From Flavobacteriaceae bacterium (GTDB taxonomy: Bacteria > Bacteroidota > Bacteroidia > Flavobacteriales > Flavobacteriaceae), in the NCBI GenBank assembly GCA_947472705.1, contig CANJDA010000002.1, positions 1 through 35,596 on the forward strand: DNA of 35,596 nt, written 5' to 3'. Positions within the stretch are counted from its first letter, which is position 1; each line of letters starts with the position of its first letter. The translations under genes and the position numbers were made by a program. Shown one piece after another: positions 1-35,596 of this stretch. Below the pieces are notes generated by a model. That model was not told where the DNA came from. It saw only the letters and a program-made list of their open reading frames with translations, and made no database searches.

Positions 1-2046
1 GCTCGAATTTTTGGTTGGATTTTCAGAAAGATAGGCCAACCAACTGTAATAGGCGAAATAATAGCAGGAATTGTTTTGGGACCTTCCCTTTTTGGGTTGT
101 ATTTTCCCGATATGAAAGACGCCTTATTTCCTGTTGATTCTTTAGGCAATCTTCAATTGTTAAGCCAAGTAGGATTAATCCTTTTCATGTTTGTTGTGGG
201 GATGGAATTAGATTTGAAAGTATTAAAAAACAAAGCCAATGAAGCAGTGGTTATTAGCCACGCTAGTATAGTTATCCCTTTTGCTTTAGGTATTGGTTTG
301 TCTTATTATATCTATCATCAGTTTGCGCCAGCAGGAGTTGAATTTTTATCTTTCAGTTTATTTATGGGTATTGCCATGAGTATTACGGCCTTTCCCGTTT
401 TAGCCCGAATAGTTCAAGAAAGAGGTATTCACAAAACTAGATTGGGAACTATAGTAATTACTTGTGCTGCAGCTGATGACATTACAGCTTGGTGTATTTT
501 GGCAGTTGTTATAGCTATAGTAAAAGCTGGAAGTTTTGTCAGTTCACTATATGTTATCGGCTTGGCTATTGTTTATGTATTATTGATGCTTTTGGTAGTA
601 AAGCCTTTCTTAAAAAGAGTTGGTGATTTATATGGAAAAAAAGACAATATCAAAAAACCAGTGGTTGCCATTTTCCTTTTAACCTTAATAGTTTCAGCTT
701 ATGTGACCGAAATTATAGGGATTCATGCCTTATTTGGTGCTTTTATGATGGGAGTAATCATGCCCGATATTTCAAAATTTAGAAACTTCTTTATAGAAAA
801 AGTAGAGGATGTTGCTATGATTTTACTGCTACCGTTGTTTTTTGTATTCACTGGATTACGAACAGAAATCGGATTAATCAATGAGCCTTATTTGTGGAAG
901 ATAACAGGATGTATAATTGCAGTAGCTGTTGCTGGAAAATTTTTCGGAAGTGCTTTGGCGGCAAAATTTGTGGGTCAAAATTGGCGTGAAAGTTTAACCA
1001 TTGGTGCTTTGATGAATACCAGAGGTTTGATGGAATTAGTAGTATTAAATATAGGATACGAATTGGGAGTGCTTTCACCAAAAATTTTCACGATGATGGT
1101 AATTATGGCTCTAGTAACTACGTTTATGACAGGGCCAGCTCTGGATATTATCAATTTTATATTTAAAGCTAAAGACGTTATTATTCCATCTGAAATAAAA
1201 GGGAATGCCGAGTTTAAAGTATTAATCTCTTTTGGTAATAATGAAAAAGGCAAATCATTACTTCGTTTGGCAAATAGTTTTGTCAAAAAGCAAACAGAAA
1301 CCGCGAACGTTACGGCTATGCATTTATCCAACAGTGATGAAATGCATGCTTATAATTTAGAAGAATATGAAGCCGTAACTTTTGAACCCATATTGAAAGA
1401 GTCAAAAAAACTCAATCAAGAAATCACCACTATTTTTAAAGCTACAGGGGATATGGAAACTGACATTGCCGATATAGCTCAAGAAGGGAAGTATGATTTT
1501 GTTTTGGTTGGGTTAGGGAAATCTATTTTTGAGGGAACATTACTAGGGAAAGTGCTTGGGTTTACATCACGAATAATAAACCCAGACCGATTGTTAGATA
1601 AGTTTAAAGGCAAGGAAGGACTCTTTGAAAACTCTCCTTTTGATGACAGAACCCGTTTAATCATTTCCAAAACCAAAACACCACTAGGCATTTTAATTGA
1701 TAAAGATTTACATAATGTCAATAAAGTTTTTGTGGGAGTGTTCACTATTGGCGATGTGTTCTTGATTGATTATGCTCAAAAATTGATTTACAATAACGAT
1801 TCACATGTAACCATTTTAGAAAATAATGGTCAATCCAAAAATAACTTTATTGTTGAAAATGCATTTGAAGCATTGGAACAAAAGCACCCTAATAATATTG
1901 AGGTTTTAAGTAGAGAAAAAATTAGTAAGCCACTTTTAGCCGAGCAGGATCTGGTTATTTTTAGTTTGGAAACTTGGAAAAAACTAGTTGATGATGAAGT
2001 AACTTGGTTGACTGATATTCCTTCGGTATTAATTATCAAACCATAA
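1..2046 (+). CDS. cation:proton antiporter (Kef/CPA2-type) with C-terminal soluble domain; 5'-truncated by window edge
   Basis: Multi-TM Na+/H+ exchanger-like sequence. The frame is open to base 1 (ARIFGWIFRKIGQPTVIGEIIAGIVLGPSLFG...). The listed start at 76 is a TTG codon inside the conserved N-terminal region, so the gene begins upstream. Confidence 0.9.
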   Translation, partial: ARIFGWIFRKIGQPTVIGEIIAGIVLGPSLFGLYFPDMKDALFPVDSLGNLQLLSQVGLILFMFVVGMELDLKVLKNKANEAVVISHASIVIPFALGIGLSYYIYHQFAPAGVEFLSFSLFMGIAMSITAFPVLARIVQERGIHKTRLGTIVITCAAADDITAWCILAVVIAIVKAGSFVSSLYVIGLAIVYVLLMLLVVKPFLKRVGDLYGKKDNIKKPVVAIFLLTLIVSAYVTEIIGIHALFGAFMMGVIMPDISKFRNFFIEKVEDVAMILLLPLFFVFTGLRTEIGLINEPYLWKITGCIIAVAVAGKFFGSALAAKFVGQNWRESLTIGALMNTRGLMELVVLNIGYELGVLSPKIFTMMVIMALVTTFMTGPALDIINFIFKAKDVIIPSEIKGNAEFKVLISFGNNEKGKSLLRLANSFVKKQTETANVTAMHLSNSDEMHAYNLEEYEAVTFEPILKESKKLNQEITTIFKATGDMETDIADIAQEGKYDFVLVGLGKSIFEGTLLGKVLGFTSRIINPDRLLDKFKGKEGLFENSPFDDRTRLIISKTKTPLGILIDKDLHNVNKVFVGVFTIGDVFLIDYAQKLIYNNDSHVTILENNGQSKNNFIVENAFEALEQKHPNNIEVLSREKISKPLLAEQDLVIFSLETWKKLVDDEVTWLTDIPSVLIIKP

Positions 2047-2047
2047 C

Positions 2048-4540
2048 TTAAAAACCTAAATCCAAAATAAAACTCAATTTTATAGCTAAATTATCTTCAA
2101 ATTTTGGTAACTGGTTGGGGCCATAACGATAGAAGGCGGTAAGTCCAAATCCTTTGTAAATTTTGTTAAGCTCTATTCCCGATTCGAATAATCCTTTATC
2201 AAGGGTTTTGTATTTAATTCCTAAATGGCGTTCAGGATGTTCTAAATTTCCCCAAACCATTCTAGTGACCAAAACGAATGAAGGCCTAACTTTTCGTAAT
2301 AATTCTACACGTTTAAAACCGTGTTTAAACTGCATCATTACAAATTCGTTTGAAAAAAACTCATTAAAATACATGGTTTCAAAACTATTTTTTCCTGCAA
2401 TGGTAATTCTTTGTAAAAGCTTGTCTTTTGTCAAGTTATTCGGGGAAGTATTATACAAATGAGTTAAGGGAACAGCGCCAAAACCATAACCTGCTTGTAA
2501 TAAAATTTCTGACTTCTGTCCGTTTAAATATTTTTTTTCATACTCAATTCGGGCATCAATTTTACCAAAATCGAAGTCGTTATTTAAAAAATGAGGAATC
2601 GATTTAGTAAATTGTAATGAAAATTTAGGAAACCTTTTTTCATATTCAATCCTGCCATTCGGGGTTTGCATATGATCACTAAAAGGATTCCACTGAATAC
2701 AAAACATTGCAGTAGTGACTCTAAAATCATGATAAGGTTTTCCGCCATATTGAAAAGTATAATCAAATAATGGGCTGATTTCACTATAAGTTAACTGCCA
2801 AATGCTTTCAGTTTTTGGAATAATTTTGGTTTCAATATAACCCCGCCAAGTTTTGTGATTATAGAACGTACTAATGTTAATTGGTCTTGGATCATACAAT
2901 TTAAAAGCTCTTTTATCTGTTGCAAAATACGTACTGGCAATCTCACGAAGATCATCGGTGTAGGAACCTCCAAGCCAAGTATTGGAAGTGTTGCCAACTC
3001 TTGCTGCTGCGCCAATATGATATTTGATAGTTTCATCTTTCAAGCCATAAGCTGTGTAACCATCAAGGCGAAATTTTCGTGAAAACATTTCATTAGTAAT
3101 ACCACCAATTCCAAAACGGAAACCTTCAAAATTGTTATAACTAATCAGGTATCGCAGATCATAATCAAACAAACCAGAGAGTATATAGCCGTTTAGAATT
3201 TTACGTCCAAATAATAGTTTTTTTTCGATATTTTCTTTAGTGGCTACACTATCTAAGGTAAAATAGGTTCTTTCACTTCGGGTGTCTAAACTATCAATTC
3301 TGTTTTCTTTCCAAAAAACATCATCTCGAGAACTCGCATTATTTTTAACGTCTATAGTAATTGATGATTTTTTTATTTTCAAATCCTTATTTACTGCTAA
3401 ATCATAAATATGCATTTCTGAGGATAAATAGGAAAAGTCAGAAGCATATTTTTGTGAGTTTGTTTTTTCATCATCATTTTCGGCAGAAAACTCAATTCTT
3501 CCTCCTAAAATAGAGGTTGGTTCTTTGCTTTTCCCTTTAACAATTTTGAAATTTTTAAGGGTAGGAAACCAAATATTTTCTCCTGGTAGGTAACTAAATT
3601 CATGAATACCAGTAATATTCAACACTCCTCGAATTCGCATGATTGCTTTAGCAATACCAAAGTTTTCTTTATCTACATAAAGCAATCCTTCTAGACCTTT
3701 AGAACTGGTTTTATTTTTAAAATATATTACTATCACATTTCTATTTTGGATAATGGTAGTATCTAAAATTTGGTATCTGTATTCCTTAAGAGCGTTGTTT
3801 GCAATAGGGCTTTTGTATTTGGTTTCAAACAATTCATATTTCTCATCATATACAGAAAATGATTGCAAACTGAACCCCAATATTTCATAGATAGGCTCTT
3901 TAAAACCAGCCATTTTGGTACCAAGTATAGTTTCTTTTAAAATTGGTTTTTCAAATTGATATTGGGACACTTTTTCGGTTAGAAACAAATGTTGCTTGTC
4001 GATTATTTTTTTAAACTTATAATTAGAAGAGTCAATTTTTTCAATTATATTTTTGGTTACTGCATTAACAAATACAGTATCAATTTTGCCAGAAATCGAA
4101 TCAGGATTGGCGGTAATCATTAATTTATTGTATGATTTGAACTCAAAACTTTTTAGTTTTTTTTGAGGATTGTTGCTTTCTTTTTGAGCAATAACTTTTG
4201 CAATAATACTATTTGCTGGATTAATATTGGAAATAATAACTTCGTGCAAAGCATTTTCTTTTGGCGAAAGCAATATGGTAAAAAAAGATTTAGATTCAGT
4301 TAACGAAATTGTTTTTGATTCAAAACCCACATAAGTAACCGTAAAATTATCAGGGAGTGAGGATAGTATGAAATGAAATTTTCCATCAACATCTGATATA
4401 GTGGAGCCTCCATTTTTAGTTGTGATAGTTGCAAAAGGAAGCCCTTTTTTGCTTTCAGAATCTTTTACAATCCCATTGATTTGGAATTGTGCTTGAAGCG
4501 TTAGTGTAAAAAAGAAAAGCAGTATAAAAATTGGCTTCAT
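2048..4540 (-). CDS. DUF5686 / carboxypeptidase-regulatory-like (CarboxypepD_reg-like) outer membrane protein
   Basis: 830 aa with signal peptide (MKPIFILLFFFTLTLQAQ), N-terminal 'NGIVKDSESKKGLPFATITTKNGGSTISDVDGKF' carboxypeptidase-regulatory-like domain and long beta-strand-rich C-terminus. Confidence 0.85.
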   Translation of the reverse strand: MKPIFILLFFFTLTLQAQFQINGIVKDSESKKGLPFATITTKNGGSTISDVDGKFHFILSSLPDNFTVTYVGFESKTISLTESKSFFTILLSPKENALHEVIISNINPANSIIAKVIAQKESNNPQKKLKSFEFKSYNKLMITANPDSISGKIDTVFVNAVTKNIIEKIDSSNYKFKKIIDKQHLFLTEKVSQYQFEKPILKETILGTKMAGFKEPIYEILGFSLQSFSVYDEKYELFETKYKSPIANNALKEYRYQILDTTIIQNRNVIVIYFKNKTSSKGLEGLLYVDKENFGIAKAIMRIRGVLNITGIHEFSYLPGENIWFPTLKNFKIVKGKSKEPTSILGGRIEFSAENDDEKTNSQKYASDFSYLSSEMHIYDLAVNKDLKIKKSSITIDVKNNASSRDDVFWKENRIDSLDTRSERTYFTLDSVATKENIEKKLLFGRKILNGYILSGLFDYDLRYLISYNNFEGFRFGIGGITNEMFSRKFRLDGYTAYGLKDETIKYHIGAAARVGNTSNTWLGGSYTDDLREIASTYFATDKRAFKLYDPRPINISTFYNHKTWRGYIETKIIPKTESIWQLTYSEISPLFDYTFQYGGKPYHDFRVTTAMFCIQWNPFSDHMQTPNGRIEYEKRFPKFSLQFTKSIPHFLNNDFDFGKIDARIEYEKKYLNGQKSEILLQAGYGFGAVPLTHLYNTSPNNLTKDKLLQRITIAGKNSFETMYFNEFFSNEFVMMQFKHGFKRVELLRKVRPSFVLVTRMVWGNLEHPERHLGIKYKTLDKGLFESGIELNKIYKGFGLTAFYRYGPNQLPKFEDNLAIKLSFILDLGF

Positions 4541-4581
4541 TAGAAAGGGATTGGCTCAAAATCTTTTACAAAAATAGGAAT

Positions 4582-4607
4582 AAAAAAATCCGCACAGAGC
4601 GGATTTT
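4582..4607 (-). terminator. Rho-independent terminator downstream of frr
   Basis: AAAATCCGC-acaga-GCGGATTTT, 9-bp perfect stem, with a T-tract on the minus strand. Confidence 0.8.
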
Positions 4608-4625
4608 AATATTGAATTAACAAAG

Positions 4626-5186
4626 TTACACTTTCATGATTTCGGCTTCTTTGATGGTCAAATGTTCTTCAATTTTTCTGATGAAAGAATCTGTCAGTTT
4701 TTGAACATCGTCTTCAGCTGTTTTACATACGTCTTCAGAAACACCGTCTTTTTCTAATTTTTTTATTTCAGTATTTGCATCTTTACGTGCGTTTCGAATA
4801 CCAATTTTTGCATCTTCTGCTTCTGCTTTTGCCTGTTTGACTAATTCGCGTCTTCTTTCTTCAGTCAGTGCCGGGACATTGATAATAATGTTATCGCCAT
4901 TATTCATGGGATTGAAACCAAGATTGGCAATCATTATAACCTTTTCAATAGTATGCAGCATACTTTTTTCATAAGGTTGAATAGTAATGGTTCTAGCGTC
5001 TGGAACATTGATATTTGCTACTTGTGATAGCGGAGTTTGAGAGCCATAGTAATCAACAAAAACACTTCCAAGCATTTGTGGTGATGCTTTTCCAGCACGT
5101 ATATTTAAAAATTCTTTTTCTAAATGTGCGACAGAACCAGTCATTGATTCTTTAGTGCGGTCTAAAATAAATTCAATTTCTTCCAT
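4626..5186 (-). CDS. frr: ribosome recycling factor
   Basis: 186 aa; 'EFLNIRAGKASPQML...', 'ARTITIQPYEKSML', 'PALTEERRRELVKQAK'; next to pyrH. Confidence 0.97.
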   Translation of the reverse strand: MEEIEFILDRTKESMTGSVAHLEKEFLNIRAGKASPQMLGSVFVDYYGSQTPLSQVANINVPDARTITIQPYEKSMLHTIEKVIMIANLGFNPMNNGDNIIINVPALTEERRRELVKQAKAEAEDAKIGIRNARKDANTEIKKLEKDGVSEDVCKTAEDDVQKLTDSFIRKIEEHLTIKEAEIMKV

Positions 5187-5211
5187 TTTATTATGATTTC
5201 AGAGTGGTAAA

Positions 5212-5919
5212 CTATATTTTAACTACGGTTCCTATGTTTTCGCCTTCGCAAATTTTTAATAAATTACCCTTTTTATTCATATCAAAAACTACAATTGGTA
5301 ATTCATTTTCCTGGCTCAAAGTAAAGGCAGTTGAATCCATTACGTTTAATCCTTTTTTGATGACTTCATCAAAGGAGATACTGTCAAACTTTACAGCATT
5401 GCTGTTTTTCTCAGGATCAGAATCATAAACCCCATCAACACGAGTACCTTTTAAAATCACATCGGCATTTACTTCTACACCACGTAAAACCGCAGCAGTA
5501 TCAGTCGTGAAGTATGGGTTTCCAGTTCCAGCACCAAAAATTACTATTCTTCCTTTTTCTAGATGGCGCACTGCTCTTCTCTTGATATAAGGTTCTGCAA
5601 TAGCCTCTATTTTCAAAGCAGTTTGTAACCGAGTCAACATTCCTTTATCTTCCAAAGCTCCTTGTAGTGCCATTCCATTAATAACTGTTGCCAGCATTCC
5701 CATATAATCACCTTGTACTCTGTCCATTCCATTACTGGCGCCAGCTACTCCTCTAAAAATATTTCCACCACCAATTACTATGGCAATTTCTATTCCTTTA
5801 GCGTGAATTTCTTTAATCTCATCAGCATATTCGGATAAGCGTTTTGGGTCGATTCCATATTGTCTATCTCCCATTAACGCTTCGCCACTTAATTTTAGAA
5901 GGATTCTTTTGTATTTCAT
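5212..5919 (-). CDS. pyrH: UMP kinase
   Basis: 235 aa; '[17 protein letters not shown]', '[10 protein letters not shown]', '[17 protein letters not shown]'. Confidence 0.97.
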
Positions 5920-5950
5920 TACTAGCTTTAAGTTGTGTTATTAATGGATG

Positions 5951-5958
5951 CAAATATA
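5951..5958 (-). promoter_or_regulatory. Bacteroidetes-type -7 element (TATATTTG) for pyrH-frr
   Basis: Minus strand reads TATATTTGCATCC, matching the TAnnTTTG consensus, 32 nt upstream of the pyrH start. Confidence 0.5.
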
Positions 5959-6038
5959 AACATATTCTGTTTTTGTACCCTATTCGTTAAAAATAATGTT
6001 TGGAAACAATTATCATGTTTTTTGGTATTTCAGTTTTG

Positions 6039-6046
6039 TAGCTTTG
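6039..6046 (+). promoter_or_regulatory. Bacteroidetes-type -7 element (TAGCTTTG) for the thioredoxin-like gene
   Basis: TAGCTTTG within TTTTGTAGCTTTGTGCCAA, 22 nt before ATG 6068. It falls inside the longer ORF-track call. Confidence 0.5.
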
Positions 6047-6067
6047 TGCCAAAGTATTTTTGTTTCT

Positions 6068-6697
6068 ATGCAATCAATAATTGAAAAGAGTTTAGCCAAT
6101 AGTTGTTCTTATCCTGAATACAGAAACATAATAACCACTTTGTTTCAGGAAGGAAAAGTAACAGGAGAAGAACAATCGGAAGCCTTACTTCATTATACCG
6201 AATTGAATGAGGCGCGAATGAAACGCTTAGACAAAACCATCACTATTGCCATTGAAAATGCTCAAAAAATACAGCATTTAGTTAGGGAGTATATTTGGCT
6301 GGTTATTTCTGAAGGTTGGTGTGGAGATGCTACTCAAATAATACCGATTATCTATAAAATGGCCGAATACTCGGGAAAAATAGAATTGAAAATTGTCTTT
6401 AGAGATGATAATAAAGAACTGATGAATTTATTTCTAACAAATGGGACAAAATCAATTCCCAAGTTGATAGTACTAGATAAAAAAACATTGAAAGTATTGG
6501 GTGATTTCGGACCAAGACCTCATGGCGCAAAACAATTGATGCTCGACTATAAAGCGACTCACGGATTGATAGATGAAATGGCCAAAACCAACTTACAGCT
6601 TTGGTATCTACACGATAAAGGATTGTCTACACAAAATGAAATAACCGATTTGATGTCTATTTTTGAGTTAAAGACACTTCAAACTTCTCAGGGGTAA
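6068..6697 (+). CDS. thioredoxin family protein (WCGD motif)
   Basis: Start at ATG 6068 rather than 5996 because the putative promoter lies at 6039. 'VISEGWCGDATQIIPIIYKMAE...SIPKLIVLD' thioredoxin-like fold signature. Confidence 0.8.
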   Translation: MQSIIEKSLANSCSYPEYRNIITTLFQEGKVTGEEQSEALLHYTELNEARMKRLDKTITIAIENAQKIQHLVREYIWLVISEGWCGDATQIIPIIYKMAEYSGKIELKIVFRDDNKELMNLFLTNGTKSIPKLIVLDKKTLKVLGDFGPRPHGAKQLMLDYKATHGLIDEMAKTNLQLWYLHDKGLSTQNEITDLMSIFELKTLQTSQG

Positions 6698-7352
6698 CAG
6701 CTTCAATAACATCATAATCCCCAATTTTAGTTCGGCGTAAGGCAGATAAATATCCACCCGATTCTATGGCTTTGCCAAAATCAAAAGCTAACGAACGGAT
6801 ATATGTCCCCTTGCTACAACGCACTCTAAAGTCAATTTCTGGCAAGGAAATTCTAGTAATCTCAAATTCGTATACAGTTGTTTTTCTAGCTTGTATCTCA
6901 ACTTCTTCTCCAGCTCTAGCATGCTCATACAAACGAACACCATCTTTTTTAATAGCAGAAAACACTGGTGGCTTTTGGTCGATTTCACCAAGAAACTTAT
7001 TAGTTGTTTCTAAAATTAGTGCTTCCGTAATATGTTCCGTTGGAAAGGTTGCATCTACTTCAGTCTCCTTGTCATAGGAGGGTGTTGTCGCTCCAAGAGT
7101 AATAGTTCCTGTATATTCTTTAGCCTGAGCTTGAATTTCGGTAATTTTCTTAGTGAACTTTCCGGTGCAAATTATTAGCAAGCCTGTTGCCAAGGGATCT
7201 AAAGTTCCGGCATGACCAATTTTGAATTTTTTAGGAAGGTCATATTTTCTTTTTAGGATGTATTTCAATTTATTAACCGCTTGAAAGGAAGACCAAGTTA
7301 ACGGTTTGTCTATCAAAAGTACTTGCCCTTCTAAAATAGCTTCGGCTGTCAT
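6657..7352 (-). CDS. truB: tRNA pseudouridine(55) synthase TruB
   Basis: 'GQVLLIDKPLTWSSFQAVNKLK', 'KIGHAGTLDPLATGLLIICTGKFTK', 'RCSKGTYIRSLAFDFG'. Confidence 0.97.
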   Translation of the reverse strand: MTAEAILEGQVLLIDKPLTWSSFQAVNKLKYILKRKYDLPKKFKIGHAGTLDPLATGLLIICTGKFTKKITEIQAQAKEYTGTITLGATTPSYDKETEVDATFPTEHITEALILETTNKFLGEIDQKPPVFSAIKKDGVRLYEHARAGEEVEIQARKTTVYEFEITRISLPEIDFRVRCSKGTYIRSLAFDFGKAIESGGYLSALRRTKIGDYDVIEAVTPEKFEVSLTQK

Positions 7353-8146
7353 TAAAGTACAAACAAAGGATGAAAGTAATTGATAACCAAAATAGCTAAC
7401 CCAACAATAATTCTGTAATACCCAAACATTTTAAATCCGTGCTTAGATAAATAACCAATGAAAGATTTTATAGCTAACATAGCCACAATAAAGGCAACGA
7501 TATTTCCAATAATCAAAAAGTTAATCTGATCATGAGTCAATACAAACCCGTCTTTATAATAGTCATAACATTTCTTAACCGTAGCACCAAGCATTGTTGG
7601 AACAGCCAAGAAAAAAGAAAATTCTGCAGCCGTTGTTCTTGATAATTTTTGTGTCATTCCGCCAATGATACTCGCGCCACTTCGTGAAACACCAGGAATC
7701 ATGGCCAAACATTGGAACAAACCTATCTTTAAAGCGGTAGTGTAACTTATTTTTTCTGTTTTCTGTGTCTCCTCCTTTTGTGTGAACCAATCATCAACTT
7801 TCAATAAAATTATTCCTCCTAAAACTAAAGAAACCGCAACGGTTATAGGATTCTCTAACAAAGCATCAATTTTTTTGCTGAAAAGCAACCCAAAAACTAC
7901 AGCCGGAATAAAAGCGACCAATAATTTAAAGTAAAAATCAAGCGTTTGAAAAAATCGTTTGAAGTACAAAACAACTACCGAAAGGATAGCGCCCAACTGT
8001 ATAACTACAGTAAATAATTTGGTAAAATCATCATGAGCAATGCCAAAAAAAGAAGAAGCAATAATCATGTGACCTGTAGAAGAAATCGGCAAAAACTCAG
8101 TAATCCCTTCAATTATAGCCAGTACAACGGCTTGAATGTAATCCAT
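7352..8146 (-). CDS. uppP: undecaprenyl-diphosphatase (BacA/UppP)
   Basis: '[20 protein letters not shown]', '[15 protein letters not shown]', multi-TM. Confidence 0.96.
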
Positions 8147-8382
8147 TATTTAGATTTTTTAAATATGGAATAAATCGTAATTCCAAACCCAATCAAAACA
8201 ACCGTTGGAGCCAAACGTATTCTTCTAAAGCTAAAAACATCTTCGTTAAAAACTTTTGGATCATCACTACCACCACCACTCATCAGAATAAAGCCAATAG
8301 CAATCACGGCAATCCCAATTAATAATATTTTGTAATTTATCTTTTCAAAAAGAAAGTCTGGTTTCTGCTCGTTGTTTTTCAT
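8146..8382 (-). CDS. DUF3098 domain-containing small membrane protein
   Basis: 78 aa, two TM segments, '[37 protein letters not shown]'; conserved position between ftsX and uppP in Bacteroidetes. Confidence 0.85.
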
Positions 8383-8385
8383 AAT

Positions 8386-8413
8386 GTCTATTATCTATCC
8401 GTCTATTATCTAT
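8386..8413. repeat. short direct repeat GTCTATTATCTAT x2 (15-bp period)
   Basis: Identical 13-mers at 8386-8398 and 8401-8413 in the ftsX-DUF3098 intergenic gap. Confidence 0.7.
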
Positions 8414-8421
8414 TCTCTCTT

Positions 8422-9297
8422 CTAATACAAATCATCAGTTCTCAAATTCAAAAAGCGTTGGGTAGCAAAGTAGGTACTGATCAAAGTAATCACAATACCT
8501 AACACGAGTACGCCCAAAAGCACTATACCAATGGCCACCTGATTTTCCAGAATACCTAAATTAGGGAAACTCGTTTGAATGTAAATTAATAAACCAATCA
8601 ATGCCAAAATGGCCAACACCGCCCCAATAAATCCAAGAATTACATTAGTTTTGATAAATGGTTTTCTGATAAAGGACTTAGTAGCTCCCACCATCTGCAT
8701 GGTTTTTATAATAAAACGATTCGAGTAAATCGATAGTCGCAGCGAACTGTTAATCAATAATACCGAAATCAATGCAAATACACCACTAATAATCAAAATC
8801 CACATACTAATATTTTTCACATTGTCGTTCACCATCGTAACCAATTGCTTGTCATAAACAACATCGGCAATCATCTCATTTTTGCGAAGTCTGCTTTCAA
8901 TTTTTGCAATTTCGGCATTGGTAACATAATCGGCTTTCAAGTGAATGTCAAACGAATTCTGCAACGGATTCACCCCCAAAAACTGCATAAAGTCTTCCCC
9001 AATCACTTTCTTGTGTTGCGCCGCCGCTTTTTCTTTCGATACATATTCAAAAGATTTAGCAAACTTAGCCGTTTTCAACTTGCTGTTAAAGGCAGTCGTA
9101 ACCGAGTCGGTCGCTTCGTTTTTAAAGAAAACCGTCATCACAATCTCTTCCTTGAAATTGTCTGATAAACGCTTGGAATTGATGACAAATAGCCCCAAGA
9201 TTCCCAACAAAAACAACACCAAAAAGATACTCAACACTACCGAAAAATAAGAGGTAATTACTCTGCGCTTCTGAAACTTTTCAAATGAGTCTGACAT
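8422..9297 (-). CDS. ftsX: cell division protein FtsX-like permease
   Basis: 291 aa, N-terminal TM, extracellular domain 'EEIVMTVFFKNEATDSV', C-terminal 3 TM FtsX-type region. Confidence 0.93.
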   Translation of the reverse strand: MSDSFEKFQKRRVITSYFSVVLSIFLVLFLLGILGLFVINSKRLSDNFKEEIVMTVFFKNEATDSVTTAFNSKLKTAKFAKSFEYVSKEKAAAQHKKVIGEDFMQFLGVNPLQNSFDIHLKADYVTNAEIAKIESRLRKNEMIADVVYDKQLVTMVNDNVKNISMWILIISGVFALISVLLINSSLRLSIYSNRFIIKTMQMVGATKSFIRKPFIKTNVILGFIGAVLAILALIGLLIYIQTSFPNLGILENQVAIGIVLLGVLVLGIVITLISTYFATQRFLNLRTDDLY

Positions 9298-9384
9298 AAA
9301 CAGTGATTTAAGCCGTAAAAATAATAAAGAAAATTGTTTTTCTCCTTTATAACGTACAAACTTTTAACTTTATTATAATAAACG

Positions 9385-9392
9385 TAAATTTG
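9385..9392 (+). promoter_or_regulatory. candidate -7 element (TAAATTTG) for leuS
   Basis: TAAATTTG matches TAnnTTTG. It would give a ~200-nt leader containing the interspersed repeat. Confidence 0.35.
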
Positions 9393-9420
9393 TCGCTTAA
9401 ATTTTTTAGGCTTGTCCCAA

Positions 9421-9510
9421 ATTTAGTTTGGGAAGCGAATGGTTCGGGCTGTTTCAGTAAGCCATTTTCCCGCTTTCCGGGTTACACGGTAACCACTACA
9501 ATCGGGGCTA
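9421..9510 (-). repeat. interspersed repeat copy A (minus orientation)
   Basis: Reverse complement TAGCCCCGATTGTAGTGGTTACCGTGTAACCCGGAAAGCGGGAAAATGGCTTACTGAAACAGCCCGAACCATTCGCTTCC... aligns ungapped, 62/80 identical, with 23872-23951. Confidence 0.85.
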
Positions 9511-9597
9511 AAAAGTAAATGTATTGATATAAATAAGTAATGACTCGAACTCGAAGAGCGACAGCATGAGACCGATAAAAAACAGTATTAACGACGA

Positions 9598-12480
9598 ATG
9601 AAATATTTCCACGAAAAAATCGAAGCCAAATGGCAACAATATTGGGCACAAAACCAAACCTTCAAAGCAGAAAATCCTAGCTCCCCTACTTTTCAAGGAG
9701 GGGTGGCCGCGAATGCGGACGGGGTGGTTAAACCCAAGTATTATGTCCTCGACATGTTTCCTTATCCTTCGGGAGCAGGCTTACACGTGGGCCATCCACT
9801 GGGTTATATTGCTTCCGATATCGTGGCACGTTTCAAACGTCACAAAGGGTTCAACGTATTGCACCCACAAGGCTACGATTCTTTCGGATTACCAGCCGAA
9901 CAATACGCTATTCAAACTGGGCAACATCCGGAAAAAACCACTCGCGAAAACATTGCCCGTTACCGCGAGCAATTAGACAAAATAGGTTTCTCTTTTGATT
10001 GGAGTAGAGAAGTCCGTACTTCTAATCCCGATTATTACAAACACACGCAATGGATTTTCATCCAACTCTTCAACTCGTGGTACAACAAGGATACCGATAA
10101 AGCCGAAGACATCGCTACTTTGATAGCCATTTTCGAAAAAGCGGGTAACGCCACTGTGCATGCCGTGTGTGATGACAATATAGACATCTTCTTCCCTTCG
10201 GATTGGAATTCATATACCGAAGAAAAGAAACAACAAATACTACTACAATACCGTTTAACCTATTTGGCAGAAACTGAAGTCAACTGGTGTCCAGCACTAG
10301 GAACAGTTTTGGCTAACGACGAAATCGTAAACGGTGTCTCTGAAAGAGGAGGTCACCCAGTAATCCGCAAAAAAATGACGCAATGGTCAATGCGCATCTC
10401 TGCCTACGCCGAAAGATTATTGCAAGGATTAGAAACCATCGATTGGAGCGAATCCATCAAAGAAAGTCAAAGAAACTGGATTGGAAAATCCGTAGGAGCT
10501 GCAGTAGATTTTAAATTGAAACATTCAAACGAAGTCATTTCTGTTTTCACCACAAGACCCGATACCATCTTCGGAGTAACCTTTATGACCTTAGCTCCTG
10601 AACATGAATTGGTTTCCCAAATCACAACTCCTGAGCAAAAAGTAGCCGTTGAAAGTTATGTTGAAGCCACAGCCAAACGTTCCGAAAGAGAAAGAATGGC
10701 CGATGTTAAAACCATATCCGGAGTATTCACCGGTGCCTTTGCCGAACATCCGTTTACGAAAGAACCGATTCCGGTTTGGATAGGCGATTACGTCTTGGCA
10801 GGTTACGGAACTGGTGCCGTGATGGCCGTTCCTTGTGGAGACGAAAGAGATTATGCCTTTGCCAATTTCTTCAAAGGTCAATTGGGTATGCCCGAAATCA
10901 AAAACATTTTCAATCAAGATATTTCTCATGAAGCCTTTGCTTCTAAAGACGGTTTTGAATTGGTAAACTCCGATTTCCTTAACGGATTAGGCTACAAAGA
11001 AGGAACAAAGAAAATCATTGAGGCCTTAGAACAAATCGGACACGGGAAAGGGAAAACCAATTACCGCCTACGCGATGCGGTGTTTTCAAGACAACGCTAT
11101 TGGGGCGAACCCTTCCCAGTATATTATGTGAATGGCTTACCGCAAATGATTGAAAGCAAATATTTACCCATCGTATTGCCCGAAGTAGAGAAATACCTTC
11201 CTACCGAAGACGGCCAACCGCCGTTAGGAAACTCCACCAAATGGGCTTGGTATATAGTAACCAACGAAGTGGTAGATAATGATAAAATTGACAACAACAC
11301 CGTTTTCCCATTAGAGTTAAACACCATGCCGGGTTGGGCAGGAAGCTCATGGTACTGGATGCGCTATATGGATGCACACAACGAATCCGAGTTTGCCTCT
11401 GCCGATGCCTTGAAATACTGGGAAAACGTAGACTTATACATAGGCGGTAGCGAGCACGCTACAGGCCACTTGCTATACTCTCGTTTTTGGAACAAATTCC
11501 TAAAAGACCGTGGCTACGCCCCAACCGAAGAACCGTTCAAGAAGCTAATCAATCAAGGAATGATTTTGGGGATGAGTGCGTTTGTGTATAGAAGTCAAGA
11601 TTCTAAAAAACTATATTCAAAAGGATTAATTGCTGGGGAAAATGTTCACCCAATCCACGTTGACCTTGCTGTCATCAATGACATCACCAACGAATTAGAT
11701 ATCGAAGCTTTCAAAAAGCATCCACTATATACTGATTATGCAAATGCCGAATTCATTCTAGAAAACGGTAAATACATCGTAGGCCGCGAAGTCGAAAAAA
11801 TGTCCAAATCCAAATACAATGTGGTGAATCCCGATGACATCTGTAACGATTATGGCGCAGATACGTTACGTCTTTACGAAATGTTCTTAGGGCCTTTGGA
11901 ACAAGCCAAACCTTGGAACACCGCAGGAATTACGGGAGTATCAGGCTTCTTGAAGAAACTATGGCGTTTGTATTTTGACGACAATACCGGCTTAAATATT
12001 TCAGATGCTGAACCAACAGCCGACATGTACAAAACCTTACACAAAACCATCAAAAAAGTAACCGAGGATATCGAGAACTTCTCGTTCAATACATCAGTGT
12101 CGCAGTTTATGATTTGTGTCAACGAATTGGCTTCGATGAAATGCAACTACCGAAAAATATTGGAACCATTGGCCATAGTAATATCGCCTTATGCCCCGCA
12201 TATAGCCGAGGAACTTTGGGAGCAATTAGGTCACGAAGGGTCTATCTCAACCGTTGCTTTCCCTATCTGTGAAGAAAAGTACTTGGTAGAAAGCGAAAAA
12301 GAATACCCAGTTTCCTTTAACGGAAAAATGCGTTTCACCATCAAATTGCCTTTGGATTTAACCGTGTCACAAATACAAGAAATCGTATTGGCCGACGAAA
12401 GAACCATCAAACAGTTAGAAGGAAGAACTCCGAATAAGGTTATTATCGTACCGGGGAAAGTGATTAACTTGGTTGGGTAG
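9598..12480 (+). CDS. leuS: leucine--tRNA ligase
   Basis: 960 aa; 'YVLDMFPYPSGAGLHVGHPLGY' (HIGH-type motif), 'KMSKSKYNVVNPDD'. Confidence 0.98.
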   Translation: MKYFHEKIEAKWQQYWAQNQTFKAENPSSPTFQGGVAANADGVVKPKYYVLDMFPYPSGAGLHVGHPLGYIASDIVARFKRHKGFNVLHPQGYDSFGLPAEQYAIQTGQHPEKTTRENIARYREQLDKIGFSFDWSREVRTSNPDYYKHTQWIFIQLFNSWYNKDTDKAEDIATLIAIFEKAGNATVHAVCDDNIDIFFPSDWNSYTEEKKQQILLQYRLTYLAETEVNWCPALGTVLANDEIVNGVSERGGHPVIRKKMTQWSMRISAYAERLLQGLETIDWSESIKESQRNWIGKSVGAAVDFKLKHSNEVISVFTTRPDTIFGVTFMTLAPEHELVSQITTPEQKVAVESYVEATAKRSERERMADVKTISGVFTGAFAEHPFTKEPIPVWIGDYVLAGYGTGAVMAVPCGDERDYAFANFFKGQLGMPEIKNIFNQDISHEAFASKDGFELVNSDFLNGLGYKEGTKKIIEALEQIGHGKGKTNYRLRDAVFSRQRYWGEPFPVYYVNGLPQMIESKYLPIVLPEVEKYLPTEDGQPPLGNSTKWAWYIVTNEVVDNDKIDNNTVFPLELNTMPGWAGSSWYWMRYMDAHNESEFASADALKYWENVDLYIGGSEHATGHLLYSRFWNKFLKDRGYAPTEEPFKKLINQGMILGMSAFVYRSQDSKKLYSKGLIAGENVHPIHVDLAVINDITNELDIEAFKKHPLYTDYANAEFILENGKYIVGREVEKMSKSKYNVVNPDDICNDYGADTLRLYEMFLGPLEQAKPWNTAGITGVSGFLKKLWRLYFDDNTGLNISDAEPTADMYKTLHKTIKKVTEDIENFSFNTSVSQFMICVNELASMKCNYRKILEPLAIVISPYAPHIAEELWEQLGHEGSISTVAFPICEEKYLVESEKEYPVSFNGKMRFTIKLPLDLTVSQIQEIVLADERTIKQLEGRTPNKVIIVPGKVINLVG
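9676..9729. repeat. 54-nt GC-rich palindromic insertion inside leuS (18 codons, in frame)
   Basis: CCTAGCTCCCCTACTTTTCAAGGAGGGGTGGCCGCGAATGCGGACGGGGTGGTT; stems CCCCTACTT/AAGGAGGGG and CCGC/GCGG. Encodes PSSPTFQGGVAANADGVV between the conserved 'TFKAEN' and 'KPKYYVLDMFPYPSG'. Confidence 0.75.
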
Positions 12481-12486
12481 CAATAC

Positions 12487-12518
12487 AAATCCGTTACGCT
12501 AATTACGGATTTTTTTTA
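12487..12518 (+). terminator. Rho-independent terminator of leuS
   Basis: AAATCCGT-tacgctaatt-ACGGATTT followed by T-tract. Confidence 0.8.
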
Positions 12519-12615
12519 TTGTGTTTTAGAAATGGTTTTTTATAGTCTATTTCGTTCAGGGCTTGTCAATAGTGCGTTTATTGAGTAATATGTAACCAAA
12601 AAAAAGTTTTTTTTG

Positions 12616-12623
12616 TAGCTTTG
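12616..12623 (+). promoter_or_regulatory. -7 element (TAGCTTTG) for the NUMOD4/HNH-like gene
   Basis: TTTTGTAGCTTTGTGCCAA, 26 nt upstream of ATG 12649; 19-nt identical to 6034-6052. Confidence 0.5.
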
Positions 12624-12648
12624 TGCCAATACCACAAATACCACTATA

Positions 12649-13227
12649 ATGTTCAGATTGTACGCAAACGAAGAATTTCGGGAAATCGAATTAAATGCCC
12701 CGTTGAAATTCAGGTATGCTGTTTCCAATAGAGGAAGACTTGTTAGTTTTACAGATAAGATAACGGAAGGCAATTTATTAAAAGGATCTACAGCTGATGG
12801 CTACAGGATTTTTCGATATCAAAAAATGATTAACGGGAAACGGGTCTATACCACATTTTTTATTTACAAACTTGTTGCAGAGTTATTCATTCCAAAAACA
12901 TCCGAAGATCAGAAACATGTTTTGCATTTGGATTATGTTCGAGACAATGATTTGGTTGCAAATTTGAAATGGGCAACTTATGAAGAGAAAATGGAACATT
13001 ATAGAAGAAGCCCACACGTTATAAATTCAAAGAAAAAATTAATCGAACACAATATAAAGGCTGACGGTAGAAAACTAACGTCAACAAGTGTCATTCGCTT
13101 AAAAAAAATACTAAAAAAACCCAATCAAAATACCCGAATTAAAATATTGGCCAAACAATTCGGTATTAGCGAAATGCAGATTTATAGAATAAAGCGAGGT
13201 GAAAATTGGGGACATATAGTTGTTTAG
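12649..13227 (+). CDS. NUMOD4/HNH-endonuclease-like protein with C-terminal HTH
   Basis: 192 aa; 'REIELNAPLKFRYAVSNRGRLVSF' (NUMOD4-like), 'VLHLDYVRDNDLVANLKWATYEEKMEHY' (HNH_3-like) and 'IKILAKQFGISEMQIYRIKRGENWGHI' (HTH). Confidence 0.7.
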   Translation: MFRLYANEEFREIELNAPLKFRYAVSNRGRLVSFTDKITEGNLLKGSTADGYRIFRYQKMINGKRVYTTFFIYKLVAELFIPKTSEDQKHVLHLDYVRDNDLVANLKWATYEEKMEHYRRSPHVINSKKKLIEHNIKADGRKLTSTSVIRLKKILKKPNQNTRIKILAKQFGISEMQIYRIKRGENWGHIVV

Positions 13228-13698
13228 TTACAACTGGATTTGCCTTTCGATTTGTTGTTCTAACGAAATGAATGTTTCGGTTCTAGAAACACCTTCAATA
13301 GGCTGTATTTTTTTGTTGAGCAGTTGCATCAAATGTTCGTTATCGCGGCAAATGATTTTAATGAGGATACTCCAGTTTCCTGTGGTGTAGTGGCATTCTA
13401 GCACTTCTGGAATTTTCTTTAGTTCGCGCACCGCATCCGAATTGCTTGAAGCTTTATCTAAATAAACTCCAATAAAAGCCATTGTTTTATACCCTAGGAC
13501 TTTATTATTGATGATAAATTTTGAACCTGCAATCACTCCCGCGTCTTCCAGTTTTCGTAGTCTTTGATGTATAGCCGCACCTGAAATTCCTATTTTATTA
13601 GCAATTTGCAATATCGGTTTTCGAGCATCTTCCATCAAGTCGCGCAGGATTTCTTTGTCTATGCCATCTATTTCTATTTGTAGTTGATTTATTTTCAT
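13228..13698 (-). CDS. Lrp/AsnC family transcriptional regulator
   Basis: 'IDGIDKEILRDLMEDARKPILQIANKIGISGAAIHQRLRKLEDAGVI' HTH plus RAM-type C-terminal domain. Confidence 0.94.
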   Translation of the reverse strand: MKINQLQIEIDGIDKEILRDLMEDARKPILQIANKIGISGAAIHQRLRKLEDAGVIAGSKFIINNKVLGYKTMAFIGVYLDKASSNSDAVRELKKIPEVLECHYTTGNWSILIKIICRDNEHLMQLLNKKIQPIEGVSRTETFISLEQQIERQIQL

Positions 13699-13746
13699 AT
13701 ACTATACATTTAAAAGTAAAAATACAGATTTACATTATATCTATAA

Positions 13747-13778
13747 ACAAAAAACCGAAATCAGTTATGATTCCGGTT
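13747..13778 (-). terminator. Rho-independent terminator of the saccharopine dehydrogenase-like gene
   Basis: AACCGaAATCA-gtta-TGATTcCGGTT with T-tract on minus strand. Confidence 0.7.
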
Positions 13779-13799
13779 ATGATATAGGATTTATGATTT

Positions 13800-15173
13800 C
13801 TAATTTCCAATCAGTTTATCAGGATTGTACCCAACATAAGGCATTTCTGTTTCTTTGAAAACAACACCGAATTCTTCGAGTTCTTTTAAGATAGGTTCAT
13901 ATACTTCTTTGCGAATGGGCAATTGTACACCTGGCGTTTTAATATTGCCGTTTAGTATTTGCAAGGTTGCCATCGCAACAGGTAAGCCAACGGTTTTTGC
14001 CATTGCAGTATAGGTTTGATCATCGCCTATGCAAACCATCTTAGAGTCTATTTGTTTTTGCTCGCCATTGATTTCGTAGCCAAATTTGTGGTACATCACA
14101 ATCATGTCTTTGTCTTCGGGTTGCAAGGTCCAACTGTCGTTTAAGATACGTTCTAAAATTTGGGCCGGAGTTGCATTTTTCAGTCCTACAATTTTCTTCG
14201 GATTGAATAAATCGAGTTCCAATAACTTGTCCCACATGATGTCATCTTGCTCGATGCCTAGTTGCAAACGCGCTTTAATTTCTACAGAATCCGTTGGGTG
14301 ATAAGGTAAAAAGGAATTGATAAAATCACGGTAACTCATGGTTTCGGAATGTTCCATCACATACGAATCATCCGTCATGCCTAGTTGTACAAACATGTTC
14401 CAAGCTTTGGAATAACCAACACGACGTATGGTTCCTCTATACAACGTGAGTACATCGTCTAAGCCGTAAACACTTCGGTATTTTAAAGAATCGCGGTTGG
14501 CATAGCCTTCAAATTTGCCATAGCCTTCAACATGTAAAAACTCAGTTCTTCTAAATAATTTGTGATAGGGAATGTATTTGTATTTGCCTTCTTGTATAAA
14601 CTTGGCAGCACCACCTTGACCGGCCAAGACTACGTTTCTCGGAGCCCAAGTAAATTTGTAATTCCATAAATTGTTATCGCTTTCGGGAGCTACTAGCCCT
14701 CCACAAAAGGATTCGAATAATATCATTTTGCCCCCTTTGTCTTCAATTTCGTGTATGACTTTCATAGCACTCATGTGGTCTATGCCTGGGTCAAGCCCAA
14801 TTTCATTCATAAAAACCAAACCGTTGGCTTTTACTTCGGTATCTAAACTTTGCATGGCATCGGAAACATAGGAAGCAGTGACCATATTTTTCTTAAATGC
14901 TACACAGTCTTTGGCCACATCAATATGCATATGAGCAGGTAACATTGAAATTACTATGTCGGCTTTTTGAATCTCGCTTTTGCGTTGTTCAACATTATTA
15001 ATATCTAAAGCAATTGCGGTAGCATTAGGATGGTTGTTGGTTTTGCGTTGGGCTAATTCTAAAGACAAATCGCCAATAGTCAAATGCAGGTTTTCGACTA
15101 TAGATTTGTTTAAAAGGTATTGTATCAGGGATGATGCCGAGCGTCCGGCGCCTATGATTAATATGTTTCTCAT
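13800..15173 (-). CDS. saccharopine dehydrogenase family protein (saccharopine reductase-like)
   Basis: 'MRNILIIGAGRSASSLIQYLLNKS' Rossmann motif begins at 15173; 'MNEIGLDPGIDHMSAMKVI', 'FCGGLVAPESDNNLWNYKFTWAPRNVVLAGQGGAAKF'. Confidence 0.9.
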   Translation of the reverse strand: MRNILIIGAGRSASSLIQYLLNKSIVENLHLTIGDLSLELAQRKTNNHPNATAIALDINNVEQRKSEIQKADIVISMLPAHMHIDVAKDCVAFKKNMVTASYVSDAMQSLDTEVKANGLVFMNEIGLDPGIDHMSAMKVIHEIEDKGGKMILFESFCGGLVAPESDNNLWNYKFTWAPRNVVLAGQGGAAKFIQEGKYKYIPYHKLFRRTEFLHVEGYGKFEGYANRDSLKYRSVYGLDDVLTLYRGTIRRVGYSKAWNMFVQLGMTDDSYVMEHSETMSYRDFINSFLPYHPTDSVEIKARLQLGIEQDDIMWDKLLELDLFNPKKIVGLKNATPAQILERILNDSWTLQPEDKDMIVMYHKFGYEINGEQKQIDSKMVCIGDDQTYTAMAKTVGLPVAMATLQILNGNIKTPGVQLPIRKEVYEPILKELEEFGVVFKETEMPYVGYNPDKLIGN

Positions 15174-15218
15174 GCGTTGGTTTGTTGATGGTAGCAAATG
15201 TATGAATTTGATTTAAAC

Positions 15219-15248
15219 AAAAAAGCCCATCGTTTCGGATGAGCTTTT
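15219..15248 (-). terminator. Rho-independent terminator downstream of 15252-15575
   Basis: AAAAGCCCATCG-tttc-GGATGAGCTTTT, near-perfect stem, T-tract on minus strand. Confidence 0.7.
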
Positions 15249-15251
15249 GAA

Positions 15252-15575
15252 TTATTCTAAGCCTTCTAGTTCTTCCAAATCTTTTTTGGCTTCTTTATTG
15301 TTTTCTATTTTTTGTTCTTCAAATTGAGTGTCTTTGGCTACTTTGTCTTTAATGAAAAGAGTTTTTCCCATTACAAAGGTGGAACAAAGTACTCCTATGA
15401 ACAATAAAAATTTAGGTATTTTTTTTTGTTTACTTTCTGATTTTTTGAGCAATATTAAGCTAAAGGCTATGGCTAATCCGATAGGCAAAAAGGCCAAAGT
15501 GTCCATAGGTAATATAGAGAACACTAGTGCTAAAGCAGTAAAGAGTAGTGCTAAAATTAAAAACAGTTTTCTCAT
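15252..15575 (-). CDS. small hypothetical membrane protein
   Basis: 107 aa, about 3 hydrophobic segments and an acidic/charged C-terminal tail. Followed by a terminator. Confidence 0.65.
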   Translation of the reverse strand: MRKLFLILALLFTALALVFSILPMDTLAFLPIGLAIAFSLILLKKSESKQKKIPKFLLFIGVLCSTFVMGKTLFIKDKVAKDTQFEEQKIENNKEAKKDLEELEGLE

Positions 15576-15587
15576 AATTTTGTCAAA

Positions 15588-16349
15588 TTAAATTCCGCTA
15601 GCAGATGTTAAAACCAATTGTCCAGTGCCAACAGGAATGCTGAATTTTAGTAAAGTTGGAATTTTTTTAGCATCGGCGGTCAACCAAATTAGGTTTTTGT
15701 CTTTCCCGCGCAAAGCATCGGTTTTAGCACCAATGGATATTTTATAACATTCTTTTTTGCCTAAATTTCCAGCGTTAACGGTTTCTTTCCCCATAAATTT
15801 TAAGGTTACTGGAATCTGTTTTTCATCAAAAACGATCATCATGGTTTGTGTTTGCCCTTCTTTTAATTTGCTCAAATCCATCGTTCTTACTTTATAAAAC
15901 ATGGATATTACATCTTGCGTGGAGCCGCCAATGGTGAAGGTTTTTTGAGTTTCGGGTCTGTTTTTCTTTTTGGCAGTACTGTTTATAGTATTGCCTTTGA
16001 AAGCGTATTTTTCTTTTTTGGTCCAGCCGCCTTCATCTATACTTCTTTTGTATAAACTTGGTTTTAGTGTTTGCGGATTGACATAAGATTCATAAATATC
16101 TCTTATTTTAAAGAAAGAATCCCATTTGCTGTAAGTTGATAATTCACAGCTTAAATGTAAGTAAGTATTTTTAGAAGTAGCCAAAGTTTCAGTACTCATT
16201 GTAACTTGAGCTAGTTGTGTCATTAAGCCACTCATGTTATATGACCCTGCAAAAACCAATCTTTCTCCTGATTTAATAGTTTGGCTATTAAGGGTAGTGA
16301 ATGTTCCAGAAATTAGTACTGTAAAAAGTACAAAAAGTATTCTTCTCAT
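15588..16349 (-). CDS. DUF3108 domain-containing protein, exported
   Basis: Signal peptide MRRILFVLFTVLISGTFTTLNSQ; 'KSGERLVFAGSYNMSGLMTQLAQVTM' typical of the DUF3108 family. Confidence 0.8.
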   Translation of the reverse strand: MRRILFVLFTVLISGTFTTLNSQTIKSGERLVFAGSYNMSGLMTQLAQVTMSTETLATSKNTYLHLSCELSTYSKWDSFFKIRDIYESYVNPQTLKPSLYKRSIDEGGWTKKEKYAFKGNTINSTAKKKNRPETQKTFTIGGSTQDVISMFYKVRTMDLSKLKEGQTQTMMIVFDEKQIPVTLKFMGKETVNAGNLGKKECYKISIGAKTDALRGKDKNLIWLTADAKKIPTLLKFSIPVGTGQLVLTSASGI

Positions 16350-16367
16350 GATTTTAATTTAATGCTG

Positions 16368-16375
16368 CAAATATA
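16368..16375 (-). promoter_or_regulatory. -7 element (TATATTTG) for the DUF3108 gene
   Basis: Minus strand TATATTTGCAGC, 19 nt upstream of start 16349. Confidence 0.45.
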
Positions 16376-16442
16376 AAATTTTTAAAATGGTTGAAATACC
16401 AAAAGAAATCTGAAATTTCTTTATTTGTAATCAGATAACGGA

Positions 16443-16450
16443 TAAATTTG
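16443..16450 (+). promoter_or_regulatory. -7 element (TAAATTTG) for the DUF423 gene
   Basis: TAAATTTG 25 nt upstream of ATG 16475; overlaps the TTG start called at 16448. Confidence 0.45.
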
Positions 16451-16474
16451 TGTTTTCGTATACAAATTAAAATA

Positions 16475-16861
16475 ATGGAAAGAAAAATATCTGCAGTAGC
16501 TGCCTTAATGGGAATGACAGCAATAATATTAGGAGCTTTTGGAGCTCATGCTTTGAAAAAACATTTAACGATAGAACAACTAGGGGCTTTTGAAACAGGA
16601 GTAAAGTATCAAATGTATCATGCGCTGTTTTTGTTGTTTTTGGGGTTTAATTTTTTATTGGATGAAAAGTCTAAAAAAGTCATTTTCAGTTTGGTCATTA
16701 TTGGAGTATTTTTCTTCTCAGGTTCCATTTATTTGTTGACAACCAAAAGTATAAGTGGCATCGATTTTAAACCACTTGGAATTGTAACTCCTATTGGTGG
16801 CGCCTTATTAATAGTGGCTTGGGGAATTTTGTTTTGGAGATTATTGAAAAAGAAACAATAA
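16475..16861 (+). CDS. DUF423 domain-containing membrane protein
   Basis: 'MGMTAIILGAFGAHALKKHLTIEQLGAFETGVKYQMYHALFLL' DUF423 signature. Confidence 0.9.
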   Translation: MERKISAVAALMGMTAIILGAFGAHALKKHLTIEQLGAFETGVKYQMYHALFLLFLGFNFLLDEKSKKVIFSLVIIGVFFFSGSIYLLTTKSISGIDFKPLGIVTPIGGALLIVAWGILFWRLLKKKQ

Positions 16862-16899
16862 TATTTTCAACAAAAAAATAGTTTCTTTAATTTAATTTT

Positions 16900-16907
16900 T
16901 ACCTTTG
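16900..16907 (+). promoter_or_regulatory. -7 element (TACCTTTG) for pckA
   Basis: TACCTTTG 35 nt upstream of ATG 16942. Confidence 0.45.
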
Positions 16908-16941
16908 TAGCCTCATTATAATACAATACAAACTAATTTCT

Positions 16942-18567
16942 ATGGAGAACTACGCTCAAATTACGAAATCGATTTCGTTAGACCAATACGGAATCAAGAA
17001 TGTTCACGAAATTATTTATAATCCCTCTTTTGAAAAATTATATAATGATGAATTAGATTCAAATTTAGTTGGCTATGAAAAAGGGCAACTTTCTGAATTG
17101 GGAGCTGTTAATGTAATGACAGGAGTTTTTACCGGAAGATCTCCTAAAGATAAATACATAGTAAAAGACAGCATTACTGAAAACACAATTTGGTGGACAT
17201 CTGATAAAGCTGTGAATGATAATAAACCAATTACTGCAAATACTTGGGATGCTTTAAAAGAAACGACTGTTGCCCAACTTTCGGGTAAAAAATTATATGT
17301 TGTAGATGCTTTTTGTGGCGCTAATGAAAATACGCGTTTAAAAGTGCGTTTTATTATGGAAGTGGCTTGGCAGGCGCATTTTGTAACCAATATGTTTATT
17401 CGTCCAACAGAAGTTGAATTAGAAAATTTTGGAGAGCCTGACTTTATAGTGATGAACGGATCTAAAACTTCATTTAAAGATTATGCCTCACATGGCTTAA
17501 ATTCTGAAGTATATGTTGCTTTTAATTTAACCGAAAAAATGCAGTTAATTGGCGGTACTTGGTATGGTGGCGAAATGAAAAAAGGTATGTTTGCCATGAT
17601 GAATTATTATTTACCACTTCAAGGAATAGCTTCAATGCATTGTTCGGCTAATAAAGGTAAAGATGGTGATGTGGCTGTTTTTTTTGGACTTTCAGGAACA
17701 GGAAAAACAACCTTGTCAACAGATCCAAAAAGAGAATTAATAGGCGATGATGAACACGGTTGGGACAACGAAGGAGTTTTCAATTTTGAAGGAGGATGTT
17801 ATGCTAAAACCATAGATTTAAGCAAAGACAATGAACCTGATATTTATGCGGCCATAAAGCGTGATGCTCTTCTAGAAAACGTAACTTTAGATGCCGATGG
17901 TATAATTGATTTCAAAGATGGTTCGGTTACTCAAAATACTAGAGTTTCTTACCCGATTTATCATATTCATAATATTGTAAAACCAATTTCAAAAGCGGGA
18001 CATGCCACAAAAGTAATCTTCTTAACTGCAGATGCTTTTGGAGTGATGCCACCAGTTTCGAAATTAACACCAGAACAAACTAAATATTATTTTCTTTCAG
18101 GATTTACAGCCAAATTAGCAGGAACTGAAAGAGGAGTTACTCAGCCTGAGCCAACATTTTCAGCCTGTTTTGGGAAAGCTTTTTTAACCTTGCATCCAAC
18201 TAAATATGGAGAAGAATTGGTTAAGAAAATGGAGCAGCATAATGCCACGGCATATATGGTAAATACTGGTTGGAATGGAACAGGAAAACGAATTTCAATA
18301 AAAGATACTCGAGCTATTATTGATGCTATTTTAGATGGCTCAATTGAAAACGCAGAAACCAAGGTGATTCCAATGTTTAATTTTGTTGTTCCAACATCGT
18401 TACATGATGTAAACTCTGCAATTTTAGATCCAAGAGACACTTATACTGATATAGCCGAATGGAATACTAAAGCGGAAGATTTGGCTTCTCGATTCATCAA
18501 AAATTTTGCACAATACACGGATAATACGGAAGGTCAAAACTTAGTAAAAGCTGGGCCACAAGTATAA
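16942..18567 (+). CDS. pckA: phosphoenolpyruvate carboxykinase (ATP)
   Basis: '[14 protein letters not shown]', '[28 protein letters not shown]', '[22 protein letters not shown]'. Confidence 0.98.
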
Positions 18568-18590
18568 AAAATTAAATCGTCAAAATAAAA

Positions 18591-18620
18591 AAACTCCCGT
18601 TACTTTTTCGGGAGTTTTTT
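18591..18620 (+). terminator. Rho-independent terminator of pckA
   Basis: AAACTCCCG-ttactttt-CGGGAGTTT plus T-tract. Confidence 0.85.
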
Positions 18621-18764
18621 ATTTAAAATTATACCTGAGTTAGATAATTTTCAAAAGAAACATGATTTTTTTGACATAAAAAATTCCTAAATATATCTTC
18701 TCAATAAGATTATCGCCCTTAATACTGTTTTTAGCTAATCAAAAACAATTAAATATTACATAAT

Positions 18765-18797
18765 AAAAGCCCTGTTAATTTGCTTAACAGGGCTTTT
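18765..18797 (-). terminator. terminator of hemD (bidirectional-looking)
   Basis: Perfect 14-bp stem AAAAGCCCTGTTAA-tttgc-TTAACAGGGCTTTT. Confidence 0.85.
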
Positions 18798-18822
18798 GTA
18801 TAAATTATTTTTTTTAAAAAAC

Positions 18823-19581
18823 TTATTTTCCTTTGTTTGCATCTGCAATATACCTTTCAAGCGCCATTGTCATTGAAGGTGTTTCTGGCGTTGGAGCTAA
18901 AATATCAATACGCAAGCCGTGTTCCAAAGCTTCTTTTTGAGTAGTGCTTCCAAATACTGCAATGCGAGTATTATTTTGTTTAAAATCTGGGAAATTCTTA
19001 AATAAAGATTTTATTCCTGTAGGGCTAAAGAATGCTAATACATCATAGTAAACATCTGCCAAATCAGACAAATCACTCATTACCGTTTTATAGAAAGTTG
19101 CTTGAGTCCAAGCTACTTTAAGGTTATTTAAGGTTTGAGGAACATCATAATTTAATTGGTCAGATGCAGGCAACAAAAACTTTTCTTCCTTGTATTTTTT
19201 GATTAATGGAGATAAATCAACAAAATCTTTTTGGCCAACATAAATTTTACGTTTTCTGTAAACCACATATTTTTGAAGATAAAAAGCAATAGCTTCTGAT
19301 TGACAAAAATACTTTAAATCTTCTGGCACTTTATAACGCATTTCCTCAGCCACTCTAAAAAAATGGTCGACAGAATTTCGGCTCGTTAAGATGATTGCCG
19401 TAAAATTATTTAGGTCAATTTTTTGAGCTCTAACATCTTTTGCACTTACACCTTCAACATGTATAAATGATCGAAAATCAATTTTCACCTTATGCTTTTG
19501 TTGTAAATCAAAATAAGGTGAATTCTCTATTTTTGGCTCTGGCTGTGACACCAAAATTGTTTTCACTTTCAAATTCGACAT
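18823..19581 (-). CDS. hemD: uroporphyrinogen-III synthase
   Basis: 'VKTILVSQPEPKIENSPYFDL', 'NFTAIILTSRNSVDHFFRVAEE', 'YDVLAFFSPTGIKSLFKNFP...IAVFGSTTQKEALEHGL'. Confidence 0.9.
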   Translation of the reverse strand: MSNLKVKTILVSQPEPKIENSPYFDLQQKHKVKIDFRSFIHVEGVSAKDVRAQKIDLNNFTAIILTSRNSVDHFFRVAEEMRYKVPEDLKYFCQSEAIAFYLQKYVVYRKRKIYVGQKDFVDLSPLIKKYKEEKFLLPASDQLNYDVPQTLNNLKVAWTQATFYKTVMSDLSDLADVYYDVLAFFSPTGIKSLFKNFPDFKQNNTRIAVFGSTTQKEALEHGLRIDILAPTPETPSMTMALERYIADANKGK

Positions 19582-19582
19582 T

Positions 19583-20257
19583 TTAATGCGCTAAATTTTT
19601 TGTAATCAAATAATAAATAAAACAGTAGGGCGCTATTTCAAGTGCGCAAAGATACAAAATAAAATAAAACAACTTGCCTATGAATAAGTTTTGATAAATT
19701 TTTAATGAAATTAAATATGTAAATAAATTAATTGCCAAAATCATAACAAGAACACAAATAATTAAAATATTTGATGAAGAATTATTATAAAACAAATAAA
19801 TATTTATGGGAAGTAATATTAAACCAATGAATGTACGGTAACTTACTTTTTGTAAATTGAACTGTTCTGTGAATTCTTCAATGTTGAAAGTGGTAGCAAT
19901 AATTTTTTCAATCAGAAATTTTGAAAGGACAAAGATTCCGAAAAAAGTAAAAATTCGAATAAAAAGCACCCAGTCAGTTTTTGAGACATAACCAAAATGA
20001 TTTAAGATCAATTGAATAAAAAAAGAGAAGGATATAATCTGTACAATAAATAGCAGAATGGTAAACCCACTCATTAGATGTGATGAGTCTTTATAAACTT
20101 TGATATATTTATCAGAAACTAGAATTCGCAAAAAATCATTAAATCTAGTTTCAAAAGCGGTCTTTGAAATAGCAATTAAAACAAACGAAAAAACAAAAAG
20201 ATAAGTTGCCCAATCTTTAGGTTCTATGACTCTAGGTTGTAAAATAATTTCTATCAT
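19583..20257 (-). CDS. DUF4271 domain-containing membrane protein
   Basis: 224 aa multi-TM; conserved pairing upstream of hemD in Bacteroidetes; 'DWATYLFVFSFVLIAISK', 'FFGIFVLSKFLIEKIIATTF'. Confidence 0.8.
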   Translation of the reverse strand: MIEIILQPRVIEPKDWATYLFVFSFVLIAISKTAFETRFNDFLRILVSDKYIKVYKDSSHLMSGFTILLFIVQIISFSFFIQLILNHFGYVSKTDWVLFIRIFTFFGIFVLSKFLIEKIIATTFNIEEFTEQFNLQKVSYRTFIGLILLPINIYLFYNNSSSNILIICVLVMILAINLFTYLISLKIYQNLFIGKLFYFILYLCALEIAPYCFIYYLITKNLAH

Positions 20258-20332
20258 AATCCTGACAAAATTACTAATTTTTTATTTGTTAAATTATTAT
20301 AAAATTATGAAGATATTACTCTGATAAAAGTT

Positions 20333-20340
20333 TATTTTTG
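20333..20340 (+). promoter_or_regulatory. -7 element (TATTTTTG) for the mannosyltransferase-pyrC operon
   Basis: TATTTTTG 23 nt upstream of ATG 20363. Confidence 0.4.
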
Positions 20341-20362
20341 TGGCTAAGTTAGACTGCATTTT

Positions 20363-21088
20363 ATGAATGACTGCATTGTAATTATTCCTACCTACAACGA
20401 AATTGAAAACATCGAAAGTATTATTCGAGCGGTGTTTTCGTTACCAAAATTATTTCATGTTTTAATTGTTGATGATAATTCTCCAGATAAAACAGCAGAA
20501 AAAGTCATTGAATTGCAAAAGGAATTTCCAGAGCGATTGTTTTTGAGTCTTCGAAAAAAAAAGTCAGGTTTAGGAACAGCATATGTTCATGGTTTTGAAT
20601 GGGCCTTGCAACAATCATATGAATACATTTTTGAAATGGATGCTGATTTTTCACATAATCCTAATGATTTAGAGCGATTATACGAATGTTGTTCTAAAGG
20701 GGGTGCAGATTTGGCAATTGGGTCTCGATATGTAACTGGTGTTAATGTGGTTAATTGGCCTTTAAGTAGAGTGTTACTCTCTTATTTTGCATCAGTATAT
20801 GTGCGAATGATTACTGGGATGAAAATTATGGATGCTACTGCCGGTTTCATTTGTTACCACCGCGAAGTATTAGAAAGAATAGAATTAAATAAGATTAAAT
20901 TTATAGGTTATGCTTTTCAGATTGAAATGAAATATAGAGCGTTTGCTAAAAATTTCAACATTCAAGAGGTTCCAGTCATTTTCACCGATCGAACCAAAGG
21001 GCAATCCAAAATGAGTGGAGCCATTATCAAAGAAGCCATATTTGGTGTTATATCACTCCGATTTAGAAAGTTTTTAAATCAATTATAA
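20363..21088 (+). CDS. polyprenol monophosphomannose synthase (GT2)
   Basis: 'IIPTYNEIENIESIIRAVF', 'VDDNSPDKTAEKV', 'EMDADFSHNPNDL', 'GSRYVTGVNVVNWPLSR'. Confidence 0.93.
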   Translation: MNDCIVIIPTYNEIENIESIIRAVFSLPKLFHVLIVDDNSPDKTAEKVIELQKEFPERLFLSLRKKKSGLGTAYVHGFEWALQQSYEYIFEMDADFSHNPNDLERLYECCSKGGADLAIGSRYVTGVNVVNWPLSRVLLSYFASVYVRMITGMKIMDATAGFICYHREVLERIELNKIKFIGYAFQIEMKYRAFAKNFNIQEVPVIFTDRTKGQSKMSGAIIKEAIFGVISLRFRKFLNQL

Positions 21089-21098
21089 AAGCAAAAAA

Positions 21099-22439
21099 AT
21101 GAATACAGTTTTAATTAAAAATGCCAAAATTGTTAATGAAGGGAAGGTTTTTGATGGCGATGTTTTAATTGAAAACGAGTTTATTGTTGAAATTGCTCAA
21201 AGCATCAGCCCTAAACTTGCCACTTGTAAAATTATAGATGCCGAAGGGAGTTATCTTATACCCGGAGCCATTGATGATCAGGTGCATTTTCGTGAACCAG
21301 GCTTAACACACAAAGGGGATATCGCTTCCGAAAGTAGAGCAGCAGTAGCAGGTGGAATTACTTCATATATTGAACAACCTAATACGGTTCCGAATGCAGT
21401 AACCCAAGAAATATTAGAAGAAAAATATCAAATTGCTTCCAAAACATCATACGCCAATTATTCATTTATGATGGGTGGGACTAATGATAATTTAGAAGAA
21501 ATATTAAAAACAAATCCAAGAAATGTTGCAGGATTAAAATTATTCCTTGGTTCATCAACAGGTGATATGCTTGTGGATAGTTCAGAATCATTGAAAAAAA
21601 TATTTTCTAATACAAAATTATTGATTGCCGTTCATAGTGAAGACGAAACTACTGTGAAAGAAAATTTAGAAAGATACAAATTACAGTTTGGCGATGATAT
21701 ACCAGTTAAATTTCATCCAGAAATTAGAAGCGTAGAAGCATGTTATAAATCAACAGTTAGAGTTATTGAATTAGCTAAAAAAACAGGAGCAAGGTTGCAT
21801 GTTTTTCATCTTTCAACCGCTAAAGAATTGGATTTGTTTACCAATAAAATTCCGTTAGAAGAAAAGCAAATTACAGCCGAAGTTTGTATTCATCATCTTT
21901 GGTTTTCGGATGAAGATTATGCTTCAAAAGGCAATCTTATCAAATGGAATCCAGCGGTTAAATCTGCAGATGATAGAAAAGCACTTTGGGAAGCTTTATT
22001 AGATGATAGAATTGATGTAATTGCTACTGACCATGCTCCACATACATTAGAAGAAAAAAAGCAAACGTATCTTAAAGCACCATCCGGAGGGCCATTAGTA
22101 CAACATGCTGTTGTAGCTATGTTTGAAGCACATCATCAAGGGAAAATAGCTGTAGAGAAAATTGTAGAAAAAATGTGTCACAACCCAGCCAAGATTTTTA
22201 AAATAGAAAAAAGGGGTTATATTAAAGAAGGGTTTTATGCAGATTTAGTAATAGTAAACCCAGGACTTCCTTGGAGTGTAAAGAAAGAAAATATTCTCTA
22301 TAAATGTGGTTGGTCACCATTTGAAGGATATACTTTTAAATCAAGAATTACTCATACTTTCGTAAATGGAGAATTGGTTTACCAAAATTTTAAAGTAAAA
22401 GATATTCCTGTTGGGAAACGGTTGTTGTTCGACAGATAA
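21099..22439 (+). CDS. pyrC: dihydroorotase
   Basis: 'DDQVHFREPGLTHKGDIASESRAAVAGGITSYIEQPNT', 'DVIATDHAPHTLEEK'. Symbol by family; Bacteroidetes orthologs are usually called dihydroorotase/pyrC. Confidence 0.9.
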   Translation: MNTVLIKNAKIVNEGKVFDGDVLIENEFIVEIAQSISPKLATCKIIDAEGSYLIPGAIDDQVHFREPGLTHKGDIASESRAAVAGGITSYIEQPNTVPNAVTQEILEEKYQIASKTSYANYSFMMGGTNDNLEEILKTNPRNVAGLKLFLGSSTGDMLVDSSESLKKIFSNTKLLIAVHSEDETTVKENLERYKLQFGDDIPVKFHPEIRSVEACYKSTVRVIELAKKTGARLHVFHLSTAKELDLFTNKIPLEEKQITAEVCIHHLWFSDEDYASKGNLIKWNPAVKSADDRKALWEALLDDRIDVIATDHAPHTLEEKKQTYLKAPSGGPLVQHAVVAMFEAHHQGKIAVEKIVEKMCHNPAKIFKIEKRGYIKEGFYADLVIVNPGLPWSVKKENILYKCGWSPFEGYTFKSRITHTFVNGELVYQNFKVKDIPVGKRLLFDR

Positions 22440-22444
22440 AAAAA

Positions 22445-22822
22445 ATGAAGATGAAAAGAAATATTGCTGTTATTTGTTTGCTGTTTTTGATAGCCAGCTG
22501 TAATCATACAATCGATAAACCAAAAAATTTAATAGAAAAAGATAAAATGGTTAATATTTTATATGATTTGTCTCTTTTAGAAGCGATAAAAGCACAACAT
22601 ATTAATGGGGGTTTAGATAATAAAACCGCCAATAAATATATTTATGAAAAGTATAAAATTGACAGTGTTCAACTGGCGCAAAGCAATAAATACTATGCTT
22701 CAGATATAGAGGAATACAAAAAAATATTTGAACAAGTAAAAGCTAAATTAGAAGAAGAATCTAAAAAGAATGGAATTGATAATCCAGTTGTTCCTGCTCC
22801 CGATATGCCTCAAGTACAATAG
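22445..22822 (+). CDS. DUF4296 domain-containing lipoprotein
   Basis: Lipobox 'LLFLIASCNHT', 'LIEKDKMVNILYDLSLLEAIKAQ'. An alternative start is at 22451. Confidence 0.85.
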   Translation: MKMKRNIAVICLLFLIASCNHTIDKPKNLIEKDKMVNILYDLSLLEAIKAQHINGGLDNKTANKYIYEKYKIDSVQLAQSNKYYASDIEEYKKIFEQVKAKLEEESKKNGIDNPVVPAPDMPQVQ

Positions 22823-22834
22823 CTATTGTGCTTG
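22811..22834. repeat. 24-bp inverted repeat spanning two abutting convergent stop codons
   Basis: CAAGTACAATAG|CTATTGTGCTTG, 11/12 complementary pairs. Confidence 0.85.
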
Positions 22835-23821
22835 TAATTGAATCACTTCCGTTATTACTGAATCGATACTTTGAAATTCAAAATTCAAAGTATTTTTTAT
22901 TTTGTCGTTAGATATATAATCAACAGAACATAATGCCTTGGCGCTATATTTAGAAAGCTTTCTTTTGGTTCTTAAAATACTTGCAAATAACCAATCTAAT
23001 CGCCAAGCTATAGCTAACATCCATGGTTTTGCTTCTAATTTAGGTTTTTTTACATTGAAATTTTCAGCAATTGTGGCAATTACTTTTTTGAATGTTACGT
23101 TTTGAGCCACTACGATATAACGCTCACCAGTAATAGTGCTAGTCATCAATTGAGTCATGCTTTTTACCACATCATTAACACCAACATAACCTGTAGTTCC
23201 AGTTGTGTAAAAAGGAAAACCATTTTTGATTTTGGTAAAGAAAACACCACTTCCTTGTTCCCAAAATCCTGCGCCAAAAATAATTCCTGGATTGACTATA
23301 ACTACATTCAATCCTTCTTGTTGGCCGCGCCAAATTTCCATTTCAGCACCATATTTTGAAATGGCATAATCGCTATGTGGGTCTTCAGGATTCCATTCGG
23401 TTGCTTCCGTAACTTCTGCATCATGAGAAGCTAAGTCTCCTAGTGCAGCTATGGAACTCACATGACAAAGTTTTTTAATGTTGTATTCTAAACAAAAATT
23501 AACAATATTGGCAGTTCCTTCGATATTGGTTTTTCGAAGTTGGTTTTCATCATTTGGGTCATAGGAAATCAGAGCAGCACAATGATAGACATAGTCAATA
23601 TTTTTAAAAGCCATTTCCAAAGAAGGGACATCTGTAATATCTGCCTGTACCCATTCAATGTTGGAGAAAAAAGACTCTTTTTGGTAAAGTGAAAAAAGGG
23701 ATTTTGTTTTTGCAATGGATTTTTCAGTTCTGTAAATAGCTCGAATGGCAGCTTCTTTTTCTGCCAAATGCAGCAGTAAATGTGCTCCAACTAAACCAGT
23801 TCCGCCAGTGACTAATATCAT
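22823..23821 (-). CDS. NAD-dependent epimerase/dehydratase family protein
   Basis: 'MILVTGGTGLVGAHLLLHLAEK' from 23821; 'YHCAALISYDPNDENQLRKTNIEGTANIV', 'YAISKYGAEME'. Confidence 0.92.
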   Translation of the reverse strand: MILVTGGTGLVGAHLLLHLAEKEAAIRAIYRTEKSIAKTKSLFSLYQKESFFSNIEWVQADITDVPSLEMAFKNIDYVYHCAALISYDPNDENQLRKTNIEGTANIVNFCLEYNIKKLCHVSSIAALGDLASHDAEVTEATEWNPEDPHSDYAISKYGAEMEIWRGQQEGLNVVIVNPGIIFGAGFWEQGSGVFFTKIKNGFPFYTTGTTGYVGVNDVVKSMTQLMTSTITGERYIVVAQNVTFKKVIATIAENFNVKKPKLEAKPWMLAIAWRLDWLFASILRTKRKLSKYSAKALCSVDYISNDKIKNTLNFEFQSIDSVITEVIQLQAQ

Positions 23822-23871
23822 TTGGTAAAGATAATTAGATTTGAGAAAAAACAAACGAAAAGATTTTCTTC

Positions 23872-23951
23872 TAGCCCTGATGGGAGTGGCTACCGTGTAG
23901 CGCGGACAGCAGGAATATGGATAACTGATAAATCCCGAGCCTTTCGCTCCT
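23872..23951 (+). repeat. interspersed repeat copy B (plus orientation)
   Basis: TAGCCCTGATGGGAGTGGCTACCGTGTAGCGCGGACAGCAGGAATATGGATAACTGATAAATCCCGAGCCTTTCGCTCCT; 62/80 ungapped identity to the reverse complement of 9431-9510. Confidence 0.85.
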
Positions 23952-23982
23952 CAAAATTTTCAAATTTTCAAATTTTCAAATT
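23952..23982. repeat. tandem (C)AAATTTT repeat, ~4 units of 8 bp
   Basis: CAAAATTTTCAAATTTTCAAATTTTCAAATT directly after repeat copy B. Confidence 0.8.
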
Positions 23983-23994
23983 GGGTAATTAACT

Positions 23995-24002
23995 TATCTT
24001 TG
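23995..24002 (+). promoter_or_regulatory. -7 element (TATCTTTG) for tyrS
   Basis: TATCTTTGCGC, 21 nt upstream of ATG 24023; lies downstream of repeat B. Confidence 0.5.
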
Positions 24003-24022
24003 CGCAAATTGATTTTTTTACG

Positions 24023-25318
24023 ATGAAGAATTTAGTAGCAGAATTGCAATGGCGTGGGTTGGTTCACGATATTATGCCCGGAACTGAAGAGCAACTTTTA
24101 AAGGAAATGACCACTACTTATATTGGGTTTGACCCAACGAGTGATTCGTTACATATTGGGAGTTTGGTGCCGATTATTTTGTTGGTGCACATAGAGAGAT
24201 TTGGTCACAAACCTATTGCTTTGGTGGGAGGTGCTACTGGAATGATAGGTGATCCTTCGGGGAAATCGGATGAAAGAAACTTGCTTGATGAAGCGACTTT
24301 AGAGAAAAATGTAGCTGGAATTAAAGCGGTATTGTCTCGATTTTTAGATTTCAATTCGACTGCAGCTAATGCTCCAATTTTAGTGAACAATTATGATTGG
24401 ATGAAAGATTTCTCGTTTATCAATTTTGCTCGTGACGTGGGGAAACGTATTACGGTGAACTATATGATGGCGAAGGATTCGGTGAAGAAACGTTTGAGTG
24501 GAGAAGGCGGAGAAGGGATGAGTTTTACTGAGTTTACCTATCAATTAATTCAAGGTTACGATTTTCATCATTTGTATAAAACGCATCACTGTTTGTTGCA
24601 AATGGGAGGCAGTGACCAATGGGGAAATATTACCACAGGAACCGAATTGGTTCGCAGAATGAATGGCGAAGGTGCTAAAGCGTTTGCGATGACTTGTCCG
24701 TTGATTACTAAAGCAGATGGTTCTAAATTTGGGAAGTCAGAAGGAGGCAATGTTTGGTTGACTGCAGATAAGACTTCGGTTTATAAATTTTACCAATTTT
24801 GGTTGAATACTACAGATGTGGATGCTGAGAAATACATAAAGATTTTCACTTTTTTAGATAAAGATACTATTGACTCTTTGATTACTGAGCATCAAACAGC
24901 ACCTCATTTACGTGTGTTGCAAAAAAGATTAGCGGAAGAGATTACCACTTTTGTACACGGAAAAGAAGAGTTGGAAAAAGCGGTATTTGCTTCGGGGGCT
25001 TTCTTTAGTCCTACTATGGATGATTTAAAGAAGCTGGATACAAAGACTTTCTTAGAAGTTTTTGAAGGGGTTCCTCAAGCGGAAATACAGATGGCTGATC
25101 TTGAAAATGGTTTAGATATGATAGCGGCACTTTCGGCTCAGACAGGATTTTTGGCGTCTAATAGTGATGCCCGTCGTGAGTTGCAACAGAATTCAATTTC
25201 ATTGAATAAAGAAAAAGTGGCTGCTGATTATAGTATTACAACTAAAGACTTGATTAATAATCAGTTTTTGATGTTGCAAAAAGGGAAGAAGAATTATTAT
25301 TTGATAAAGGTTATATAA
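24023..25318 (+). CDS. tyrS: tyrosine--tRNA ligase
   Basis: '[19 protein letters not shown]', '[16 protein letters not shown]', '[12 protein letters not shown]', C-terminal S4-like domain. Confidence 0.98.
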
Positions 25319-26291
25319 CCATCAGGTTACAACCTCGTATATCAGAATTATCAAAACGTCCCAATACTTCGAAAGAGTTGTTGGGATTTTTTTTACCCAA
25401 ATCTTGTGTGGCGATGAAGGAACAGGAGTTGATATTAGCTAAATCAATTACATTGATACCACCAGTTTTTCCATAATCAACATAAGTCAATGCATCTTCG
25501 GGGTCGCGAATGAGAATTTGCATCCAAGACGGGCATTCAAAAATGCCATTGCCGAGGGAGTAGGCTTGTGAAAGTAATTCAGTCATTCCATATTCGGAAT
25601 GAATGCTGGAAACACCAAAACCTTTACAAAGAATATTGTGTAATTCCTCACGGATGATTTCTTTGCGTTTGCCTTTCATACCTCCGGTTTCCATGATGAT
25701 GGTATTTTTGAGTTGGAAGTTTTGTCTCTCTATCAAATCTAATAAAGCATAGGTTACACCAATAAGGATTACATTTTGGCCTGAGTTATCCAGTTCAATT
25801 AGCTTTAAAATTAACTCATCATAGTTGTTTAGGTAAAAACCGCTGTGCTCGTTATTGGACAATTGAATCAAATCTTTCACCATATAAATCAAAGATGAGC
25901 CACTGCGCTCTAAATAGGATGGAAGCAAGGCTAAGATAGCATAATCTTCTATGTTTCCGTAGAATGCAGAAAAAGCTTTGCGATAACTTTGTTCGTAAAG
26001 AGAAATGTCAGTTACCAAGTGTTTGCTGGTAATTATTCCGGTAGTACCACTGCTGGTAAATGTTTCTTGAATGAGATTATCATTGGAAACTACTTCATGG
26101 CTTTTGAAAAATTGTATTGGTAGAAACGGAATTTCTTTAAGTAATTTAACGGATTGTTTTTCAACATTCAAGAAATCACAAAACTCTTGATACACTAAGT
26201 TGTTTTCGTATTGGTAACGAAAGACTTTGAGCGCCATTTTTTCAAATTGCTTTTGGGATGAAATGGTGAATATGTCTTGTGGGTTTATCAA
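25311..26291 (-). CDS. LuxE-like acyl-protein synthetase / acyltransferase (ANL-like)
   Basis: '[18 protein letters not shown]' adenylation-type loop, '[20 protein letters not shown]', '[17 protein letters not shown]'. Confidence 0.8.
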
Positions 26292-26324
26292 GAAGAATGT
26301 TTTTTTGGCAAAAGTAAGGAAAAT

Positions 26325-26354
26325 AAAAAGCCCTAACTTTCGTCAGGGCTTTTT
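26325..26354 (-). terminator. terminator of the 26373-28112 gene (bidirectional-looking)
   Basis: AAAAAGCCCT-aactttcgtc-AGGGCTTTTT. Confidence 0.8.
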
Positions 26355-26372
26355 GATATAGAAAATATTTGA

Positions 26373-28112
26373 TTATTTGATAACCAATTTACGAGTAGCT
26401 GTTTTACCTTCTTCGGTAATTTTTACTACATAAACGCCACCTCTTAATGCACTTACGTTGATAGCATTATCAGCAGTGGTAGTGTTTAAAACTTGTTTGC
26501 CTAATACGTCATAAACCGTTACTGTTTTAGTAGCGTTAGCTGCTGTTTCAATGAATAAAATTCCGTTTGATACTGGGTTAGGGTATACTTTTAAACCATT
26601 GATGCTATTTTGAGCTACTGCTAATAAACCACCAATAGAATCAGCAACTCTTAATTCGTCAAAGATAATGGTTGGAGTAGAAGTATTTCCATCTTGTCTT
26701 AGTATAAAACCACCTAAGTCAGTAATAGGCGCAGTAGGTGTTATTGTTAACGTAGGTGTAGTAGCAGAAGTTAATGTTGCTAAATCAGGATTAATCCATG
26801 CATTTAAGGTATTAGCTGTAAAGTCATAACCCATAACCACAAAAACAATATCTCCTGGGTTTCTTAAAGTAGCATCATAATTTGTAGTAGTGTTTGCTGT
26901 GTCAAGACCTAATTGATATTGACCTGATGCAACTTTTGAAAAAAGTCTTGCTTTATATCCTTTTGCAGGATCAGTTAATCCGGCAAAATAGGTTTCTCCT
27001 GTTGGAGCATTTGTAACGTCTGAAATATTGATTATAAAAGAAGCATAAATTGCTCCAGAAGTTGTAGTTGTAAATGGAGTAAAACAATCAATTCCTGAGC
27101 CAGTAAATGTTACTGAATTATCAACTGAAGTAAATCCAGGATAAGTTAAACTTCCTGCTGCTCCAACAATGTCGTCACCAGAATTTACGTTAGTCCATTT
27201 TTGTTGTGAACCTAATGATGCTCCAACAGCATATGGGAAAGATTCACTATATGGTAAAGTATTAATAGATTTACATTCAGGAGAATTTGCAGTTGCTTGA
27301 TAAGAACAAATTCCACTAACTACGTTAACAGTAAGATTTGTTGACTCAGTAACACCAGAAATCACAATGTTTCCTGCTGCAACAGTACCAGGGTTATCTC
27401 CACCAACAGTTCCTGAAGAAGGTGTAATAGTATAGCTTCCTGAACCACCTCCAGTATAAGGAATGGTAGTTGTATATGTATCAAGACCTGAAGTAGATGC
27501 ATCACATAGAGTGGTTGCTACTCCTAAGACTAAAGTACATGATGCGTTTACATTACTAACTTTAATATCGTCAACTCTAAGTTGAGGAGCGTTTGTAGTT
27601 GCTGTAGATGGATTTGTTAATCGTAAAGATAATGTGGTAGAGGAAGGAATTTGTCCACCGGCTACTGTAACTAAATTCCAACTTCCATTAGTGTTATCCG
27701 TGAAAGTAATTGGAGACCAGTTCGTTCCATCTGTACTTTTTTCAACTACTAAAGCAACACTAGCGGCGCTACTTTTTAAATAACCAAAAGATAATTGAAG
27801 ATTTGCACTAGTATAAGCAGAGGTGTCAATGCCATCTATTTGAAATACTTGGCCAACTCCTGTTGTTACACTGATAAACAAGTGTGAACCACCTGATGCG
27901 CCATTATATCCGGTTGAAAGAGTACCACTAGATCTAACTGAACTAGTTCCTGTGTAAGTGATTGGTGTAGTATTTTGAAATCCAGTGTACACCGTTACCA
28001 GAGGGTAAGGACTTGCCGAGGGAGCAATGGTACCAAAATTTTCAGAATAGACAGTTTGTCCAAAAGACGCACAACTAACTACCAATAATAATAAAGAGTA
28101 AATTTTTTTCAT
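26373..28112 (-). CDS. T9SS type A sorting domain-containing secreted protein
   Basis: Signal peptide MKKIYSLLLLVVSCASFGQ; beta-sandwich repeats; C-terminal 'LKVYPNPVSNGILFIETAANATKTVTVYDVLGKQVL...GVYVVKITEEGKTATRKLVIK'. Confidence 0.92.
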   Translation of the reverse strand: MKKIYSLLLLVVSCASFGQTVYSENFGTIAPSASPYPLVTVYTGFQNTTPITYTGTSSVRSSGTLSTGYNGASGGSHLFISVTTGVGQVFQIDGIDTSAYTSANLQLSFGYLKSSAASVALVVEKSTDGTNWSPITFTDNTNGSWNLVTVAGGQIPSSTTLSLRLTNPSTATTNAPQLRVDDIKVSNVNASCTLVLGVATTLCDASTSGLDTYTTTIPYTGGGSGSYTITPSSGTVGGDNPGTVAAGNIVISGVTESTNLTVNVVSGICSYQATANSPECKSINTLPYSESFPYAVGASLGSQQKWTNVNSGDDIVGAAGSLTYPGFTSVDNSVTFTGSGIDCFTPFTTTTSGAIYASFIINISDVTNAPTGETYFAGLTDPAKGYKARLFSKVASGQYQLGLDTANTTTNYDATLRNPGDIVFVVMGYDFTANTLNAWINPDLATLTSATTPTLTITPTAPITDLGGFILRQDGNTSTPTIIFDELRVADSIGGLLAVAQNSINGLKVYPNPVSNGILFIETAANATKTVTVYDVLGKQVLNTTTADNAINVSALRGGVYVVKITEEGKTATRKLVIK

Positions 28113-28134
28113 TTTTTTAAATTTAATTAGCCTA

Positions 28135-28142
28135 CAAATATA
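28135..28142 (-). promoter_or_regulatory. -7 element (TATATTTG) for the T9SS protein gene
   Basis: Minus strand TATATTTGTAGG, ~22 nt upstream of start 28112. Confidence 0.5.
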
Positions 28143-28217
28143 ATCACAAAAATTTGTTTGCAGAAAAAAAGAATGAAAAAAAATGTTTAAATAAAAGTAA
28201 ATTAACTAAAAGTACAA

Positions 28218-28532
28218 CTATCTGACAATTAGTTTTCTAGTGGCAGTAGCATCACCTTCGGTGATTTTGATAATATAGACACCAGGAGGAATGGAAGTAA
28301 TGTTAAGTTCTCTAGAAGAAACAGTCGTTTGCATTACTTTTTTGCCTAATACATCAAAGATTAAAATGTCTTTATCTAGATTGGTTTTGGAAGTGATGTA
28401 TATTTTACCATTACTTACAGGGTTTGGGTAAAAACCTAACGCATCATTTCCTGTTTGTCTTCCCTCTTGAGCTTGAGCAGAAAAGGAGAACATACATAAA
28501 AATAAAGCAATATAGAAGTAGTTTTTAGCCAT
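28218..28532 (-). CDS. minimal T9SS type A sorting-domain protein (signal peptide + sorting domain)
   Basis: 'MAKNYFYIALFLCMFSFSAQAQEGRQTGNDALGFYPNPVSNGKIYI...GVYIIKITEGDATATRKLIVR'. Start at 28532 or 28541; the ORF-track start 28580 lies upstream of the promoter-like element. Confidence 0.82.
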   Translation of the reverse strand: MAKNYFYIALFLCMFSFSAQAQEGRQTGNDALGFYPNPVSNGKIYITSKTNLDKDILIFDVLGKKVMQTTVSSRELNITSIPPGVYIIKITEGDATATRKLIVR

Positions 28533-28551
28533 GACATTCATTTGGTTGTTA

Positions 28552-28559
28552 CAAATATA
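28552..28559 (-). promoter_or_regulatory. -7 element (TATATTTG) for the small T9SS protein gene
   Basis: Minus strand TATATTTGTAAC, upstream of start 28532/28541 and downstream of the terminator at 28588-28618. Confidence 0.45.
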
Positions 28560-28587
28560 TAAAAATATTTCAAATACCATACCAAAA

Positions 28588-28618
28588 AAAACACCTCTAA
28601 TTTTTAGAGGTGTTTTTT
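28588..28618 (-). terminator. terminator of the beta-helix lipoprotein gene
   Basis: 13-bp perfect stem AAAACACCTCTAA-ttt-TTAGAGGTGTTTT, A/T tracts on both sides. Confidence 0.85.
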
Positions 28619-28642
28619 GATGGTAATATATAGGTGGTTTGA

Positions 28643-29833
28643 CTATTGAATAAGATTCACACTACCCACAGTTGCCCAAGCTCCAGTAGTTAATAAAGCT
28701 CCAGTAGCCGTTGTACTTGTAGAATATTGCCCTGTAGGGAAACTAATACTAAAAGAAGCATTTAAAGGGGCCCCAATTTCGTTGTCAGTATTAGTAAATG
28801 TAATATTGGTTAATTTAATTTTTGAACCATTTACTTGATTATTATTGGTAGTAACATCTTGAATTTTAACCACATTAGCTGGATATACTACTGAACCTTC
28901 AGTATAATTTTTATACCCATCAATAATAATGTTACTAAAATCACCATTGCCTTCTTTTTTGAATTGGAATGCATCCACTTGAACATCACCCACTACTTCT
29001 GGTGTACAACCTGTTGCTCTTTTCAAAGTGATGTTTGTTACTTTTGGCCAATAACCATTATTTTGACCTGAGGCTTCGATTTCCATTCCGTAGTTACCTT
29101 TAGTTACTTGATATCCGTACCAATTAGAATTGTTTTGTCCTTGCCAACCATCTTGCCAGTCAAAGGCATCATCGTAATTTCCATAAGAAATAGCATTAGT
29201 CATACTAACTGTTCCCCCAAAAAACTCATAGCCATCATCAGCACCTTTATAAGAAACCAAGTGGTCTAAGATTGTTTCAGAACCACAAGAGTAAAAAGTA
29301 AACCCATTGTTTTCTTTTGTTCCGTCTGCCAATTTGGATCCGGCATATTCAACACGTACATACTTCAATGAACCACCATTATGTAATGGATTGTTACCGC
29401 CATATTGCTGTACATTTCCATCTTCAGACATCAAAGAGGTTAAGCCTCCTGCACCATGTATAGGAGCATCACCGTACATAATAATTCCACCCCATGAACC
29501 AGGAATTCCAGAAGCTTCAGTAAAGATAACTGGTTGTGAAGAAGTGCCATTTACAATTAATTTTCCGCCGTTTAATACCACTAGAGCATTATCACCAGTA
29601 GTTTTGTTACAAGTAATGGTTGAACCTGCTTCGAAAGTTAATGTAACTCCAGCAGCTACTTTTACAATGCCTTTTAAAGTATAATTTCCGAATTCGAAAG
29701 TTTTGTTTTCTAAATATGTTCCTGAAATTTCTCCTGTTGCAGGTTGAATTACATTAATGGTGTCGTTGTCACTTATTGTACAACTCGTAAATGCGGTGCT
29801 TAAAAGAATAAGACTTAATACTATTTTTTTCAT
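28643..29833 (-). CDS. right-handed beta-helix-like surface/periplasmic lipoprotein
   Basis: Lipobox 'LLSTAFTSCTIS'; 'GIVKVAAGVTLTFEAGSTITCNK...GGKLIVNGTSSQPVIFTEAS...GSWGGIIMYGDAPIHG' repetitive beta-solenoid-like sequence; 47 nt downstream of the TonB receptor gene. Confidence 0.75.
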   Translation of the reverse strand: MKKIVLSLILLSTAFTSCTISDNDTINVIQPATGEISGTYLENKTFEFGNYTLKGIVKVAAGVTLTFEAGSTITCNKTTGDNALVVLNGGKLIVNGTSSQPVIFTEASGIPGSWGGIIMYGDAPIHGAGGLTSLMSEDGNVQQYGGNNPLHNGGSLKYVRVEYAGSKLADGTKENNGFTFYSCGSETILDHLVSYKGADDGYEFFGGTVSMTNAISYGNYDDAFDWQDGWQGQNNSNWYGYQVTKGNYGMEIEASGQNNGYWPKVTNITLKRATGCTPEVVGDVQVDAFQFKKEGNGDFSNIIIDGYKNYTEGSVVYPANVVKIQDVTTNNNQVNGSKIKLTNITFTNTDNEIGAPLNASFSISFPTGQYSTSTTATGALLTTGAWATVGSVNLIQ

Positions 29834-29879
29834 TTTATATTTTTTTAATTTGTTTTAAAATTTATTTGTTGTTTTTAGT

Positions 29880-32627
29880 TTAGAAAGTGTAAGATAAACT
29901 CATTGAAAAACCAACCCCTTTTTTGTATGACTCAATTGTACGTGAATCGGCATCAAATGTTATTAAACTAGTGTTATTATTGGTCCCTAATTCATATTTA
30001 CGGGTAGGGTTTAAAATGTTATTTACTCCAAATTTGAAGGCATATTTCTCTGAAATTTTACTATTCCAAACAAAATCAAATTGTTGGAAAGGCAATTCAT
30101 ATATGTGATCATAACCAACTGACCCTACACTATAAATTCGTTTTCCGAAAACACCGTAAACTAATGAAACTGTGTTATTCCATTTTTCGCTAAAATCAAA
30201 TTGGTATTTCAAATCGGAGTTGATTAACCATTTAGAAGCACCTTGAAGTTCTCTGTTTTTATGAGTTTCGGCATCAGAACTTGCAGTAACTCTAGAATCC
30301 ATTAAAGAAGTATTAAATCCTAAAGTGAAACGGGTTAAGTTTTTGTTTAATCGTGCTAAATCTAAAATCCCTTCTATTTCAATTCCGTATAAATCTGCTT
30401 TATCAGAATTTAAAAAAGTTGTAATAAAGCCACTTGCTTCTCCTCTAAAAGTTCTTTCAATTGGATTATCAAGGTGTTTTACAAAAGCGCCTACCACAAA
30501 AAGTTCGTTTTTGGTTGGGAAAAACTCATATTTTAAATCAGTATTAATATTATCGCTATTAACTAAGCTCTCATTTCCTTGAATGATTGTTCCATCACCA
30601 TTTATATATGAAATAGGAATAATCTCCATAATTACTGGTTTGGTGTAGTTTTTTGAAGCAGCAAAACGAATATTGGCTTTTTCAGTAGCGGCATATTTAA
30701 CATTTATAGATGGCAATAAATAATCTTTATCAGATTTTAATTTTTGGAAAGGATCTGAGAAACTTCCTAACAAGCGGTAACGAATATCTCGGTTGAATTT
30801 TTCAAAACGTAGTCCTCCGTTTACCTCCCATTTTTCTCCAAATTTCAACAACAAATTGGCATAAGCAGAGTTACTGTTGTCTACCATTTTCACTTTGTAA
30901 TTTGAATTTGAACTTTCTGAATAAGTAAATACTCCGTTTACTAAATCCGTATCGATTTGTTCGTCAAGAGTATTTATAGGTTGAGTAAAAGTGCTGTTTC
31001 CACTAGTTTTGATAAAACGATAAGAGGTTTTAGTATAGCCTCCGTTTCCGTTATATCCAACTGCTAAATTGTTTTGTTTTTTTCCGAATTTCAAATTGTA
31101 TTCTAAAAAGCCAGAAGCAAATACATCGCCCGAAACATCTAAGTATTGACGGATGAAATTATTTCCCCCATAACTTACTGTAACTTCATCGTTTTGCAAT
31201 GACCCTCTAAAAAATTTTCTATCTGGTTGTTGGTAAGCCGTTTTGGCCATTGAAATTCCACCTTTAATGGTTTGTGATTTATCTTCTTTAACATGCAAAT
31301 CACCTAATAACTGGGAATTTAAATAATCAGATTGATCTAATTGATTAGTTCTTACAATAACATTTTTATTGTCTAGATTATTGTCAAACGCACCCACTTG
31401 ATCTTGAATCAAATTATCGGTTGAACGCAAATAAAATGTGTTGGAAGTCAAACTAAATCGGTTTGCTTTATAACTTAAACTCAATAAGGTAGCTAATGAA
31501 GTTTTATAATGGCTTTCTGTTTTTATAGCATTCTTGTTGAAATTTCCATTAATACCAAATGTATTATCAGGGCCATTAATTCTCGTATAACTATTATCGG
31601 CATTTATAGATAACAAATAAGAGAAAGATTGGTCGTTTTTAAATTTAAATTTTTCCGAATGTAAAATACCAACGCTAGTGTTCAAAGGACTTTTTGTTTG
31701 ATCAACATCCCAACCTGATTTAAATGAATTTTGAGCTTGTGCCGTTGTAAGTTGTTGATTTGAAGGAACACTAGTTAATGCATTAGGCAAACTTCTGTCT
31801 CCGCCAGCTAAACCCAAAAACCCTTGTGTTGAATGAGCCTCTTTAGAAATTAAAAAAGAGCGTAAGTTATTGTCAGTAGTATAACCAACTCCAATAGTTA
31901 ATTTGGTCTGACTTGTAGTGTTTTTGGTAGTTGCTACATTAAAAGTTGCTCCTGCAAAATCACCAGAAATACTTGGATTAAAAGTTTTGTAAACATCTAT
32001 TACACTAACAATATCTGTAGAAAATAAATCCAACGGAATAATTTTTCTATAAGGATTGTTTGATGGTACTGCTAAATCATTTACCAATAAAGTATTGTAT
32101 CTGTCTTCTAGTCCACGAACAAAAATTCCTCTCGAACCTACTTTTGTAATTCCAGTAATTTTGGTTAAACCTTGTTCAACATTGCTCACCCCTTTTCTTG
32201 ACATTTCTTGGGCACCAATACTTTGTTTGATTTCCACTGCCTTTTTCTGTTCCAATAACAAAGCGGTTTCTTTTTCACGGTTAACTGTATTTTGAATCAC
32301 TACATCTTTCAATTGGTAACTCCCAGAGCCTAAAGCTTTATTAATGGTAACCGTTTCTCCGGCTTTAACATCAATCTTTTCTTCTATATTTTCATAACCC
32401 ACAAAACTAAACACTATGGTATAATTTCCAGGAGCTATGGTAATTGTGTATTTTCCTGTTTCATCTGTAGTAACTCCAATAGTTGTTCCTTTGATTACTA
32501 CATTGGCAAAAGGCAAAGGCTCATTATTTAAATCTTTATCTGTCAGTGTTCCTGTAATAGTTCCTTTGTTTTGGGCAAAACCAATAACATTTAGCAATAA
32601 AAGAGTAATGATTAATTTAAATTTCAT
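29880..32627 (-). CDS. TonB-dependent receptor with N-terminal carboxypeptidase-regulatory-like domain
   Basis: Signal peptide; 'GTITGTLTDKDLNNEPLPFANVVIKGTTIGVTTDETGKYTITIAPGNYTIVFSFVGYE'; plug 'GVSNVEQGLTKITGITKVGSRGIFVRGLEDRYNTLLVNDLAVPS'; barrel ending in aromatic F (SLSYTF). Confidence 0.93.
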   Translation of the reverse strand: MKFKLIITLLLLNVIGFAQNKGTITGTLTDKDLNNEPLPFANVVIKGTTIGVTTDETGKYTITIAPGNYTIVFSFVGYENIEEKIDVKAGETVTINKALGSGSYQLKDVVIQNTVNREKETALLLEQKKAVEIKQSIGAQEMSRKGVSNVEQGLTKITGITKVGSRGIFVRGLEDRYNTLLVNDLAVPSNNPYRKIIPLDLFSTDIVSVIDVYKTFNPSISGDFAGATFNVATTKNTTSQTKLTIGVGYTTDNNLRSFLISKEAHSTQGFLGLAGGDRSLPNALTSVPSNQQLTTAQAQNSFKSGWDVDQTKSPLNTSVGILHSEKFKFKNDQSFSYLLSINADNSYTRINGPDNTFGINGNFNKNAIKTESHYKTSLATLLSLSYKANRFSLTSNTFYLRSTDNLIQDQVGAFDNNLDNKNVIVRTNQLDQSDYLNSQLLGDLHVKEDKSQTIKGGISMAKTAYQQPDRKFFRGSLQNDEVTVSYGGNNFIRQYLDVSGDVFASGFLEYNLKFGKKQNNLAVGYNGNGGYTKTSYRFIKTSGNSTFTQPINTLDEQIDTDLVNGVFTYSESSNSNYKVKMVDNSNSAYANLLLKFGEKWEVNGGLRFEKFNRDIRYRLLGSFSDPFQKLKSDKDYLLPSINVKYAATEKANIRFAASKNYTKPVIMEIIPISYINGDGTIIQGNESLVNSDNINTDLKYEFFPTKNELFVVGAFVKHLDNPIERTFRGEASGFITTFLNSDKADLYGIEIEGILDLARLNKNLTRFTLGFNTSLMDSRVTASSDAETHKNRELQGASKWLINSDLKYQFDFSEKWNNTVSLVYGVFGKRIYSVGSVGYDHIYELPFQQFDFVWNSKISEKYAFKFGVNNILNPTRKYELGTNNNTSLITFDADSRTIESYKKGVGFSMSLSYTF

Positions 32628-32705
32628 TTCTGGTGTTTTTAATTTTGATGCAAAGAAACCACCGCAATGTAAAGGTCATGTTATTCCATTATTACCATTT
32701 TGTTT

Positions 32706-32748
32706 GTAAACTATTATCAAATTGTTAACACATTAAATTACGGTTAAC
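32706..32748. promoter_or_regulatory. candidate operator array: three GTWAAC elements with 18-19 bp spacing
   Basis: GTAAAC at 32706, GTTAAC at 32724, GTTAAC at 32743, in the divergent region between the TonB receptor and the response regulator. Confidence 0.35.
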
Positions 32749-32817
32749 TCCAATTTCTTTTTACCAATCATTTTGTATTATCTTTACCTTTACATCCACA
32801 AAATAATTTTGTCCGTT

Positions 32818-33501
32818 ATGAAAAAAAAAGATATCAAGATTTTATTAGTAGATGATGAACAAGATATACTCGAAATTGTTGGGTATAATCTATCTCAAGA
32901 AGGCTATCAAATTGTAACGGCAGTCAATGGAAAAGAAGCCGTTGCCAAAGCAAAAAAAGAGTTGCCACAACTCATTATTATGGATGTCATGATGCCCGAA
33001 ATGGATGGCATGGAAGCCTGTGAAAACATTAGAAAATTACCTGAATTAAGTAATGTTATCATAACATTTTTAACAGCTAGAAGCGAAGACTATTCACAAG
33101 TTGCTGGTTTTGATGCTGGGGCCGATGATTACATAACAAAACCTATCAAACCAAAATTATTAGTAAGTAAAGTAAAAGCGCTATTACGCCGCTTAAAAAG
33201 TGATGAGCATACATCCGAAACACTCAATGTTGGCGGAATCGAAATAAATAGAGAAGAATATAAAATCATCAAAGACGATATAGAAATTATCCTGCCGCGC
33301 AAAGAGTTTGAATTATTTTATCTTTTGGCTTCCAAACCTGGGAAAGTGTTCAAGCGTGAAGAAATTTTAGATAAAGTATGGGGCAATGAAGTTATTGTTG
33401 GAGGAAGAACCATCGATGTGCATATTAGAAAATTACGAGAAAAAATAGGGGAAGATTTATTCAAAACCATCAAAGGAGTTGGCTACAAGCTAGAAGTCTA
33501 A
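32818..33501 (+). CDS. OmpR/PhoB-family response regulator
   Basis: 'KILLVDDEQDILEIVGYNLSQEGY', 'IIMDVMMPEMDG', 'FDAGADDYITKPIKPKLLVSKVKALLRR', winged-helix C-terminus. ATG 32818 preferred over the TTG extension at 32773. Confidence 0.95.
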   Translation: MKKKDIKILLVDDEQDILEIVGYNLSQEGYQIVTAVNGKEAVAKAKKELPQLIIMDVMMPEMDGMEACENIRKLPELSNVIITFLTARSEDYSQVAGFDAGADDYITKPIKPKLLVSKVKALLRRLKSDEHTSETLNVGGIEINREEYKIIKDDIEIILPRKEFELFYLLASKPGKVFKREEILDKVWGNEVIVGGRTIDVHIRKLREKIGEDLFKTIKGVGYKLEV

Positions 33502-34545
33502 ATGAAAATAAAATTCAAAAAAACATACACGTTTGCCTTAGTTTCAACTTTTTATATTACTGTTTTTTCAACAGGCTTCCTTTCTATTTTATTGTGGTTT
33601 TTTCATGAGTTTTCATTGCCAATATGCTTGTTTTTTGCCGTTTCTATAGCTACTTTTTCCTTTTTTGTTATACAATATAGAGTAGAACGATTTATTTATC
33701 GTAGAGTGAAAAAAATATACGATGATGTATCGCTTTTAGAATCGACTTCTTTCCGAAACCAACCCATTACAACCGACATGGCAACGTTAACCGAACAGGT
33801 TAAAAAGTTTGCCACTGACAAAAAACTCGAAATAGAAACCTTGAGAGTCAGAGAAGAATACCGTCGAGAATTTTTAGGCAATGTTTCTCACGAACTTAAA
33901 ACTCCTTTGTTTACAGTACAGGGCTATCTTTCTACTTTGCTTGATGGTGCAATGAACGATAAAAATGTTCGTAAAAAATACCTTGAACGTGCCGAAAAAG
34001 GAGTAGAACGATTGATTTACATCGTTGAAGATTTAGACATGATTTCCAAACTTGAAATGGGCGACGTGAATCTAGAATTATCAAGTTTTAACATTGTAGA
34101 ACTCGTTCAAAATGTCTTTGATTTGCTTGAAATGAAAGCCGATAAAAAAAACATCATCCTCATGTTCGACAGAAAATACAACCGACCAATTACTGTTTTT
34201 GCCGATCAAGAAAAAATTCAGCAAGTACTAACCAATTTGGTAATGAACTCTATCAAATATGGGAAAGAAAACGGCACCACCGAAGTCACTATTGAAGATT
34301 TAGTGAATGACAAAATGATTGTTCGCGTTCGTGACAATGGAGAAGGCATCGAGAAACACAATATTTCGAGGTTGTTCGAGCGATTTTTTAGAGTTGACAA
34401 AAGCGGAGCACGAAGTGAGGGAGGGTCTGGACTTGGACTTTCAATTGTAAAACATATTATCGAAGCTCATGGTGAAAAAATATATGTAGAAAGTGAGTTT
34501 GGGAAAGGTTCCGAGTTTTCATTCACCCTTGAAAAGCATCAATAA
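33502..34545 (+). CDS. PhoR-like sensor histidine kinase
   Basis: Two N-terminal TM, 'FLGNVSHELKTPLFTVQGYLSTLLDGA' H-box, 'NLVMNSIKYGKENG' N-box, 'GSGLGLSIVKHIIEAHGEKI'. Starts immediately after the regulator stop. Confidence 0.95.
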   Translation: MKIKFKKTYTFALVSTFYITVFSTGFLSILLWFFHEFSLPICLFFAVSIATFSFFVIQYRVERFIYRRVKKIYDDVSLLESTSFRNQPITTDMATLTEQVKKFATDKKLEIETLRVREEYRREFLGNVSHELKTPLFTVQGYLSTLLDGAMNDKNVRKKYLERAEKGVERLIYIVEDLDMISKLEMGDVNLELSSFNIVELVQNVFDLLEMKADKKNIILMFDRKYNRPITVFADQEKIQQVLTNLVMNSIKYGKENGTTEVTIEDLVNDKMIVRVRDNGEGIEKHNISRLFERFFRVDKSGARSEGGSGLGLSIVKHIIEAHGEKIYVESEFGKGSEFSFTLEKHQ

Positions 34546-35596
34546 TTTAGGCCAATTGGTTTCTGCTTTCATTTGGTTCACAACCCCTTTGTAAAGCTCA
34601 ATTTCTGATAAATTTTCTATTTTGAAATCATTTTGATTGGCATAAGGAACATAGCCAGCTTGTTTCATTTTTTTTGCCAAATATTCTTGCTCAAATTGCC
34701 CTGGTGTGGGAATAAAAAAGGCTTTTTTTTCGAGTTTTGCTAAGTCCATAATAGTAGTATAGCCAGATCGACAAAGCACTATTTCACTTTGGTTAAAAGT
34801 ATTTTCTAACTCTTGTGTTGTCATATAATTATAAAACGTAACATTTTCAAAAGTTTCTATTTTTTGATTAGTTTCCATTACGCCTTTGACAAATACAACT
34901 TTCCCATCAAAACGTTGCATTTCAAGTTTTAGTTTTTCTTCTAAAATTGTTCGTTGTGGCTCAGGACCCGAAAGAATAACCATCAAATGATACTTTATAA
35001 GTAACTCTTTTTTGGTTAAACGACTCAGTGAACCAATGTATTTTACCTTTAAACCACTTTTTTTTGCATGACCTAATTCCCCTGTCAAGTTGGGTTTCTT
35101 TTTAGTATCAGGTACCCAGCATTCTGTATATTTTTTGATAAAATAGTGATGTATTTTTGTAGAAAACCAGGTAGTATTTCCGCTCAAAACCTTAAGTTGA
35201 TGTGTGATAAAAACACAAGGTATTATTTTACTATAAACTCCTAATCGGTTATCAGAAATAATTCCAACAAGATTATATTTTTTAATCCATTTTTTAACTA
35301 TTCTTTTTTCGGTTAAAATAGCTTGAATTATTTTTGGGCAATTTTTAATCATTTGCCAAATAAAACTATTGTTGTTTTCAGGATATTTAATGTTATATGA
35401 TGGAAGAGTTAAACACAATAAATTAGGAAATTCTTTTTGCAACATTTGAAGAGCATCACCATCAGAAGCAATAATTACATTAAAACCATTTTTTTCCAAT
35501 TCGTAAATAATAGGAACACATCTGGTAGCGTGTCCTAACCCCCAATTTAATGGTGCAATAAGTAAATTTCTTTTTGCTGTTTCCAAGTGTTCAAGA
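34519..35596 (-). CDS. MurG-like glycosyltransferase (GT28-type), start beyond or near window edge
   Basis: 'NLLIAPLNWGLGHATRCVPIIYELEKNGFNVIIASDGDAL', 'SEIVLCRSGYTTIMDLAKLEKKAFFIPTPGQFEQEYLAKKM'. ORF-track start at 35586 is TTG, and the frame stays open to the window end (...LEHLETAKRN). Confidence 0.85.
   Translation of the reverse strand, partial: LEHLETAKRNLLIAPLNWGLGHATRCVPIIYELEKNGFNVIIASDGDALQMLQKEFPNLLCLTLPSYNIKYPENNNSFIWQMIKNCPKIIQAILTEKRIVKKWIKKYNLVGIISDNRLGVYSKIIPCVFITHQLKVLSGNTTWFSTKIHHYFIKKYTECWVPDTKKKPNLTGELGHAKKSGLKVKYIGSLSRLTKKELLIKYHLMVILSGPEPQRTILEEKLKLEMQRFDGKVVFVKGVMETNQKIETFENVTFYNYMTTQELENTFNQSEIVLCRSGYTTIMDLAKLEKKAFFIPTPGQFEQEYLAKKMKQAGYVPYANQNDFKIENLSEIELYKGVVNQMKAETNWPKLLMLFKGE

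Follow-up and report, generated by a model that had tools for sequence, protein, structure and literature searches.

Two similar non-coding segments of a Flavobacterium contig, one upstream of leuS and the other upstream of tyrS, raise the question of what kind of element they are and whether it belongs to these two genes or to the genome at large. In the window, by which we mean the whole 35,596-nucleotide stretch of DNA that was analysed, an inverted-repeat search returned 9427-9513 and 23869-23955 as the longest inverted pair, which is 78% complementary and, at 87 nt, twice as long as the second-longest pair of 41 nt. This confirms the inverted match between segments 14 kb apart that had been described in a first-pass annotation of the sequence, and the hairpin placed there at 9480-9494 was also correct in letters and position, reading GGTTACACGGTAACC on the plus strand, as was its counterpart at 23889-23901 in the second copy. 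The same annotation had made the element 80 nt long. The repeat stands and its extent does not: model R1, a short-form model built from 58 copies with these two among them, matches the entire element at 9420-9528 on the minus strand (copy A, 104.4 bits) and at 23854-23962 on the plus strand (copy B, 109.3 bits).

Layout of the two copies and their neighbouring genes

On the minus strand, copy A comprises a hairpin core (TAGCCC...GCGGG, 9469-9510), delimited from the sequence, alignments A1 and A2 and pair counts, with the apical hairpin GGTTACCGTGTAACC at 9480-9494, and the 3' extension of the short form at 9427-9468, which has no internal covariation in the alignments. Copy B, on the plus strand, has its core (TAGCCC...GCAGG, from the sequence and alignments) at 23872-23913, its apical hairpin GCTACCGTGTAGC at 23889-23901 and, from the alignments, its 3' extension at 23914-23951. 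Copy A is followed by leuS, encoding leucine--tRNA ligase (9598-12480, plus strand; an ORF with an NCBIfam leuS_bact match of 1e-108 over the first 330 aa), and copy B by tyrS, encoding tyrosine--tRNA ligase (24023-25318, plus strand; an ORF with an NCBIfam tyrS match of 1e-99), with a TATCTTTG box between copy B and tyrS at 23995-24002 on the plus strand. Upstream of copy A, TAAATTTG at 9385-9392 on the plus strand is, from the sequence and the leuS upstream regions of relatives, the probable leuS promoter box, which we take to be a Bacteroidetes-type -7 box, and it is kept in relatives both with and without the element. These letters had been read in the first-pass annotation as the transcription start; as a -7 box, they would place the start of leuS transcription a few nucleotides further downstream.

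Within leuS itself, the N-terminal coding region contains an in-frame stretch, GCTCCCCTACTTTTCAAGGAGGGGTGGCCGCGAATGCGGACGGGGTGGTT (9680-9729), that is shorter or missing in most relatives' leuS. The host genome contains as many as 14 DNA matches related to it, of which several are weak. This stretch appears to be a palindromic repeat that has entered a gene.

Copies A and B belong to a short subclass of Flavo-1

At the default Rfam threshold there were zero matches in the window. An E-value-based Rfam search matched RF01705 (Flavo-1) to both copies, at 9462-9513 on the minus strand (34.1 bits) and at 23869-23920 on the plus strand (34.5 bits), below the 42-bit gathering threshold. The orthologous copies at the leuS site of two relatives (G276 and G215) have a longer apical stem and score 51.0 and 49.9 bits, above the threshold, and it is mainly for this reason that copy A is filed as a Flavo-1 subclass despite its own score. 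The family, which the first-pass annotation had left unnamed, originates from Weinberg et al. 2010 (PMC2864571), and copies A and B share with it the consensus arms UUUUAGCCccGAUuG and CGgAaAGCggGAaaa, the outer stem, the internal loops, the occurrence in Flavobacteriales and the many copies; arms and outer stem are present, and covariation is seen across the aligned copies. Unlike the Rfam model, which has a long stem at this position, A and B have a short apical stem in a segment of 13-15 nt, and they carry a 3' extension that is missing from the model.

When listed with their flanks, the host copies fall into two forms. The long form has an ATCC-T-run, a variable loop and an A-run-GAT, and its 3' end is GGGAAATAGCTCCTA; the short form, to which A and B belong, has GGCTACC-nn-GTAGC or GGCACC-GAA-GTAGAGC, usually followed by an extension of 35-40 nt ending in CGCTCCTA. 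A TAG start and a CTA end are common to both forms, and the terminal TAG of the element often doubles as the stop codon of the neighbouring gene. Copies A and B are thus a short-apex, 3'-extended subclass of Flavo-1, one that is overlooked and under-described and is missed by the Rfam threshold.

The host genome is a 2.2-Mb Flavobacterium assembly in 236 contigs, 83% complete. A 110-nt query around copy A gave ~20 matches in it at E < 0.01, which places the repeat beyond chance, the best other copy being 85% identical (9e-29). In all, the A/B pair has about 37 relatives in this genome, where R1 matches at 35 places and Rfam Flavo-1 at 32, with 12 of the 32 above threshold. Across the genus, R1 has matches at E <= 1e-6 in 68 of 81 Flavobacterium genomes, and some of the species have tens of copies; long-form copies will be present among the weaker matches. 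Flavo-1 as a whole was found in 76 of the 81 genomes of the genus and in 10 of 61 genera of the order, and its copy number ranges between species from none to at least 50. Since it is missing from some genomes and some sites, its copies are dispensable. Five Flavobacterium genomes (G019, G021, G034, G059 and G077) have no Flavo-1 match at E <= 0.001, most others having tens, and these five should be useful for finding a protein that accompanies the element. Gene calls and orthology came from our own scripts and BLAST, and statistics ignore phylogeny unless stated. By these calls, none of 135 long-form copies genus-wide lies inside a gene; among three close relatives, two matches were scored within a gene by a simple gene caller, one of which (153-nt) is probably spurious.

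Most host copies are retained at the same sites

The neighbourhoods of 31 host copies were compared with Flavo-1 matches in three relatives (G135, G193 and G084). For 23 of the 31, G135 has a copy at the orthologous site in the same orientation, with flanking DNA ~80% identical, against a chance expectation of about 0.5 shared sites (assuming ~2800 intergenic slots), and at least three further host copies are common to G193 or G084. This indicates that most copies are inherited rather than new insertions. Gains or losses have taken place as well. One site, L043, is occupied in the host and in G215, G166 and G027, with no recognisable element in G193 and G084, and Flavo-1 is missing from the leuS site of several relatives. 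A clean insertion boundary was not seen at leuS or L043, the flanks being too diverged; likewise, neither a target duplication nor a clean empty site was seen, since element-free sites exist with flanks too diverged to show a duplication. Of the terminal inverted repeats that mark a MITE, the copies have only the TAG...CTA ends.

The hairpin changes by paired substitutions

Orthologous copies were also compared for base pairing. In 37 such comparisons, the Y-R pair differs nine times, with Watson-Crick pairing on both sides in eight and a wobble in one, and the N-N' pair differs 11 times, with ten Watson-Crick and one broken, so that, of the 20 changes seen in place at these two variable pairs, 18 keep Watson-Crick pairing; several host copies are counted two or three times among these comparisons, and the events are not independent. 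Identity across the same comparisons is 89% in the fixed arms and 66% in the flanks. Between copy B and its G135 orthologue, a G-C pair has become A-T with the remaining hairpin almost unchanged. The change from T-A to C-G at the third pair of the apical stem, noticed earlier between copies A and B, is real and is one among several compensatory changes. In 135 long-form copies genus-wide, both pairs are canonical in 135 of 135 (133 Watson-Crick at Y-R), with all four Watson-Crick types present at each. For the 58 short-form copies, the covariation score was above 500 of 500 shuffles and above every slid control, and within their 3' extension no covariation was found. Scarcity of copies, a lack of covariation or a gene remnant behind the identity, the outcomes named in the first-pass annotation as contrary to its proposal, were looked for: copies are many, covariation is strong and there is no gene remnant. 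The proposal is supported in that the repeat is interspersed, non-coding and typical of Flavobacterium, and in that its hairpin is conserved and covaries.

In 9 of the 37 orthologous comparisons, the length of the apical segment differs by more than 6 nt. Core and apex often change at the same time, so some of the paired substitutions may reflect replacement of the whole hairpin by another copy instead of stepwise compensation. In four copies (L053, L319, L353 and L036), the A.G mismatch that the stem otherwise conserves appears reversed as G.A, which argues for a real purine-purine pair. In five others (L278, L272, L275, L404 and L412), the long-form apical loop holds other palindromes, such as CCCTTCGACTGCGCTCAGGGTGAC or CTGAAACAAGTTCAGGAT, and these are repeats nested in the Flavo-1 apex. 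Integron attC sites offer a parallel, with arms that are conserved on a folded single strand and an apex that varies in length; no integrase or cassette context was seen, and the resemblance is an analogy only.

Folding strand and gene context

On the Rfam strand of the long form, G-T pairs outnumber A-C pairs 23:3 (p about 1e-4, ignoring relatedness), and in the short form the figures are 15 to about 3, the A-C cells having been read by eye from the alignment. Since a G-T wobble reads as an A-C mismatch on the complementary strand, the strand that folds appears, from this bias, to be the Rfam strand, which is minus at copy A and plus at copy B. This is weakened by the strand-specific detection with covariance models, which favours the same direction, and by relatedness, which also affects the count. 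Taken alone, A and B have unremarkable folding energies on either strand, as RNA or as DNA. The Rfam strand runs antisense to leuS at copy A, and with the -7 box at 9385-9392 upstream of the copy, the leuS mRNA would carry the other strand.

Between co-directional genes, long-form copies show no preference in orientation (47 vs 39). Short-form copies mostly precede the next gene in antisense orientation to it, with counts of 11:3 in the host, where the bias was spotted post hoc, and 9:1 among short-form copies at other sites in two relatives (G135 and G084). Of the 36 genes that have their start towards a host copy, 6 encode aminoacyl-tRNA synthetases, against 0 of 25 that have their stop towards one (Fisher p 0.07); the six are valS, tyrS, lysS, leuS, alaS and cysS. 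Genus-wide figures are about 7 of 125 start-facing and 1 of 96 stop-facing genes. We treat this excess as a lead only, because orthologous sites recur in the counts and core genes are retained longer. Convergent gene sites are the rarest class (12 of 130). No replication-strand bias of copies was found in G135 (p 0.12), and TAnnTTTG boxes showed no apparent excess upstream of the folding strand.

Comparison with REP elements

The first-pass annotation had suggested a MITE-like or REP-like element, and of this the REP-like look holds, without the RAYT link that defines REP elements, and an active MITE is not supported. Like REP elements with RAYT (TnpA-REP) (PMC3733652, PMC6006769), Flavo-1 consists of many short, dispersed, extragenic imperfect hairpins in which a folded single strand would matter. 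It differs in the foot of the stem: by the definition of REP in PMC3733652, a GTAG-type tetranucleotide stands there, whereas A and B have no GTAG or GTGG foot (TTTTAG/TTCTAG before the stem), and in Flavo-1 the TAG is invariant and the preceding G is not conserved. It also differs in having no linked Y1 transposase and in being retained long at the same sites. Only 3 of 70 Y1_Tnp loci have a copy nearby (within about 1.5 kb, 1 of 30 and 2 of 40), 20 RAYT loci were examined by pattern search, and complete genomes rich in copies lack Y1_Tnp matches, the single-contig genome G074 having at least 50 Flavo-1 copies and zero Y1_Tnp matches; a RAYT/REP link was rejected on this basis. CGTC-tagged palindromic repeats (PMC3733652) resemble Flavo-1 in occurring in Bacteroidetes, among other phyla, and in lacking a dedicated transposase, but they end in CGTC and also occur within genes, in contrast to the TAG...CTA ends of A and B and to the extragenic placement of the 135 long-form copies.

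A single Y1_Tnp gene was found in the host (L060 1483-1950; G000:C13:6150-6494), and it has its own CCCGTTAGGGAT repeats, with 13 CCCxTTAGGG-type palindromes in a locus of 3.3 kb. These repeats are a separate REP-like family and not Flavo-1.

Weighing of alternative explanations

The position of copy A between a conserved -7 box and leuS, together with the six synthetase genes among the start-facing neighbours, would fit a structured RNA leader that regulates leuS and also tyrS, such as an aminoacyl-tRNA synthetase attenuator, and a structured RNA in the leuS leader had been raised in the first-pass annotation. This is not supported for leuS, as the conserved fold is not on the mRNA strand: Flavo-1 matches copy A on the minus strand, the wobble bias agrees, and similar copies lie beside dozens of unrelated genes. 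The six synthetase genes split 3 sense to 3 antisense, the -7 box downstream of copy B would place B outside the tyrS transcript, and the element is missing at leuS in several relatives, all of which makes a synthetase leader highly improbable. An intrinsic terminator or 3'-end stabiliser of the upstream gene would fit the frequent position of the element directly 3' of a stop codon and the frequent use of its terminal TAG as the neighbour's stop codon, but the stem has no T-run on either strand, being followed by the A-runs GGGAAAA and GGGCTAAAA, a separate T-tract terminator adjoins the element at L043, and the convergent sites are the rarest; we give this reading hardly any credence.

A free-standing or antisense small RNA, transcribed on the Rfam strand from its own promoters and acting in trans or against the neighbouring mRNA, agrees with the Rfam classification of Flavo-1 as an sRNA gene, with the one-strand wobble bias and with the mostly antisense placement of the short form. 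It is nevertheless unlikely, given tens of copies beside unrelated genes, the lack of an apparent TAnnTTTG excess ahead of the folding strand, and the F. psychrophilum transcriptome (PMC9723704), in which Flavo-1 matches lie sense or antisense without preference, many are untranscribed, and no real clue to function emerged. Literature searches for a function of Flavo-1 found no paper assigning one. About as unlikely, in our view, is a decaying or still mobile selfish repeat of MITE or REP type without a host function. Dispersal at unrelated sites, the wide range of copy number between species, the patchy presence at leuS and L043, and the frequent use of the terminal TAG...CTA as the neighbour's stop codon, as insertion at gene ends might produce, all speak for it; against it stand the persistence of copies at shared sites in diverged species, where their pairing is preserved, the failure to find a linked Y1 transposase, and the target duplication and clean empty site that were not seen in these diverged flanks. 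Same-site retention with in-place pair changes argues against an element that merely hops.

The reading that we prefer, with a probability of roughly 0.6, is that A and B are dispersed members of Flavo-1, a mostly vertically inherited, REP-like hairpin that would act through a folded strand bound by the host. Its parts are not equally firm. Identity and inheritance we hold to be very probable, and the host factor, the weakest step, is put forward tentatively. Flavo-1 would have spread by copying long ago and would now be largely immobile, each hairpin being kept through a folded single strand, as an ssDNA hairpin or as RNA, bound by a putative host factor. In kind it would thus resemble REP elements, as a hairpin that lies outside genes at their borders, and it would not be a regulator specific to leuS or tyrS. 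Action as single-stranded DNA is in our view more likely than action as RNA, because the orientation of the long form to genes is free and no promoter was seen with the fold. At the level of sequence comparison, the data speak for copies that have long stayed in place and for selection that acts on the fold of one strand. A bolder extension, which we consider rather doubtful, is that nearly every Flavo-1 copy is individually functional in place, bordering housekeeping genes (with synthetases over-represented) and folding on one strand into a hairpin of ssDNA or antisense RNA, and that the copies are genome-wide sites read by a putative flavobacterial protein.

Flavo-1 has been listed as a structured RNA candidate since 2010; the family is known and the short variant is new. 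The copies described here give four handles on it, namely a subclass that falls below the threshold, a probable folding strand, the sharing of sites between species with pair changes in place, and the absence of a RAYT link. They also indicate that a Flavo-1 match in a 5' leader need not mean a leader regulator.
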